From contig NZ_OY762934.1 in assembly GCF_963667045.1 (NCBI RefSeq), positions 4,532,501-4,596,500 on the forward strand: a stretch of 64,000 nt of DNA, in the 5' to 3' direction. This DNA is from an uncultured Cohaesibacter sp. Its GTDB lineage: Bacteria; Pseudomonadota; Alphaproteobacteria; Rhizobiales; Cohaesibacteraceae. A program made the translations under genes and the position numbers. Position 1 is the stretch's first letter. Each line of letters begins with the position of its first letter. This document shows, one piece after another, positions 1 through 64,000 of the stretch. The notes under the pieces were generated by a model. That model did not search any database, was not told the DNA's origin, and saw only the letters and a program-made list of their open reading frames with translations.

Positions 1-579
1 TACAACAAGCCGTCCCAGACCGGCCTGATCAATCATTATGAAGCGATTGCCGATGCGGTTTCCATCGACATCATGCTCTATTCGGTACCGGGCCGCACAG
101 GCATTGAAATCGCGCCCCAGACGGCGGCGACCCTGTGTCATTCGAACAAGAATATCGTGGCCATCAAGGAAGCCGGCGGGCGTGCCGAGCGGGTTTCCGA
201 TCTCAGGGCCCGCTGTGGCGAGGATTTTGTCATCCATTGTGGTGATGATGGTCTGGCGCTGGCCTTCTACGCGCTGGGTGCCAGTGGGCTGACGTCGGTA
301 TTGGCCAACTATGATCCGGAAATCTGCGTTGCCTGCTACAATGCGTGGGTTGCGGGTGACTATCAGACCGCGCTGCGCCTGCATGACACCCTGCGTCCCT
401 TTGCCGAGGCCCTGTTCATCGAGAATAGCCCGGCACCGGTCAAATGTGTGCTGGGCATGCAGAATTCGGTGCTGGAATATGTGCGGGGGCCGCTGGCGCC
501 GGTCTCACCGGACGCCCGCAAGAAGCTTATGGAGATTTTCACCGCCTACACGCAGAACCGCAAGCTGGTGCTGAGCTGA
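1..579 (+). CDS. dapA: 4-hydroxy-tetrahydrodipicolinate synthase-family protein, 3' part (DapA-like)
   Basis: This is the C-terminal 192 residues of a DapA/NAL-superfamily (beta/alpha)8 aldolase. The start lies left of the window and the frame is open from base 1. DapA condenses pyruvate with aspartate semialdehyde on the way to lysine and the diaminopimelate of peptidoglycan. Visible hallmarks are YNKPSQ near the left edge, the VPGRTG motif carrying the conserved arginine, and IKEAGG with the Schiff-base lysine. Then come a GDD..A segment and a C-terminal ENSPAPVK stretch typical of DapA. A strong intrinsic terminator follows 30 bases after the stop. DapA is the likeliest member, but NAL-family paralogues cannot be excluded without the N-terminal half. 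Confidence 0.85.
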   Translation, partial: YNKPSQTGLINHYEAIADAVSIDIMLYSVPGRTGIEIAPQTAATLCHSNKNIVAIKEAGGRAERVSDLRARCGEDFVIHCGDDGLALAFYALGASGLTSVLANYDPEICVACYNAWVAGDYQTALRLHDTLRPFAEALFIENSPAPVKCVLGMQNSVLEYVRGPLAPVSPDARKKLMEIFTAYTQNRKLVLS

Positions 580-608
580 GACGGGCCCGCCAGATCTGAC
601 ACGGTTGG

Positions 609-635
609 AATGCCCGCTTTGCGGGCATTCTTTTT
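609..635 (+). terminator. Rho-independent terminator of the dapA-like gene
   Basis: A perfect 9-bp stem (AATGCCCGC / GCGGGCATT) with a TTT loop is followed by C and five T, 30 bases after the stop codon. Confidence 0.9.
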
Positions 636-809
636 ATGGGCGTTGATATCTGTCTGGAGAGACCATGAAGTGGCGGATGCGACCGGCTCTCCTCTGGGGG
701 TGAGGGGAGAAAGGGTCTTTTGTTTTCGCCATTCTGCCTTACTATGCCGCGCATGAGCCGCAAGAATGGTTGCGCCAAAGCAGTCTGTTTCCAACGGGGA
801 GTTCTCAAG

Positions 810-1529
810 ATGACGGTCAATCAATATGGACAACCGATCGGTGATGCCTTGCCGGACTGGTCGGCTCGCCCCCGCCCCGGAGATGTCGTGCTTACAGGCC
901 AGCACTGCCAACTGGAGCCACTTGACGCTGACCGGCATGGCCGTGATCTTTATGAGGCCTATGCGACGGCGCCAGATGGCAGCGACTGGACCTATATGGC
1001 CGGTGGCCCCTTCCTCTGCCGCGATGGGTTCGATGCCTATCTGCAGGCGGCGGCCCAAAGCCCGGATCCCAAACATTATGCCATCATCGATCTGGCGCTA
1101 GGCAAGGCTGTTGCCACTTTCTCGCTGATGCGAATCGACCCGGCCAATGGCGTGATCGAGGTTGGCAATGTCGCCTTTTCCCCCTTGCTCCAACAGAAAA
1201 CCGCGGCGACCGAGGCGCAGTTCCTGCTGATGCGCTATGTCTTTGGGGACCTCGGGTATCGTCGCTATGAATGGAAGTGTGACAGTCTCAACGCGCCTTC
1301 GCGCAAGGCTGCGGAGCGGCTTGGCTTCAGCTTTGAAGGCATTTTCCGGCAGGCGATCATCTACAAGGGCCGGTCGCGAGACACGGCCTGGTTCTCGGTC
1401 ATCGACAAGGAATGGCCTCTCCTGAAAGAGGCATTCGAGCTCTGGCTGGCCTCTGACAATTTCGATGCCGGGAATCGGCAGATAAGGCGGCTGGAGGACA
1501 TCAGGCAGGCGTTGGCAGCCAAGGCGTAA
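810..1529 (+). CDS. GNAT-family N-acetyltransferase (RimJ/RimL type)
   Basis: A 239-residue protein of the GCN5-related N-acetyltransferase fold, resembling RimJ/RimL-like enzymes that transfer acetyl from acetyl-CoA to an amine. The substrate is unknown. The segment VIEVGNVAFSP, then the helix TEAQFLLMRYVF, then RRYEWKCDSLNAPSRKAAERLGFSFEG is the usual GNAT core (strand 4, CoA loop, and the N..S..A..LGF motif). The start is the ATG at 810, preceded by GGGGAG. The frame is open further upstream from 720, but that extension is cysteine- and arginine-rich and has no ribosome site. It stands alone between the dapA terminator and a gene on the opposite strand. Confidence 0.85.
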   Translation: MTVNQYGQPIGDALPDWSARPRPGDVVLTGQHCQLEPLDADRHGRDLYEAYATAPDGSDWTYMAGGPFLCRDGFDAYLQAAAQSPDPKHYAIIDLALGKAVATFSLMRIDPANGVIEVGNVAFSPLLQQKTAATEAQFLLMRYVFGDLGYRRYEWKCDSLNAPSRKAAERLGFSFEGIFRQAIIYKGRSRDTAWFSVIDKEWPLLKEAFELWLASDNFDAGNRQIRRLEDIRQALAAKA

Positions 1530-1559
1530 GAGCCCGCCTTCCTATTGTGCGGTGACTGC

Positions 1560-2354
1560 CTACTGCAGTTCGTTGATGTAGCGATGGCTGCGGGTGGTTG
1601 CCCTATGTTTGGTGAACAGCACTGGGGTGCCGGTCTGATCATAGGCCACTTCCTCGATCGTCAAGACGGCACTAGGGGCTTCCAGCTCCAGATGGAGAAG
1701 GTCGTCCTCATTGGCCAGTTCTGCCGCGATCTTTTCTCGCACGGCCGAGATGCGAATGTCGTAATGCTCAAGCAGATACAGATAGAGCAGGGCCGGGACG
1801 TCTTCCGCATTGCGCGGGAAATCGGCCAGTTGGCCCGAAGGCATCGTTACGGTTTCCACCATCACGGGCCTGTCGTGAACGCTGCGCACACGCGACAGGC
1901 GCATCACCGGGGTGGCTGGTTCGACGCGCAGATTTTCTGATTCGATATCTGTCGCCTCTCCGAAAACCAGCGACAGGTTCCTGGCCTGCGAATGCTGCAG
2001 AGCCCCGTCCAGTCCGTGCAGACGGAAATACTGGAAGAAGAAGCGAAGGCTGTGCTGGGGGGTCCGACCAGTGACCACAGTGCCGGTCTTGCGACGACGG
2101 CTGAGCATGCCTTCATTGGTCAGTTCGCTGAGGGCACGGCGAATGGTTCCGACTGACACGCGCAGCGTCCGCGCCAGTTCGACTTCGCTGGGCAAGACGG
2201 TGCCTGCGGGCCATTTTCCCATCATGATAGCTTCAAAGATTTGTCTCTTAACCACGAGGTAGAGGGGCTGGGCCCTGTCAGCCATGGACGGTGAAAAATC
2301 ATCTTCCTGCGTTGCCTTGGGGAACAGGGCCATCAGTGTCTCGTCATCTTTCAT
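1560..2354 (-). CDS. GntR-family transcriptional regulator with UTRA ligand domain
   Basis: A 264-residue HutC-subfamily regulator. Residues about 30-95 form the GntR winged helix (PLYLVVKRQIFEAIMMGKW, then LPSEVELARTLRVSVGTIRRALSELTNEG in two pieces). Residues about 110-255 match a UTRA effector domain (VMRLSRVRSVHDRPVMVETVT, then a C-terminal ..TGTPVLFTKHRATTRSHRY..). It is divergent from the M20/ABC/M20/M24 operon starting at 2442, and a 21-bp inverted repeat sits in the 87-bp gap, so it is the probable local regulator of that operon. The ligand is unknown; UTRA proteins bind small molecules such as sugars, amino-acid derivatives or fatty acids. The start at 2354 gives a normal family length. 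Confidence 0.9.
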   Translation of the reverse strand: MKDDETLMALFPKATQEDDFSPSMADRAQPLYLVVKRQIFEAIMMGKWPAGTVLPSEVELARTLRVSVGTIRRALSELTNEGMLSRRRKTGTVVTGRTPQHSLRFFFQYFRLHGLDGALQHSQARNLSLVFGEATDIESENLRVEPATPVMRLSRVRSVHDRPVMVETVTMPSGQLADFPRNAEDVPALLYLYLLEHYDIRISAVREKIAAELANEDDLLHLELEAPSAVLTIEEVAYDQTGTPVLFTKHRATTRSHRYINELQ

Positions 2355-2385
2355 ATTGACAATCTATCTCTTTTGCTCGCATATA

Positions 2386-2406
2386 TTTCTATATAGTTTA
2401 TAGAAA
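2386..2406. promoter_or_regulatory. Inverted-repeat operator candidate for the GntR regulator
   Basis: TTTCTATA-N5-TATAGAAA is a perfect 8-bp inverted repeat centred at 2396, in the AT-rich gap between the divergent regulator and the M20/ABC operon. Symmetry and position fit a GntR-type operator controlling both directions. The assignment is inference. Confidence 0.6.
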
Positions 2407-2441
2407 ACATTCGTCGTCGTCCACTCTCCAGAGGCAATAAG

Positions 2442-3758
2442 GTGTCAGACAAAAGTTACTCTCTACGCTCGCATCAAGCTTTGCAACCGGCATTTGAAGC
2501 CATTGAGAAGTCTGTCAATTCTGCAGAGGACGCGCTGGCGCGGATGATTGCTGTCGATACCACTTTCCCACCGGGAGAGGGCTATGGGGCCTTTGCGGAT
2601 CTGGCGCAGTCGCTGTTTGAAACGCTGTCTTTCGGTTTCGAGCGTGTGTCAGTGCCCGAAGGTCTCTGGAAGACCCGTTCAGGCAAGGCGTCTGGCGAAC
2701 GGATCAATCTTATTGGTGAGCGTGTAACGGGCAAGCCGGTCTGTGGGCTCTATTTCCACGTCGATACGGTGCCCGTTGCACCGGGCTGGACCTTCGAGCC
2801 GTTTGCCATGACCAAGATGGACGATCGGCTCTATGGACTGGGTGCTGCGGACATGAAGGGTACCATGGCTGCCTGCTATCTGGCGCTCAAGGTAGCAAAA
2901 GAGCATGCTGTTCCGCTCGCCTATGACCCCATGCTGCTGTTTTGCACCGATGAGGAATCCGGCCTCTATCCGGGCATCCGCTATCTGGCGGAACAGGGCT
3001 ATCTCAAGGGCCATATTCTCAATTTCAACGGCTCTGCGGCACCGCGCGTCTGGGCCGGGTGCTTTGGCGTCTTTGCGCTCACGCTGACCATTCGCGGTGT
3101 GCCCGTGCATGCGGGCGACGGCAACCGCAGCGGGGCAGGGGCCAATGCCATCGAAGCCAGCATTCCGCTGTTGAATGCGCTCATGGCGCTCAAGGAAAAG
3201 GTCGGCGAACGTGCCTCGAAACTGGCACCAGCTCCCGGTGCGAGCGGACCCTTGCGGCCCCAGCTCTATATTGCCGCCGCCAACGGCGGGACGGCGCCGG
3301 GGCAGGTGCCTGGGCGTTTCGAGTTGCTGATCGGGCGACGTTATGCGCCCGAAGAATCCTACGCGGACGCCCGCGCCGAGATCGAGGCATGCATCCATGC
3401 TGCACTCGATGATCTCGACATGATTACCTATTGCATCGAGCAGACTTCCCATCTGACCCCGACAGCAGACCCGGACGGTGCCCACTGGCCACGTTGGCAG
3501 AAGGCGCTTAGCGCAGGGTTTGGCTATCGCAAGAAGGACTTTGCGAAATGGGGCGCGGCCAGCTGTTCGGACTTCGGATATGTCCAGCAGGCCGGTGTGA
3601 TGCAGGAAATCCTGTTGGGAGGGCTGGGGAGGCCTTCCAGCAATGTCCACGGCCCGGACGAACATACGACTTCGCCAGATATCATCGCGCTTGCCAAGAG
3701 TGTGCTGTCCTATCTGGCCGCAGACTTCGAACCGGATATGATTCCGGATCAAAAATAA
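2442..3758 (+). CDS. M20-family amidohydrolase/peptidase-like protein (first of operon)
   Basis: A 438-residue protein of the ArgE/DapE/ACY1/CPG2 (M20) superfamily, which hydrolyses amide bonds with a two-zinc site. Visible site residues are His106 and Asp108 (FHVDTV), Asp137 (AADMKG), Glu171 and Glu172 (TDEESG) and His403 (VHGPDE). The place where the family has Glu-Pro (metal ligand) reads FNGS, so that ligand appears to be Asn196 or missing. The start is GTG at 2442, preceded by AGAGG. It is the first gene of an operon with a Dpp-type importer, a second M20 gene and an M24 gene, so it probably processes an imported peptide-like compound. The substrate is unknown. Confidence 0.85.
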   Translation: MSDKSYSLRSHQALQPAFEAIEKSVNSAEDALARMIAVDTTFPPGEGYGAFADLAQSLFETLSFGFERVSVPEGLWKTRSGKASGERINLIGERVTGKPVCGLYFHVDTVPVAPGWTFEPFAMTKMDDRLYGLGAADMKGTMAACYLALKVAKEHAVPLAYDPMLLFCTDEESGLYPGIRYLAEQGYLKGHILNFNGSAAPRVWAGCFGVFALTLTIRGVPVHAGDGNRSGAGANAIEASIPLLNALMALKEKVGERASKLAPAPGASGPLRPQLYIAAANGGTAPGQVPGRFELLIGRRYAPEESYADARAEIEACIHAALDDLDMITYCIEQTSHLTPTADPDGAHWPRWQKALSAGFGYRKKDFAKWGAASCSDFGYVQQAGVMQEILLGGLGRPSSNVHGPDEHTTSPDIIALAKSVLSYLAADFEPDMIPDQK

Positions 3759-3796
3759 GAATATCAGCCAAAAATCACTTCAAGAAGGAACCACCA

Positions 3797-5356
3797 ATGC
3801 TTGAAACAACCCGCAGACGTTTTCTCCTCGGAACTGCCTTTGTGGCAGCTTCGGCGACCCTTTCTCTTTCCATGCCCGCCTTCGCGCAGGCTCCGGTAAA
3901 AGGCGGCACCCTGCGTGTGGCCATCGATCAGGCTACCAGCGTGCTCAACCCGCTGCTTGTCCGCGTCAACCCGGAATACATGCTTTCCGAATTGCTCTAT
4001 AGCGGCCTCACGCGCCTCAATGTGGACATGAGTCCGGAAGCCGATCTGGCTGAAAGCTGGAGCGCCAACGAAGCGCTGACCGAATGGACCTTCACTCTGC
4101 GCAAGGGCGTCAAGTTCCACGACGGCTCGGCGCTGACCGCTGCCGACGTGGTCGCTTCCTACAAGGCCATTCTCAATCCGGATACCGCCTCTCCCGGCCG
4201 CAAGAACGTCGGCCCGATCGAGGATGTGGTTGCCAAGGATGACCTCACTGTCGTCTTCAAGCTGACCGGCCCCTATGCCGACATGCCGGTAGCAACCGCC
4301 TACATGAACGCCAAGATCGTTCCGGCAGCCATCATCGAGAGCGGCCTCGACAAGCTGTCCAGCGAAGCTGTTGGCACCGGCCCGTTCAAGCTGGTTTCCT
4401 TCGAGCCGGACCGTCAGGTCGTGGTTGAACGCAACCCGGACTATTATGATCCGGAACGCCCTTACCTCGACAAGGTCGTGCTGAATGTCTATCCGGATTC
4501 CACCGCAGAGAGCTCCGCGCTCATTGCTGGCGAGATCGACCTGATCTCTACCCTTGATCCGACCGAGTATATGCGCCTTGACGGCACCGACGGTATCGAC
4601 CTGCAGCGCGTCGCTTCCGGCCAGTTCTGCAACGTCAACATGCGGTGCGACGTCAAGCCGTTTGATGATCCGCGCGTTCGCCAGGCCCTTGCCCTTACCG
4701 TGGATCGTGACGCCATGATCCAGTTCGTCACCGAAGGCTTCGGCACCGCAGGCAACGACACCCCGATCAACAACGCCTATCGTTTCTATTCCGAACAGCC
4801 GATGCGCAAGCCGGACATCGAAAAGGCAAAGCAGCTGCTGGCGGACGCCGGTTATGCCGATGGCATCAAGATCACGCTGGTGGCTTCCGAAAAGCCGGCC
4901 CTGCGCACGCAGCTCGCCGTTGCCCTGCGCGAAATGGCCAAACCGGCTGGCTTCGACATAGAAGTCCAGACGATGCCACACGCCACCTATCTGGATCAGG
5001 TCTGGAAGAAGGGCAATTTCTACGTTGGCTTCTACAACATGCAGCCGACCGAAGACGGTATCTTCAAATTGCTCTACACCTCCGATGCTGCCTGGAATGA
5101 AACGCGCTGGGATAATTCGGACTTTGACAAGGCGGTCAATGCTGCCCGTGTCACGGCCGACGAAGCAACCCGCGCCAAGCTTTATGCGGAAGCCCAAAAG
5201 CTTCAGTATGAGGGTGTTCCATCTATCATCCCGACCTTCTTTGATGTGCTGGGTGCCAAACGGACCTGGGTTGCCGCCTATGATATCCATCCGCGCGCTT
5301 CCGTGTTCCGTTTTGACCATACATGGTTGACGGACAAGGCTCCGACGCGGTCATAA
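3797..5356 (+). CDS. ABC transporter substrate-binding protein, family 5 (DppA/OppA type)
   Basis: A 519-residue periplasmic binding protein. The N-terminus LETTRRRFLLG is a twin-arginine (Tat) signal, followed by a hydrophobic stretch and a cleavage-like AFA-QA site, so it is probably exported folded. The mature part has the family-5 signature (GGTLRVAIDQ, LLYSGLTRLN, LAESW, EWTFTLRKGVKFHDGSALTAADV in pieces, GTGPFKL, then RQALALTVDR). Members bind di- and oligopeptides, but also nickel, heme or opines. The start ATG at 3797 follows AAGGAACC. Upstream bases in this frame are a shadow of the M20 gene. It is followed by a hairpin-rich 98-base gap and then the two permeases. Confidence 0.92.
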   Translation: MLETTRRRFLLGTAFVAASATLSLSMPAFAQAPVKGGTLRVAIDQATSVLNPLLVRVNPEYMLSELLYSGLTRLNVDMSPEADLAESWSANEALTEWTFTLRKGVKFHDGSALTAADVVASYKAILNPDTASPGRKNVGPIEDVVAKDDLTVVFKLTGPYADMPVATAYMNAKIVPAAIIESGLDKLSSEAVGTGPFKLVSFEPDRQVVVERNPDYYDPERPYLDKVVLNVYPDSTAESSALIAGEIDLISTLDPTEYMRLDGTDGIDLQRVASGQFCNVNMRCDVKPFDDPRVRQALALTVDRDAMIQFVTEGFGTAGNDTPINNAYRFYSEQPMRKPDIEKAKQLLADAGYADGIKITLVASEKPALRTQLAVALREMAKPAGFDIEVQTMPHATYLDQVWKKGNFYVGFYNMQPTEDGIFKLLYTSDAAWNETRWDNSDFDKAVNAARVTADEATRAKLYAEAQKLQYEGVPSIIPTFFDVLGAKRTWVAAYDIHPRASVFRFDHTWLTDKAPTRS

Positions 5357-5362
5357 TTCCCC

Positions 5363-5425
5363 GCAGCATGTTCATGCTGCCGACGGCCTGACGGTTCCAA
5401 GTCCCCTCTCTTGGGGCTGTCAGGC
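5363..5425 (+). repeat. Intercistronic hairpins between binding protein and permease genes
   Basis: GCAGCATG-TT-CATGCTGC (5363-5380) is followed by GCCTGAC (5386-5392) pairing with GTCAGGC (5419-5425) around a CCCC/GGGG inner stem. No T-run follows. Such hairpins often stabilise the upstream binding-protein mRNA so that it is made in excess of the membrane subunits. That role is inferred. Confidence 0.55.
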
Positions 5426-5454
5426 TGCCGGGAACAAACAACAGGAACAAAACA

Positions 5455-6402
5455 TTGTCTGCCAGCTATCTCACAAAGCGGGTGGCCCTGATTTTCTATA
5501 CGCTCCTGATCGTGTCGCTGATCGTTTTCGCCATGACCCAGATTCTGCCTGCCGATGCGGCGGTGATGATGTTGGGCGAGAACGCGACCGAGGAAGCGCT
5601 TGCCGCGCTTCGGGAGCAGATGGGGCTGAACAATCCGGTCTGGACGCAGTATCTGCACTGGATCGCCGGTGTCTTTCAGGGTGATTTCGGAACCTCGCTG
5701 CGCACCGGTCTGTCAGTCGGGCCCGTCATGATCGAGGCTCTCAGCCGCTCGTTGCTTCTCGCTCTCTTTTCCATCTGCTTGATGCTGTTCATCGCCGTGC
5801 CGCTGGGCATCCTCGCTGCGGTGCGTCGTGGCAAGATTGTCGACATGGCTGTCAGCCTCATTTCCTATGTTGGCGTGTCTCTGCCCGAGTTCGTCACGGC
5901 CACGCTGGCGCTGTTGTTCCTGGCCGACCGCTGGAAACTGCTGCCGCCGACGGGCTATGTGCCGCTCACCGAGAATTTCTGGGACGGTGTCGCCCATCTG
6001 ATCATGCCCGCGGCCGTCATTTCCATCATTCTGGTGGCCCATGTCTCGCGCATGGTGCGATCGGAAATGGTTGATGTGCTGCATACGGATTATATCCGGG
6101 CGGCGCGTCTCAAGGGCCTTTCTTCTCGTCAGGTGCTCTGGGGGCATGCCTTGCGCAATGCGCTGCTGCCCACGATTACCATTGTGGCGCTTGATGTGGG
6201 CTATCTGCTCGGTGGGGTCATTGTGGTGGAAGAGATCTTTGCCATCCCCGGCATCGGCCGCCAGCTGATCATTGCCATTCAGGCCCGCGACCTGCCGTCC
6301 ATTCAGGCGGGCGTGCTGATCATGGCCGCGACCTACTGTCTGGTCAATTTCATTGCCGACATCCTCTATTCCCTGCTCGACAAGAGGATCCAGTATGACT
6401 GA
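5455..6402 (+). CDS. ABC transporter permease (DppB/OppB type)
   Basis: A 315-residue inner-membrane permease of the dipeptide/oligopeptide importer family. It has an N-terminal membrane helix (RVALIFYTLLIVSLIVFAM), a periplasmic loop, and five further helices. The BPD_transp_1 coupling motif EMVDVLHTDYIRAARLKGLS and the GGVIVVEEIFAIPGIGR segment are typical of DppB. The start is TTG at 5455 with CAGGAAC upstream, which places the first residues (SASYLTKR) correctly for the family. The end overlaps the next permease by 8 bases, so the two are translationally coupled. Confidence 0.93.
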   Translation: MSASYLTKRVALIFYTLLIVSLIVFAMTQILPADAAVMMLGENATEEALAALREQMGLNNPVWTQYLHWIAGVFQGDFGTSLRTGLSVGPVMIEALSRSLLLALFSICLMLFIAVPLGILAAVRRGKIVDMAVSLISYVGVSLPEFVTATLALLFLADRWKLLPPTGYVPLTENFWDGVAHLIMPAAVISIILVAHVSRMVRSEMVDVLHTDYIRAARLKGLSSRQVLWGHALRNALLPTITIVALDVGYLLGGVIVVEEIFAIPGIGRQLIIAIQARDLPSIQAGVLIMAATYCLVNFIADILYSLLDKRIQYD

Positions 6403-7219
6403 CTTTCTCAAACGTCTGATGCGATCCCCGCAAGGGGCGCTTGGCAGCGGCATCGTCTTTCTGGTGCTCGTTGCCGTGGCTTTCGGGCCCTATCTGGCTC
6501 CCCATGATCCTGAAGCCATGTCCATTCTGGCGCGCTTCAAGGGCCCCAGTGCAGACTTCCTGCTGGGAACAGATCAATATGGCCGGGACATTTTCTCGCG
6601 GCTGATGATTGGTGCCCGCTCCACGGTCATCATGGCGGTGGTGGCCACTTTGATCGGCACCGTAGTCGGTGCACTGGTCGGGGTGACGTCGGCCTTTCTG
6701 GGCGGACGGGCCGACGAGGTCATCATGCGCACCATCGATGCGGTGATGTCGATCCCGAGCCTGTTGTTTGCGCTGATCATCGTCAATCTCCTGGGATCGT
6801 CCGACTTCAACGCGCTGCTGGCCGTTTCCATCGCCTTCGCACCCGGCATGGCCCGCATCAGCCGAGCGGTCGCCCTGTCGGCCCGCAAGCAGGATTTTGT
6901 CAGCGCCGCCATTGCACGCGGAGAAAAGCCCAACTTTATTGTCCTGTCGGAAATGCTGCCCAACACCGTGGCGCCGATCATCGTTGAAATGACCATTCGC
7001 GTGTCCTTCGCCATCATGCTGTTCGCAACGCTTAGCTTTCTTGGTCTGGGGGCGCAGCCGCCGTCTGAAGAATGGGGGCTGATGGTCTCCGAGGCGCGCC
7101 GCTATATGCATATTTCCAGCTGGATTCTGGTCTGGCCAAGCCTTGCCATTGCACTGGTCGCTATCGGGTTCAACCTGCTTGGCGATGGGCTGCGCGATGT
7201 GCTCAATCCGAAAACCTGA
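6395..7219 (+). CDS. ABC transporter permease (DppC/OppC type)
   Basis: The second inner-membrane permease, 274 residues. It carries the DppC-type N-terminus (LMRSPQGALGSGIVF..), the PHDP motif after helix 1, GTDQYGRDIFSRL, and the coupling loop QDFVSAAIARGEKP. It ends with GDGLRDVLNPK, the usual DppC ending. The start ATG at 6395 has AGAGGA at 6383-6388 and lies inside the last codons of the DppB-type gene. It forms the membrane channel with the preceding permease. Confidence 0.93.
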   Translation: MTDFLKRLMRSPQGALGSGIVFLVLVAVAFGPYLAPHDPEAMSILARFKGPSADFLLGTDQYGRDIFSRLMIGARSTVIMAVVATLIGTVVGALVGVTSAFLGGRADEVIMRTIDAVMSIPSLLFALIIVNLLGSSDFNALLAVSIAFAPGMARISRAVALSARKQDFVSAAIARGEKPNFIVLSEMLPNTVAPIIVEMTIRVSFAIMLFATLSFLGLGAQPPSEEWGLMVSEARRYMHISSWILVWPSLAIALVAIGFNLLGDGLRDVLNPKT

Positions 7220-7229
7220 GGAGACCGGA

Positions 7230-8870
7230 ATGACCAGTGATACAGCAGCTCCGGTGCTCTCGGTCGAAGGCTACAGCCTCGACTATCTGACCGCCAAAGG
7301 GCCGTTTCATGCGCTCAAGGATATCAGCCTGAGCATTGGTGCAGGCGAGATCGTCGGGCTCGTGGGCGAAAGCGGTTCGGGCAAGTCGTCGCTTGCCTGG
7401 TCGATCATGCGCTATCTGCCGGGCAACGCCCATGAGGTTTCCGGTGCCATACGCTTTGATGGCTCGGATCTGATGGCGCGTTCGAACAATGAGATCGAGG
7501 CCATTCGCGGCAAACGCATTTCGATGGTCTTTCAGGATCCGGCAACGTCTCTCAATCCGACCCTGTCGCTTGGTCGCCAGATCAGCGAAGTGCTGATCCG
7601 TCATCAGGGGCTGAGCAAGAAACAGGCCTGGGCCGAAGCGGAAGCGCGGCTTGCCCATGTGGGCCTGAAGACCCCGGCGCAGATGATGCATCGCTTCCCC
7701 CACGAAGCCTCCGGCGGGGAGAAGCAGCGAGTGGTCATCGCCACCGCCTTTGCCTGCAATCCGGAACTGATCATCTTTGACGAGCCAACCACGGCGCTCG
7801 ATGTCATCACCTCGCGGCAGATCCTAGAGCTGTTCCAGTCGCTGCAGCAGGAAACCGGCGTTGCCTCACTCTATATCTCCCATGATCTGGCACTTGTGGC
7901 CACAACTGCTCACAGGGTGTCGGTGATCAACAGGGGCGAAATCGTCGAGCAGGGTCAGGTGGATGAGATTTTCTCCCGACCGCAGGATGCTTATACCAAG
8001 AAGCTCATTGCCGCGGTGCCAGATCCATCGGTCCGCCTTGCTGGCAATGAACCCGACTATGCGGCCAAGCCATTGGCCGAGGTCGAGAATGTCAGTGTCA
8101 TCTATGGCCGTAAGCCATTTTTCGGGCGCTTCTCCAAAAAGGCTGGCAACCATGTGACCGGCAACCGGGCCGTCAATCTTGCCATCCAGCCGGGAGAGAT
8201 TCTCGGGATCGTCGGGGAAAGTGGCTCGGGCAAGTCTACGCTGGCCAAGGCCCTGACGGGGCTCAATAAATTCGAAGGCGAGATCCGCTTCGAAGGGCGC
8301 CCGATCCATAGCATTGCCGACATGAGTGATTCCTATCGCCGGGATGTGCAGATCATCTTTCAGCACCCGGACGCCTCGCTCAATCCACGCAAGACCATCG
8401 GTGATATCCTCTCGCGCCCCTATCGGCTCTATACGGAATATTCCGGCAAGGCGATGCGGGACGAGATTTCCCGTCTTCTCGAACAGGTCAAGCTGCCCGC
8501 CTCCTATGCGGCCCGCTATCCGCACCAGCTATCGGGTGGTGAGAAGCAGCGTGTGGCGATTGCCCGTGCCTTTGCCTCTCAGCCCAAGCTGGTCATCTGC
8601 GACGAGATCACCTCGGCGCTTGATGTGTCGGTACAGGCTTCGGTGATCGAGTTGCTGATGGAGCTGCGCGAGGAGTTCGGCACCGCCTATCTGTTCATCA
8701 CCCACGACCTCAACCTCGTGCGCCAGATTGCTCACCGGATCGCCGTCATGTATCGCGGCGACCTTATCGAAATTGCCCCCACCCGGGATATCACCGCCCC
8801 TCAGAGAGCCGCCTATACCCGGCAACTTCTGGAGGCTGTCCCCGTGCCGGTTGCCCGCAGCGCTCCTTGA
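7230..8870 (+). CDS. Fused dipeptide-type ABC transporter ATPase (DppD-DppF fusion)
   Basis: A 546-residue protein with two complete nucleotide-binding domains of the dipeptide/nickel class. Each has Walker A (GESGSGKSS and GESGSGKST), Q-loop (VFQDPATSLNP and IFQHPDASLNP), signature (SGGEKQR twice), Walker B (LIIFDEPTT and LVICDEITS) and switch His (SHD, THD). Many organisms encode these as separate dppD and dppF genes, and fused forms are known. The start ATG at 7230 has GAGGAG at 7218-7223. It energises uptake through the two permeases just upstream. Confidence 0.93.
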   Translation: MTSDTAAPVLSVEGYSLDYLTAKGPFHALKDISLSIGAGEIVGLVGESGSGKSSLAWSIMRYLPGNAHEVSGAIRFDGSDLMARSNNEIEAIRGKRISMVFQDPATSLNPTLSLGRQISEVLIRHQGLSKKQAWAEAEARLAHVGLKTPAQMMHRFPHEASGGEKQRVVIATAFACNPELIIFDEPTTALDVITSRQILELFQSLQQETGVASLYISHDLALVATTAHRVSVINRGEIVEQGQVDEIFSRPQDAYTKKLIAAVPDPSVRLAGNEPDYAAKPLAEVENVSVIYGRKPFFGRFSKKAGNHVTGNRAVNLAIQPGEILGIVGESGSGKSTLAKALTGLNKFEGEIRFEGRPIHSIADMSDSYRRDVQIIFQHPDASLNPRKTIGDILSRPYRLYTEYSGKAMRDEISRLLEQVKLPASYAARYPHQLSGGEKQRVAIARAFASQPKLVICDEITSALDVSVQASVIELLMELREEFGTAYLFITHDLNLVRQIAHRIAVMYRGDLIEIAPTRDITAPQRAAYTRQLLEAVPVPVARSAP

Positions 8871-8921
8871 GGGGAGCAACGGATCTAACCAAGGTGAAGC
8901 GAGATTATAGAAGGACATGAA

Positions 8922-10142
8922 ATGGATCCCAGGGAACTGATCGGAAAAGTCGACGAAAAGGCCTGCCTAGATTTTCTGGCAAGCATGGTTCGTCACAAGA
9001 GTTACTCGGAAACCGAGGGCGAGGTTGCACTCGCCCGCTATATGGCCGAAGAGCTCGAGAAGCTTGGCCTCACCAGCGACCTTCAGCCGTTCGATGAAGG
9101 CCGTCGCTACAATGCGATCGGCACATGGAAGGGCGAAGGCGGCGGCAAGAGCCTGTTGTTCAATGGCCATCTCGATACCAATCCCGTCACGGAAGGCTGG
9201 ACCGTCGATCCATGGGGCGGCCTGATCGATGACAAGTTCATCTACGGCATCGGTGTCTCCAACATGAAGTCGGGCGACGCGGCCTATTTCTGCGCCGTCA
9301 AGACCCTGATCGATGCTGGCGTCAAGCTCAAGGGCGATGTGATCCTGACCTTTGTGGTCGGCGAATTGCAGGGCGGTCCGGGCACCGTGGCAGCCATCCG
9401 GGCTGGCTACAAGGCGGACTATTTCGTCAACAGCGAGCCGAGCGATCTGCAGGCCGTGACGATGCATGCCGAAGCGCTGACCTTCACCATCGAGCTCACG
9501 GGCAACACCCGCCATTTGTCCAAGCGCGAGGAAGCCGTTGACGCCATCGAAGCCGCCTGTGACATCATTCCGCGGATTAACGCGATGACCTTCTCTGGGG
9601 CTCTCAGCGATGAGCACAGGGGTATCAACCGCGGTCATGTCGGCGTCGTGCATGGGGCGCTGGGCAAGGATCTTGTCGAATGGCGTCCGCCGCAGGTGGC
9701 CGACTTCGCCCGCCTCAAGGGCACGGCACGCTATGCTCCTGGCCAGACTCGCGAAGGCGTTCTGGCTGACCTTCGAGCCGAGCTGGACGGGCTGGAAAGC
9801 CGCTTCCCCGGCCTCAAGGCAGTCATTCTGCCCGAAAGCGCCGAGGGTCGCCTGACCATGCCTGCCTTCGAGGTGTCCAAGGATTCCCGGATCGTCAAGT
9901 CGATCAACAAGGCCTATGAGACCGTGCGCGGCGAGCCACAGCCAACCGGTGCGATCACGCCGACCGGCTTCTACGGCAGCGATGCTGGCCATCTCTATCA
10001 TGAGCTGGGCATGGAAGGCATCGTCTGTGGTCCGGGCGGTCGCTACAACACCATGCCGGATGAGCGGGTGGACATTGCCGACTTCCTCGACATGATCCGC
10101 ATTTACATGCTGACCATTCTTGATATTTGCGAGGTTGCCTGA
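8922..10142 (+). CDS. M20-family protein with degenerate metal site (second of operon)
   Basis: A 406-residue M20/ArgE-DapE-like protein. The fold signature is clear (FNGHLDTNP, IYGIGVSNMKSG, LTFVVGELQGGPG, NSEPSDLQ, YNTMPDERVD). The family's five-ligand di-metal centre is not intact. His83 and Asp85 remain, but the bridging Asp is Asn114 (SNMKSG), the paired EE is Glu148-Leu149, Glu172 remains, and the C-terminal His is Asn376. It is therefore either a non-metallo or mono-metal enzyme, or a non-catalytic binding protein. The start ATG at 8922 has AGAAGGA at 8909. It ends one base before the M24 gene, in the same operon. Confidence 0.82.
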   Translation: MDPRELIGKVDEKACLDFLASMVRHKSYSETEGEVALARYMAEELEKLGLTSDLQPFDEGRRYNAIGTWKGEGGGKSLLFNGHLDTNPVTEGWTVDPWGGLIDDKFIYGIGVSNMKSGDAAYFCAVKTLIDAGVKLKGDVILTFVVGELQGGPGTVAAIRAGYKADYFVNSEPSDLQAVTMHAEALTFTIELTGNTRHLSKREEAVDAIEAACDIIPRINAMTFSGALSDEHRGINRGHVGVVHGALGKDLVEWRPPQVADFARLKGTARYAPGQTREGVLADLRAELDGLESRFPGLKAVILPESAEGRLTMPAFEVSKDSRIVKSINKAYETVRGEPQPTGAITPTGFYGSDAGHLYHELGMEGIVCGPGGRYNTMPDERVDIADFLDMIRIYMLTILDICEVA

Positions 10143-10143
10143 G

Positions 10144-11271
10144 ATGGCTTTCCCGCGTGAGGAATATGACTGGCGTCTGGGCAAGGCCCGGGCGCTGATG
10201 GACGCCCATGGCGTGGACATCATGCTGGCCGACTGTGCCGAGCTGATGACATGGCTGACGGGCTATGCACCCTCCGAGACGATGTACCGGGTTGTTCTGT
10301 TGCCCAAAGATGGCGAGCCGGTGTATGTGCTCAGAAGGCTCGATGAGGATCCCTGTCGCCGCAACAATCTGGTGGCGCGGATCGTGACCTTCGAGGATCA
10401 TGAAGAGCCACAGCTGGCAATCGCTGGCGTCCTGCGGCTTCTGGGGATGGAAAAGGCGCGCATTGGCGTTGATTTCAACTCCTACAGCTTCACCGTCCGT
10501 AGCTATCGCCGCCTGATGGAGTTGTTGCCGCAGGCGGTGTTCGTCGACTTGCCCGATGCTTCCGACGCCCTTCGCTGGATCAAGTCCGGGCGCGAGGTGG
10601 AGCAGCTGCGCGCCGCTGCCGCCATCGCCGACAAGGCCATGGGAGCGATTACCCATGACATCCGGGCTGGCATGTCACCGCGCGATGCTGCCGCCATTGC
10701 CGCCCGCACCTATCTTCTGGAAGGGGCGGACACTGGCGAGGTTGGCCCTATCGTTCGCTCCAGCGGCGGTCATGAGTTTCTCCATGGTGGCCTTGGCAAT
10801 GATCGCCTTCAGGATGGCGACATCCTGCATGTGGAGCTGATCCCCAAGATTGCTCATTATTGCGCCCGTCTGATGCGCCCGATTTTCATCGGCCAGCCAT
10901 CGCGGGAAACGGATGAGGCGGCCCGGATGCTGATTTCGCTTCAGGATCAGCAGATTACCGCGATGAAAAGCGGTGCGGTCGCGTCTCAGGTCGACGCCAT
11001 CCTGCGGCAGGGAGTGCTCAAGTCTGGTCTGCGCGACTCCTTTCCGAATGTCACCGCCTATACGTTGGGGATCTACAACCGGACCCCACGGAGCAGCGAC
11101 TTCTCCCGGGTCTTGCTGCCAACATCGGACTGGTCACTTGAAACCGGCATGGTGTTCCACCTCTACGCCTCCGCTCAGGGGCTAGGATTCTCCGAAACGG
11201 TGGTGGTGACCGAAGACGGTGGCAGACGGCTGACGCAGTTTGAACGAAGGCTTTTCAGCAGCCCGGCCTGA
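10144..11271 (+). CDS. M24 pita-bread family protein, creatinase/ectoine-hydrolase-like (metal ligands absent)
   Basis: A 375-residue protein with the creatinase N-domain (residues 1-130) and a pita-bread C-domain. An automatic annotation would probably call it Xaa-Pro aminopeptidase. The metal ligands of that enzyme are missing: the first Asp position reads HVEL (Glu231), the second lies in HYCARLMRP, the GHG.G histidine region reads LGIYNRTP, and EPG reads LYAS. His214 (FLHGG, near the creatinase active His) and Glu351 (SETVVVTEDGG) remain. That pattern resembles metal-free creatinase and ectoine hydrolase, so hydrolysis of a small C-N bond other than a peptide is plausible. The start ATG at 10144 directly follows the upstream stop. 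It ends the operon before a strong terminator. Confidence 0.8.
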   Translation: MAFPREEYDWRLGKARALMDAHGVDIMLADCAELMTWLTGYAPSETMYRVVLLPKDGEPVYVLRRLDEDPCRRNNLVARIVTFEDHEEPQLAIAGVLRLLGMEKARIGVDFNSYSFTVRSYRRLMELLPQAVFVDLPDASDALRWIKSGREVEQLRAAAAIADKAMGAITHDIRAGMSPRDAAAIAARTYLLEGADTGEVGPIVRSSGGHEFLHGGLGNDRLQDGDILHVELIPKIAHYCARLMRPIFIGQPSRETDEAARMLISLQDQQITAMKSGAVASQVDAILRQGVLKSGLRDSFPNVTAYTLGIYNRTPRSSDFSRVLLPTSDWSLETGMVFHLYASAQGLGFSETVVVTEDGGRRLTQFERRLFSSPA

Positions 11272-11297
11272 CACAGAGGCCTTTCCCTGATTGCTTC

Positions 11298-11337
11298 CTG
11301 ATGGCCCGAGCTGCTCGGGCCATCAGTCGTTTTGTCT
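11298..11337 (+). terminator. Terminator of the M20/ABC/M24 operon
   Basis: A perfect 13-bp stem (CTGATGGCCCGAG / CTCGGGCCATCAG) with a 3-base loop is followed by TCGTTTTGTCTTT. The gene downstream is on the opposite strand, so it may work in both directions. Confidence 0.9.
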
Positions 11338-11349
11338 TTCTGTGATTGC

Positions 11350-12381
11350 TCAGAGGGACAGCAGGGCGATGGCCGATGCGCCGAGGGCGCCGAGGAACAG
11401 GATGGACAGGGTGCCCGTTGCCAGAACCCGGCCGCTTGATGCAAAGACCGACTTGACGTCGACCATCAGGCCTAGACCAGCCATGGAGAGGATGGTCAGG
11501 AGGGTGGTGGTGTTCTTGATCGGAGGCATGGCGGCTTCGGGAATGGCGCCGAGGGACTGCAGGGCGATCATCAGGAAGAAGCCGATGATGAACCATGGCA
11601 CCAACTGACTGAGCCTGAGGCTCTTGCCGGTGCTTTTCTCAGCCTCGATCTCGGCCTTTCTGCTGGCTCGAAAGCCCAGGATAAGAATGACCGGCCCCAG
11701 CATCAAGACGCGCATCAGCTTCACCAGCGTGCCGAAATGGACGCTGATGGTGCTGACCGGGGCCGTGGCTGCCAGCACCTGCGGGACGGCGTAGACAGTC
11801 ATTCCGGCAAAGATGCCGAAGCGGTGCGGGTCGATGGCAAAGCTGTTGGCAAAGGCGGGCAGCGCCAGCACGACGATGATGCCGAGGGTGGCGGAAAAGG
11901 CGATGGCTGAGGCGATGTCCTCGGAATCTGCGTCAATTACCGGGGCGATGGCAACGATGGCCGAGTTGCCACAGATCGAGTTGCCACAGGCGACCAGCAT
12001 CGCCTGTTTTTCCGGCAGCCCCAAAAGGCGGCCGATGGTGTAGCTGGCGGTGATGGCAAGCGCCACGATGATGATGACCACCAGTAGCAGGAGCGGGCCG
12101 AGGGTCTTGATGATGGTCAGGCTGACCGAGGCGCCCAGCAGCACGATAGCCAGTTCGAGCAGATATTTTGCGGAGAAGTTGACGCCCTTGCGAAACACCG
12201 GGTTCATCCCCAGGATCGAATGCACAGCAGTGCCCAGAATGATCGAAAATACGAGGGCATCCATGAAGCAGTGGCCGGTCAGCTGGACCTCAAGCCACTC
12301 TGCTCCATAGGCGAGGATGGTGATGAGTCCACAGAGCAGGAAGCCGGGTAGAACTGATTGAATATATTGCCAGATACGCAT
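11350..12381 (-). CDS. YeiH-family (UPF0324) putative sulfate exporter
   Basis: A 343-residue multi-spanning membrane protein with about ten hydrophobic helices. It carries the family landmarks ILGTAVHS (helix 2-3), NFSAKYLLELAIVLLGA, a CGNSICGNSAIVAIAPVI motif around residue 130, and FGIFAGMTVYAVPQVLAA. Family members are described as putative sulfate or small-anion exporters, and experimental support is thin. It is divergent from a LysR regulator at 12488, the same arrangement as yeiH with a LysR gene in other bacteria. It ends at an SLL tail 10 bases past the terminator of the convergent operon. Confidence 0.88.
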   Translation of the reverse strand: MRIWQYIQSVLPGFLLCGLITILAYGAEWLEVQLTGHCFMDALVFSIILGTAVHSILGMNPVFRKGVNFSAKYLLELAIVLLGASVSLTIIKTLGPLLLLVVIIIVALAITASYTIGRLLGLPEKQAMLVACGNSICGNSAIVAIAPVIDADSEDIASAIAFSATLGIIVVLALPAFANSFAIDPHRFGIFAGMTVYAVPQVLAATAPVSTISVHFGTLVKLMRVLMLGPVILILGFRASRKAEIEAEKSTGKSLRLSQLVPWFIIGFFLMIALQSLGAIPEAAMPPIKNTTTLLTILSMAGLGLMVDVKSVFASSGRVLATGTLSILFLGALGASAIALLSL

Positions 12382-12425
12382 TGAAGTCTCTTTTGAATTC
12401 GTGAAATTGGCGCCACCATCTCATA

Positions 12426-12442
12426 ATTTTTCTTTCAAAAAT
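12426..12442. promoter_or_regulatory. LysR-type T-N11-A inverted repeat
   Basis: ATTTTT-CTTTC-AAAAAT is a perfect 6-bp inverted repeat with a 5-base spacer, in the AT-rich 106-bp gap between the YeiH-type gene and the LysR gene. Its shape fits the LysR-regulator consensus. Confidence 0.55.
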
Positions 12443-12487
12443 ATCGAATAATATAGTATGTTTTGTGAAATAGAATTGGATGGTTAA

Positions 12488-13375
12488 ATGACCCTTGAAC
12501 AACTGACGATCTTTGTGGCCGTGGCCGAGCGCCAACATATCACCCGAGCTGCGGAGGCGATCGGCCTGACGCCGTCAGCGGTCAGCGCGTCGATCAAGGC
12601 ACTGGAAGGCTTTCACAATGTGAAGTTGTTTGACCGGGTCGGGCGTGGCATTGAGTTGACCGAGGCGGGAGGCCTGTTCCTCAGGGAAGCCAGAGCGACC
12701 CTTGCCCGGGCCAATGCGGCGGCTCTGGTGCTGAGCGAGCTTGGCGGATTGAAGCGGGGCGTGTTGCATGTCCATGCCAGCCAGACCATCGCCAGCTACT
12801 GGCTGCCTTCGCACATGGTGCATTTTCATGATCTCTATCCGGATATCAGTCTGCGTCTGACGGTTGGCAACACGCAGACCGTGACGCGTGCGGTGGAGGA
12901 GGGACAGGCGGAAATCGGCTTTGTCGAGGGGGATGTCGATGCGCCGCTGTTGCGGTCGGACAAGCTGATTGACGACGAAATCGCCATTGTCATTGCACCG
13001 GATCATCCCTTGGCAAGCGCCTCCGCGTCTGACTATCTGCCCCTCATCCGCAAAACCTACTGGATCATGCGCGAACAAGGGTCCGGCACCCGCTCCACCT
13101 TCGAGTCGGCGATGAAACGCCTCGGGGTGGCGCCGGAAAGCCTGAAGCTGGCGCTGGAATTCCCCAGCAACGAGGCGGTGCTGTCGGCTCTGGTGGGCAG
13201 CGCCTACGCGGGTGCGGTTTCCCGCATAGCGGCTCGGCCATTGGTGGCAACAGGCGAGATCACCTTTGCCGACATTCCGTTTCCGCCAAGAGATTTCATG
13301 GCACTTAGCCACCGCGCGCGCACATTGAGCCCGGCTGCCCGCGAGTTTCTGCGACTGTGTCACGAAACGGGCTGA
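12488..13375 (+). CDS. LysR-family transcriptional regulator
   Basis: A 295-residue LysR regulator. The N-terminal helix-turn-helix is TLEQLTIFVAVAERQHITRAAEAIGLTPSAVS.. (residues 2-60), followed by the linker helix and a periplasmic-binding-like effector domain (residues about 90-290) with the VGNTQTV and IVIAPDHPLA segments. The N-terminal order resembles YeiE/CysB-like members adjacent to yeiH genes. The start ATG at 12488 gives the classic MTLEQL start. It is divergent from the YeiH-type exporter, which it probably controls through the T-N11-A site between them. It is convergent with the amino-acid ABC operon. Confidence 0.9.
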   Translation: MTLEQLTIFVAVAERQHITRAAEAIGLTPSAVSASIKALEGFHNVKLFDRVGRGIELTEAGGLFLREARATLARANAAALVLSELGGLKRGVLHVHASQTIASYWLPSHMVHFHDLYPDISLRLTVGNTQTVTRAVEEGQAEIGFVEGDVDAPLLRSDKLIDDEIAIVIAPDHPLASASASDYLPLIRKTYWIMREQGSGTRSTFESAMKRLGVAPESLKLALEFPSNEAVLSALVGSAYAGAVSRIAARPLVATGEITFADIPFPPRDFMALSHRARTLSPAAREFLRLCHETG

Positions 13376-13395
13376 GCGCTGCGCCTGCGGGCGGG

Positions 13396-14130
13396 TCAGC
13401 GCGGACCCAGCACGCGGGCAAGAAAATCGCGGGTGCGTTCCTGTCTGGGATTGGAGAAGATGTCGGCAGGTGTCCCCTGTTCGAGGATGCTGCCCTTGTC
13501 CAGAAAGCAGACCTTGTCGGCCACATCGCGGGCAAATGCCATCTCATGGGTGGCCAGAACCATGGTCATGCCATCCTGCTTGAGGGATTTGAGCACCTGC
13601 AGGACCTCGTTGACCAGTTCCGGGTCTAGTGCCGAGGTGATCTCGTCAAACAGCATGATCTCGGGCTTCATGGCCAGAGCCCGGACGATGGCGACGCGTT
13701 GCTGTTGTCCGCCAGAGAGCTGGTCGGGATAGTGGTGCATCCGGTCCTTGAGGCCGAAACGATCGAACAGCGCTTCGACGGCGGGGCGCAAGGCATCGCG
13801 GGATGTCTTGAAGATCCGGCGCGGGGCGAGCATCACATTCTCTTCCGCAGTCATGTGCGGGAAGAGGTTGAAGGACTGGAAGACGATGCCGATGCGCTGG
13901 CGGATTGGCTGCGGATCGAGCGCCGGGTCGGCAATCTCGGCTCCGTCGAGCCAGATCTCGCCATCGTCGACCGGTTCGAGCAGGTTGATGCAGCGTAGAA
14001 GCGTCGACTTGCCCGAACCCGATGCGCCGATGAGGCAGGTCATCTCGCCTTCGGCGACATCCAGCGATATGCCGTTGAGCACCTTGGTGTGGCCGAAGGA
14101 TTTGTGGACATTCTTGACTTGCAGTTTCAT
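13396..14130 (-). CDS. Polar amino-acid ABC transporter ATP-binding protein (GlnQ/HisP type)
   Basis: A 244-residue ATPase with the PAAT-family signature: Walker [26 protein letters not shown]-loop [12 protein letters not shown], signature LSGGQQQR, Walker [15 protein letters not shown], then [17 protein letters not shown] and a C-terminal FLARVL. It energises import of a polar amino acid or related compound by the permease encoded just upstream. The start ATG at 14130 overlaps the permease stop as ATGA. The open frame further upstream is only a shadow of the permease gene. It is the last gene of the operon and converges on the LysR gene. Confidence 0.93.
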
Positions 14131-14957
14131 GAGCGGGCCCGATTTTGCTTGGCGAGCATATGGTCTGCCAGCCGCGTCGCCGGGATGGTGACAACCAGAA
14201 AGATCGCGGCGGCGACGACATAGGGGGTGAAGCTGGCCAGCAGCGACTTGAACACCCCGGCCTGACGGAAAATCTCCACCGGTCCAATGAAGGACAGCAG
14301 CGCCACGTCCTTTTGCAGGGCGATGAGAATATTCATCTGCGCCGGGACCACACGCCGGATTGCCTGTGGCAGGATGACGAAACGCATGGTGTCCGAGGGC
14401 GAGATGCCAAGCGATAGCGCGGCATTGCGCTGGGAGGCGTGGATGCTTTCGATGCCGGAGCGGAAGATCTCGGCGACATAGGCGGCATAGGTCAGCACAA
14501 GCGCCACGGTGCCCCACAGATAGGGCGAATTGAACGGACGCTGCAGGCCCAGGCCAGGGATGCCGAAGCCGATGAGATAGACCACCAGCACCACCGGCAC
14601 GCCGCGGAAAACGTCGGTATAGAGAATGCCGAACAGGCGCAGCGGATAGAATACCGGGTCGCGCACGTCCCGGGCCAGGGCGATGGCAAGGCCAAGGACG
14701 GCGATCAGCGGCACGGACCACGCGAAGATTGCCACATCCAGCAGGAAGGCATTGAGCAGCTTGGGAAAGGTGCGGACAACGATGTCCCAGTTGAAGAAGC
14801 TCTGCTTGACCCGTTCCCAACCCGGTGTCAGCGGGATGAGGACCACCAGCGCCGCGACAACGACGCTGGTGGAAATGGCGGCAAGGATCATCGAACGGCG
14901 TTTGAGCTTGCGCTCATGAGCCTGCCGACGGGTTAGTCCCTTTTTGCTATCCGACAT
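14127..14957 (-). CDS. Polar amino-acid ABC transporter permease (HisM/GlnP type)
   Basis: A 276-residue inner-membrane permease with an N-terminal basic stretch ([17 protein letters not shown]), five or six membrane helices, and the PAAT coupling motif [18 protein letters not shown] followed by [20 protein letters not shown] single permease gene is present, so the channel is probably a homodimer. The ATG at 14957 shares its A with the TGA of the binding-protein gene (TGATG), indicating translational coupling. A GTG one codon earlier is possible. Confidence 0.92.
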
Positions 14958-15784
14958 CACTTGATGACCGGTACGCCAGTGCTTTCGGCAAGCCAGGTGG
15001 CTTCCAGTTTGGCCAGTGTGCCATCCTGCTTGATCGCCGTGATCGCTTCGTCAATGCAGGATTTCAGCGGGCTGCCTTCTTCCATCAGCATGCCGAACTG
15101 GTCCGGGTTGGTCGAGCGCTCTGCCGGGAACTGGCCCAGCACAACGCCGTCATTGACGGTGACGGCTGCCAGAAACAGCGCGGTTGGCAAGTCGAACAGG
15201 GCGGCATCGATCTGGCCAGCCTGAAGGGCGGCGGAGACGTCGGCATTGTCATTATAGAGCATCGGGTCGCTGTCGGGGTTGACCAGACCGATGAGCATCG
15301 GCACTGCCGTGGTGGAGGCCTGAGCCCCCCATTTCAGCTTCTTGAGCGAGTCCATCGTCGGTTTGGCACCGCCTGCAACGATCTGCTTGGTGGTCAGCAC
15401 GGCCATGGCAGAGGTGTAGTAGGGTTCGGAGAAATCGACAACCTTGTCGCGATCGGCCGTGATCGAGAACTGCTGCATGTTGACATCGAAACTCTTGGCG
15501 CCGGGCTGGATCGACTCGTCAAAGGAGGCGCGCACCCAACTGACATGGTCGGCGTCAAACCCCATCTTGTCCGCAACCGCATAGGCGACGGCGGCTTCAA
15601 AGCCCTTGCCGCTTTCCGGGGCGTCATCGATGACCCATGGGAAATAGGCCGGGTTGCCGGTCGCGATGGTCAAGGTGCCGTCGTGCAGGGTTTTGCCGGT
15701 TGCGCATGGTCCGGCAGCGAATGCGGTGCTGGCACTGACTGATAGGGCGGCAGCAAGTGCCATGAGTTTCAACGGCGATGTCAT
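14957..15784 (-). CDS. Polar amino-acid ABC transporter substrate-binding protein
   Basis: A 275-residue periplasmic binding protein of SBP family 3. A signal peptide (KLMALAAALSVSASTAFA) is followed by the mature start AGPCATGKTL. The core has GTLTIATGNPAYFPW, GKGFEAAVAYAVADKMGF, DVNMQQFSIT.DR and VDFSEPYYTSAMAV, typical of amino-acid or opine-type ligands. The ligand-binding arginine/aspartate pattern is not clear enough to name the substrate. The start ATG at 15784 has AAGGAAG upstream. It is the first gene of the binding protein-permease-ATPase operon. Confidence 0.92.
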   Translation of the reverse strand: MTSPLKLMALAAALSVSASTAFAAGPCATGKTLHDGTLTIATGNPAYFPWVIDDAPESGKGFEAAVAYAVADKMGFDADHVSWVRASFDESIQPGAKSFDVNMQQFSITADRDKVVDFSEPYYTSAMAVLTTKQIVAGGAKPTMDSLKKLKWGAQASTTAVPMLIGLVNPDSDPMLYNDNADVSAALQAGQIDAALFDLPTALFLAAVTVNDGVVLGQFPAERSTNPDQFGMLMEEGSPLKSCIDEAITAIKQDGTLAKLEATWLAESTGVPVIK

Positions 15785-16120
15785 GAGGGCTTCCTTTTTC
15801 CTCGCGTGTGGCAGTTCCGGTTTTGACTGGCAGGCATCATTGAGCGCCCGGGAGCATCTGGTGCCGTAGCGTATCCGTCTGTTCTTGCATGGTCCGGTCT
15901 CAAACATTCTTACATGCTCCGGGTCGGGCAGGCGGCGCTATGGGATTAGATGAAACAATTTGAGGGGATATGTCCAGTATGGAAAGGTCATTTTCAGCTG
16001 TTGCCACACTTTGGGAGAGGAGAAGAGTGAAGGATCCTTGTCACTTCGTTCCTCTCTGTCAATGGGCTGGTGCGATGCGCTGGGATGGCTGCGCACTCCT
16101 GCGCGGGACAAGGGGGCGCG
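15785..16120. other. Upstream region of the amino-acid ABC operon, with a long imperfect inverted repeat
   Basis: No gene is seen in this stretch. It should hold the minus-strand promoter of the binding-protein gene. A long imperfect inverted repeat lies at 16015-16056, formed by GAGAGGA/TCCTCTC outer arms, AGTGA/TCACT inner arms and the central palindrome AGGATCCT. It has no T-run on either side, so it is not an ordinary terminator. Confidence 0.5.
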
Positions 16121-16729
16121 CTAGCCTTTGAGGTCTTTGGCGTTCCAGATGCTGACCTTGCCCTCTTCGATGAGGCACATGCAACCGGTGCCGACCTTGG
16201 CTTCGCTTGCTGCGATGCCATAGTGCGGTGAGACAATCCTCAGAATGCCGTTGCTGGTGACGATGACGGCCGTGGCGTCCGGGCCGTGGGCTACCGCGAT
16301 CTCGGCGATCATGGCGTTCCAGTTGGCAAGGATCGTTGCCGGGTCGGGGCTCCAGCCGAAGCCTTCCGGCCAGATGCTGTTCTTTTGCCAGCCGTCGATG
16401 GCATCGTCACCGTGGTCCTTACGGATGTCATCGTTCGATCTGGCTTCCCAGAGGCCATAGTCGATTTCCCTCAAGGCATCGCTGATGGTGACATCAATGT
16501 CGGTCCAGCCTGCAGCCTTGATGGCGATGTCGGCAGTCTCCACGGTGCGCTTGAGAGGGCCGCAGTAGATGGCCGATGGCGCAAGATCGCTGTCGGCGAG
16601 CGCCTTGCCAACGGCCTCGGCCTGTTCCTTGCCCTTCTGCACAAGCGGCAGGTCGCTTCTGGCTCCAACCCAGACGACCTTGTCGCCAGCTGCGAATGTG
16701 TTGCCATGCCTGATCAGCACAAGTTTCAT
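16121..16729 (-). CDS. Histidine-phosphatase-superfamily protein lacking the second active-site histidine
   Basis: A 202-residue protein of the phosphoglycerate-mutase-like superfamily. It has the RHGN motif with the phospho-acceptor His8, the LKRTVETA arginine region, and REIDYG with the acid Glu88. The second conserved motif, normally (V/S)SHG, reads TSNG (Asn160), so the second catalytic His is replaced. Activity may be altered or lost. The gene lies 9 bases after a divergent KdsB-like nucleotidyltransferase gene, suggesting a shared sugar-nucleotide pathway. A stretch of EGFGWSPDP is not typical of cofactor-dependent mutases. Confidence 0.85.
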   Translation of the reverse strand: MKLVLIRHGNTFAAGDKVVWVGARSDLPLVQKGKEQAEAVGKALADSDLAPSAIYCGPLKRTVETADIAIKAAGWTDIDVTISDALREIDYGLWEARSNDDIRKDHGDDAIDGWQKNSIWPEGFGWSPDPATILANWNAMIAEIAVAHGPDATAVIVTSNGILRIVSPHYGIAASEAKVGTGCMCLIEEGKVSIWNAKDLKG

Positions 16730-16738
16730 GATGGCCTC

Positions 16739-17521
16739 CTAAAGCACCAGCTCTCCCTCGCGGCGAATGATTTCCTCGGCAATGCCGATATCCTCAAGGG
16801 CGTCGACAGAGGCGTGGGTCCGGTTCTGGTAGTCGACAATCACGATGCGCACCGTCATGCCATATTCAAGGGCGCGCAACTGCTCCAGCCCTTCGGTCAG
16901 TTCGAGCGGCGAGGGCTCAAGCGCGACATACTGCTCGAGTGCCCCGCGGCGATAGCCATAAAGGCCGATGTGCCGATAGGTCGAGGCAAAGCCCTTGGCG
17001 CGAACGAAGGGCAGGATATTCTTGGAAAAATAGAGTGCGTTGTATCTTTTGTCGAAGACAACAGTGGTGCCGCTGGCCGGGTTGACCTTCTTGCTCTCGG
17101 CAAGGCTTTTGATCGCTTCCTCGCTCATTCTGGTGGCGGGGGTGACAATGTCGAAGGCATCCTGCGATTTTTCGAACTCGTCGATCATGGCCTGAATGAC
17201 CCACGGCGGCGTCAGAACGGCGTCGCCCTGAAAGTTGATGATCGCCTCTTCGGCGATGTTGGCAGCCTTGATGGTGGCAAAGGATCGCTCGGTGCCGTTG
17301 CGGCAGCTTTGCGGGGTCAGAACGGCTTCGGCGCCAAAGCTTCTGGCGTGGTCGATGATTCGTTCGTCCTCGGTGCTGATAACGATTCGACTGCAGCCCT
17401 TGGTCGCCTTGGCGATTCGCCAGACGCGCTCGAGCATACTAGTTCCGAGAATGGGCAACATCGGCTTGCCGGGAAGTCGGCTTGATCCGTACCGGGCAGG
17501 AATGACAATCGCGACTGACAT
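16739..17521 (-). CDS. KdsB-like CMP-sugar (3-deoxy-manno-octulosonate) cytidylyltransferase
   Basis: A 260-residue protein of the KdsB family, which activates Kdo or a related ulosonate with CTP for lipopolysaccharide or capsule. The N-terminus VAIVIPARYGSSRLPGKP is the classic nucleotide-binding start. NGTERS, YRHIGLYGYRRGAL and PSPLELTEGLEQLRALEYG match KdsB. The catalytic QGDEP segment instead reads INFQGDAVLTPP (Ala101), and the end HASVDALED differs from GVDTPED. It is therefore probably a paralogue with a changed substrate. The start ATG at 17521 has AAGGAG upstream. The frame is open further upstream, but that part looks non-coding. Confidence 0.8.
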   Translation of the reverse strand: MSVAIVIPARYGSSRLPGKPMLPILGTSMLERVWRIAKATKGCSRIVISTEDERIIDHARSFGAEAVLTPQSCRNGTERSFATIKAANIAEEAIINFQGDAVLTPPWVIQAMIDEFEKSQDAFDIVTPATRMSEEAIKSLAESKKVNPASGTTVVFDKRYNALYFSKNILPFVRAKGFASTYRHIGLYGYRRGALEQYVALEPSPLELTEGLEQLRALEYGMTVRIVIVDYQNRTHASVDALEDIGIAEEIIRREGELVL

Positions 17522-17818
17522 GGCAAGAACTCCTTCAGATCTACTGTCTCTCACCCTTGTTAGCCCAGCATGGCAACAAGATGAAAGGAGGTCGGTGGCT
17601 GTTTGAGGGACTTTCTCTACAGCTAATGTGGATTTCGCGTTTTCAGCTGATGTGGAGCATCCCAGAACTTCGATTGCGTCTGCCTTACGATTCTTTCCTT
17701 TTTGTTTCAAATGTTTGCCGCTTTTTGGCCGCAGATGTGGCGGCTCGTCGGTTGATTTTGGATCATCCACACCTTTCGACTAAATACTTTGGTGGGTAAA
17801 AAAACTTAAAGGGCGCGA

Positions 17819-17847
17819 TTGCACCTTTCTGCCGCTCCGTCTATAAG
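17819..17847 (+). promoter_or_regulatory. Sigma-70-type promoter candidate
   Basis: TTGCAC (17819-17824), a 17-base spacer, then TATAAG (17842-17847). Predicted transcription starts near 17854, more than 300 bases before the CBS-domain gene. Confidence 0.55.
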
Positions 17848-18102
17848 GCGCCTGCCCTGGCTGCCCGACGTGGATCGGTCTGGGCTGATGAAATATGGGA
17901 TTGTCAGGGTTGCTGCGGTTCTTCGTCTACAACTTTAGTGTGATGAAAACTGCGCCTAAGAGACAGCTTGTGCAATTTACAGGCCTTGAATAGGGTCCGT
18001 TGCCGTGAGCTGTGAAGATCGGGTGGCTGCCGGTTTGCTCGAATAAGTTGAATCTGGCTGCTGGCGACACCATGCATGAACCTTGGATGTCGTGAAAATC
18101 GG

Positions 18103-18115
18103 GTATAGTCTATAC
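18103..18115. promoter_or_regulatory. Palindrome upstream of the CBS-domain gene
   Basis: GTATAG-T-CTATAC is a perfect inverted repeat ending 52 bases before the GTG start. It is either an operator or part of a promoter. Confidence 0.4.
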
Positions 18116-18167
18116 TCATCTAAATTTGCGGTCATTCGTACCGCCAAAGAGCATAGGGAGGTTTACC

Positions 18168-18635
18168 GTGCCCTGCATAGACGCAATGGTCGATAAAGTA
18201 GTTAGTTTGACCCCCGATCAAACTGTCGAGGAAGCTATGGCTGTTCTCGAAACACGGCAAATACGTACTGCCCCGGTTCTTGACGAAAACAACATTTTCT
18301 TGGGAATGTTTGGGTACGAGTCGCTTTTGAAACAAATGCTTCCCGTCTCTGTCAGGATGCCGTCCGGGCTTGAACGTCTTGGTTTTGTGCGTGGCGCCAA
18401 GCCTGATATCGCGCGTCGTCTGCGCGCGTTGAGGGAAAAGCCGGTGACCGAAGCAATGAACCGGGATCCCATGGTCCTCAGCCCCGACCTGTCGGTTTGG
18501 GAGGGCATTCGCAAGCTGGCCAAACACGGCAGTCCACTGTCCGTTGTGGAGAATGGTACGAACAGGTTCCTGGGGATCGTGACGGAGCAATCCGCCATAG
18601 CTGAACTGGAACGTGCCGAGTATTCATCCCGCTAA
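18168..18635 (+). CDS. Tandem CBS-domain protein
   Basis: A 155-residue protein made almost entirely of two CBS domains (a Bateman module): residues about 5-65 (VVSLTPDQTVEEAMAVLETRQIRTAPVLDENNIFLGMF, given here in part) and 95-150 (DPMVLSPDLSVWEGIRKLAKHG, then FLGIVTEQ). Such modules bind adenine nucleotides or other ligands and regulate partner proteins. The start is GTG at 18168, with a near-perfect AGGGAGG at 18155-18161 and 6-base spacing. Earlier TTG codons in frame lack a site. It lies 95 bases upstream of an ArsB/NhaD-type transporter with a hairpin between, so it may regulate that transporter. Confidence 0.88.
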   Translation: MPCIDAMVDKVVSLTPDQTVEEAMAVLETRQIRTAPVLDENNIFLGMFGYESLLKQMLPVSVRMPSGLERLGFVRGAKPDIARRLRALREKPVTEAMNRDPMVLSPDLSVWEGIRKLAKHGSPLSVVENGTNRFLGIVTEQSAIAELERAEYSSR

Positions 18636-18662
18636 AGTAGGCTCAGCGAAGTAGATAACCTT

Positions 18663-18704
18663 CTATTGGATGTGGACTGCGCAAGATTGCCCACATCCAT
18701 ATAG
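18663..18704 (+). repeat. Hairpin between CBS gene and transporter gene
   Basis: TGGATGTGG (18667-18675) pairs with CCACATCCA (18691-18699), and CTAT/ATAG flanks extend the stem with one bulge. No T-run follows, so it may tune expression or mRNA stability between the two genes rather than terminate. Confidence 0.55.
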
Positions 18705-18730
18705 ATAATGAGAAGAGCCTTAGTTTATCA

Positions 18731-20074
18731 ATGGAACACGCCAGTGGAATAGCCACAAGCGCGGTCTTCGGATGGTCGCCTCTTGTTGTGGCAACGGTAA
18801 TTCTGATTGCTGCTTACTTCTTCATTATTTCTGAAAAGATCAACCGCGCCATCGTCTCCCTGCTGGGGGCGGGCCTTCTGGTCTTGCTCGGTGTTTTGAA
18901 CTTCGAACTCGTTGTTGAAGGTATCGACTTCAATACGATCTTCCTTCTTGTCGGCATGATGGTGATCGTTGCGATCACCAAGGATTCCGGTGTCTTTCAG
19001 TTCGTTGCAATTTACACTGCCAAGGCGGTGAAGGCCAATCCGCGGATGCTGCTCGCAGCTCTGGCGACCGTCACGGCCGTGTTCTCTGCATTGCTCGATA
19101 ACGTGACGACCGTGTTGCTGGTTGTGCCTGTCACTCTTCTCTTGACTGACCAGCTCAATCTGAAAGCCTATCCCTTCCTGTTCTCGCAGATCTTTGCGTC
19201 CAACATCGGCGGCACTTCGACACTGATCGGTGACCCGCCGAACATCCTGATCGGTTCGGCTGTTGGTCTGGGCTTCATGGACTTCGTTGAATGGGTCGGC
19301 CCGATCTCCCTGATCATCCTGATTATCTGCCTTCTGTTCTTCGATTTCATTTGGGGCCGCAAGATGACTGCGGCGCAGGAAGACAAGGATGCGATGATGA
19401 AATACAATGCCTTCGAAGCCATCGAAGACAAGGTACTTCTCGCCAAATCCATGTTGACGCTCGCTCTGGTGCTTGCCGGCTTTATCTGGGGCCATGGTCA
19501 GGGCTGGGAGCCGGGCACGATCGCTCTGACCGGCGCGGCCTTCCTGTTGCTGCTGCGCAGCTTTGGCGGCAAGCCGGAAGAGCAATCACACAATGTGCAC
19601 CATGCCTTCCAGCAGGTTGAATGGGAAACCATCTTCTTCTTCCTCGGCCTGTTCGTTCTGGTGTTTGGTGTGGAGCACACCGGCCTTCTGAAGATCATGG
19701 CTGAAAAGCTGCTTGGTCTGACTGGCACCAACGTCGAACTGGCTGGCATGATCATTCTTGGCGCCTCTGCCGTGTTGTCGGCCATCGTTGACAACATTCC
19801 GTTTGTTGCCACGATGATCCCGCTGATCAAGGCAATGCAGGCCGATCTGGGCGGGGCTCAGGCCATCGAACCCCTGTGGTGGTGTCTGTCGCTGGGCGCA
19901 TGTCTTGGCGGTAACGGCACGCTGATCGGCGCCAGCGCCAACGTGATGGTGGCAAGCTTTGCTGAGCGCGCCGGGCAGCGCATCTCCTTCATGGACTTCA
20001 TGAAGCTGGCGTTCCCGCTGATGCTCTTCACGACCCTGCTGTCGGCCATCTTTGCCTATTTCGTCTACTTCTGA
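18731..20074 (+). CDS. ArsB/NhaD-family ion transporter (SLC13-like permease)
   Basis: A 447-residue membrane protein with about eleven helices in two homologous halves. Landmarks are GIDFNTIFLLVGMMVIV, the first-half loop FSALLDNVTTVLLVVPVT, SNIGGTSTLIGDPPNILIG, and the second-half counterpart LSAIVDNIPFVATMIPLI with LGACLGGNGTLIGASANVM. These match the ArsB/NhaD group (anion or Na+/H+ antiport). The sequence resembles uncharacterised SLC13-like permeases more than arsenite pumps, so the ion is unknown. The start ATG at 18731 has a weak AGAAGAG upstream. A strong terminator follows. Confidence 0.88.
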   Translation: MEHASGIATSAVFGWSPLVVATVILIAAYFFIISEKINRAIVSLLGAGLLVLLGVLNFELVVEGIDFNTIFLLVGMMVIVAITKDSGVFQFVAIYTAKAVKANPRMLLAALATVTAVFSALLDNVTTVLLVVPVTLLLTDQLNLKAYPFLFSQIFASNIGGTSTLIGDPPNILIGSAVGLGFMDFVEWVGPISLIILIICLLFFDFIWGRKMTAAQEDKDAMMKYNAFEAIEDKVLLAKSMLTLALVLAGFIWGHGQGWEPGTIALTGAAFLLLLRSFGGKPEEQSHNVHHAFQQVEWETIFFFLGLFVLVFGVEHTGLLKIMAEKLLGLTGTNVELAGMIILGASAVLSAIVDNIPFVATMIPLIKAMQADLGGAQAIEPLWWCLSLGACLGGNGTLIGASANVMVASFAERAGQRISFMDFMKLAFPLMLFTTLLSAIFAYFVYF

Positions 20075-20115
20075 GGATTGCCTCTCAAGGCGAGCTAGGC
20101 TCAAAAATGCATTGA

Positions 20116-20148
20116 CCCTGTTGTCGCTATCGGCAACAGGGTTTTTTA
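20116..20148 (+). terminator. Terminator of the CBS/ArsB-NhaD operon
   Basis: CCCTGTTG (20116-20123) pairs with CAACAGGG (20134-20141), and an inner TCG/CGG extends the stem to about 11 bp, followed by TTTTTTATT. Confidence 0.9.
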
Positions 20149-20275
20149 TTGTCTGGAAAATATGGGTGAGATGCCGTCTTGGGATGTCATGTTGGGATGC
20201 CGTATCAATGACAGGCAATACTCAGGCTTGTTCTGTGGCGTGGCGGGCCGCTTGTCATCTCCGGGCGTTATGCGC

Positions 20276-20488
20276 TCAGGAGGCGTCTGCTGCGGTCTGG
20301 CTGTCTTCCGTCGCGGCGAACAGGCTGGCATGGGACAACCGCCTTGTCTCTTCCGAGAAGCTGTAGTTTCTCTTCTGGGCTTCATTGATCAGCAAATGCA
20401 TGCAGGCATCGAGATCGCCGCAAAAAAAGGCCTCTATCAGGCGCTTGCCTTCGTGTGCGTCGGCGGTGAGCAATGGTAGGTCAGACAA
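20276..20488 (-). CDS. Small hypothetical protein, TTG start
   Basis: A 70-residue open frame, not recognised. The proposed start is TTG at 20488 because an excellent AGGGGAGA site (20496-20503 on the plus strand) lies 7 bases upstream. Longer readings lack such a site. The predicted product has an amphipathic helical centre (HEGKRLIEAFFCGDLDACM) and a Ser/Thr-rich tail, and contains no known motif. It stands alone downstream of the terminator at 20116. Confidence 0.45.
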   Translation of the reverse strand: MSDLPLLTADAHEGKRLIEAFFCGDLDACMHLLINEAQKRNYSFSEETRRLSHASLFAATEDSQTAADAS

Positions 20489-20667
20489 AGAACAGTCTCC
20501 CCTGAGGCGGGAACGGATTGGATGCCGGAAGCCATGCTTCCGGATGGCAAGGATCCTAAAGCAAGACACTGAATTGTCCAGTGGTGATTTGTGAAAATGC
20601 TCGCAAAGGTTTTGTCAGATTGTATTGATGCCAGCGCGCTGTGGCTAGGATGTGAGCGCTGGAGGCT

Positions 20668-20982
20668 TCAGCACATGATCTGCCATTTGACCGTGCCAGC
20701 AGAATGGGGATTGGACTGGTTGATCCGTCCGACTAACCGGTCTTCCTTGTCAAGGCTTACCAGAACCTGTCCTGATGCGCGTCCAGAGACCACAAGAATG
20801 TCTTCCTTGCGGGCCTTGCTCTCTCGAGTCAGGACAATGGCCGGGGCGTGCCCCTGATGTTCCTGATCGCCAAATTGCTTCATTTCGACATAGACCACGA
20901 TGGTCTTGTCGACCCATTTGAGATCGAGTAGCACCACTTCCTTGTGATGCCAGTTGAGGTCTCCGGTGCGTTCCAAAGGCAT
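20668..20982 (-). CDS. Hypothetical protein of about 104 residues
   Basis: An open frame with balanced, protein-like composition and alternating beta-strand pattern (EVVLLDLKWVDKTIVVYVEM, then PAIVLTRESKARKEDILVVSG). The start ATG at 20982 has GGGGAAAG nine bases upstream. There is no signal peptide, membrane helix or recognised motif. The single conserved-looking features are the RESKARKED basic/acidic patch and a C-terminal NPHSAGTVKWQ. The function is unknown. Confidence 0.5.
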   Translation of the reverse strand: MPLERTGDLNWHHKEVVLLDLKWVDKTIVVYVEMKQFGDQEHQGHAPAIVLTRESKARKEDILVVSGRASGQVLVSLDKEDRLVGRINQSNPHSAGTVKWQIMC

Positions 20983-21281
20983 TGTTTCTTTCCCCGCTAT
21001 TGTCTTGTCTTGTGATACCTGTCTTCTGTCTGACGGCCTCAGCGGGGATTATGTCGGAAGCCGACCTTGTTGTAAATAATGTCGGCTTCTCTTGGCTGTT
21101 GGCGATTCTCCGAGTAGGAGGAGGGGGCCTTGTTTGGTTTGCCGGGTTCCCCATGCCCTCTCTTCATGCACAGTCGGGTTCAGTTGGGGCTTTTCCGTAT
21201 GGCAAGGTCATGAAATCAATCAACAAGTTCTGGAAATGACAAGGATTTGCAGGATTCCTTTCGCAGGACGCGTTTTCCCGG

Positions 21282-21310
21282 TTGACAATGGCAGGTAGGA
21301 ATCGTAGTTT
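21282..21310 (+). promoter_or_regulatory. rpmJ promoter candidate
   Basis: TTGACA (21282-21287, perfect -35), a 17-base spacer, and TAGTTT (21305-21310) as -10. The predicted start is near 21317, about 58 bases before rpmJ. Confidence 0.6.
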
Positions 21311-21322
21311 CCGGTCGAATTT

Positions 21323-21344
21323 GCGCGCCTCGGCGCGCTTTTTG
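21323..21344 (+). promoter_or_regulatory. Terminator-like hairpin in the rpmJ leader
   Basis: GCGCGC-CTCG-GCGCGC is followed at once by TTTTTG, ending 31 bases before the rpmJ ATG. It looks like an intrinsic terminator yet sits between the rpmJ promoter and its gene, with no plus-strand gene just upstream. That placement suggests an attenuator or a 5' protective hairpin. Confidence 0.6.
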
Positions 21345-21374
21345 TTTCGCAGATTTTGGCCGAGGCTTTGGACA

Positions 21375-21500
21375 ATGAAAATCAAAAATTCTCTGAAAGC
21401 ACTTGCCCAGCGTCACCGTGATAACCGCATGGTTCGCCGCAAGGGTCGTGTATACATCATCAACAAAAAGAATCCACGTTTCAAGGCTCGTCAGGGCTAA
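21375..21500 (+). CDS. rpmJ: 50S ribosomal protein L36, type B (rpmJ)
   Basis: A 41-residue ribosomal protein. The sequence [18 protein letters not shown], then [22 protein letters not shown] is the alphaproteobacterial form of L36, which lacks the zinc-binding cysteines and has an insertion relative to the 37-residue zinc form. It binds 23S rRNA near the peptidyl-transferase base. It is monocistronic, with its own promoter and leader hairpin and a terminator 37 bases downstream. It is not linked to the other ribosomal protein genes here, which is normal for this type. Confidence 0.96.
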
Positions 21501-21859
21501 TTGAACGTCGGGCCATTTTTGGTTGACGAAACAACAAACGCGCTTGAGAGTTTCTCTCTGGCGCGTTTTTTGTTGCTGGTAGTATAGGTCTGTCTGACTT
21601 GTCCGGAACGGCGCCTTCTTCTGCCGAAAGATAGTTTTTCTTTCCGATTTTTGATATATAAGTTTGTTTTGTTAGATAAGTTTCATTCTTTATTATTTTA
21701 TTTGTTTGTATATAAATATAATTGCATTCATCTTGTTGTTTTTTACTATTGTGTCCAATAATTAGTAATGAAACTCTAATTATTTTATGTGAAATTCATT
21801 GTGAAGATCCCGTAAGACGCGTGATCAGAGTACTATTCTCCATACACGGTGAGTGATCC
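21501..21859. other. AT-rich intergenic region between rpmJ and the chemoreceptor
   Basis: The rpmJ terminator is at 21537-21571. The following stretch of about 200 bases is markedly AT-rich (21640-21800) compared with its surroundings and should contain the chemoreceptor promoter. No gene or clear operator was found. Confidence 0.5.
21537..21571 (+). terminator. rpmJ terminator
   Basis: AACGCGC (21537-21543) pairs with GCGCGTT (21561-21567), with an inner GAGAG/TCTCT stem, followed by TTTT. Confidence 0.85.
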
Positions 21860-23800
21860 ATGAAATTGAAATTTCGTATTTGGGGGATCTTGTTTCTGGG
21901 CCTTGTTGGCCTTGTGGTCCTGTCTGGTGCATTCTATTGGGGAGAGGCAAGGAAAAGCCAGGTCATGCAGGCGACTGCACTTGGTGAGGAGAATGTGGCA
22001 GCTTTCAGTCTGGCGGAGGTGGGCGTTGGCAAGATTGCCTCGCTGGTTGAGCTGTTCATGCAAAAGGGCGATCCAGCCATTGTCGGGCAAATGGAGGATG
22101 TCGCTTCCCAAAGCAAGGAAGAATTTGGTTCGCTTGGTGATCAGTCCAACAGGCTTTTCCGCTATATTGATGATGCTGTTGCTGGCGCCAAGCTTATTGT
22201 CGCCTCCCGCACAGTGGCGGGCCTCAATGAGAATGAGGGGCTCAAGGGTGCGCTCAGATTGTCGGTAAAGACCGTTGAGGCCAAGCTGGGAGAGGTGGCT
22301 GCGGCTGATCCTTCTGTCTCGGTTGACGCCATCATGGTCAAGATGCTGATGCTGCGGCGGCACGAGAAGGATTACATGCTGCGGCAGGAAGCCAAATATG
22401 TTGAAAGCTTCAACAAGCGGGCCGGTGAATTCCAGACAGTTCTGGCGGCCTCGCTGGTGCCTCAGCGGGTGAAAGGCGAAATCCTGCCGCTGATGGAGAA
22501 TTATCACGAGACGTTTCTCAAGTGGGTCGAAGCCAACCAGGATGTGTTGTCCAAGGCAGAGGCCTATCGCAACCGAACCGTGGACATCGCAAACGAGCTG
22601 GCGCAACTGAAGGATGCTGCCGATGCGCAACTGGAGGAGGCGCTCAGGGAGCGTGAGTCCATCGAGGCGCAGGTGGATGCGATTGCACTGGGTATTCTGA
22701 TCGCTACAACGCTTCTGATGTTGGGTGGCGGCATGCTGGTCATCCGTTCCATTACTCGTCCCATACATGACGTCACTGATGCGATGAGTGAAATCGCCAA
22801 GGGCAATCTTGATACGACGATCCCGGTCAGCAAGCAGGATGACGAGATTGGTGCCCTGTGCGCCATTGCGGCCATTCTGCATCGCAATGTGAAGGCGCAG
22901 AAGGACCTGGAAGCGGAGGAGGTGGCCAAGCAGCAGCGAGCCGAGAAAGAGAAGCAGGACATGATGATACGGTTGGCTGATGAGTTCGATAGTCAGGTCA
23001 GTGGTATCGTCAATGCGGTTTCCCAGTCTTCCCGCCAGCTCAATGCCACGGCGCAGGCCATGGCAGCGGTGGCCGAGCAGACGGCAACGCAGGCGGCTTC
23101 CGCCTCGGCGGCGTCGACGCAGACCATGGGCAGCGTCCAGACCATCGCCTCTGCGACTGAAGAGATGACCTGTTCGATTGCCGAGATCAGCGAGCAGATC
23201 GGCTTTGCGTCCAGCTCGGCTCAGGAAGCCGTGGGCAAGGTCGGCAGCGCCAACAAGCAGATGCAGAGCCTTGCGGTGACGGCCAGCAAGATCGGCGAAG
23301 TGGTCGAAATGATTTCCTCTATTGCCGAACAGACCAACCTTCTTGCGCTCAATGCCACCATTGAATCGGCACGTGCCGGCGAGGCAGGCAAGGGCTTTGC
23401 CGTGGTGGCCGGAGAGGTGAAGGCGCTCGCCGGGCAGACCTCGAAGGCCACGGAACAGATCTCGCGGCAGATCGCCGAGATTCAGGCGGCAACCAGCGAA
23501 GCCTCTCTTTCGATCGAGGATGTCAGTCAGGTCATTCAGAAGGTGGAGTCGATTTCGTCCGCGATTTCCGATGCCATTCATGAGCAGAATGCGACGGCAC
23601 AGGAGATTTCGGGCAACATTCATCAGGCCGCTCAGGGAACCGGACTTGTAAACGAGAATGTCGCTCAGGTTTCCGATGCTTCCAGAAATGCCGGACTGGC
23701 ATCGGAGGATGTTGTCAGTGCGGTGAAGACATTGAGTGACCAGTCCGACCTGCTCAAGGACAAGGTAACCAGCTTCATTGCGCGTGTTCGTGCGATGTAG
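21860..23800 (+). CDS. Methyl-accepting chemotaxis protein
   Basis: A 646-residue chemoreceptor. An N-terminal membrane helix (residues 8-27) is followed by a periplasmic helical sensor of about 250 residues and a second helix ([20 protein letters not shown]). A HAMP domain follows ([25 protein letters not shown] in part). The cytoplasmic coiled coil has the hairpin tip [37 protein letters not shown] (given in part). The ligand is unknown, and no C-terminal CheR-binding pentapeptide is present. The start ATG at 21860 has GGTGAG upstream. No che genes are nearby, so it signals to an array encoded elsewhere. Confidence 0.93.
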
Positions 23801-23825
23801 GTTGCCAAGCTGCAGAACGAGCAAT

Positions 23826-23856
23826 AAAAAAGGCCGGTTTCGTACCGGCCTTTTTC
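23826..23856. terminator. Bidirectional terminator between the chemoreceptor and pyk
   Basis: AAAAAAGGCCGG / CCGGCCTTTTT around TTTCGTA. The A- and T-runs on both sides suit termination of the chemoreceptor (plus) and pyk (minus). Confidence 0.9.
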
Positions 23857-23882
23857 TTGTCTTCCTGATGCGACGACGGGGC

Positions 23883-25325
23883 TTAGATGCCGCCCAGACC
23901 GTCACTGCCAACAAAGGCGATGCGCAGCATGTTGGTTGCGCCCGGGGTGCCCAGAGGCACGCCAGCGGTGATGATCACGCGCTGACCCGGCTTTGCCAGA
24001 CCAACCTTGTAGGAGGTGCTGCAGGCGCGGTCGACCATTTCGTCCAGAATGCCGGTTTCCTCGGATACAACGCAGTGCAGGCCCCAGACCAGAGCCAGAC
24101 GACGGGCCGTACCGATGATCGGGCTGATGGCGACGATCGGCGTCTGCGGCCGTTCGCGGGCGGCGCGAAGGCCGGTGGTGCCCGAAGAGGTGTAGCAAAC
24201 GATGGTGGCCAGGTGTAGCGTTTCGGCGATCTGACGGGCAGCGGCCGAAATGGCGTCTGCACCGGTTGCTTCCGGCTCTGCGCGCTGGGCGTAGATGATG
24301 TTGGTGTAATAAGGATCGCGTTCCACTTCCTCGGCGATGCGGTTCATCATCGCAACAGCCTCGAGCGGATAGTCACCAGCTGCGGATTCAGCCGACAGCA
24401 TGACGGCGTCAGCACCTTCGAACACGGCAGTGGCAACGTCGGAAGCTTCGGCGCGGGTCGGCATCGGCGAGTTGATCATCGATTCCAGCATCTGGGTGGC
24501 AACGACCACCGGCTTGCCAGCCTGACGGGCTGCACGGGTGATCTGCTTCTGGATGCCGGGAACCTTTTCCAGCGGCATTTCAACGCCAAGGTCGCCACGG
24601 GCAACCATGATGGCGTCGGAAAGCTCGATGATCTCGTGAATGCGTTCGACGGCCTGCGGCTTTTCGATTTTGGAGAGGATGCCGGTGCGGCCACGGGACA
24701 GCTTGCGCACTTCGGCAACGTCTTCTGGACGCTGAACGAAGGACAGGGCGATCCAGTCCACTTCAGCGTCAACGGCTGCGTCGAGGTCGGCTCGGTCCTT
24801 CGGCGTCAGAGCCGAGAAGGACAGGGTCGAATCCGGGAAGCTGATGCCCTTGCGGTTGGAGATCGGGCCACCGGTGACGACTTCCGTGTGGATGGCGTCT
24901 GCGGTGGTGCCAACGGTTCTCAGGCGAACCTTGCCATCGTCAAGCAGCAGGATGTCGCCTTCCTTGACGGAGCCGAAAATTTCAGGATGCGGCAGCTGAA
25001 CGCGGGTGGTGTCACCCGGCTTGTCCGAGCTGTCGAGTGAAAAGCGGGAGCCGTTGACCAAATCAACCTTGGTGTCGGCGAAGATGCCCAAACGCAGTTT
25101 CGGGCCCTGAAGGTCGGCCAGAATGCCGATCGGGCGTCCAACTTCCTTTTCAACTTCGCGGATCAGGCGCACGCGGCTACGCAGCGTTTCGTGATCGGAG
25201 TGGCTCATGTTGATGCGGAAAACATCGGCGCCAGCCAGGAAGAGTTGCTTGATTTGTTCCTTCTTTTCTGAAGCCGGGCCCAGAGTGGCCAGGATTTTTA
25301 CTTTCCGGTTGCGTCTTACAGTCAC
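23883..25325 (-). CDS. pyk: Pyruvate kinase
   Basis: A 480-residue glycolytic enzyme that converts phosphoenolpyruvate and ADP to pyruvate and ATP. The family landmarks are RNRKVKILATLGPAS, GADVFRINMSHS, ILADLQGPKLRLG, ISKIEKPQAVE-type LSKIEKPQAVERI, IMVARGDLGVEMPLE, and VATQMLESMI...PTRAEASDVA with the potassium and Mg sites. The C-domain is complete. The start is GTG at 25325 (VTVRRNRKVK) with AGGGAAAC upstream. It lies 10 bases after the DUF1036 gene, an association often seen in alphaproteobacteria, and ends at a bidirectional terminator. Confidence 0.97.
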   Translation of the reverse strand: MTVRRNRKVKILATLGPASEKKEQIKQLFLAGADVFRINMSHSDHETLRSRVRLIREVEKEVGRPIGILADLQGPKLRLGIFADTKVDLVNGSRFSLDSSDKPGDTTRVQLPHPEIFGSVKEGDILLLDDGKVRLRTVGTTADAIHTEVVTGGPISNRKGISFPDSTLSFSALTPKDRADLDAAVDAEVDWIALSFVQRPEDVAEVRKLSRGRTGILSKIEKPQAVERIHEIIELSDAIMVARGDLGVEMPLEKVPGIQKQITRAARQAGKPVVVATQMLESMINSPMPTRAEASDVATAVFEGADAVMLSAESAAGDYPLEAVAMMNRIAEEVERDPYYTNIIYAQRAEPEATGADAISAAARQIAETLHLATIVCYTSSGTTGLRAARERPQTPIVAISPIIGTARRLALVWGLHCVVSEETGILDEMVDRACSTSYKVGLAKPGQRVIITAGVPLGTPGATNMLRIAFVGSDGLGGI

Positions 25326-25335
25326 GACAGTTTCC

Positions 25336-25794
25336 CTATTCTTGTTCGGTCAATTGAACCGTATAATCTTGTTTTCCGGCGGTATCGATCTCGAAAAAGC
25401 CGGTGCGTTCAAATCCTCTTGCAACGCATTCCTGTGTCCCTTTGATCTTGAACTCCAGATCCTGGGTACACATGAATGAATCACCGTTCCACTGACCGCC
25501 CTTGTCGTAGTCTATGGCGTGAACGAGATAGCGCGTTTTAACGAGCAGGCCCTTGAGCACCGTCTCGCATTGGTTGGGGTCCAGATTCCACCAGCCCTCG
25601 CTGATCCATTCGTCCTTCAACTCATATCCGATGGCCAGGCCAACAGTACTGCCAGTCTTGTTGCAGACGCGCAGGTCAGCCGCGGCGTTCATGCTGCCGG
25701 CCATCAGGAACGTTATGGTCAGAGCCAATTCCTTGCCATGAAAAGAAGCAAGGCATCGGGCAATAGTCTTTGCTTTTTGATTCCAGTTAAACAT
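25336..25794 (-). CDS. DUF1036-domain protein, probably exported
   Basis: A 152-residue protein with the DUF1036 pattern: ADLRVCNKTGSTVGLAIGYELKDEWISEGWWNLDPNQC (given in part), then KTRYLVHAIDYDKGGQWNG and FMCTQDLEF.IKGT..C..RGFERTGFFEIDTG-like. Conserved cysteines (CNKT, QCET, MCTQ, ECVA) suggest disulfides. A hydrophobic stretch LALTITFLMAGSMNAAA precedes the domain, so it is likely secreted to the periplasm. The start is uncertain: ATG 25794 is chosen, but a TTG at 25863 or codons closer to the signal are possible. The function is unknown. It is in an operon with pyk. Confidence 0.8.
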   Translation of the reverse strand: MFNWNQKAKTIARCLASFHGKELALTITFLMAGSMNAAADLRVCNKTGSTVGLAIGYELKDEWISEGWWNLDPNQCETVLKGLLVKTRYLVHAIDYDKGGQWNGDSFMCTQDLEFKIKGTQECVARGFERTGFFEIDTAGKQDYTVQLTEQE

Positions 25795-26528
25795 CGGGCT
25801 CGGTATCGTCTTTTTTTCTAGGAGAGCCGCCAACTGTTTCGCGTTTCGTGCATCTATTGTCAATGTTTATATTCTACATAAGTTGAATTTTTTTGACACG
25901 ATGAAGAGGGAGTTATCCAGCTCTTTGTCTGTTGTTCTACTTGATGGCCTGTTCTTGAAGAAAGGCAGGTTGTCGAGGATTCGGCGGTCCGGTGTTCGGT
26001 CTCCATTTGCAGATGCCATGGTCGCCTCAGGTTGCCGAAGACAAGCATCTGAGTAGCCATGAAAGGTGTCGGTATTATGACTTGGGAGCCCGCGATATGG
26101 TAGGGTGCAAAAGGGGCGAACAGGTTGCGTCTTTCGTCTTATGCGCGCGGCGTGGTACAAGGCGACTTTCCCTGCGGGAAAACGCGGATTTGGCAAATTC
26201 ACCCCTTGTTCCTCGGCGCTCGCTGACTATGATGGGCGTCTGCATCGAGAAGGCGCCAGTGCGAGGCCCCTGGAGGCGGGTGCAGGGCGGAAAGCCCGGG
26301 CCTGCCGTCCATGATTTCCGTCGTGCGACGGCCCTTTGTCCGTATCAGTGCCGAGCGTGTCTGATATGTGGATGTCGGATCGACGAGCGCCTTCGGGCTT
26401 GATGCTGCCATAATGGGCGGCGTTAATCTTGTCGCAATAGAATTTGGTTAGAGAGCGGTTAATGTGAATCCGGTCTGCCCTGCCCAGGGGCGGAATGATG
26501 GCTTCAGAACCCAAACGTGGAGTAGGGA
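25795..26528. other. 734-bp gap between the DUF1036 gene and gapR
   Basis: No well-supported gene was found. One 50-codon minus-strand frame (25867-26019, ATG after CTGAGGCGACC) is possible but weak. A CtrA-like half-site pair lies before gapR. The middle (26040-26340) is GC-rich and unstructured as far as I can see. Confidence 0.4.
26448..26462. promoter_or_regulatory. CtrA-like motif upstream of gapR (weak)
   Basis: TTAG-N7-TTAA resembles the CtrA consensus TTAA-N7-TTAA with one mismatch, 67 bases before the gapR start. A chance match is quite possible. Confidence 0.3.
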
Positions 26529-26786
26529 ATGTCTAATACTGGTGGTGTCGCCGCAGATCAGTTGCGCGCTTTTGTGGAGCGTATCGAACGACTGGAAGAA
26601 GAGAAAAAGGCGATTTCGGACGATATCAAGGACGTCTATGCAGAAGCCAAGGGCAACGGCTATGATGTCAAGGTGATGCGGCAGATTGTCCGCATGCGCA
26701 AGCAGGACAGCAATGAGCGGATGGAAATGGAAGCTCTGCTGGATCTTTATCTGCATGCTCTGGGCATGGCTCCGAGTGCTGAATAA
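26529..26786 (+). CDS. gapR: GapR nucleoid-associated protein (DUF2312)
   Basis: An 85-residue DNA-binding protein that clamps overtwisted (AT-rich, positively supercoiled) DNA ahead of forks and polymerases in alphaproteobacteria. The coiled-coil core [23 protein letters not shown], then [27 protein letters not shown] is diagnostic. The length matches GapR (about 89 residues in Caulobacter). The start ATG at 26529 follows GTAGGGA. The C-terminus ([11 protein letters not shown]) forms the tetramer helix. It is followed by a Nudix gene 86 bases downstream. Confidence 0.95.
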
Positions 26787-26872
26787 GCTAATCTTGTGGC
26801 CGGCTTTTCGGGGTCGGCCGCTTCTTGCCGCTTCTTGTCTTTCCCGCGTCCTTTACGCTGGCGTCCAGTCTC

Positions 26873-27313
26873 ATGAATGACAATCAAAAGCAAAAGCCTG
26901 TGGTTGCTGTGCTCAGCCTTGTGGTCAGGGAGCGCAAGGTTTTGCTCGTCAAACGAGCCAACCCGCCCGATGCGGGTAAATGGGGCTTTCCCGGTGGCAA
27001 GGTCGAGTTTGGCGAGACCCTGCAAATGGCTGCCCAGCGGGAATTGTTCGAGGAAACCGGCGTCCGTGGGCGGGCAGACCGGATCCTGACGACGCTTGAA
27101 ACCTTCTCCAAGGGCCAGTCCGGCCGTTTGCAGTTCCACTATGTGCTGATCGCGGTCCTGTGTGAATGGCAGGAAGGCGAGGCGGTTGCCGGTGACGATG
27201 CGCTGGAAGCTGCCTGGTATGATGCTGACGATCTGCCGTGGTACGATCTGGCCACCAGTGAAGATGTGCCCCGTGTGGCGCAGATGGCCTTCGACGCTGT
27301 GCTTGAAGCCTGA
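26873..27313 (+). CDS. Nudix hydrolase
   Basis: A 146-residue Nudix-fold pyrophosphohydrolase with a complete Nudix box: GKVEFGE, then REL.EETGV (G-x5-E-x7-RE-U-x-EE-x-G-U). The substrate could be an ADP-sugar, NADH-type compound or oxidised nucleotide; the sequence VLLVKRANPPDAGKWGFPGG resembles ADP-ribose or MutT-like members. The start ATG at 26873 (NDNQKQK) is chosen because the conserved strand VVAVLSLVVRERKVLLVKR begins a few residues later. Any upstream extension is hydrophobic and unsupported. Confidence 0.9.
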   Translation: MNDNQKQKPVVAVLSLVVRERKVLLVKRANPPDAGKWGFPGGKVEFGETLQMAAQRELFEETGVRGRADRILTTLETFSKGQSGRLQFHYVLIAVLCEWQEGEAVAGDDALEAAWYDADDLPWYDLATSEDVPRVAQMAFDAVLEA

Positions 27314-27462
27314 TCCTGTCCAGATCTTCTTTTCTTTCAAGACCATTGCCGTTGGTGCCTTGCTTGCGAAGCCTTTTGTGTGACAAAGGCGCGGCTGCCG
27401 CCTGTTCATCGAAATGGTGGATAGCAGGGGATGATCGCTCTTGTGTTTTGAAACCTTATGTC

Positions 27463-27478
27463 ATAAAGATATCTTTAT
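27463..27478. promoter_or_regulatory. 16-bp palindrome, operator candidate of the ArsR-methyltransferase regulator
   Basis: ATAAAGAT-ATCTTTAT is perfectly symmetric, ending 17 bases before the ATG at 27496. A further ATATCTTT overlaps it on the right. Position and symmetry fit autoregulation by the ArsR-type protein. Confidence 0.65.
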
Positions 27479-27495
27479 ATCTTTGAGGTGATCAT

Positions 27496-28497
27496 ATGCT
27501 GTCGTTGGATGAAATCGTCGGATTGTTGAAAGCGAGCGGGGAACCTACCCGTCTGCGCCTGTTGGCGTTGCTTGCCGAAGGGGATCTGTCGGTCAAGGAT
27601 CTGACGGCCATTCTGCATCAGAGCCAGCCACGCATTTCCCGTCATCTGAAGCTGCTTTATGAATCCGGTCTTGTCGAGCGTCTGCCCGAAGGGGCGTGGG
27701 TCTACTATTGCCTGACACGGGACGAGGCCAAGGGCGATCTGATTTCGGCAACGCTGCGGCATCTCGACCGCGATGACGCAATGATCGTGCGCGATCTTGA
27801 GAGACTGCGTCAGATCAAGGAAGCCAATGCCCAGCAGGCGGCGGATTATTTCCGCCAGAATGCGGAGCGGTGGGACGAGCTGCGGGTTCTGCATGTGCCC
27901 GAGAGTGCGGTTGAACAGGCCGTGCTGGAGACACTCGGCGATCGGCCTATCAGGCAGTTGCTCGACCTTGGGACGGGAACCGGCAGCATCCTGTCGTTGT
28001 TGGCCGACCGCTGTCGCGATGGGCTGGGGCTGGATGCAAACCGCTCGATGCTGGCGGTGGCCCGGTCCCGTCTGGATGGTCCTAACCATGGCCATCTGCA
28101 TGTGCAGCAGGGGGATCTTCTGGATCTGGCGACCCTTGACCGCAAGTTCGATCTGATCACCATTCATCAGGTGTTGCATTATCTGGACGACCCGTCCACC
28201 GCCCTGCAGGAAGCAGGGAGGGTTTTGTTGCCTGGCGGGCGCATCCTTGTCGTCGATTTTGCCCCACACGATCACGAGTTTTTACGAAAGGACCACGCGC
28301 ACCGGCGGTTGGGATTCTCCCATGATGCCATGCGCCGCTGGATGCATGACGCCGGGTTCGAGGTGACCGTTGCACGGGATCTGGAACCGACAGGGCTGGA
28401 ATGCAACCAGCACGACGATGCCCTGACCGTCTCGATCTGGCTTGCCCAGAAACCGGCCGAAAAGCCGGACGTGTCGATGGACGAACAAACCGATTGA
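27496..28497 (+). CDS. ArsR-family regulator fused to a SAM-dependent methyltransferase domain
   Basis: A 333-residue two-domain protein. Residues 1-80 are an ArsR winged helix (LLKASGEPTRLRLLALLAEG, then LTAILHQSQPRISRHLKLL) without obvious metal-binding cysteines. Residues about 115-320 are a class I methyltransferase fold with motif I LLDLGTGTGSIL (155-166), LGLDANRSMLAVAR and an LPGGRILVVDF strand. The next genes are metF and metH, so the methyltransferase domain probably senses S-adenosylmethionine or S-adenosylhomocysteine (as in the SahR type of methionine regulators). The start ATG at 27496 has GAGGTG upstream. Confidence 0.88.
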   Translation: MLSLDEIVGLLKASGEPTRLRLLALLAEGDLSVKDLTAILHQSQPRISRHLKLLYESGLVERLPEGAWVYYCLTRDEAKGDLISATLRHLDRDDAMIVRDLERLRQIKEANAQQAADYFRQNAERWDELRVLHVPESAVEQAVLETLGDRPIRQLLDLGTGTGSILSLLADRCRDGLGLDANRSMLAVARSRLDGPNHGHLHVQQGDLLDLATLDRKFDLITIHQVLHYLDDPSTALQEAGRVLLPGGRILVVDFAPHDHEFLRKDHAHRRLGFSHDAMRRWMHDAGFEVTVARDLEPTGLECNQHDDALTVSIWLAQKPAEKPDVSMDEQTD

Positions 28498-28585
28498 GGC
28501 TGCTGCTCCGCAGGTGCCTTCCCAACGCTGAAACAACGCGGCGCTCTGCCTCCCGGAGATGACCTGCGTGAATGAGAGAAAAACA

Positions 28586-29485
28586 ATGATCCACAATGCA
28601 GAACGCAGCGGTCGCCGCAGCAAGGAAACGCACAAGCTGAATATCTCCTTCGAATTCTTTCCGCCAAAGACGCCGAAGATGGAAGAGAGCTTGTGGTCCA
28701 GCGTCGAGCGTCTGGCTCCCTTGCGTCCCGAATTCGTGTCCGTGACCTATGGGGCTGGCGGTTCTACCCGTGAGCGCACCCATGCCACGGTCAAGCGCAT
28801 CATCACCGAGGCCGGGATTCCGGCGGCGGCGCATCTGACATGCGTCAGCGCCACCCGCGAGGATGTCGACGCTGTGATCCGTTCCTACGCCGAAATCGGC
28901 GTCAAGCATATCGTGGCCCTGCGCGGCGATCCGGCAGCCGGTATCGGCGAGAAATACGTGCCCCACGAAGGCGGCTACATCAATGCGGCCGATCTGGTGG
29001 CTGGCATCAAGCGGATCGGCGATTTCGAGGTTTCCGTTTCCGCCTATCCGGAAAAGCACCCGGAAAGCCCTGACTTTGCAACCGACATCGAGATGCTGCG
29101 CCAGAAGGTGGATGCCGGGGCAACCCGTGCGATCACGCAATTCTTCTTCGACAATGACCTCTATGAAGCCTATGTTGAACGGGTTCGCCGGGCCGGGATC
29201 TTCATTCCCATCGTGCCGGGCATCCTGCCGATCCACAGCTTCACGCAGGTTGCCGGTTTCGCGGGCAAGGCCGGGGCGAGCGTGCCGCAATGGCTGGCAA
29301 ACCGGTTTGAAGGTCTGGAAGATGATCCCGAGACCCATCGTCTGGTGGCCGCTGCCGTTGCCGCCGAACAGGTTGAGGACCTGCGCTCGCGCGGGGTGGA
29401 TGATTTTCATTTCTATACGATGAACCGTGCCAACCTGTGCTATGCGATCTGCCACATGCTCGGCATGCGGCCGGTCAAGGCCTAG
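28586..29485 (+). CDS. metF: Methylenetetrahydrofolate reductase
   Basis: A 299-residue TIM-barrel flavoenzyme that reduces 5,10-methylene-THF to 5-methyl-THF, the methyl donor for MetH. Landmarks are NISFEFFPPKTPKMEE, FVSVTYGAGGSTRERT, AAHLTCVSATREDVD, HIVALRGDPAAG and AGATRAITQFFFDND. The start is uncertain: ATG 28586 (after GAGAGAAAAACA) gives the usual N-terminus, but ATG 28559 or GTG 28568 are in frame. It sits between the ArsR-methyltransferase gene (88 bases) and metH (146 bases), making one methionine-synthesis operon. Confidence 0.95.
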   Translation: MIHNAERSGRRSKETHKLNISFEFFPPKTPKMEESLWSSVERLAPLRPEFVSVTYGAGGSTRERTHATVKRIITEAGIPAAAHLTCVSATREDVDAVIRSYAEIGVKHIVALRGDPAAGIGEKYVPHEGGYINAADLVAGIKRIGDFEVSVSAYPEKHPESPDFATDIEMLRQKVDAGATRAITQFFFDNDLYEAYVERVRRAGIFIPIVPGILPIHSFTQVAGFAGKAGASVPQWLANRFEGLEDDPETHRLVAAAVAAEQVEDLRSRGVDDFHFYTMNRANLCYAICHMLGMRPVKA

Positions 29486-29631
29486 TGTACCAGTGTACCG
29501 GCGCCGGAGTGCATATCCCGGGGCTGCAGGCCGACTGGCCAAAGCAATCTAGAAAGACCCAATCCCTGTCGGGACCAGTCGAGCGGGCCAGTTGCCCGCT
29601 CCTTCCCGTTGATGTTTAAGGAACCCTGATC
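29486..29631 (+). promoter_or_regulatory. Structured leader between metF and metH
   Basis: The 146-base gap can fold as CGACTGG (29532-29538) pairing with CCAGTCG (29575-29581) around a TCCC-TGTC-GGGA hairpin (29563-29574), followed by GAGCGGG-N7-CCCGCTC (29581-29601). It does not match known SAM, SAH or cobalamin riboswitch cores as far as I can tell. It could be a regulatory leader or a processing signal. Confidence 0.45.
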
Positions 29632-33330
<3,699 letters not shown>

Positions 33331-33407
33331 GGCTTCTCCCGCCGCTTGTGGCGCAGCGCGGTCTTTCCAATTTGAAAGACCTTGCGGGTTTGAAGTATTC
33401 AACAAGT

Positions 33408-33437
33408 AAAAAGACCGGGATTACTCCCGGTCTTTTT
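33408..33437 (+). terminator. metH terminator
   Basis: AAAAAGACCGGG / CCCGGTCTTTTT around ATTACT. A second small hairpin GTCTTTC/GAAAGAC lies just before it at 33361-33380. Confidence 0.92.
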
Positions 33438-34016
33438 GTGCGCAACTAGCGCATAAATCGTGTCTTTTCAAGGGTATGATTAAGACAGCCTCCTACTGCC
33501 TTGCGCAATTGTCGTCGCCTCCTCCTAAATAATTCCGACGACAATAGCAGCAATGAATACAAAGGCCGCACATACAAACATGATGTTCAAAGATTTTACC
33601 ATGTAGTCACTCCTAAAAGCCTTTCCTTCACATGCCAAAGTCTACGGCATCTTTCAGATTTCGCGAAATGAAAAAAATGATGCAACGCGCAGAAAAGCGG
33701 TATTTCATTTGCTGGCGAGTTAATAAACCCTTGTCAGTCCTAGGGTTGGAGGGGGCATCTCTACCATATAAAAACAGGGGATATATGGCATATGTTGCGC
33801 TGCGGCATTCATTAAATTGTCAAAAATGTCCCTCACGGCTTTGCATATGAATTGGTCATATGCCTATTTGGTGGGCTGTTTTGAGGCCAATTTGGCACCG
33901 ATTACCCGCTTAACTGGCTGAGGGTGCCTCCAGCGCGTTACTTGCCGTGATAGATTGGGTTAAGAAGAGTTGGGCCGGAATGCATTAAACGAGCTGCTGA
34001 TAATCGAACGTCTTCC
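33438..34016. other. 579-bp gap after metH holding a short minus-strand membrane ORF
   Basis: Except for the 25-codon ORF at 33525-33602 and a possible 20-codon TTG ORF just downstream of it on the same strand, no gene is convincing. The 33632-33850 plus-strand frame has no ribosome site and odd composition. The region around 33660-33850 is AT-rich and promoter-like for the minus-strand ORF. Confidence 0.45.
33525..33602 (-). CDS. 25-residue single-span membrane microprotein
   Basis: A very short ORF: an MVKSLNI start is followed by a hydrophobic span rich in Phe, Ala, Ile and Val (MFVCAAFVFIAAIVVGII) and a TAG stop. The ribosome site is excellent (TTTTAGGAG, then 7 bases, then ATG at 33602). 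The composition fits one membrane helix with a positive N-terminus facing the cytoplasm. It is not recognised by name. Just past its stop is another strong Shine-Dalgarno (GGAGGAGG) 9 bases before a TTG, opening a possible 20-codon frame. Microproteins of this type often modulate a membrane partner. Confidence 0.6.
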   Translation of the reverse strand: MVKSLNIMFVCAAFVFIAAIVVGII

Positions 34017-35315
34017 TCAGGCTCCGAGATGACGCCTGATTGCACCTTCGAGCCAGTAGGCAATCTGCAAGGTGTGCTGGTCTTGGCCAACCGGACCGAT
34101 GAGCTGAACACCCAGCGGCAGGCCGTCGTCGGTCGAAAGGCCGGTCACGTTGATGCTTGGGGTGCCGAGCAGCGTCCAGATCCGGTTGAATATCGGTGAG
34201 CCGGTGGTGGCAAGTTCGTGCGGGGCCGGTCCCGTCGCCGAGAGGCTGAGCAGGGCATCGATGTCCTCGAACTGTTCGGCGATTTCCCGCCGTGCCGCGT
34301 GGGTACAGATCATGGCTTCGTCATAATCCGACGGGGTGATGGTCTGGGCGAAGTCGAGCGTCTTTTTCAGGAGCGGGCTCAATTGGTCGGGGTGGGCCTC
34401 ATATTCCCATGCCAGCGACTGGGCAGCTTCATAGTCCTGAATGATCTGGTGCGCCTTGAAGGCGCAGAGGAAATGTTCGGTCGGCTCCAGATCAACCACT
34501 TCTGCACCAAAGCGCCTGAGGCTGGTGAGCAGGGCTTCGAACCGCCTGGCATAATCGGGGTCGGCTTCTTGCCATGTCCGGCAGCGGACAACACCCAGCC
34601 GTGGCAGTCTGAACTCGGCCTCGGGATCGACCTTGAGGTTGCGTCCGGTGATGGCCGATGCGGCAAAGGCGCAGTCGGCGACACCGGCGGCAAACAGCCC
34701 GGCGGTGTCGAGGGTCCATGAGAAATCGAGGATACCCACCTTGGGCAGCAGGCCATAGCTCGGCTTGTAGCCTGTGACGCCGCAATAGGACGCCGGGCGG
34801 ATGATCGAACCACCGGTCTGGGTGCCAAAGGCGAGATGGGCCATGCCCGCGGCAACGGCAGCGGCTGAGCCGGAGGAAGAGCCGCCGGGCGTGTGCTCCA
34901 GATTGTGGGGGTTGCGCGTCGGGCCAGGATCCAGAAAGGCAAATTCCGTCGTGGCGGATTTGCCGATCACAGTTCCGCCAGCTTTGCGGGACATGGTAAC
35001 GAGGGCTGCGTCTCTTGCTGGTTCATGGCCGCGATAGATCGGGGAATTATACTCGGTGGGCAGGGTCCGGGTCTCGATGATGTCTTTGATGGCAATGCCG
35101 ATGCCAGCCAGTGGGCCGGTTGCCTTTTCGGCCTGCATGGCGGCGTGACCGTTGATCGAGACGAAGGCGTGAATGTCCTTTTCATGAAGGGCGAGGCGCT
35201 GCAAACAGGCTTCTATGGCTTGGGATGGCGTCACGGTTCCTGCATCAATCGCCTTTAGCGTTTTGAGGAGACTGACCGGGGCGACGAGATCTTTCGCTTG
35301 CGATGCTTCATTCAT
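34017..35315 (-). CDS. Amidase-signature-family amidase
   Basis: A 432-residue amidase of the GatA/amidase-signature family. The catalytic triad is visible: Lys77 (GIAIKDI), cis-Ser within GGSSSGSAA (146-148) and nucleophile Ser170 (TQTGGSIIRPA). It hydrolyses an amide, but no GatB or GatC is adjacent and the C-terminal half is shorter than GatA, so a stand-alone amidase is more likely than the tRNA amidotransferase subunit. The start ATG at 35315 begins MNEASQAKD. It is divergent from the extensin-like gene and appears monocistronic. Confidence 0.88.
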   Translation of the reverse strand: MNEASQAKDLVAPVSLLKTLKAIDAGTVTPSQAIEACLQRLALHEKDIHAFVSINGHAAMQAEKATGPLAGIGIAIKDIIETRTLPTEYNSPIYRGHEPARDAALVTMSRKAGGTVIGKSATTEFAFLDPGPTRNPHNLEHTPGGSSSGSAAAVAAGMAHLAFGTQTGGSIIRPASYCGVTGYKPSYGLLPKVGILDFSWTLDTAGLFAAGVADCAFAASAITGRNLKVDPEAEFRLPRLGVVRCRTWQEADPDYARRFEALLTSLRRFGAEVVDLEPTEHFLCAFKAHQIIQDYEAAQSLAWEYEAHPDQLSPLLKKTLDFAQTITPSDYDEAMICTHAARREIAEQFEDIDALLSLSATGPAPHELATTGSPIFNRIWTLLGTPSINVTGLSTDDGLPLGVQLIGPVGQDQHTLQIAYWLEGAIRRHLGA

Positions 35316-35389
35316 TGCGCTGCCTTTATGTTAACCTTTTCTCTCCAGGATGCTCTTAAATGAATGTGGCTGCAAGCGGGAATCACCTC

Positions 35390-36091
35390 ATGAAAAAGGA
35401 CAGGATCGGCAACTGGCCTTCATTTGCCAGCCTTCTTGCGCTGCTGATACTGGCTGGTTGTGGAAGCTTTTACGACGCCGAGGAAATCCCGCAGGAGGTG
35501 TTGCAGAAAGAGGCTATCTGGCCGGATCCCGCCATTTCCGATCAGGTCTGTCCTGCGGTCGTGATGGGTCTTGTCAGTGCCCAGTCATTGCCGCCGATCG
35601 AAGGCCGGGGCGGTTGTGGCCATCCTGCTCCCTTCTCTGTCGTGGCTCTTGGCGGTGACAATCCGGTTCAGTTCAACACGGATGCGACCATCAACTGCGT
35701 CGTGACCTCGCAGCTTCAGCGCTTCTTCAGCGAGAGCGTGCAGCCGCTGGCGCTGCAGAAGCTGGGACAGCCGGTGGTCGAAATCCAGATTGCCGCGTCC
35801 TATTCCTGCCGCTCTCGCAACAATCAGCGCGGGGCCAAGTTGTCCGAACATGGTCGTGCCAACGCCATCGACATCGGTGCCTTCAAGCTGGCGGATGGTA
35901 CGGTCCTGACCGTCAAGAAGGACTGGCCCAGAGGCGGGCGAGCAGGCAAGTTTCTGCGGGCAATCAACCGGTCGGCCTGTCGCTATTTCACAACCGTGAT
36001 CGGTCCGGGCGGTGACAAGTATCATCAGGACCATATCCATCTCGATCATGGCGAACATGGCAAATCCGGCACCTGGCGCGTCTGTCAGTAG
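35390..36091 (+). CDS. Extensin-like C-terminal-domain lipoprotein
   Basis: A 233-residue lipoprotein: a signal with lipobox LAGC (Cys24), then about 200 periplasmic residues ending in an extensin-like domain (SEHGRANAIDIGAFKLADG, KDWPRGG, YHQDHIHLDHG). The His/Asp pattern resembles LAS-type (M15-like) peptidoglycan peptidases, so a cell-wall role such as crosslink cleavage is plausible. Two starts are possible: ATG 35390 (MKKDRIGN, a normal lipoprotein signal) or ATG 35360, which has a CCAGGA site. The first is chosen because it gives a shorter signal. Confidence 0.82.
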   Translation: MKKDRIGNWPSFASLLALLILAGCGSFYDAEEIPQEVLQKEAIWPDPAISDQVCPAVVMGLVSAQSLPPIEGRGGCGHPAPFSVVALGGDNPVQFNTDATINCVVTSQLQRFFSESVQPLALQKLGQPVVEIQIAASYSCRSRNNQRGAKLSEHGRANAIDIGAFKLADGTVLTVKKDWPRGGRAGKFLRAINRSACRYFTTVIGPGGDKYHQDHIHLDHGEHGKSGTWRVCQ

Positions 36092-36287
36092 GCTGGCGGG
36101 AGCTTTTTTCGGCCTGCCATCAGGGGTGTGACACTTGGTCTCTCGCCAAATTGTCCCCTAAATCTGTCCATAAAGCCAAATCGCCTTTATTTGGCTATCA
36201 ATCGCTCGTAATTCCCGTCGAGATCGCATAAATTGGCCAGCGAAGCACATGATTTGTCTGTGATTTCGCGGGCGTTCAGGAGACCTC

Positions 36288-36998
36288 ATGAGCATTTGGA
36301 GCCACATCGGCAACCTGATCGAAGATTTTCGGCAGAGCGAGGCCATTTCGCAACTGGTGGAAAAGGTTACATCCGTTGTCCGGGGGCTGGGCAGTGGACT
36401 GGACCGCAAGCAACTGACCTTCACGGTGGCTGTCATCGCGCTGTCTGCCAAGATGGCAAAGGCCGACGGTGTTGTCACGCAGGATGAGATTCAGGCTTTC
36501 CAGAAGCTGTTTTCCATTCCTGCCGGGGAAGAGCGCAATGTGGCGCGGATGTTCAATCTGGCCAAGCAGGACGTGGCCGGTTACGAGGCCTATGCTCGTC
36601 AGATTGCCGGTCTTTATGAAGATGACATGGAAACGCTCGCCGACATTCTGGATGGCCTGTTCATGATCGCCGGTGCCGATGGGGTCATGCACAACAGGGA
36701 AATGCTTTATTTGGAGCATGTCGCCGAGATCTTCGGCATTCCGGAGCGTTGCTTCGAGCGTATCAGGATGAGCCATGTGAAGCCGGACGAACAGGATCCG
36801 TACACGATTCTGGAAGCGGAACGCTCCATGAGCGATGCCGAGTTGAAGAGCCACTATCGCAAACTGGTGCGGGAGAACCATCCCGACCGGCTGATCGCCC
36901 GCGGCGTGCCGGAGGAATTCGTGCGAATCTCCACCGAAAAGCTGGCGACCATCAACAACGCCTGGTCAATGATTGAGATTGAACGCGGCTTGCGCTAA
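36288..36998 (+). CDS. DjlA-like co-chaperone (TerB domain plus J domain)
   Basis: A 236-residue protein with a TerB-like helical domain (residues about 40-155; LSAKMAKADGVVTQDEI, then LFMIAGADGVMHNREM, each with the acidic metal-like DG..pattern) and a C-terminal J domain with HPD at residues 198-200 (RENHPDRLIARG). It should stimulate DnaK ATPase. It lacks the N-terminal membrane helix of E. coli DjlA, as do many alphaproteobacterial members. The start ATG at 36288 gives MSIWSHIGNLIEDF. It lies 68 bases before the AmpD-like gene, perhaps in one operon. Confidence 0.92.
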   Translation: MSIWSHIGNLIEDFRQSEAISQLVEKVTSVVRGLGSGLDRKQLTFTVAVIALSAKMAKADGVVTQDEIQAFQKLFSIPAGEERNVARMFNLAKQDVAGYEAYARQIAGLYEDDMETLADILDGLFMIAGADGVMHNREMLYLEHVAEIFGIPERCFERIRMSHVKPDEQDPYTILEAERSMSDAELKSHYRKLVRENHPDRLIARGVPEEFVRISTEKLATINNAWSMIEIERGLR

Positions 36999-37066
36999 GA
37001 AACAGTTGGTCTGGCAGGCCCGCCTGTCAGATTCCCGGTTCCTTTTGCTGTTTCATGGAGATAGCC

Positions 37067-37813
37067 ATGCCGTTCGAAGCGACGACGAATTGCGCCTGCG
37101 CGTATAAACCCTCTCCCAATTTCGGTGAGCGCAAGGATGGCCGCAAGGTCGACATGCTTTTGCTCCACTATACCGGCATGGACGATGATGCACAGGCGCT
37201 CGACTGGCTGTGCAATTCCGAGAGCGCTGTTTCTGCCCATTATTTTCTGAATCGAGACGGCTCGATCCTCCAGCTGGTGGACGAGAATGAGCGGGCCTGG
37301 CATGCTGGGTCGTCCTATTGGAAGGGCGAAGAAGACATCAACAGCTGCTCCATCGGTATCGAGATCGCCAACGCCGGGCACGAGGACTTTGCCGAGAAGC
37401 AGCTTGATGTGTTGCACATGCTGTGCATGGACATCATTGCGCGTCACGGCATTCCGAATTATCGGGTACTGGGGCATTCCGATGTGTCACCTGGGCGCAA
37501 GGTCGATCCGGGTCCCAGGTTCCCGTGGAAGCAGCTCGCCGCTGCCGGGGTGGGCCATTGGGCTGATCCGGATCCCATGGGGGTCGGGCGTTTCTTCCAG
37601 CTCGGAGACGAGGGACAACCCATTCAGGCGCTGCAGTCGATGCTGGCGATCTATGGCTATAACGTACCGATCACCGGGGTCTTCGATGCCCAGACCGAGA
37701 CGGTCGTGCGCGCCTTCCAGCTGCATTTCCGGCCTGAACGGGTGGATGGCGTTGCCGACGCAACAACCATCTCGACCCTTTACAAGCTGAATGCCTCGCT
37801 GCCGAAGCTCTGA
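37067..37813 (+). CDS. N-acetylmuramoyl-L-alanine amidase, AmpD/amidase_2 family, with peptidoglycan-binding domain
   Basis: A 248-residue amidase. Residues 25-155 form the amidase_2 domain with zinc ligands His34 (LLHYTG), His137 (GHSDVSPG) and Asp147 (KVDPG), plus Glu99 (IGIEIAN). Residues about 165-245 form a peptidoglycan_binding_1 domain (QPIQALQSMLAIYGYN, FDAQTETVVRAFQ). It cleaves the amide between muramic acid and alanine in cell-wall fragments, as AmpD does in recycling. No signal peptide is obvious. The start ATG at 37067 has GGAG six bases upstream, and ATG 37055 lacks a site. Confidence 0.92.
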   Translation: MPFEATTNCACAYKPSPNFGERKDGRKVDMLLLHYTGMDDDAQALDWLCNSESAVSAHYFLNRDGSILQLVDENERAWHAGSSYWKGEEDINSCSIGIEIANAGHEDFAEKQLDVLHMLCMDIIARHGIPNYRVLGHSDVSPGRKVDPGPRFPWKQLAAAGVGHWADPDPMGVGRFFQLGDEGQPIQALQSMLAIYGYNVPITGVFDAQTETVVRAFQLHFRPERVDGVADATTISTLYKLNASLPKL

Positions 37814-37881
37814 GCTGCCGCCAGCAGGGTGATTGGTTGCTTTCAGACCGGGAGCCCGGTCTGAAAGTCACGGTTCCGGCG

Positions 37882-38310
37882 CTATATGTCGAGCACCATG
37901 TGCGGACGCCCGTTCGAGGTTTTCTCGCGTGTTGTGCCGTCCGGGCCGATGACCTGCGAGGTCCGGCTGCGATAGTTGCTCATCCCCTCGAAGGTGATGA
38001 CGTCGACCGGCTTGTCGAACAGGAAGGTCAGTCGAAACCAGCCGTCGCCGATCTTCTTGACGGCAATGATTTCCGCTTCAAAGCTCTGGGAGAGATAGAG
38101 CCCGGATACCCGGTCTCCCTGCTGCCAGTCCCGCACCGGGCGATTGCCGAAGCGGGCAAACAGGGTGTTCCAGTCCCGAAAGCCATGTTGCTGGGCTACG
38201 AGCTCCAGCGATTTGCTATGCGAGATTTCCACGCCCTCTTCCTTCAGTTTGTTGCGCAGAAGCCGGGCCTGTTTCTTGGCTTCTTCTGCCGATGTCGGAA
38301 TGCTGTTCAT
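37882..38310 (-). CDS. Glyoxalase-superfamily-like protein coupled to a MATE gene
   Basis: A 142-residue protein. The N-terminal part (AKKQARLLRNKLKEEGVEISHSKSLELVAQQHGFRDWNTLFARFG, given in part) is a pattern found in small alphaproteobacterial proteins annotated as glyoxalase-superfamily; the exact function is unknown. The remainder is beta-rich (FEAEIIAVKKIGDGWFRLTFLF). The ATG at 38310 overlaps the stop of the MATE gene as ATGA, so it is translated with it. The open frame continues upstream only as a shadow of the MATE gene. Confidence 0.65.
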   Translation of the reverse strand: MNSIPTSAEEAKKQARLLRNKLKEEGVEISHSKSLELVAQQHGFRDWNTLFARFGNRPVRDWQQGDRVSGLYLSQSFEAEIIAVKKIGDGWFRLTFLFDKPVDVITFEGMSNYRSRTSQVIGPDGTTREKTSNGRPHMVLDI

Positions 38311-39716
38311 TGATCCGTTTCTCCCGGGGCCGTGAACAAGCCCCATCTGCGGTTCTTTTGTTGTGCGGTTCGCATCAGGACGATGGTGGTTGTGGCCAGC
38401 AGCATCAGCTCGGCGGCGGGGGTGGCAAGCCATATGCCTTGTTCTCCCAGCACCAGTGGCATGGCAAACAGCAGCGGCAGCATGAAGATATAGGATTTGG
38501 ACAGGCTGAGCAGCGCTGCCCGTTTGGCGTCTCCAATGGCCTGGAAATAGGCGGCGATGATCAGCACCGGTCCCGTCGAGACGATCATCAGCGTCGTTAG
38601 TGGCATGATCCTGCCGACTTCCTTTATCACGGCCTGATCCTGGATAAAGAGTGCCCCGATCGGTTTTGCGAAGAACACGAAGATGATCTCGGTTGCCAGA
38701 CAGTATAGCAGAGCCAGTGACAGGGCGATGCGCAGACTGGAGTCTGACCGCTTCCATTGCCTTGCTCCGAAATTGTTGCCGGTGATCGATTGCATCGCAA
38801 AGGACAGGCCGAGCAGAGGCAGGAAGTAGAAGGTCATGATGCGCGTCGAGATGCCGAAAGCCGAGATCGTCACGGCATAGTCTGGGCTGGCCATCCACTG
38901 GATGGCGACAATGGTCGCCGTCGAGACGATTGACATGCCGATGAAGCTCAGGCTCTGCGGTGCTCCGAGCTTGAGGATGTCCGGCCAGTCGCAGAAAGGC
39001 GAGTGTCGGATGATATCCCTCGCCGACAACGGGCTGGCTCCCCAATGGCGATAGCCCAGCACGATAGTCAGTGCCAGTCCTTGCGCTGCCACCGTGCCAT
39101 AGGCCGACCCGGCAACGCCCATGTCCAGACGGGCAATCAGGATATAGTTGAACAGCATGTTGGCAAGCGAGACCAGAAGGCTCATGGCCGCCATGAGCGG
39201 CGCGCGGCCCTCATTGCGCAAGGCATCGGCCTGCAGGCCCAGAATGAAGGCCAGCGGTGTCGCCATGATATTGATCCGCAGATAGACAAGACCCATGGCA
39301 CCAAGCCGGTCATCGCCGCCAGCGGCGAGCAGTGCGATGCGGTTGCCGAGCAGAATGAAGCTGACAATCAGCAAGGCACTGATGAGCAGGGCAAGGCCGT
39401 GGGAGCCGGAAAAAAGGCGTCTGGCCCGATCCATCTGTCCGGCGCCCAGATGGCGGGCGAGCTGTGAGGACATGCCGCTTGAAACGAGCGTCGACAGGGC
39501 GACGACAAGCATGTAGACGGGGAACATCAGGGTGACCGCAGCCAGAGCGTCTGCGCCAACATAGATGCCAAGGAAAATGGCATCCATGACGGACAGCAGG
39601 CCGTTCATGCTCATCACGAAGATGATGGGTAGGGCGTTTTTGGCAAACAGTGCGGCAAGGGATCCTTGGGTGAAGGAATTGCGCGCAGATGGTTCGCTTG
39701 AGCTGTCTGACGACAT
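38307..39716 (-). CDS. MATE-family efflux transporter
   Basis: A 469-residue membrane protein of the MATE/MOP family with about twelve helices in two bundles: first bundle PIIFVMSMNGLLSVMDAIFLG, MSSQLARHLGAGQMDRAR; second bundle QSLSFIGMSIVSTATIVAIQ, NFGARQWKRSDSSLR. MATE pumps export drugs or metabolites using Na+ or H+. The start ATG at 39716 has AAGGAGG with 5-base spacing, which beats the ATG 21 bases upstream at 39737. It is the first gene of a two-gene unit with the 142-residue protein. Confidence 0.92.
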   Translation of the reverse strand: MSSDSSSEPSARNSFTQGSLAALFAKNALPIIFVMSMNGLLSVMDAIFLGIYVGADALAAVTLMFPVYMLVVALSTLVSSGMSSQLARHLGAGQMDRARRLFSGSHGLALLISALLIVSFILLGNRIALLAAGGDDRLGAMGLVYLRINIMATPLAFILGLQADALRNEGRAPLMAAMSLLVSLANMLFNYILIARLDMGVAGSAYGTVAAQGLALTIVLGYRHWGASPLSARDIIRHSPFCDWPDILKLGAPQSLSFIGMSIVSTATIVAIQWMASPDYAVTISAFGISTRIMTFYFLPLLGLSFAMQSITGNNFGARQWKRSDSSLRIALSLALLYCLATEIIFVFFAKPIGALFIQDQAVIKEVGRIMPLTTLMIVSTGPVLIIAAYFQAIGDAKRAALLSLSKSYIFMLPLLFAMPLVLGEQGIWLATPAAELMLLATTTIVLMRTAQQKNRRWGLFTAPGETDQ

Positions 39717-40049
39717 CTCAGCCTCCTTGAAACGCATTTCTTACTTTGGACGGGGCTCGCATTGCCACCCGCATGAAATGCATGTGGGGCTGAAACTATC
39801 AGATTTGATAACAGACCTTCACCATAGCCATAAGGCTCGCGAGCGGCTGGCGTCTGCGACCATGCGGCGGGATATAGGCGTATTGCGAGGGTCTGTCAAG
39901 ATCCCGCGTGATGCTGATGTTTCTCCGCCATGGTTGGTAGAGGGGGGGGACCGGATCGTTTGCGCAAAAAGAAAGGAGCCCGGCTGATGGCGGGGCTCCC
40001 TGTCTGGTGCCTGTTCGGACTGATGCACGAAAGGGTGGCGCGGAGCCGG
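39717..40049. other. Intergenic region between the MATE gene and a chemoreceptor
   Basis: It contains the chemoreceptor terminator (39966-39999) and the MATE promoter region upstream of 39716. No gene was seen. Confidence 0.5.
39966..39999 (-). terminator. Terminator of the second chemoreceptor gene
   Basis: On the minus strand, GGAGCCC-CGC-CATCA-GCC-GGGCTCC is followed by TTTCTTTTT, 50 bases after the stop. Confidence 0.88.
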
Positions 40050-41732
40050 TCAGGCGGCACGGATGGTGGAAAGGAATTTCTCCAGTTCGGCCTGCAGGCT
40101 GTCGGACTGTTTGGCCAGCTCGCCAGCGGCAGCCAGAACCTGATTGGCGGTTTTGCTGGAATGGCCGGCGGCATCCGTTACAAGGCCGATTGCGCTGGTC
40201 ACCTCGGATGTGCCCGTTGCTGCCTGCTGGACGTTGCGGGCAATCTCGTGGGTCGCTGCGGCCTGTTCCTCCACGGCGGCGGCAACTGCTGCGGAGATCT
40301 GGTTCATCTGGTTGATCGTCTGTGCGACCCCGTTGATGGCAGAGGCGGAATTCGTCGTCGAGCCCTGAATTTCGGTGATCTGGTTGGCAATCTCCGTTGT
40401 GGCCTTGCTGGTCTGGTCGGCAAGCTGCTTGACCTCAGCGGCCACAACGGCAAAGCCCTTGCCTGCTTCGCCTGCGCGTGCGGCCTCGATGGTGGCGTTG
40501 AGCGCCAGCAGGTTGGTCTGCTCGGCGATGCCGTTGATGAGTTCAACAATGTCGCCGATCTTCTGGGCTGCCGCAGACAGGCCGTGAACCTTCTCGGCAG
40601 CGGAATCGGCATCACGCACGGCCGTTTGCGACATCTGGTTGGACTGATCGACCTGGGTGGAAATTTCCTGCACCGATGCGGTCAACTCTTCGGTGGCTGC
40701 AGCTACTGTTTCCACGTTGGCGGACGCTTCCTGCGATGAGGACGCAACGGTGTCCGCCTGGCGGGAGGTCTCGGTGGCGTTGGCATACATTTCTCGAGCA
40801 AAAGCTTCCAGCTGCGAGGAGGCGGAGGAAACACTGTTCACGATGCCGCCAACGGACTGCTCGAAATCCTGAGCCATTTTGTGCAGGAGCTTGCGCTGTT
40901 GTTCTTCCGACCGGGCCTTCTGGGCTTCACTTTCGGCTGCCATGCGGCGGTTCTGTTCGGATTGCTCCTTGAAGAACAGGGCGGCCTTGGCCAGCTGGCC
41001 GATTTCATCCTTGCGCTCGGCTCCCTGAATTGTCTGAACGCTCGCCCCTTCGGCAAGCGCCTTCAGCGTGCGGACGATGCGGCCGATCGGGCGGGAAATG
41101 CCATAGTTGGCGATCAGCACGGCGATGGTCATTCCGAGGATGATGGCGATCAGGGCGGTAAGCAGGATGCTTTGCGATGCAAAAGCAGCATGCTCGGCAG
41201 AATTCTGCCGCTTGGCTGCCATCAACTGGCCTGAATAGGTGCTGTAGATCTTGACCTTTGCTGTCACGTCTTGCTGTCCTGTCAGGGCATTGTCGAGGCC
41301 TGCCTTGATTGCGGCTGCATCATCAGGATTGCTTTCGGCGGTCCGGATCATCTGGTCGATCTTGGCGAAATAGGCGTTGAGCGAGGTCTTTATGTCCCGC
41401 AACTGCTGTTTCTGGGCGTTGTCTGCGACGCTTTCCAGCTTCGGCAGGCGGCCAAGCATTTCGTCGGCGCGCTTCTTGTTCTGTGCGTGATAGGCTGCCG
41501 CTTCCTTTGGTTCGGTGGCCAACTGATAGGTCATGCGGGAGATCGCGACGATGTCGATCCGCAAGTCCATCGCTTCCCGGGCAGCTTCCTCGGTATGGCC
41601 GACTTCGGAGAAAGTGTTGGAGAGTGCGGTTAGCTGCGAATAGGAGACCCAGGCAATGCCTGCTGCAGCCAAACTCAGAAGAGCAACAACGCTCAGCATC
41701 TTGTGAACAATGGATAGATTCTTGAAAGCCAT
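40050..41732 (-). CDS. Methyl-accepting chemotaxis protein
   Basis: A 560-residue chemoreceptor. An N-terminal helix ([21 protein letters not shown]) is followed by a roughly 150-residue sensor with a four-helix-bundle look, a second helix ([22 protein letters not shown]), HAMP ([18 protein letters not shown]), and the signalling hairpin with tip [39 protein letters not shown] (given in part). The start ATG at 41732 has GAGG six bases upstream; earlier residues MMRTP are probably not translated. The ligand is unknown. No CheR-binding pentapeptide is seen at the C-terminus. Confidence 0.93.
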
Positions 41733-42143
41733 GGGAGTCCTCATCAAGGGAGTGGGGTGCTTCCGAATGTATGAATAATTTTGGTCAATCTTTTTGCCTT
41801 TTCTCTTAAAGACTGGTTTATATTTGGTAAATTACTTCACTATTTTTGATGATGAGGGGAACTATTTGCGGTTTCTGGACGTGTTGGCGATTCTATTTTA
41901 TTTTAACTATTGATGACTAGAAAATTGAATTGTTATATTTGTTAGGAGAGGTATGGTCGCGCCTTGTTCTTTGCGGGGCAGGGACTGAGTTTGCCAATGA
42001 TCCCGCTAGGGCAGGTGTGTTGCTGGCTCCTTGATATCAAAAGCCCACAGAAGAGGGCTCTTCCGTGGGCTTTTTCGATTGGTCGCTTCCGAGCTGTCTT
42101 GTGCAAAGACTGCGGAAAGATTACCGCTCCGAGCGGTAAGAGG
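41733..42143. other. AT-rich gap with chemoreceptor promoter region and a terminator
   Basis: Positions 41760-41950 are strongly AT-rich and should hold the minus-strand promoter of the chemoreceptor. A terminator-like hairpin lies at 42039-42075. No gene was found. Confidence 0.5.
42039..42075. terminator. Terminator hairpin of the PNPOx-like gene
   Basis: AAAAGCCCAC / GTGGGCTTTTT with an inner AAGAG/CTCTT stem. It is A-rich before and T-rich after, so it works in both directions. It should end the minus-strand gene at 42144. Confidence 0.85.
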
Positions 42144-42830
42144 TCAGCGCCGGCTGGTCAGTTTACGGATGCTCTCGGCGACGGGAATACCTTCCTTGAG
42201 ACGGGCATCATTGATGGCAGGGCCGAAGCTGGTGCTGATGGGGACGATGCCAGCCCAGTGGTCGAGGCCATAGTCCTCTTCGTCATCAATGGGCATTCCG
42301 GCGCGGATTTTGGAGGCGGCCTGTTCGATGGTGACGGCGATTACCGTCGTGGCATTGATTTCCTTGGCCGTGGTTTCGCGCGTTTCGTCCCAGCGTCCGG
42401 GAGCCAGATGATCGGTGACGGCGACAAGGGCATCGTATTTTTCCTTTTCGTCTTCGACCAGCCTGGCCGTGCCATGGATGTTGGCGGAGCGGAAGTTCAT
42501 CGTGTGGTGAAAGGCTGCGCGACCGAGCACCAGACCGTCGACCAATGTCACATTGAGGCAGACAGGCACGCCTTCCTTCAGAGCCTTGAGCATGCGGGCA
42601 GCCTTGGCGCCGTGAATGTAGATCTGGTCGCCGATGCGGCCGTAGGCCATGGGCAGGACAATCGGCTTGTCGTCGAGCACGAAGCCGACCTGAGCGATGA
42701 GGCCTTCATCAAGAATGGCAAACAGCGTTTCCTTGTCGTAGTTGGCGCGCTTGGCAACCCGGATCTTGTTGGTCGAGGTGATCGGGAAGGTCTCGTTTTC
42801 GGAGTGGGTGGTGTCTGGTGCGTCGGTCAT
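42144..42830 (-). CDS. Pyridoxamine 5'-phosphate oxidase-family flavoprotein
   Basis: A 228-residue split-barrel FMN protein of the family often named pyridoxamine 5'-phosphate oxidase family. Visible pieces are KRANYDKETLFAILDEGLIAQVGF, KPIVLPMAYGRIGDQIYIHGAKAARM, and VLGRAAFHHTMNFRSA. The terminal part (DYGLDHWAGIVPI) is typical. Substrate and true activity are unproven; most such proteins are not PdxH. It is divergent from a MocR regulator, and repeats lie between the genes. The start ATG at 42830 gives MTDAPDTTHSEN. Confidence 0.88.
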   Translation of the reverse strand: MTDAPDTTHSENETFPITSTNKIRVAKRANYDKETLFAILDEGLIAQVGFVLDDKPIVLPMAYGRIGDQIYIHGAKAARMLKALKEGVPVCLNVTLVDGLVLGRAAFHHTMNFRSANIHGTARLVEDEKEKYDALVAVTDHLAPGRWDETRETTAKEINATTVIAVTIEQAASKIRAGMPIDDEEDYGLDHWAGIVPISTSFGPAINDARLKEGIPVAESIRKLTSRR

Positions 42831-42897
42831 TGGTCGGTCTTCCGGTCAGATGGGCAATATTGCCCCTCGGGTTGGTACCCAAACAGGGGTGGGCTTG

Positions 42898-42966
42898 TTT
42901 GGCTTGATAAAAACGCAATTATGGTTCTAAATGAAGAGCCAAAAATTTTAATTTTAGGGAGCCAAA
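42898..42966. promoter_or_regulatory. AGCCAAA repeats in the MocR/PNPOx-like divergent gap
   Basis: AGCCAAA occurs at 42937-42943 and 42960-42966 (23-bp spacing), and its complement TTTGGCT at 42898-42904. The right copy overlaps the ribosome site and start of the MocR gene. MocR regulators such as PdxR commonly bind direct repeats at their own promoter. Confidence 0.55.
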
Positions 42967-42967
42967 C

Positions 42968-44455
42968 ATGTTGATTGGCCAAATCAGCCTTGATCGCACT
43001 GATGCAGAGGGATTGCCCCGACAACTGTTCCAGCAAATACGGCAGTTGATCGAGCAGGGGCGATTGGCTCCGGGCACCCGGTTGCCTGCTTCGCGGCAGT
43101 TGGCACGCGAGCTCAAGGTCGGGCGCAACACGGTTCTGGTGGCTTACGAACAGCTGGTGCTTGAGGGCTATCTTGAAGCGGATGGGCGGCGAGGCACGCG
43201 GGTGAGCGCTGCTTCCTCCGGCTTTGGGGATGGTGGTCATGGCGCAGCACAGCAAGAGGTGTCGATACCAGAGCCACGACTGTCGGACAGTGCCCGACGC
43301 ATGATGACGGTGCCGCGGCGCACCCTGCCGGGGGCGCTGACCTTTCTGACCGGCATGCCCGAGGTTGGGGCGTTTCCCCATGATACCTGGGCACGACTGC
43401 TGCGGCGGGCGGCCCGGCAGGTCGCCTCTCATGAGGATCTGTTGGGCTATGCCCATTATTCGGGGCTACCAGTGCTCCGGCAGGCGATCCTCGACCATGT
43501 TTCGGTGGCTCGGGGCGTGGTAGCGGATGTGGATCAGGTGATGATCCTGTCCTCGGCACAGGCGGCGCAGGATCTGGTTGCTCGCGTGCTGCTGGATGAA
43601 GGCGACGTTGCGCTGCATGAAGAGCCGGGCTATGCGGGCATGTCTGCGGCTCTTGCGGGTGTTGGTGCGCGCATCTTGCCGATCATGGTCGATGACGAGA
43701 CGCCCTGTCAGGATCTTCTGGACGGTCGGTGGGGCACAATGGCGCCGCAACTCATCTATAGCTCGCCTTCACACCAGTTTCCAACCGGAAAGGTCATGGC
43801 GCTTGAAGAGCGGTTGGCGCTGTTGCGCTATGCCCAGCAGAAGGACTGCTTCATTCTGGAGGATGATTACGACAGTGAGTTCCACTTTGCCGGTGCTCCC
43901 ATATCGAGCCTGCAGGGGCTCGACCGGCGCGGGCTGGTCATTTATATGGGCACCTTTTCCAAGGCACTGATGCCGGGGTTGCGCGTGGCCTATCTGGTGG
44001 TGCCCAAAAGGCTGGTGGAGCCGATGCGCCGCTGTCTGCGCAATATCGGGGCGGTCCCTTCGGTCGTGGTGCAATGGGCCTTGAAGGATTTTTTGGAAGA
44101 GGGGCTCCTGAAGGCCCATGTGACGCGGATGTCGCGGCTTTACCGGGACCGGCGCGATTGTCTGGTGGACAGGCTGAAACGCGAGGCGGCGGACTGGCTT
44201 GCGCCAACCATGCCTGAAGGGGGCATTCAGTTGCCGGCCTATTTCTACGGCAAGGCGAAGGCTCTCGATGACCGGGCTTTCATCACGGCCATGAGCGAGG
44301 TCGGGGTCGAGGGCTCGGCCATGTCTGCCCTTTACTGGTCCGGTCAGCGAGCCGCTCGAGCCGGGGTGCTTCTGGGCTTTGCGGCCAGCGATGAGCGGGC
44401 AATCGGGCGCGGCGTTCAACAGCTGGTCGCGCTGCTTTCCAAGATGGCCCCTTGA
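42968..44455 (+). CDS. MocR-family transcriptional regulator (GntR plus aminotransferase-like domain)
   Basis: A 495-residue PLP-dependent regulator. Residues 1-75 are a GntR winged helix (GLPRQLFQQIRQLIEQGRLAPGTRLPASRQLA in part, then VGRNTVLVAYEQL). Residues about 110-490 resemble a fold-type I aminotransferase with the PLP lysine in TFSKALMPGLRVAYLV and the aspartate in LEDDYDSEF. Members respond to PLP or pyridoxal. The divergent PNPOx-like gene and the shared repeats suggest a vitamin-B6-linked regulator such as PdxR. The start ATG at 42968 follows AGGGAGCC. Its stop codon overlaps the rnpB promoter. Confidence 0.92.
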   Translation: MLIGQISLDRTDAEGLPRQLFQQIRQLIEQGRLAPGTRLPASRQLARELKVGRNTVLVAYEQLVLEGYLEADGRRGTRVSAASSGFGDGGHGAAQQEVSIPEPRLSDSARRMMTVPRRTLPGALTFLTGMPEVGAFPHDTWARLLRRAARQVASHEDLLGYAHYSGLPVLRQAILDHVSVARGVVADVDQVMILSSAQAAQDLVARVLLDEGDVALHEEPGYAGMSAALAGVGARILPIMVDDETPCQDLLDGRWGTMAPQLIYSSPSHQFPTGKVMALEERLALLRYAQQKDCFILEDDYDSEFHFAGAPISSLQGLDRRGLVIYMGTFSKALMPGLRVAYLVVPKRLVEPMRRCLRNIGAVPSVVVQWALKDFLEEGLLKAHVTRMSRLYRDRRDCLVDRLKREAADWLAPTMPEGGIQLPAYFYGKAKALDDRAFITAMSEVGVEGSAMSALYWSGQRAARAGVLLGFAASDERAIGRGVQQLVALLSKMAP

Positions 44456-44480
44456 CCTTGGCCTAATTAGGGCTTAGTTC
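44452..44480 (+). promoter_or_regulatory. rnpB promoter candidate
   Basis: TTGACC (44452-44457), a 17-base spacer, and TAGTTC (44475-44480). It would start transcription near 44487, exactly where the RNase P RNA begins. Confidence 0.6.
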
Positions 44481-44486
44481 CCATCG

Positions 44487-44872
44487 GACCAGTCGGTCGG
44501 GCAGCCGCACCGGTCACGCGAAAGCAATCCGGTGAGGAAAGTCCGGGCTCCATGAAAGCACGGTGCCGGGTAACGCCCGGCGGAGGCGACTCCAGGGAAA
44601 GTGCCACAGAAAGCAAACCGCCTGACCTCGGTCAGGCAAGGGTGAAAGGGTGAGGCAAGAGCTCACCGCGCCTTCAGTAATGAAGGTGGCAGGGTAAACC
44701 CCACCGGGAGCAAAACCGAATAGGAATGGCGCGAGCGCAAGCTCAGTCGGCTTTCAGGCCAGTCATTCGGGTGGGTTGCTAGAGACATTCAGCAATGGGT
44801 GTCGCAGATGAATGGTTGCCACGCGAGACTTTGTTCTTGCCGTACAAAACCCGGCTTATAGACCGACTGGTA
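44487..44872 (+). ncRNA. rnpB: RNase P RNA, class A (alphaproteobacterial type)
   Basis: About 385 nucleotides. The P1 helix is ACCAGTCGGTC (44488-44498) pairing with GACCGACTGGT (44861-44871). The universal core is present: the GAGGAAAGTCCGGGCTCC segment near 44531, ACAGAAAGCAAACCGCC near 44607, GGGTAAACCCCACCGGGAGCAA near 44692, and the AGACATTCAGC/ATAGAC-type 3' core. T-rich sequence follows P1. It processes tRNA 5' ends with RnpA. Placement just before mraZ is common in alphaproteobacteria. Confidence 0.97.
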
Positions 44873-45069
44873 TTTTTCTTCCCAAAATTTCCACAAATCT
44901 CTTCGTTGCTAACGAAATGGAGATCCTTTTCTCCATGCCGCTACTGATTTGCTTCAGCAGCTTGCAGTTTTTGTCGCCAAGGCCGTTCCGAATTGGGCTG
45001 TCATTTCCAAAATACTTATCCCGTCCCCATTTTTTTACCCTCTCGTTTCCTTCTTTTTAACAACTCTTT

Positions 45070-45081
45070 GTTAACGTTAAC
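45070..45081. promoter_or_regulatory. Tandem GTTAAC palindrome upstream of mraZ
   Basis: GTTAACGTTAAC is two adjacent copies of the palindrome GTTAAC. It resembles a CtrA-type half-site arrangement only loosely. Confidence 0.3.
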
Positions 45082-45115
45082 TTTCTTAGAGTTGACCGTC
45101 CTGACACAGGCTTTG

Positions 45116-45130
45116 GAATCCATAGGAATC
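45116..45130. promoter_or_regulatory. Two GANTC sites upstream of mraZ
   Basis: GAATC at 45116-45120 and 45126-45130 are 10 bp apart in GGAATCCATAGGAATCC. GANTC is the target of the CcrM methyltransferase, and its methylation helps GcrA-dependent promoters. Confidence 0.45.
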
Positions 45131-45138
45131 CGTTGACG

Positions 45139-45163
45139 CCCATAAGATCCCATGGTATCCCAT
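45139..45163. promoter_or_regulatory. MraZ-box-type array upstream of mraZ
   Basis: CCCAT occurs at 45139-45143, 45149-45153 and 45159-45163, exactly 10 bp apart (ATGGG on the other strand). MraZ represses its own operon by binding several TGGGN-type repeats at 10-bp spacing, so this fits as its operator. Confidence 0.7.
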
Positions 45164-45280
45164 TTATAGCGAAGCTCAGACCATGTCGTTAGAAATGACC
45201 CAACCAATCTGAAAAATCGGTTCAGCGACTGTGTCAGCGAGCAGGCAAGCGGCGGTGTAGGCTTTCTGAAGGCAGTGCGT

Positions 45281-45766
45281 ATGGACGATTTCGTGTCCAG
45301 TTATGTGAATCGGCTTGATTCAAAGGGGCGGGTGTCTATCCCGGCGCCTTATCGGCAGATTCTTGCGCGCGAAGGTCATGAAAACCTGTTTTGCTGCCCT
45401 TCCATGGATCGCGCTGCGGTGGATGCCGGTGGCCTGAGCTTGCGCAAGGCAATTGATGAATATCTGGAGCCCTTCGATGTGTTCACCGAAGAGCGTGAGT
45501 TTCTCGCAACAGCTTTGTTGGGCGAGAGTGAGAGTTTGAAGATCGACAAGGATGGTCGCGTGGTATTGAGTGAGAAAATCAAGGCGCACACCGGCATCAC
45601 TGACTCAGTGGTCTTTGTTGGTCATGGCTACAAGTTCCAGATCTGGGAACCCGAGAAATACGAGATCTTCAAGGCTGATGCGGCCAAGCAGGCCATGGCT
45701 CTGCGTGCCTCGCTCAGCGCCCGTCGGAAAGCTCTGCGCGAAGCGGGAACCGGAGGGGCGGCATGA
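45281..45766 (+). CDS. mraZ: Transcriptional regulator MraZ
   Basis: A 161-residue protein of the AbrB-like MraZ family, which binds DNA upstream of the dcw cluster and represses it. It has two MraZ repeats: SSYVNRLDSKGRVSIPAPYRQIL and LKIDKDGRVVLSEKIKAHTGITDSVVFVGHGYKFQIW, with the SKGR/KDGR signatures. The start ATG at 45281 (MDDFVSSY) has AAGG eight bases upstream; GTG 45275 also lies in frame. Its last bases overlap the rsmH start (ATGA). Confidence 0.96.
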   Translation: MDDFVSSYVNRLDSKGRVSIPAPYRQILAREGHENLFCCPSMDRAAVDAGGLSLRKAIDEYLEPFDVFTEEREFLATALLGESESLKIDKDGRVVLSEKIKAHTGITDSVVFVGHGYKFQIWEPEKYEIFKADAAKQAMALRASLSARRKALREAGTGGAA

Positions 45767-46794
45767 ACCAGGATCTGAATGTCAATGGTCCTGAAGGTGC
45801 TCGCCATGTGCCGGTGTTGCTGGCGCCCGTGCTCGATGCGCTTGATCCGCAGGCGGGGCAGTGGGTGCTTGATGGCACCTTCGGCTTTGGTGGCTATACC
45901 GAGGCCATCCTGAAGGCTGGTGCCAATGTGCTGGGTGTTGATCGGGATCCGGAAGCGGCGGCTCGGGCCGAAGTGCTGCAAGGCATTTATGGAGAGCGGT
46001 TGGCATTTGTCTCCGGCTGCTTCAGCGAACTGGCCGATATTGCCGAGACTGCCGGTCATGCGCAGCTTGATGCTGTGGTGCTCGATATCGGCGTATCATC
46101 GATGCAGCTTGATGAGGCAGAACGCGGCTTTTCCTTCATGAATGACGGTCCGCTCGACATGCGCATGTCCCAAAGCGGGGCAACAGCCGCCGATGTGATC
46201 AATAGCTATTCCGAGACGGAGTTGGTGCAGATCTTTCGCGAGTTGGGCGAGGAAAAGCAGGCGCGCCGTATTGCCGGAGCCATTCTGGCGCGGCGTGGTG
46301 TGACGCCTTTTTCGCGCACCCTGGATCTGGCCAATGTGATTGAGCGTGTTGTCGGGCGCAAGCCGCAGCAGAAGATCCATCCGGCAACGCGGGTGTTTCA
46401 GGCGCTGCGCATTTTCGTCAATGGTGAGCTGGACGAACTGGTTGATGGCCTTGTTGCAGCGGAAAAGTGCTTGAAGCCCGGCGGGAAGCTCGTTGTTGTC
46501 ACCTTCCATTCCCTTGAAGACAGAATCGTCAAGCGCTTCTTTCAGGAGCGCACGAAAACCCGTTCCGGTGGATCTCGCTATCTGCCGGAAGAAGATATTC
46601 CGGACCCGAGCTTTGAAATGCTCGTCAAGGGTGGCGTAGGGCCGGACGATGAAGAACTGGAGCGCAATCCGCGTGCCCGTTCGGCCAAGATGCGGGCCGG
46701 ACTGCGGACGGATGCCGCTCCTCATGAGCTTGATGCGCGCGGGCTTGGATTGCCCCGAATGCTGGCGGAGAGCCGCTCTGGAGGCCATTCATGA
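45763..46794 (+). CDS. rsmH: 16S rRNA (cytosine-1402 N4) methyltransferase
   Basis: A 343-residue protein (also called MraW) that methylates C1402 of 16S rRNA using SAM. The motifs VLDGTFGFGGYTEAIL, DAVVLDIGVSSMQLDEAERGFSF, DMRMSQSG and KPGGKLVVVTFHSLEDRIVKRFF are diagnostic. It starts at the ATG overlapping mraZ and ends overlapping ftsL by four bases, so it is translationally coupled at both ends. It is a conserved second gene of the dcw cluster. Confidence 0.97.
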   Translation: MNQDLNVNGPEGARHVPVLLAPVLDALDPQAGQWVLDGTFGFGGYTEAILKAGANVLGVDRDPEAAARAEVLQGIYGERLAFVSGCFSELADIAETAGHAQLDAVVLDIGVSSMQLDEAERGFSFMNDGPLDMRMSQSGATAADVINSYSETELVQIFRELGEEKQARRIAGAILARRGVTPFSRTLDLANVIERVVGRKPQQKIHPATRVFQALRIFVNGELDELVDGLVAAEKCLKPGGKLVVVTFHSLEDRIVKRFFQERTKTRSGGSRYLPEEDIPDPSFEMLVKGGVGPDDEELERNPRARSAKMRAGLRTDAAPHELDARGLGLPRMLAESRSGGHS

Positions 46795-47174
46795 GCAGAC
46801 TCATCAACTTTCTCCTCTTTCTCTCTGTTCTGGTGGGGGCCTTCTGGCTCTTCCAGGTGAAACACCAGTCCAAAGAGGAAGGGGAGAAGATTGCCGCCCT
46901 CGAACAGAAAATCCAGGACGAGAAAGATGCCCTGATGCTGCTGAAGGCCGAGTGGAGCTATCTCAACCGTCCGCAGCGCGTGCAGCGTCTTGCCGATGAA
47001 TTTTCCAATGAACTGGGCTTGCAGGCCATTCAGCCCTATCAGATCGGCACCATTGGTGATGTGCCGGACCGGTCCGAGGATTCCGTCTTGCCGGGCACCG
47101 TTGTCAATGATCTTGAAAAGCTCCTTGATCATGCCCATCCCGCTGCGGCCAAAACAGAACAGGGGGCGCGATAA
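46791..47174 (+). CDS. ftsL: Cell division protein FtsL (bitopic)
   Basis: A 127-residue inner-membrane protein with a short cytoplasmic N-terminus, one membrane helix (LINFLLFLSVLVGAFWLFQV) and a periplasmic coiled coil (KEEGEKIAALEQKIQDEKDAL). In E. coli FtsL joins FtsB and FtsQ. The sequence family is poorly conserved, so the assignment rests on position (between rsmH and ftsI), topology and the short coiled coil. The start overlaps rsmH, and the stop TAA shares one base with the ftsI start (TAATG). Confidence 0.88.
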   Translation: MSRLINFLLFLSVLVGAFWLFQVKHQSKEEGEKIAALEQKIQDEKDALMLLKAEWSYLNRPQRVQRLADEFSNELGLQAIQPYQIGTIGDVPDRSEDSVLPGTVVNDLEKLLDHAHPAAAKTEQGAR

Positions 47175-48907
47175 TGGTTGATACCAGCAATGAATTCAAT
47201 ATCACCAGCTCGATCGACCACCGGTTCGATTTCGAAGGCGCCAACAAGGTGCGCTCAAAGGCGACCCGTGGCCGGATTCTGCTTGCCATGGCGGCTTTCG
47301 GCTTCTGCTTTGTGATGATGTTTGCCCGGCTGGTGATGCTGGGCTTCGACAGTCCTGCTCTTGCCCAGCGGGCAAGTGAGGAGGAGGGTATTTCAACCTT
47401 CCGCCCAGACCTCGTTGATCGCAATGGCGAAATTCTGGCGACCGACATCAAGACGGCCTCGATCTATGCCGAGCCGAACAAGATCATTGATGTCGAGGAA
47501 GCGCTTGATGCGATCACCGGTGTGTTCCCTGATCTCGATTCCAAGTCTCTGCGGCGCAGGCTCTCCAACAAGAAGCTCGGCTTTACTTGGATCAAGCGCG
47601 AGGTGACGCCGAAGCAGCAGCAGGCCATTCATGAGAAGGGCATTCCGGGGCTTGGCTACAAGACCGAGAACAAGCGCTTCTATCCGGCCGGGGCTACCGC
47701 TTCGCATATTCTCGGGCTGGTGAATGTCGACAATGTCGGCATTGCCGGGATGGAGAAATATATCGATACCGCTGGCCTTGCCAAGGCCGATGGCGGCTTT
47801 GGCGGCGGTGCTCCAGAGGCGGACCCCGTCCGGCTCTCCATCGACTTGCGTGTACAGCATGCCCTGCGCGACGAGCTTGAAAAATACATGACCAAGTTCA
47901 AGGCCATCGCAGCCGCCGGTGTTGTCCTCAATGCCAAGGACGGCGAAGTGCTGGGCATGGCGTCCCTGCCGGATTTTGATCCCAACCATCCGGTCAATGT
48001 CGGTGAGCCGGACCGTCTCAACCGGATGACGGCAGGTGTCTACGAAATGGGCTCGGTCTTCAAGACGGTGACCGTGGCCATGGCGCTCGATTCCGGTCTG
48101 GTGCATCTCAACGACAGTTTCGATGCGCGCCAGCCGATCCGGGTGCGTGGCAGCACGATCAGCGACTTCCACTCCAAGAAGCGCATTCTCTCGGTGCCTG
48201 AAGTCTTCATCTACTCTTCGAATGTCGGGTCGGCCAAGATGGCCCTGAAGATCGGCAAGGAAGGCCACAAGGAATTCCTCAAGAAGGCTCACCTTCTGGA
48301 GCGCGTGCGGACCGAACTGCCGGAAACCGCAGCCCCTGTCTATCCGTCCGACAAGCGCTGGTCCGATCTTTCGACGATGACCATCAGCTTTGGACATGGC
48401 GTGCAGGTGACCCCGCTGCAGTTTGCGGCCACCGCTGCATCGCTGGTCAATGGTGGCTACTATGTCAAGCCGACGTTCCTGAGGAAAAGCAGGCAGGAAG
48501 TGGAGAATACCGATCACTCTGACCGGGTGATCGGCGAGCGGGCCAGTGCCGAAGTGCGCTACCTGATGCGTCTCAACGCTGTCGAAGGTTCAGGCAAGCG
48601 CAGCCGGGTCGATGGCTACATGGTCGGAGGCAAGACCGGCACCGCCGAGAAGGTGATCGATGGCAAGTATATTGGCAACCGCTTGCGCAACTCCTTCCTG
48701 GCAGCCTTCCCGATCGATGATCCGCAATATGTCGTGCTGGTCATGCTTGATGAACCGAAAGGTCTCAAGGAAACCTATGGCTATGCGACCGCGGGTGTGA
48801 ACACTGCACCGCTTGCGGGGGATGTTATCCGCAGAGTTGGCTCAATTTTGGGGGTTAAACCACGATTTGGCCAAAAGGATGTTCCAACAGTCGAAGCATC
48901 CTTTTAA
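47174..48907 (+). CDS. ftsI: Penicillin-binding protein 3 (septal transpeptidase)
   Basis: A 577-residue class B PBP that crosslinks septal peptidoglycan. A cytoplasmic stretch of about 35 residues precedes the membrane helix (ILLAMAAFGFCFVMMFARLV). The non-penicillin-binding domain follows, then the transpeptidase: SxxK in GSVFKT (about residue 294), SxN in YSSNVGS, and KTG in GGKTGTAEK. All three motifs are intact. The N-terminus has the RFDFEGA segment. It starts directly at the ftsL stop. Confidence 0.97.
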   Translation: MVDTSNEFNITSSIDHRFDFEGANKVRSKATRGRILLAMAAFGFCFVMMFARLVMLGFDSPALAQRASEEEGISTFRPDLVDRNGEILATDIKTASIYAEPNKIIDVEEALDAITGVFPDLDSKSLRRRLSNKKLGFTWIKREVTPKQQQAIHEKGIPGLGYKTENKRFYPAGATASHILGLVNVDNVGIAGMEKYIDTAGLAKADGGFGGGAPEADPVRLSIDLRVQHALRDELEKYMTKFKAIAAAGVVLNAKDGEVLGMASLPDFDPNHPVNVGEPDRLNRMTAGVYEMGSVFKTVTVAMALDSGLVHLNDSFDARQPIRVRGSTISDFHSKKRILSVPEVFIYSSNVGSAKMALKIGKEGHKEFLKKAHLLERVRTELPETAAPVYPSDKRWSDLSTMTISFGHGVQVTPLQFAATAASLVNGGYYVKPTFLRKSRQEVENTDHSDRVIGERASAEVRYLMRLNAVEGSGKRSRVDGYMVGGKTGTAEKVIDGKYIGNRLRNSFLAAFPIDDPQYVVLVMLDEPKGLKETYGYATAGVNTAPLAGDVIRRVGSILGVKPRFGQKDVPTVEASF

Positions 48908-48951
48908 ACCTTGGGGTAAGGTTGGCAAGAATCGGGCCGGAGTGCTGTTGG

Positions 48952-50448
48952 ATGAAAGTGGTGGAATTGCTGGGCAAACTGAGTGAGCCCATTGAAGATT
49001 TTCTCTTGGTCAATTTTGGCGAGAAGCAGGTGGTTGGCGTAACGGCTGATAGCCGCCTCGTCAAAAAGGGTTTCATATTCGTGGGGGTCCCCGGCAGCAA
49101 GGTCGACGGGGCACAGTTTGTTCCCAAGGCGCTTGAGCAGGGTGCCATTCTGGCGATCATCTCGGATCAGTCCAAACTGCCACGCGATTTTGACCCCACT
49201 GGCAAGCCCGTCGTCCGACTTCGGGATCCGCATCTGGCATTGGCCGATCTGGCCGCTGCCTTCTATCATGTGAAGCTGGAGAAAGTTGCTGCCGTAACCG
49301 GCACAAATGGCAAGACGTCGATTGCCTCCTTCCTGCGGCAGATCTGGGCCTCTACCGGCACGCTTGCGGCCAACATCGGCACCATTGGTATCGAAGGACC
49401 TTCGGGCAGTACCTATGGTGGCCTGACAACGCCGGACCCGGTCGGATTGATGGTGAGCGTTTCCGAGCTTGCCAAGGAGGGCGTGACCCATATCGCGCTC
49501 GAAGCCTCCAGTCACGGTCTGGAACAGAAGCGGCTGGATTGCCTGACGGTCGATGTTGGCGCCTTCACCAACCTCACCCGTGATCATCTCGATTATCATC
49601 TGACGTTCGAAAACTACCGCGACGCCAAGAGCCAGCTGTTCAGCCGACTGGTCCGCAAGGATGGCCATGCGGTGATCAATCTGGATGATCCCAACGGGGC
49701 GCATTTTCTTGCGGTGGCCCGCAAGCGTGGCCTCAATTGCCTTACTGTCGGACATGATGCTGAGGCCGATCTTGTCATTCGCTCGATCGTCGTGGATGGT
49801 CTTGAGCAGGTGGTGGAGCTGTCCGGGCTCTGGGGGGATGTCTCCTTCCGGGTGCCGATGGTTGGTGCTTTTCAGGTGTCCAACGTTCTGGTGGCAGGGC
49901 TCATGGCCTACGCCAGTGGTGTTGATGCCGAAAGCGTGCTCGCGGCCATCCCCCACCTCAAGGGTGCCTGCGGACGCATGGAGCTGGTCGCACACGCCGG
50001 GGCGGATACCGCAATCTATATCGACTATTCTCACACACCGGACTCGCTGGAAGTCGCTCTCAAGGCGCTGCGTCCGTTCGTCAAGGGACGTCTGATTGTC
50101 GTGTTTGGCGCTGGCGGAGATCGCGATACCGGCAAACGCCCGATGATGGGCAAGGTTGCCAACGACTTTGCCGACTATTCGATTGTTACCGATGACAACC
50201 CGCGTTCCGAGGATCCTGCCCTGATCCGAGCTGCCGTGATGGAGCCGGTTGGCAACGGGGTGGAAATCGGCGGACGACAGGACGCCATCACCTTCGGCGT
50301 CGACATGATGAAGCCGGGCGACATCCTGCTGGTTGCCGGCAAGGGTCATGAGCGTGGCCAGATCATCGCAGGCAAGACCCTGCATTTCTCCGATCACGAG
50401 GCTGTGGCGCAGGCTTTGGCCGATACTGGCAAGGGAGAAATGGTGTGA
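48952..50448 (+). CDS. murE: UDP-MurNAc-tripeptide synthetase (meso-diaminopimelate adding)
   Basis: A 498-residue ATP-dependent ligase that adds the third amino acid to UDP-MurNAc-Ala-Glu. P-loop VTGTNGKTSIASF, GTIGIEGP, and SSHGLEQKRLD are family signatures. The DNPRSE motif near residue 420 is the marker for meso-diaminopimelate (not lysine) enzymes, fitting a Gram-negative wall. The start is ATG 48952 with GGAG upstream; a TTG at 48922 is in frame but adds an unusual Cys-rich start. It ends by overlapping murF (GTGA). Confidence 0.96.
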   Translation: MKVVELLGKLSEPIEDFLLVNFGEKQVVGVTADSRLVKKGFIFVGVPGSKVDGAQFVPKALEQGAILAIISDQSKLPRDFDPTGKPVVRLRDPHLALADLAAAFYHVKLEKVAAVTGTNGKTSIASFLRQIWASTGTLAANIGTIGIEGPSGSTYGGLTTPDPVGLMVSVSELAKEGVTHIALEASSHGLEQKRLDCLTVDVGAFTNLTRDHLDYHLTFENYRDAKSQLFSRLVRKDGHAVINLDDPNGAHFLAVARKRGLNCLTVGHDAEADLVIRSIVVDGLEQVVELSGLWGDVSFRVPMVGAFQVSNVLVAGLMAYASGVDAESVLAAIPHLKGACGRMELVAHAGADTAIYIDYSHTPDSLEVALKALRPFVKGRLIVVFGAGGDRDTGKRPMMGKVANDFADYSIVTDDNPRSEDPALIRAAVMEPVGNGVEIGGRQDAITFGVDMMKPGDILLVAGKGHERGQIIAGKTLHFSDHEAVAQALADTGKGEMV

Positions 50449-51848
50449 CGGCGCTTTGGACCTCAGCCGAGTTTGTTGCTGCAACGGCCCCCGTTGCCCA
50501 ACCCGGCGAAATCGGCGAGGTCAACGGCATTTCCATCGACAGTCGCACAGTGAGCGCCGGGGATGCCTTCTTTGCCATCAAGGGCGAACGGTTTGACGGG
50601 CACGGTTTTGCGCGTTCGGCTCTCGACGCCGGGGCGGCTGTGGTCGTGCTCGAGGAAACGCAGCGGCAAGACTTTGCCGATCTCCTGGAGCGCGTCGTGT
50701 TTGTTGATGATGTGCTCAAGGCGCTGGAACGGCTTGGCCTGGCAGCAAGGGCGCGGGTTTCCGGTAAGGTGATTGCGATCACCGGCAGCGTTGGCAAGAC
50801 CAGCACCAAGGATGCTCTGTGGGCAGCGCTCAAGCCTAGCGGCAAGGTGCATGCTGCGGTTTCTTCCTTCAATAATCACTGGGGTGTGCCGCTGACCCTG
50901 GCGCGCATGCCAAGGGACACCGAGTTCGGCATCTTCGAGGTCGGGATGAACCATCCCGGCGAAATCCGCCATCTCATTGGTATGGTGCAGCCGGATCTGG
51001 CGGTCATTACCACCATTGTGGCCGCTCACATCGGCAACTTCTCGGGCATCGAGGAGATTGCGGCTGCAAAGGCCGAGATTTTCGAGGGCGTGGTTCCGGG
51101 CGGGGCCGCGCTTTTTAATGGCGATATCGCCTTTTCCGATTTTCTCGAACAGAGCGCCAGGGCACAGGGCATCAACCGTTGCTATCGCTTCGGACGCAGC
51201 GAAGGGGCCGACGTGCATCTGGATGCGCTGACGCTTGACGCCGATGGGTCGCGCCTCTCCTTGACACTGTTTGGCGATGTCGTCCACTGCACTCTGGGGG
51301 CGCCCGGGGAACATCTGGCGCATAATGCGCTGGCGGTTCTGGGCGCTGTGGCGCTGGTTGGCGGCAATGTCGCCGCTGCCTGCGATGCGCTTGCCGGACA
51401 CGGGGCCAGCAAGGGCCGGGGTCAGCGTCACCGGTTGTCGGTCGAGGGAGCTGATGCCCTGCTGATCGACGAGAGCTACAATGCCAATCCTTCTTCCGTT
51501 TCTGCTGCCCTTGCCGCGCTCGGGCTGGTGAAGGAGGCAAAGCGCAAGGTTGCCGTGCTTGGAGACATGCTGGAGCTTGGCGAAGACAGTCAGCGGCTGC
51601 ATGAAGGACTGATTGACCCCCTGGTGGCTGCGGGTGTTGACCGTGTCTATTTGTGCGGACCTGAAATGCTGAAACTATGGGAAATAGTGCCTATCGCATT
51701 GCGGGGGCACTATGCTAAAGCATCGGCCGACCTGATTGCGCCGCTGAAGGCCGAGATCAGGGCTGGTGACGCGATCATGGTCAAGGGTTCGCTGGGATCC
51801 AGAATGGCGCCGATTGTTGCGGCCCTGCTGGACGATTTCAAGAATTAG
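50445..51848 (+). CDS. murF: UDP-MurNAc-tripeptide:D-Ala-D-Ala ligase
   Basis: A 467-residue ligase that adds D-Ala-D-Ala to make the UDP-MurNAc pentapeptide. It shows ISIDSRTVSAGDAFFAIKGERFDGH, P-loop ITGSVGKTSTKD, SFNNHWGVPLTLAR, EVGMNHPGEI and ESYNANPSS, all family features. The start is GTG at 50445, with AAGGGAG just before it, overlapping the murE stop. It is followed 47 bases later by mraY. Confidence 0.96.
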   Translation: MTALWTSAEFVAATAPVAQPGEIGEVNGISIDSRTVSAGDAFFAIKGERFDGHGFARSALDAGAAVVVLEETQRQDFADLLERVVFVDDVLKALERLGLAARARVSGKVIAITGSVGKTSTKDALWAALKPSGKVHAAVSSFNNHWGVPLTLARMPRDTEFGIFEVGMNHPGEIRHLIGMVQPDLAVITTIVAAHIGNFSGIEEIAAAKAEIFEGVVPGGAALFNGDIAFSDFLEQSARAQGINRCYRFGRSEGADVHLDALTLDADGSRLSLTLFGDVVHCTLGAPGEHLAHNALAVLGAVALVGGNVAAACDALAGHGASKGRGQRHRLSVEGADALLIDESYNANPSSVSAALAALGLVKEAKRKVAVLGDMLELGEDSQRLHEGLIDPLVAAGVDRVYLCGPEMLKLWEIVPIALRGHYAKASADLIAPLKAEIRAGDAIMVKGSLGSRMAPIVAALLDDFKN

Positions 51849-51895
51849 ACCCGAGCTTTTGAGCCGGTGATGTATGTGAAAGGCCTGTATCTAAA

Positions 51896-52981
51896 ATGCT
51901 GATGTATCTTGTCGAAATATCTGATCAGATATCCGCATTCAACGTGTTCCGTTACCTCACGTTCCGAACGGCCGGAGCCATCATCACAGCGCTGCTGTTT
52001 GTCTTCATGTTCGGCCCGGCCATCATCCGAGCACTACGTGCCCGGCAGGGCAAGGGGCAGCCGATCCGCGAGGATGGTCCGCAGAGCCATCTGCTGACCA
52101 AGAAGGGCACGCCCACGATGGGCGGTCTTATGATTCTGACGGGAATGATCATGGCAACGCTGCTGTGGGCCAACTTGGCCAACCCCTATGTCTGGATCGT
52201 GCTGTTCGTGACTGTCGGTTTTGCGCTGATCGGCTTCTATGACGACTATCTCAAGGTTTCCCGCTCGTCGCACAAGGGCTTTTCAAGCCGCATGCGCCTG
52301 GCCATCGAGGCGGTGATTGCCGGTGTGGCCTGCATCGCCGTTGCGCAGCTTGGACAGGACGCCTTTGCGACCTCCGTGACCTTCCCCTTCTTCAAGGGTA
52401 TCCTCCTTGATCTGGGCTGGTTCTTTGTGCCCTTCGGCCTGTTTGTGATTGTCGGGGCGGGCAATGCGGTCAACTTGACGGATGGTCTTGATGGCCTCGC
52501 CATTGTGCCTGTTATGATCGCCAGCGCCACCTTTGGCGTGATTGCATATCTTTCCGGTAACGAGATCTTTGCCGACTATCTGCAGATCCACTATGTGCCC
52601 GGTACCGGCGAGCTGCTGGTGCTGTGTGGCGCCATGATCGGGGCCGGGCTTGGCTTCCTCTGGTTCAACGCGCCTCCGGCTGCGATCTTCATGGGCGACA
52701 CCGGCTCGCTTGCTCTGGGCGGCATGCTCGGGGCCATCTCCGTTGTCACCAAACATGAGCTGGTGCTGGCCATCGTTGGCGGTCTGTTCGTCCTTGAGGC
52801 TGTTTCGGTTATCATTCAGGTGGCTTCCTTCAAGCTGACCGGGCGACGCGTCTTCCGAATGGCGCCTATCCACCATCATTTCGAGCACAAGGGCTGGACC
52901 GAGGCGCAGGTGGTGATCCGCTTCTGGATCATTGCCGTGGTGTTGGCTCTGATCGGTCTTTCCACGCTCAAACTTCGTTAG
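51896..52981 (+). CDS. mraY: Phospho-MurNAc-pentapeptide translocase (lipid I synthase)
   Basis: A 361-residue inner-membrane enzyme that transfers phospho-MurNAc-pentapeptide to undecaprenyl phosphate. Ten membrane helices and the motifs [44 protein letters not shown] and [11 protein letters not shown] are present. The conserved Asp pair and the HHH motif are intact. The start ATG at 51896 begins [13 protein letters not shown]. It lies in the middle of the wall-synthesis block of the dcw cluster. Confidence 0.97.
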
Positions 52982-53049
52982 ATTTCGGCCCGCTTCCCTG
53001 CGGATTGTCGATGCCTGCTTTCGTGTGAATTTTCTTGAAGGAACGTGAG

Positions 53050-54498
53050 ATGATCCCGATTACCATCTTTGAAGGCCAGAAAATTGCGGTATTCGGGCTT
53101 GGGGGCAGTGGTCTTGCGACGCTTAAGGCGCTTGCCGCCGGGGGCGCCGAGCTATTCGCCTATGACGACAAGGAAGCCAGTCGCGACAAGGCCGCCGAGA
53201 TCGAAGGGGTCGAGATCTGCGACCTGAAGTCGGCTGACTGGTCGCAGTTTGCTGCGCTGGTTCTGGCCCCCGGTGTGCCGCTTACCCATCCCGAGCCGCA
53301 CTGGAGTGTTCGGATGGCCAAAGACGCAGGCGTCGAGGTCATCGGTGATATCGAGCTGTTCTGCCGTCAGCGACGGGCGAGCGGGATCGATTCTCCTTTC
53401 ATCGCCATCACCGGCACCAATGGCAAGTCGACCACGACGGCCCTCATCACCCACCTGCTTAGCGAAGCCGGGCTGGATGTGCAGATGGGCGGCAACATCG
53501 GCACGCCGGTTCTTGCGCTCGAACCGCTTGCTCCGGACCGGATCTATGTCATCGAGGTATCCTCGTACCAGATCGATCTGGCCCCGACGATTGATCCGTC
53601 CATCGGTGTTCTGATGAATATTTCTGCCGATCATCTCGACCGGCATGGCGATCTGATGAACTACGCCCGTATCAAGAGCCGCTTGGTGACTGCCTCTGAT
53701 CTGGCGGTGGTGGCGCTTGATGATCGGCTGTCGGCCAATGTTGCCTCCAATCTGCGTCTCAAGGGTCATGCGGTGGTGACGGTCTCCGGCTTTGGTAACG
53801 AGCGGGCGATGATTGCCGCTCCGGACGGGGTATTACAGAGCATGGAGGGGGATTTCCTCTTCAATCTCGATCAGGCCCGTGCCCTGCGTGGCACGCACAA
53901 TGCCCAGAACGCGGCCGCCGCGATTGCCGTTGCCCGTCAGTTGGACCTGCCTCCGGCTGCGCTGACGCACGGGCTCAAGTCCTTTGGTGGCCTTGAACAT
54001 CGCATGGAAGAGGTTGGCGCAACGGCGGGGATGCTGTTCATCAACGACTCCAAGGCAACGAATGCGGACGCCACCTCGCGGGCGCTTGCCTCTTTCCACA
54101 GGATCCACTGGATCCTTGGCGGGCTTGCCAAGGCAGGCGGGATCACCACGCTGGTGGATTATTTCGACCGTATCGAGCATGCCTATCTGATTGGCGAGGC
54201 CGCAGACGCCTTTGCCGAAACGCTGGCAAAGCACGGGGTTGCCTTCAGCCACTGCGGCCATATGGACGTTGCCCTTGATCACGCAGTCAAGGCCTGCAGC
54301 GAAGGCGCGATTGCCGAGGACAAGGCCGACCGGGTCATTCTGCTGTCGCCGGCCTGCGCTTCCTTTGACCAGTTTCCCAATTTCATGAAGAGGGGTGACA
54401 TCTTTCGCGAAGCAGTCCAGCATTATCTGCAAACAGGGTCTGTTGCGGTTGATCCCGCTCACCTTGACCCGGATGGTCTGGCCAACGAGGAGCAATGA
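53050..54498 (+). CDS. murD: UDP-MurNAc-L-alanine:D-glutamate ligase
   Basis: A 482-residue ligase that adds D-glutamate to UDP-MurNAc-Ala. It has an N-terminal Rossmann VFGLGGSGLATLKAL, P-loop TGTNGKSTTTALI, GGNIGTPVL, ISADHLDRHGD and the NDSKATNAD loop. The start ATG at 53050 has AAGGA upstream; TTG 53035 is in frame but overlaps that site. The stop overlaps the ftsW start by four bases (ATGA). Confidence 0.96.
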   Translation: MIPITIFEGQKIAVFGLGGSGLATLKALAAGGAELFAYDDKEASRDKAAEIEGVEICDLKSADWSQFAALVLAPGVPLTHPEPHWSVRMAKDAGVEVIGDIELFCRQRRASGIDSPFIAITGTNGKSTTTALITHLLSEAGLDVQMGGNIGTPVLALEPLAPDRIYVIEVSSYQIDLAPTIDPSIGVLMNISADHLDRHGDLMNYARIKSRLVTASDLAVVALDDRLSANVASNLRLKGHAVVTVSGFGNERAMIAAPDGVLQSMEGDFLFNLDQARALRGTHNAQNAAAAIAVARQLDLPPAALTHGLKSFGGLEHRMEEVGATAGMLFINDSKATNADATSRALASFHRIHWILGGLAKAGGITTLVDYFDRIEHAYLIGEAADAFAETLAKHGVAFSHCGHMDVALDHAVKACSEGAIAEDKADRVILLSPACASFDQFPNFMKRGDIFREAVQHYLQTGSVAVDPAHLDPDGLANEEQ

Positions 54499-55637
54499 TG
54501 CACCGAACGCGGAAAAACATGCTGACGGAATGGTGGTGGACAATCGACCGCCCGATGCTTGTCGCGCTCATTTTGCTGCTGTTCTTCGGTCTGGTTCTGT
54601 CGATGGCGGCCAGTCCGGCGATTGCCATGAAGCTCAATCTTGATGCGTTTCACTTCGTCAAGCGTCACGCCTTCTTTGTGCCTGTAGCGCTTGTCATCAT
54701 GATTGGCGTGACCTTTCTCAATCCGCGCCGGACACGGCGACTGGCGCTGTTCGTGCTGGTGTGCTCGTTGATAGGCATGGTCATGACCTTGCTGGTTGGC
54801 GGCTCGGTGAAGGGGGCGCAGCGCTGGATTTCCATCGCAGGTTTCACGATGCAGCCCTCGGAATTCATGAAGCCGGCCTTTGTGGTCATCGTGGCCTGGC
54901 TGTTCGCCGAGAATGATCGCAGGCCTGAAATTCCCGGCAACCTGTTTTCCATCGTGTTGTTCATGATTGTCGTGGCGCTGCTGGTTGCTCAGCCAGATAT
55001 CGGCCAGACGGGGTTGTTGGCTATCGTGTGGTCGGGCCTGTTCTTCATGGCGGGCATGCCGATTTTCTGGATCTTCCTGCTGGCTGGCCTTGGGGCGGGC
55101 GGTCTGACGATGGCCTATTTCTTCGTTCCGCACGTGACAGGCCGTATCAACCGCTTTCTCGATCCGGCATCGGGCGATACCTTTCAGGTGGATACCGCCA
55201 TGGATGCGATCATTCGCGGCGGCTGGCTGGGCGTTGGTCCGGGCGAGGGCATGGTCAAACGCACCTTGCCTGACTCCCACACCGACTTCATCTTTGCCGT
55301 GCTGGCTGAAGAGTTCGGCATCATCGCCTGTATGCTGCTTGTCTCGGTCTATCTGTTCATTGTCGTCAGGGCGTTGAAGCTGGCGCTGCAGACGCACGAT
55401 CTGTTCAAGCGGCTGGCGATCTCGGGCCTTGCGCTGCTGTTCGGCCTGCAAGCGGTGATCAATATCGCGGTGAACCTCAAGCTGATGCCGGCAAAGGGCA
55501 TGACGCTGCCCTTCATTTCCTATGGTGGATCCTCGCTTCTTTCTGTTGCCTTGACCATGGGATTTCTTTTAGCACTGACACGTAAGCGGCCGGAGGTCGG
55601 GTTGGAGAAGCGGCAGTTCTTCAAGCCATATGATTGA
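54495..55637 (+). CDS. ftsW: Septal peptidoglycan polymerase FtsW (SEDS family)
   Basis: A 380-residue SEDS glycosyltransferase with about ten membrane helices. It makes septal glycan from lipid II with FtsI. Visible motifs are KGAQRWISIAGFTMQPSEFMKPAF, LVAQPDIGQTGLL, VGPGEGMVKRTLPDSHTDFIFAVLAEEFG and FISYGGSSLL, as in FtsW and RodA. Its placement inside the dcw cluster identifies it as FtsW. It is followed by a 220-base gap with a short tandem repeat before murG. Confidence 0.96.
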   Translation: MMHRTRKNMLTEWWWTIDRPMLVALILLLFFGLVLSMAASPAIAMKLNLDAFHFVKRHAFFVPVALVIMIGVTFLNPRRTRRLALFVLVCSLIGMVMTLLVGGSVKGAQRWISIAGFTMQPSEFMKPAFVVIVAWLFAENDRRPEIPGNLFSIVLFMIVVALLVAQPDIGQTGLLAIVWSGLFFMAGMPIFWIFLLAGLGAGGLTMAYFFVPHVTGRINRFLDPASGDTFQVDTAMDAIIRGGWLGVGPGEGMVKRTLPDSHTDFIFAVLAEEFGIIACMLLVSVYLFIVVRALKLALQTHDLFKRLAISGLALLFGLQAVINIAVNLKLMPAKGMTLPFISYGGSSLLSVALTMGFLLALTRKRPEVGLEKRQFFKPYD

Positions 55638-55800
55638 AGCGGTTGGGCAGGGCGTTGACAGGCTTTGCGGATCGGACTATGCGGACAAGCCGCGTGAGGT
55701 GACGGCCTTGAGTGCCACGGGATTGCCCCAAAGCTCTCTTAAACCTCGGGGCCATTGTCCGATGACCGGGATCTTCGGGTCGGTCTGGCGTCGCTGCATG

Positions 55801-55833
55801 GAAGGCGCGGCATAGAAGGCGCGGCATAGAAGG
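55801..55833 (+). repeat. 14-bp tandem repeat in the ftsW-murG gap
   Basis: GAAGGCGCGGCATA is repeated twice (55801-55814 and 55815-55828), followed by GAAGG. It precedes the murG ribosome site and has no obvious function. Confidence 0.7.
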
Positions 55834-55857
55834 AGCCACCAACGGGTGGAGTTTTGA

Positions 55858-56964
55858 ATGACAAAAACCGTTTTGCTTACGGCAGGAGGAACCGGCGGTC
55901 ATCTGTTTCCCGCACAGGCTCTGGCCCATGCGCTGATCGAGCGCGGCTGGAAGGTGCATCTGGCGACCGATGGCCGTGCGACGCAATATGGCCAGGACTT
56001 CCCGGCCGAGACCATCCAGATCATCCCGTCAGCAACGCCTTCGGTGAAGAATCCGCTCAAGATGGCAAAGGCGGCGCTGAAACTGGCGCGTGGCTACATG
56101 GTGGCGCGCAAGGTCATCAAGACGCTGAAGCCTGATGTGGTTGTCGGTTTTGGCGGCTATCCGACCGTCCCGCCGATGCTGGCTGCCCGTTCGCTTGGCG
56201 TGCCCAGCTGTTTGCATGAACAGAATGGCGTGATGGGACGCGCCAACCGCTTTCTGGGCAAGGGGGCTAGCGCGATTGCTGCGAGCTTCCCGATCCTCAA
56301 GGGGACCGAAGGGCTGGAAGACAAGGTGCGGCTGACGGGCAATCCGGTGCGTCCGGCTGTTGCCGAAGCGGCCAAACTGCCCTATGCGCCGTTGACTTCG
56401 GATGGTGTGTTCAATCTGGTGGTGTTTGGCGGCTCGCAAGGGGCGCGTTTTTTCTCCGAATATATGCCCGGTGCGCTTGGTCGCCTGCCGGAAGCCATGC
56501 GCGCCCGCATCAGGCTGGTGCAGCAGTGCCGCCCGGAAGACCTGATGAAGGTGAAGGTTGGCTATCGCGAACTGGGGCTTTCTGCAAAGCTGTCCCCTTT
56601 CTTTGCCGACATGCCTGCCCAGATCGCTGGTGCGCATCTGGTTGTCTGCCGGTCTGGGGCGTCTTCGGTCAGTGAACTGGCGGCGATTGGTCGCCCGTCC
56701 ATTCTGGTGCCGCTGCCCGGTACGCTCGATCAGGACCAGCATGCCAACGCCAAGGTTCTGGAATCGGCTGGCGGTGCATGGGTTTTGCAGCAGCGCGGCA
56801 TGCGGCCCAACGATATTTCCGATCTGCTTGAAGAGTTGATTGCCAATCCCGACAAGCTCACAGCCGCAGCTGCCGCTGCGCGGGGTGAGGGAAAGCTGGA
56901 TGCTGCCGAAAGGCTGGCAGATCTGGTGGAAGAATTGGCCGGTGCTACAGGAGTTGCCCAATGA
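55858..56964 (+). CDS. murG: Undecaprenyl-PP-MurNAc-pentapeptide GlcNAc transferase
   Basis: A 368-residue GT28-family enzyme that makes lipid II from lipid I. The N-terminal [37 protein letters not shown], the [12 protein letters not shown] loop and [18 protein letters not shown]-type end are hallmarks. The start ATG at 55858 has GGTGGAG upstream. It ends overlapping murC by four bases. Confidence 0.96.
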
Positions 56965-58376
56965 AGATGCCTCAGAATATTGGTCCGGTCCATTTCGTCG
57001 GGATCGGCGGGATCGGCATGTCCGGTATTGCGGAAGTGCTGCTCAAGCTCGGTTATACGGTGCAGGGTAGTGACATAGCCGAAGGGGGCAACGTGGTGCG
57101 GCTGCGCGAGCAGGGCATCAAGGTGATGGTTGGTCATGCTGCCGAGAATATCGGCGACGCTCAGGTCGTCGTGGTCTCCTCCGCCATCAAGGCGGATAAT
57201 CCGGAACTGAAGGAAGCCCGTGCGCGGCTCCTGCCGGTGGTGCGCCGCGCCGAAATGCTGGCTGAGCTGATGCGTTTCAAGGAAGCCATCGCGATTGGCG
57301 GCACCCATGGCAAGACCACCACCACCTCGCTGGTCGCCGCCCTTCTGGACGCAGGCGGCATGGACCCGACGGTCATCAACGGCGGCATCATCAATGCCTA
57401 TGGCACCAATGCCCGCATGGGGGATGGCGACTGGATGGTGGTGGAAGCCGACGAGAGCGACGGAACATTCGTCAAATTGCCCGCCGACATTGCCATTGTC
57501 ACCAACATCGATCCGGAGCATCTGGACCACTATCACACCTATGATGCGGTCAAGGCTGCTTTCAAGGCCTTCGTCGAGAATGTGCCTTTCTACGGCTTTG
57601 CGGCCATGTGTCTTGACCATCCGGTGGTGCAGACCCTTGTCGGGCAGATCGAGGACCGGCGCATCGTGACCTATGGCACCAACCCCCAGGCCGACGTCCG
57701 CTACAAGGATTTGCGGTCAGACGGTGGTGTCAGTCGCTTCACCGTCGAGATCCGTGATCGGCGCAGCGGTGCCGTTGAGGAAATCTCCGGCCTGACGCTG
57801 CCGATGCCCGGCGAGCACAATGTTGCCAACGCGACCGCGGCGATTGCCGTGGCCCATGAGCTCGAGATTCCGGCTGAAGCCATTCGCAAGGGGCTTTCCT
57901 CCTTCGGCGGCGTCAAGCGCCGCTTCACGCGCGTGGGCAACTGGAACGGCATCGAGGTGATTGACGATTACGCTCATCATCCGGTTGAAATTGCCGCTGT
58001 CATGCGTGCAGCCCGTCAGGCTTCGCAGGGCAAGGTGATTGCCGTGATGCAGCCTCATCGTTATTCGCGCCTGCAGAACCATTTCGAGGACTTCTGCACC
58101 TGTATGAACATCGCCGACCATGTGCTGGTGGCCGATGTCTATCCGGCCGGTGAAAAGCCGATTGAAGGGGTCAATGCCGAAGCGTTGGTGGAAGGGCTGA
58201 AGAGCCACGGCCACCGTAACGCAGCCCTGCTCGGGCCGTCCGAAGGCTTGGCTCAGCGTATTCGTGATGTTGCGGCTCCGGGCGATTATGTGGTCTGCCT
58301 TGGTGCAGGCAGCATCACCACCTGGGCCAACGGTCTTGCCGGAGCTCTCAAGGCGCTGGCCGGTGAAGAGGCCTGA
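56961..58376 (+). CDS. murC: UDP-MurNAc:L-alanine ligase
   Basis: A 471-residue ligase that adds the first L-alanine. It shows [18 protein letters not shown]-type [19 protein letters not shown]-loop [34 protein letters not shown] and [10 protein letters not shown]. It starts at the ATG overlapping murG and ends with TGATG overlap into murB. It is part of the translationally coupled murG-murC-murB block. Confidence 0.97.
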
Positions 58377-59329
58377 TGATGTTTGCAGATCTGCTTGAGG
58401 AGCTGGGAGACTGGACGGGCAAGGTGCGCGGACGCCTGTCGAGCAACTTCGATATCGCCGGGTTCACCTGGTTTCGGGTGGGCGGGCCTGCCCAGTTGTT
58501 CTTCAATCCGGCTGACGAAGCGGATCTGTCCTATTTCCTCAAGCATCTGCCCGAAGATATCCCGGTCACGACGATCGGGCTTGGCTCTAACCTGCTGGTG
58601 CGCGATGGCGGTATCGAAGGGGTGGTCATCCGCCTGTCGGGCAAGGTCTTCAGCTCTGCCGAGGTCGATGACGATTATGTCGTTCGAGTAGGCGCGGCGA
58701 TGCCGGACATGCGCTTTGCCCAGCAGATGGCACGGCAGGGGGTTGGCGGCTTTGCCTTCTACAAGGGCATTCCCGGCTCGATCGGCGGGGCCTTGCGGAT
58801 GAATGCCGGGGCGCATGGCGACGAGACCAAACGCCGCCTTCTGGGCGCACGTGCAATGGACCGTCAGGGAAACATTCACAAATTGACACCTGACGATCTT
58901 GGCCATGGCTACCGCTCCTGTTCGGTGCCTTCCGACTATATCTTTACCGAGGCGACCTATCAGGGCGAAGCCGGTGATCCGGATGCACTGAAGGCCGAGA
59001 TGGACGAGGTTTCTGCCTATCGCGAGGAAAACCAGCCAACCAAGGAGCGGACCGGCGGCTCGACCTTCCGCAACCCTGATGGCATGAGTGCATGGAAGCT
59101 GGTGGACGAGGCCGGGTTCCGTGGCTTCAGTCTGGGCGGCGCGCAGGTTTCACCCAAGCACACCAATTTTCTCATCAATACCGGCGATGCAACAGCCGAC
59201 GACATCGAACGGCTTGGCGAAACGATTCGCCAGAAGGTGCGGGCGATGACCGGGGTTTCCCTACACTGGGAGATCAAGCGCATCGGTGCCTTTGCCGAGG
59301 GCAAGACGATCACGCCTTTTCTTGATTGA
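58376..59329 (+). CDS. murB: UDP-N-acetylenolpyruvoylglucosamine reductase
   Basis: A 317-residue FAD-dependent reductase that finishes UDP-MurNAc synthesis. It has FTWFRVGGPAQLFF, IGLGSNLLVRDGGIEGVVIRL, FYKGIPGSIGGALRMNAGAHG, GSTFRNPDG and the C-terminal HWEIKRIG, consistent with a type I-like MurB. The start is ATG 58376 or 58379 (both sit in the murC overlap). It is followed closely by a MazG-like gene that is unusual in this position. Confidence 0.96.
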   Translation: MMFADLLEELGDWTGKVRGRLSSNFDIAGFTWFRVGGPAQLFFNPADEADLSYFLKHLPEDIPVTTIGLGSNLLVRDGGIEGVVIRLSGKVFSSAEVDDDYVVRVGAAMPDMRFAQQMARQGVGGFAFYKGIPGSIGGALRMNAGAHGDETKRRLLGARAMDRQGNIHKLTPDDLGHGYRSCSVPSDYIFTEATYQGEAGDPDALKAEMDEVSAYREENQPTKERTGGSTFRNPDGMSAWKLVDEAGFRGFSLGGAQVSPKHTNFLINTGDATADDIERLGETIRQKVRAMTGVSLHWEIKRIGAFAEGKTITPFLD

Positions 59330-59372
59330 CGAGGCCCCGAAAGGGGACACGAGAGCGGATAGCGGAGGGGAC

Positions 59373-59702
59373 ATGGACGATCTGCACAAGGAAAGCGAGA
59401 CGCTGTCATCCCTCAGTGACAAGATCGCAAGGGTCTCCGATATCTATGCCGAGCGGTTCGCTATCGAGCGTGACGACCTCTGGCACCTTTGCAAGCTTTC
59501 CGAAGAACTGGGCGAACTGCATTCCGCATTCCTCAGCCTCTCGAGGCGCGGCCGGGATCGCGGCAAGAGCGAAGCGGAGCTCGCGCTCGACGTGGAACAG
59601 GAGCTGGCCGACCTGTTTGCCCATCTTTTGCTGTTCGCAAAACACAGAAACATTAACATCGAGCAGGCCCTGCAGACCAAATGGTTTCGCTATCTTTCCT
59701 GA
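59373..59702 (+). CDS. MazG-like nucleotide pyrophosphohydrolase-related protein within the dcw cluster
   Basis: A 109-residue helical protein. The segments LCKLSEELGELHSAFLSLSRRG and DVEQELADLFAHLLLFAKH match the MazG/all-alpha NTP-PPase pattern (EE..E, then E..D). These enzymes hydrolyse NTPs or dNTPs, but many small members are uncharacterised. The start ATG at 59373 has a strong GGAGGGG site. The frame is open from 59286, but that part overlaps the end of murB. It lies between murB and ddl, where a nucleotide hydrolase is not a standard dcw gene. Confidence 0.78.
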   Translation: MDDLHKESETLSSLSDKIARVSDIYAERFAIERDDLWHLCKLSEELGELHSAFLSLSRRGRDRGKSEAELALDVEQELADLFAHLLLFAKHRNINIEQALQTKWFRYLS

Positions 59703-59832
59703 AAGTCTGAATAATCCCCTTGCGAAAGAAATCGGGAATTTCAGTCAATTCAAGGGTTTGCCTCCATTTCCCCGTTCTTCTTCTGCTTCTGACGACGATA
59801 AGTGATTCTTGCTTATGATTTGTTAGGGATTT

Positions 59833-59840
59833 TTAACCAT
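59833..59840 (+). promoter_or_regulatory. TTAACCAT CtrA-type motif upstream of ddl
   Basis: TTAACCAT at 59833-59840 matches the short CtrA consensus, 133 bases before the ddl ATG. The local region (59790-59850) is AT-rich, with a GATTC (GANTC) site at 59804-59808. Confidence 0.5.
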
Positions 59841-59972
59841 AACTATAGGGATCAAGTGCAAATTGCATGACCTGCAAGAGTGCCATCCTCTGGCCTCTGT
59901 GTCGTGCAAGGGTTCCGGCCAGAAATGTGGTTTTCCCGCACGGGATTTATTCTGGCAAAAGAGGTTTGGTTA

Positions 59973-60896
59973 ATGGCAAAGCATGTTGCAGTGTTGATGG
60001 GTGGGTGGTCATCGGAGCGTCCGGTTTCGCTGAGTTCCGGAAAAGACTGTGCCGATGCACTCGAATCTGCCGGGTACAAGGTGACCCGCATCGATGTCCA
60101 GAGAGACATATCCACCGTTTTGTCCGAGCTGAAACCTGATGTTGCATTCAATGCCCTGCACGGCCCGTTCGGTGAAGACGGCTGCATTCAGGGTATGCTC
60201 GAAGTTCTCGGTATTCCTTATACGCACAGTGGCGTGCTTGCCTCTTCCTTGGCTATGAACAAGGAAAAAGCCAAGGATATCATGCGTGCTGCCGGAATCC
60301 CGGTGGCCGAATCCCGCGTTGTTCATCGGCTGGAAGCTGCCAAATCCCATATCCTGCCGCCGCCTTACGTGATCAAGCCGGTCAATGAAGGGTCGAGCTT
60401 CGGCGTGCTGATTGTTGGCGCGGATCAACAGCATCCTCCACAGGAACTTTATTCAAGTGATTGGCCCTATGGCGATCTGGTGATGGTGGAACGCTATGTC
60501 GGCGGCCGCGATCTGACATGCGCGGCCATGGGCGACCGGGCGCTGGATATCATCGATATCATCTCCAACAACAATACCTTCTATGACTACGACGCCAAGT
60601 ATGCTCCGGGTGGCTCGACGCATATTTTGCCGGCCGATCTTAAACCGAATATTTACCAATATATTCAATCGTTAACCATAAAGGCTCATCAGGCGCTCGG
60701 TTGCAGGGGCATTTCCCGCGCTGATTTTCGCTATGACGAGACCGCTGGAGAGGATGGCGACCTCATCTGTCTGGAAGTCAACACCCAGCCAGGCATGACG
60801 CCGACATCTCTGGTGCCTGACATGGCAAGACATGCAGGCATGGAATTTGAAGAACTGGTCAGTTGGATGGTGGAGGACGCTTCGTGCGACCGATAA
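59973..60896 (+). CDS. ddl: D-alanine-D-alanine ligase
   Basis: A 307-residue ATP-grasp enzyme that joins two D-alanines. It shows VLMGGWSSERPVSLSSG, HGPFGEDGCIQGMLEVLGIPYTHSG, PPYVIKPVNEGSSFGV, DLTCAAMGDRALDI and ICLEVNTQPGMTP, as expected. The start ATG at 59973 has GAGG upstream; the open frame further back is implausible. A TTAACCAT motif at 60672-60679 lies within the coding region. It overlaps ftsQ by 13 bases. Confidence 0.95.
   Translation: MAKHVAVLMGGWSSERPVSLSSGKDCADALESAGYKVTRIDVQRDISTVLSELKPDVAFNALHGPFGEDGCIQGMLEVLGIPYTHSGVLASSLAMNKEKAKDIMRAAGIPVAESRVVHRLEAAKSHILPPPYVIKPVNEGSSFGVLIVGADQQHPPQELYSSDWPYGDLVMVERYVGGRDLTCAAMGDRALDIIDIISNNNTFYDYDAKYAPGGSTHILPADLKPNIYQYIQSLTIKAHQALGCRGISRADFRYDETAGEDGDLICLEVNTQPGMTPTSLVPDMARHAGMEFEELVSWMVEDASCDR
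60672..60679 (+). promoter_or_regulatory. Intragenic TTAACCAT motif in ddl, upstream of ftsQ
   Basis: TTAACCAT begins on an in-frame TTA leucine codon, a rare codon in this GC-rich DNA, within an AT-rich patch (60640-60685) unlike the rest of ddl. It is 204 bases before the ftsQ start and could be a CtrA site for an ftsQA promoter. Confidence 0.5.
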
Positions 60897-61816
60897 AGGG
60901 CAGACAGAAGGATGACAGGACGGTGTCCGGTGGCGCTCGCAGAAAGAGCGCTGCACAGGATCCCCGCGCCTATGCCTATGAGCAGCGTCGCCTGCCTTTC
61001 TACCGCCGGATCATTCCACTGGCAGAGGCCTGGATCCCGCGCGGGTTTGGCTGGGGGCTCAGCGTCGGCTTTCTCGGCGTGACCATTCTCTATGGTGCCT
61101 CGATTGGTGGCGAGAACCAGACGACGCTGGAAAAGGCCTCGTCGGTGTTCGGGCTCAAGGTCGAGGCTGTGTTGATCTCCGGTCAGAAGGAAGTGTCCGA
61201 GGCTGATATCCTGCGCGTGCTCGGCATCAACGAGGACAGTTCGCTGCTGACCTTCGATGCCTATGATGCCCGCAAGAAGCTGGAAAGCATGAGCTGGATT
61301 GCCGAGGCGCAGGTCCAGAAGCTCTATCCGAACAAGCTTCAGGTGGTGATTCGCGAGCAGAAGCCCTTTGCGCTTTGGCAGCGCGGGGAATATGTCTCCG
61401 TCATTGCCTATGACGGTTCGGTGCTGACTGATCACATCGATCCCGAGTTTGCCAAGCTGCCACTGGTCGTTGGCCATGGGGCGCAGCGGCAGGCTGCGGC
61501 GATGTTCGAGCTGCTGGCGCAGTTCCCTTCCATCGCGCGCAAGACACGGGCTGTGGTCTATGTCTCCGAACGGCGCTGGGATCTCTATTTCAAGAATGGC
61601 GTTCAGGCCAAGCTGCCGGAAGTGGGCGTGGCTGACGCACTGGAAAAACTGCTTGCCTTCGATGAGAAGGGGGCGCTTTCCCGTAAGGACATAACAACAG
61701 TTGACATGCGTCTTGCCGACAGGACGTTCGTTCGCATGAGCAAGGATGCTGCTGCCAAGCGTCGCGCGGCGCTGCGCACGCTGGGGGCAGACATTCCTCG
61801 GGAGGTGGAAACATGA
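60884..61816 (+). CDS. ftsQ: Cell division protein FtsQ
   Basis: A 310-residue divisome protein with a long cytoplasmic N-terminus (basic, KGRQKDDRTVSGGARRKSA), a membrane helix (GWGLSVGFLGVTILYGASIGG) and a periplasmic POTRA plus beta domain (VEAVLISGQKEVSEADILRVLGI, RLADRTFVRMS). The start GTG at 60884 has GGAGG with 7-base spacing; TTG 60863 is in frame but weaker. The start overlaps the ddl end, and the end overlaps ftsA. FtsQ recruits FtsL and FtsB. Confidence 0.94.
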   Translation: MRPIKGRQKDDRTVSGGARRKSAAQDPRAYAYEQRRLPFYRRIIPLAEAWIPRGFGWGLSVGFLGVTILYGASIGGENQTTLEKASSVFGLKVEAVLISGQKEVSEADILRVLGINEDSSLLTFDAYDARKKLESMSWIAEAQVQKLYPNKLQVVIREQKPFALWQRGEYVSVIAYDGSVLTDHIDPEFAKLPLVVGHGAQRQAAAMFELLAQFPSIARKTRAVVYVSERRWDLYFKNGVQAKLPEVGVADALEKLLAFDEKGALSRKDITTVDMRLADRTFVRMSKDAAAKRRAALRTLGADIPREVET

Positions 61817-63138
61817 TCGGTTCTCCCTGGGGTAAACGGGATTCACGCGGACGTGGTCTCATTCACAAGCGGTCGCAGATCATCACCATTCTTGATGTGG
61901 GGTCGACCAAGATCTGCTGCATGATTGCACGTCTCGTGCCGCGGCCACAGAGCGAGGCGCTGCCGCATCGCACCCACACCGTTCAGGTGCTCGGGTTTGG
62001 GCTGCATCAGGCGCGTGGCATCAAGTCCGGCGTTGTCATCGATCTGGATCAGGCGGAAAATTCCATCCGTCTTGCCGTCGGCGCCGCCGAGACGCAGGCC
62101 GACATGACAGTACAGTCCCTGATCGTCAACGTGTCCTGTGGGCGCATTCATAGCGATACCCTCAGTGCATCTGTGTCCCTGAGTGGCCATGAGGTGGACG
62201 AGGTCGATATTCGCCGGGTGCTGCAGGCAGGGGCCAGCCATTTGCTGACGATGGACCGCACGGTGGTCCATTCCATGCCGATCGGCTATTCGCTTGATGG
62301 CGGCAAGGGGATCCGTGATCCGCGCGGCATGATTGGCGATGATCTGGCCGTTGACATGCATGTGGTCACGGCGCAGACGGCGCCCTTGAAGAATCTGGAA
62401 CTGTGCATCAACCGCTGCCATCTCGATGTGGCGGCAATGGTTGCCACGCCTTACGCTTCGGGCCTTTCCTGTCTGGTGGATGATGAATCCGAACTCGGGG
62501 TTGCCTGTGTCGATCTTGGCGGCGGGACGACGTCGATCTCGATTTTCGTGAACGGCCAGTTTGTCCATTCCGATGCCATCGCCATGGGCGGGCATCATGT
62601 GACCATGGATCTGGCGCGCGGTCTTTCGACCCGCCTTGCCGATGCGGAACGGATCAAGACTCTTTACGGCAGCGCACTTCTGTCGCTGTCAGATGATCAG
62701 GAACTGGTTGCCGTGCCGCCTGTTGGCGACGATGACCGGGATCTGCTCAATCAGGTTCCCAAGGCCTCGCTGACGCGGATCATCAAGCCGCGCGTCGAGG
62801 AAATCTTGGAAGTCGTCCGTGACCGGATCGAGGCTTCAGGCTTTTCCGGCCATGTGGGGCGGCGGGTGGTGCTGACCGGTGGTGGCAGCCAGCTTACGGG
62901 CATGGCCGAAACTGCAAGGCGCATCATGGGACGGAATGTGCGATTGGGGCGTCCACTGGGCGTTGCCGGGTTGCCGGATATCGGAAAGGGACCTGCTTTT
63001 GCTACGGCGGTCGGCTTGATGATCTATCCGCAGGTTGCCCAGATCGAACAGTTTGAGAAAGTGTCGATCAAGCAAGCGATCAATGGAAGCAGCGGTCCCT
63101 TCGGGATTGTCAGGCGCTGGTTTGCGGAAAGCTTCTGA
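61813..63138 (+). CDS. ftsA: Cell division protein FtsA
   Basis: A 441-residue actin-like protein that tethers FtsZ to the membrane and recruits late divisome proteins. It has ITILDVGSTKICCMIARL, ACVDLGGGTTSISIF, GGHHVTMDLARGL and VLTGGGSQLTGMAE, and ends in the amphipathic membrane-targeting helix GPFGIVRRWFAESF. The ATG at 61813 overlaps ftsQ. A 205-base gap with candidate regulatory sites separates it from ftsZ. Confidence 0.96.
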   Translation: MIGSPWGKRDSRGRGLIHKRSQIITILDVGSTKICCMIARLVPRPQSEALPHRTHTVQVLGFGLHQARGIKSGVVIDLDQAENSIRLAVGAAETQADMTVQSLIVNVSCGRIHSDTLSASVSLSGHEVDEVDIRRVLQAGASHLLTMDRTVVHSMPIGYSLDGGKGIRDPRGMIGDDLAVDMHVVTAQTAPLKNLELCINRCHLDVAAMVATPYASGLSCLVDDESELGVACVDLGGGTTSISIFVNGQFVHSDAIAMGGHHVTMDLARGLSTRLADAERIKTLYGSALLSLSDDQELVAVPPVGDDDRDLLNQVPKASLTRIIKPRVEEILEVVRDRIEASGFSGHVGRRVVLTGGGSQLTGMAETARRIMGRNVRLGRPLGVAGLPDIGKGPAFATAVGLMIYPQVAQIEQFEKVSIKQAINGSSGPFGIVRRWFAESF

Positions 63139-63169
63139 TTTCGATTGGATAGTGTTGTGAAACACTTGT

Positions 63170-63219
63170 GAATCGTTGATCGGAATCAAAGGCTTGAGGT
63201 ATATTGGACGGAATGATTC
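63170..63219 (+). promoter_or_regulatory. ftsZ promoter region with three GANTC sites
   Basis: GANTC occurs at 63170-63174 (GAATC), 63183-63187 (GAATC) and 63215-63219 (GATTC). A promoter candidate TTGATC (63176-63181), an 18-base spacer and TATATT (63200-63205) spans the middle site. The start would be near 63212. A palindrome AGTGTT-GTGA-AACACT lies at 63151-63166. Confidence 0.55.
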
Positions 63220-63343
63220 GTCCTGCTGCCTCACTCGACGGGAATAAAAGAGAGTAATTGGAGCAGTATGAGTTTGCGTGGCTCCACAGTTAGGCGGATT
63301 GAGATCGGTAGCAATTCGATCCATGCAGTGAGATGAGGGTACT

Positions 63344-64000
63344 ATGACCATCAATTTGAAGATGCCCGATATTACCGAATTGAAACCGAGAATCACGGTC
63401 TTCGGTGTCGGTGGTGCAGGCGGAAACGCAGTGAACAACATGATCGAGACCGGTTTGCTGGGTGTCGATTTTGTGGTGGCAAACACGGATGCACAGGCGC
63501 TGACCCTGTCCAGGGCTGAACGCATTGTCCAGATGGGCGTTGCTGTCACCGAAGGACTGGGCGCTGGCTCCCAGCCCGAAGTCGGGCGTGCTGCTGCCGA
63601 AGAAGTGATCGACGAAATCAACGATCATCTCGATGGCTCGCATATGGTTTTCATCACCGCAGGCATGGGCGGTGGTACCGGCACAGGGGCCGCTCCGGTT
63701 ATTGCGCGCGCTGCCCGTGAGCAGGGTATACTGACGGTAGGTGTGGTTACCAAACCGTTCCATTTCGAAGGCCAGCGCCGCATGCGTCTTGCCGAAGCCG
63801 GGATTGAAGAACTGCAGAAGAATGTCGACACCCTGATCGTCATTCCGAACCAGAACCTGTTCCGCATTGCCAACGAGAAGACCACCTTTGCTGATGCCTT
63901 CTCCATGGCTGACGAAGTCCTTTATTCCGGTGTTGCCTGCATTACCGATCTGATGGTCAAGGAAGGTCTCATCAACCTCGACTTTGCCGATGTGCGTTCG
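63344..64000 (+). CDS. ftsZ: Cell division protein FtsZ (5' part)
   Basis: The first 219 codons of the tubulin-like division GTPase, cut by the right window edge. It begins [32 protein letters not shown] and continues with [17 protein letters not shown], the tubulin signature [16 protein letters not shown] and [13 protein letters not shown]. The start ATG at 63344 has GAGGGT upstream. The reading frame stays open to base 64000. Confidence 0.97.

What the first reader, a model, noticed from the sequence alone, without database searches (positions are those of the whole stretch)
2442..11271. Peptide-type importer operon with three metallopeptidase-fold proteins whose metal sites look remodelled
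The sequence shows one operon: an M20 protein, a Tat-exported family-5 binding protein, two permeases, a fused double ATPase, a second M20 protein and an M24 protein, with a divergent GntR/UTRA gene. Family knowledge says M20 and M24 peptidases use di-metal centres. By eye, M20-1 lacks one ligand (FNGS where EP is expected), M20-2 has D->N, E->L and H->N, and M24 has lost four of five. Three changed enzymes in one operon suggests a dedicated pathway for a peptide-like or small amide compound that is not normal peptide use. This is the best undescribed-system candidate in the window.
Basis: partly seen in the sequence, partly recalled or inferred. Interest (0 to 1): 0.75.

Follow-up and report, generated by a model that had tools for sequence, protein, structure and literature searches.

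The report
Conserved importer operon with remodelled hydrolases
A gene cluster kept nearly unchanged in many soil, plant-associated and marine bacteria appears to import a small unknown compound and break it down with three enzymes built on protein-cutting folds whose metal sites have been rebuilt for other chemistry.

Summary
In a Cohaesibacter genome, window 1560-11271 carries a divergent GntR/UTRA gene and the operon M20-1, SBP5, two permeases, double ATPase, M20-2, M24. The ligand changes are real and fixed: M20-1 E->N in 74 of 74 rows; M20-2 D->N, E->L, H->N in 94 of 94; M24 four of five prolidase ligands changed. The set recurs: all six genes upstream of M20-2 in 62 of 69 named loci, M24 next in 49 of 78. 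In one draw of 397 genomes all 11 with M20-1 also have M20-2.

Two of the three sites match solved non-peptidase enzymes. M24 has the ectoine hydrolase (EutD/DoeA) pattern. M20-2 has the pattern of 5-nitroanthranilate aminohydrolase (5NAA-A), groups with it in two small trees and shares its Arg289; it keeps one metal site and loses the other. I know no precedent for M20-1's E->N.

Best reading: a dedicated uptake-and-catabolism operon for a small peptide-like, nitrogen-rich compound, with M20-2 a one-metal and M24 a metal-free C-N hydrolase. Substrate unknown. Not decay and probably not ordinary peptide use. New variant of known kinds.

The parts
1560..2354 (-). GntR/UTRA (HutC-like) regulator, divergent from the operon
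   Evidence: Pfam GntR and UTRA; homologue on the divergent side in 62 of 69 named loci
2442..3758 (+). M20-1: M20-fold hydrolase with N196-G197 in place of the usual Glu(Asp)-Pro metal-ligand motif; other ligands kept
   Evidence: Pfam M20, alignment to CPG2, 74 of 74 rows
3797..5356 (+). family-5 solute-binding protein, Tat-like signal
   Evidence: Pfam SBP_bac_5; 68 of 69 named loci
5455..6402 (+). DppB/OppB-type permease
   Evidence: Pfam BPD_transp_1 and its N-terminal domain; 68 of 69
6395..7219 (+). DppC/OppC-type permease, overlapping the previous gene
   Evidence: Pfam BPD_transp_1, OppC_N; 68 of 69
7230..8870 (+). fused double ABC ATPase (DppD-DppF type)
   Evidence: two ABC_tran stretches; 68 of 69
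8922..10142 (+). M20-2: M20-fold hydrolase with one metal site lost (E->L149, H->N376) and bridging D->N114; signature enzyme of the operon
   Evidence: model mean pLDDT 85.3
10144..11271 (+). M24-fold hydrolase with the EutD/DoeA active-site pattern (H214, E231, Y306, H339, E351)
   Evidence: model mean pLDDT 91.1, best PDB match DoeA 6twk

Best explanation
A GntR/UTRA-controlled uptake and catabolic operon for one class of small, peptide-like, nitrogen-rich compounds. The SBP5 importer brings the compound in (inferred from family). In the cytosol three hydrolases on peptidase folds cut C-N bonds other than an ordinary peptide bond. M20-2 binds a single divalent metal with H83, N114 and E172 and uses E148 as base and R255 to hold the substrate or intermediate, as in 5-nitroanthranilate aminohydrolase (residue pattern shown; metal count and reaction inferred). 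M24 works without metal by the ectoine-hydrolase mechanism through E231, H214, Y306, H339 and E351 (residue pattern and fold shown; reaction inferred). M20-1 is an amidase or deacylase whose second metal site is weakened or reshaped by N196 (change shown; effect inferred). M20-2 and the importer are the core, M20-1 comes next, M24 is an accessory step exchanged or lost in some lineages.
For: Set and order conserved: all six upstream genes in 62 of 69 named loci, M24 directly after in 49 of 78 (tables), in Alpha-, Beta- and Gammaproteobacteria. M20-1 in 11 of 397 order genomes, all 11 among the 17 with M20-2. Fixed ligand changes. M20-2 loses exactly the pair of ligands of one CPG2 site (E176, H385; site assignment recalled) and shares with 5NAA-A the N, the I/L, the missing last His and the Arg mutated in the R289A intermediate-bound structure 5k8p; 5NAA-A branches with it at 96/89 and, with a second 5NAA-A-like row, at 93/91. 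PDB titles show 5NAA-A with Mn and with Zn. M24: best PDB relative by profile and by fold is DoeA, 4.6e-51 and TM 0.89, and five active-site residues are identical to DoeA. Purifying selection: pN/pS 0.05 to 0.15 for the three enzymes in two congener comparisons.
Against: No substrate, activity or metal content is known. M20-2's best profile and Foldseek match is a canonical DapE-type enzyme, 7uoi (108.7 bits against 77.2 for 5NAA-A; rank 1 against rank 3), and TM-scores do not favour 5NAA-A. The trees hold 33 and 22 rows, mostly from one genome, with long branches flagged; 93 is below the 95 mark. The Arg match rests on the HMMER alignment; MAFFT put R255 two residues away from R289. 5NAA-A lacks M20-2's H198. 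M24 scores 113 bits against a DoeA cut-off of 613. The order-genome searches scored only the 4 best first-look candidates per genome.
Confidence: 0.58

Rival explanations
1. M20-2, M20-1 or both are catalytically dead pseudoenzymes that act as scaffold, sensor or partner of the other M20 or of the M24 protein.
For: Ligand loss is the usual mark of pseudopeptidases (review PMC11266112, passages). M20-1 keeps one metal site and M20-2 the other, which could suit a mixed complex.
Against: General base, one complete set of metal-2 ligands, lid His and Arg are all invariant in M20-2, and 5NAA-A with the same losses is an active enzyme (PDB titles; passages). M20-2 stands without M20-1 in 6 of 17 order genomes and in a Variovorax plasmid, so an obligate M20-1/M20-2 pair is unlikely.
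Confidence: 0.17
2. Ordinary peptide or N-acyl amino acid utilisation: importer plus hydrolases that happen to tolerate altered ligands.
For: Importer and folds are those of peptide systems; M20-1 keeps four of five ligands and could still be a normal amidase.
Against: Three fixed departures in one operon; M24 matches a non-peptidase; the 9 classical M20 paralogues of the genome keep all ligands.
Confidence: 0.13
3. Salvage of D-amino-acid dipeptides or cell-wall fragments.
For: In a Pantoea dispersa plasmid the operon runs on into a gene annotated ddpX, D-Ala-D-Ala dipeptidase, 14 bases after M24.
Against: No ddpX match in any other locus held (tblastn), and only one Pantoea plasmid was opened.
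Confidence: 0.07
4. Use of a chelator- or opine-like amino-dicarboxylate: the M20-2/M24 core feeds a lyase and an epimerase.
For: In loci L050 and L052 M20-2 and M24 lie beside an ArgH-type lyase (336.7 bits, over the argH cut-off), an MmgE/PrpD protein, an M28 and a second M20 whose own ligands are altered. That IDS epimerase and EDDS lyase belong to these two families is recalled.
Against: Two loci of one genus only; the lyase may be a true ArgH by its score; no such genes in the window operon.
Confidence: 0.05

Closest known systems
5-nitroanthranilate aminohydrolase (5NAA-A, Bradyrhizobium sp. JS329; PDB 5k8m-5k8p)
   Same: M20 fold; bridging D->N; second Glu of the E-E pair -> I/L; last metal His missing; base Glu and E172-type ligand kept; Arg255/Arg289; sister branch in two small trees
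   Different: about 20% identity; 5NAA-A has an insertion after its Glu-Ile and no lid His; its nearest homologue fetched sits beside a tripartite-tricarboxylate-type binding protein by my reading of the ORF, not this importer; substrate of M20-2 unknown
Ectoine hydrolase EutD/DoeA (PDB 6twj, 6twk, 6yo9)
   Same: M24 fold, five active-site residues identical, best profile and fold match; works in a pair with a deacetylase in a substrate-induced uptake and catabolic operon (PMC8739950, passages)
   Different: 25% identity; 113 bits against a cut-off of 613; D220 position is R242 here and P in DoeA; no recognisable ectoine genes beside it; ectoine systems in the passages use a TRAP importer and EnuR
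DapE/ArgE family deacylases (TIGR01910) and M20 peptidases
   Same: fold, domain order, nearest canonical relatives
   Different: both M20 proteins score below the TIGR01910 cut-off (144.3 and 156.3 against 217.6) and depart from the di-metal ligand set
Dpp/Opp-type ABC importers
   Same: all subunits present
   Different: no match over the cut-off of a named substrate class among the 11 NCBIfam models listed for the SBP (best NikA-type, 164.4 against 600)

Membership tests
M20 di-metal peptidase/deacylase | Pfam M20 and dimerisation domains | tested here: met
   both M20 proteins over cut-off
M20 di-metal peptidase/deacylase | five di-metal ligands H, D, E, E/D, H | tested here: not met
   M20-1 lacks one, M20-2 has three changed
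5NAA-A-like mononuclear M20 hydrolase | ligand pattern H, N, E-I/L, E, no last His | tested here: met
5NAA-A-like mononuclear M20 hydrolase | Arg289 equivalent | tested here: inconclusive
   R255 aligned with R289 in HMMER, invariant; two residues off in MAFFT
5NAA-A-like mononuclear M20 hydrolase | common branch with 5NAA-A | tested here: inconclusive
   96/89, 93/91; few rows, long branches
5NAA-A-like mononuclear M20 hydrolase | one metal per subunit and aminohydrolase activity | not testable with these tools
   needs purified protein
M24 metallopeptidase | ligands D, D, H, E, E | tested here: not met
   E, R, Y, absent, E
Ectoine hydrolase EutD/DoeA | active-site residues H, E, Y, F-H, E | tested here: met
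Ectoine hydrolase EutD/DoeA | NCBIfam equivalog cut-off | tested here: not met
   113.2 against 613 and 107.6 against 575; none of 6 matches in the genome over it
Dpp/Opp ABC importer | SBP5, two permeases, two ATPase domains | tested here: met
HutC-type GntR regulator | GntR plus UTRA domains | tested here: met
   effector not testable

The most novel reading that the evidence does not exclude
The operon is an undescribed pathway in which three peptidase folds have been turned to non-peptidase C-N hydrolysis in three ways: metal-free (M24), one metal in site 2 (M20-2) and a reshaped site with site 1 intact (M20-1). M20-2 founds a family of one-metal aminohydrolases or amidohydrolases that is far wider than the single characterised 5NAA-A, and M20-1 with its invariant Asn-Gly is a new active-site type in M20.
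Probability: 0.33. Interest if true: 0.68.

Novelty: new variant of a known kind. Interest (0 to 1): 0.5.

Why it matters
If right, the operon marks a widespread but unidentified nutrient of rhizobia, other Alpha-, Beta- and some Gammaproteobacteria and marine Cohaesibacter. It would show that 5NAA-A's one-metal M20 site is not a curiosity of one nitroaromatic pathway but the active site of a large conserved enzyme group. NCBI-style annotation now calls these proteins M20/M25/M40 metallo-hydrolases and Xaa-Pro peptidases, which misleads.

Tried and rejected
Decay of the operon: rejected (low pN/pS, fixed changes). Shifted ligands: rejected for M20-2 and M24; in M20-1 the N lies exactly at the Glu of CPG2. 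True ectoine degradation: rejected by cut-offs. Anti-phage defence: no PADLOC match for the three enzymes. Obligate M20-1/M20-2 pairing: rejected, M20-2 occurs alone. DdpX as a general part: rejected, no match in the other loci held. Cyanophycin dipeptides: a literature search gave nothing that ties them to this set. ORF-based clustering of neighbours was spoiled by shadow ORFs in GC-rich DNA, so gene counts rest on tblastn. A further-gene scan found mostly shadow ORFs. The ranking of M20-2 as the most conserved protein (median 77%) is biased, because loci were chosen by M20-2 similarity (the best 80 of 267).

Full report
What is there. The window lies in a 5.24 Mb single-contig genome whose closest named record in the scan is Cohaesibacter haloalkalitolerans (99% over M20-2). 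No gene is broken in the window.

Ligands. Against carboxypeptidase G2 (alignment), M20-1 has all usual metal-site residues except the Glu of the Glu-Pro motif, which is Asn-Gly; the eight catalytic or ligand residues checked and the Gly next to N196 are invariant in 74 of 74 rows. M20-2 has Asn for the bridging Asp, Leu for the second Glu and Asn for the last His, with the base Glu, the first His-x-Asp and the Glu-Pro Glu kept, in 94 of 94 rows apart from one unreadable X at E148. By recalled CPG2 structure, E176 and H385 belong to one zinc and H112 and E200 to the other, with D141 between them; so M20-2 has lost one whole site and kept the other, whereas M20-1 is damaged only in the site that M20-2 keeps. 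M24 has E, R, Y, nothing and E where prolidase has D, D, H, E, E.

Bias and controls. The 80 named loci came from a scan with two peptide patterns, one of which contains N114, so that residue cannot be counted as independent there. In the 19 places found by whole-protein search (the window's own copy is one of them) and 4 plasmid loci, all 23 have H83, D85, N114, L149, E172, H198, R255 and N376, and 22 of 23 have E148 with one X. Among the other 20 PF01546 proteins of the genome, all 9 classical ones keep all five ligands; 4 carbamoylase-type and 7 M20D-type proteins have the residues I recall for those types; all 20 keep the last His. M20-2 is a sharply separate family: 796 bits for itself and 98.6 for the next protein of the genome, no match at 1e-40 besides the window genome and one other in 398 genomes of the phylum, and in plasmids 62 of 250 records at or above 60% identity against 188 below, the rows seen there being near 23 to 42% (which lists 60 of 250).

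Gene set. Of 80 named loci, 69 hold at least 9 kb upstream of M20-2. ATPase, both permeases and SBP are present in 68, M20-1 in 65, the divergent GntR in 62, and all six in 62. M24 of at least 40% identity follows directly in 49 of the 78 loci with room, and a more distant one in one more; the 28 without include L135, where a still more distant M24 follows. L099 has M20-2 without any of the others. In the 397 genomes drawn from the order, M20-2 was found in 17, M24 (E below 1e-60) in 18, M20-1 in 11; all 11 with M20-1 and 11 of 18 with M24 are among the 17. Five of those 11 are the window's own genus, window genome included, so the events are fewer than the counts, and only four first-look candidates per genome were scored. 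Plasmid records with M20-2 include Rhizobium, Neorhizobium, Agrobacterium, Pantoea, Variovorax and others.

Variants. In L056, L057 and L135 M20-2 and the importer lie with two or three EutD-like M24 genes, a hydantoinase/carbamoylase-family amidase (250.2 bits, cut-off 204) and a different GntR. In the window genome the side genes of that variant stand alone at about 208-214 kb without M20-2 or importer. In L050 and L052 (one genus) M20-2 and M24 lie beside an ArgH-type lyase, an MmgE/PrpD protein, an M28 and another M20 with E->V and H->S at the same two places that M20-2 has changed (the lyase, MmgE/PrpD and M28 families and the M20 residues were checked in L050 only). In one Pantoea dispersa plasmid ddpX follows M24; it was found in no other locus held. 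M20-2 is the constant part, partners vary.

What M20-2 works like. A profile of 12 orthologues finds 7uoi (DapE of Enterococcus faecium) first, 108.7 bits, then 5NAA-A, 77.2 bits. Among the PDB rows whose alignments I saw, 5NAA-A is the one with the same three changes. Its R289 aligns with invariant R255; 5k8p is the R289A variant with the tetrahedral intermediate bound (title). In a tree of 33 rows 5NAA-A joins M20-2 with 96/89, and in one of 22 rows with a second 5NAA-A-like protein added the join has 93/91. The AlphaFold model (pLDDT 85.3) matches 7uoi, 3pfo and 5NAA-A about equally well, with TM 0.68 to 0.74, so fold alone does not decide; the loop with N376 is the worst-modelled stretch (371-377 below 50). 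That 5NAA-A removes the amino group by hydrolysis and is thought to use a metal-hydroxide SNAr route is from passages of PMC10306065 and PMC11903332; its primary paper was not held and is recalled. So I predict one labile divalent metal in M20-2.

What M24 works like. DoeA is the best PDB relative by single sequence, by profile and by fold (TM 0.89, model pLDDT 91.1). H214, E231, Y306, the F-H pair ending in H339 and E351 are the same in DoeA. DoeA/EutD opens the tetrahydropyrimidine ring of ectoine and acts with a deacetylase (PMC8739950, passages); that it works without metal is recalled. M24 is not DoeA by score, and no ectoine hydrolase over the cut-off is in the genome. So I predict metal-free hydrolysis of an amidine, guanidine or ring C-N bond.

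M20-1. Nothing in the calls shows a relative with Asn at this place. It may still bind two metals weakly or one firmly. In the trees it forms its own branch near two long-branched paralogues, which is not reliable.

Mechanism. Import, then two to three cytosolic C-N cuts, with regulation by a GntR/UTRA protein that probably senses the substrate or an intermediate. The order of steps is unknown. M20-1 seems to depend on M20-2 (never found alone among 397 genomes), but not the reverse, which fits M20-2 acting at the entry point or on the most general group and M20-1 on a product or a sub-class of substrates.

Literature. Searches for the gene set found no paper; other searches concerned the relatives. 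The library holds only open-licence papers, so absence there is weak evidence.

Verdict. Observation right, interpretation partly right. The system is real, widespread and undescribed as far as I could search, but two of its three unusual sites have solved precedents. Novelty: new variant of known kinds. Interest 0.5.

Noticed in passing
G000 contig 1, about 208.5-214 kb (L176:5532-10948): The window genome has a second cluster with a carbamoylase-family amidase, a GntR and two EutD-like M24 genes, 77-92% identical to the side genes of the M20-2 variant operon of another Cohaesibacter (L056), but with no M20-2 or importer.
   Followed up: partly
G000 contig 1, about 419-422 kb (L177:8158-10636): A third pairing of a EutD-like M24 with a carbamoylase-type M20 protein, beside two GntR-like genes.
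   Followed up: no
L050:7710-8918: An M20 protein over the DapE/ArgE subfamily cut-off that also has E->V and H->S at the two places lost in M20-2.
   Followed up: no
L097:11276-11638: A short ORF resembling the N-terminus of M24 right after M20-2, perhaps the remnant of a lost M24 gene.
   Followed up: no
   Followed up: partly
window 11350-12381 (-) and 12488-13375 (+): Next to the operon, a membrane protein that looks like the YeiH family and a divergent LysR-type regulator (by eye); not part of the conserved set.
   Followed up: no
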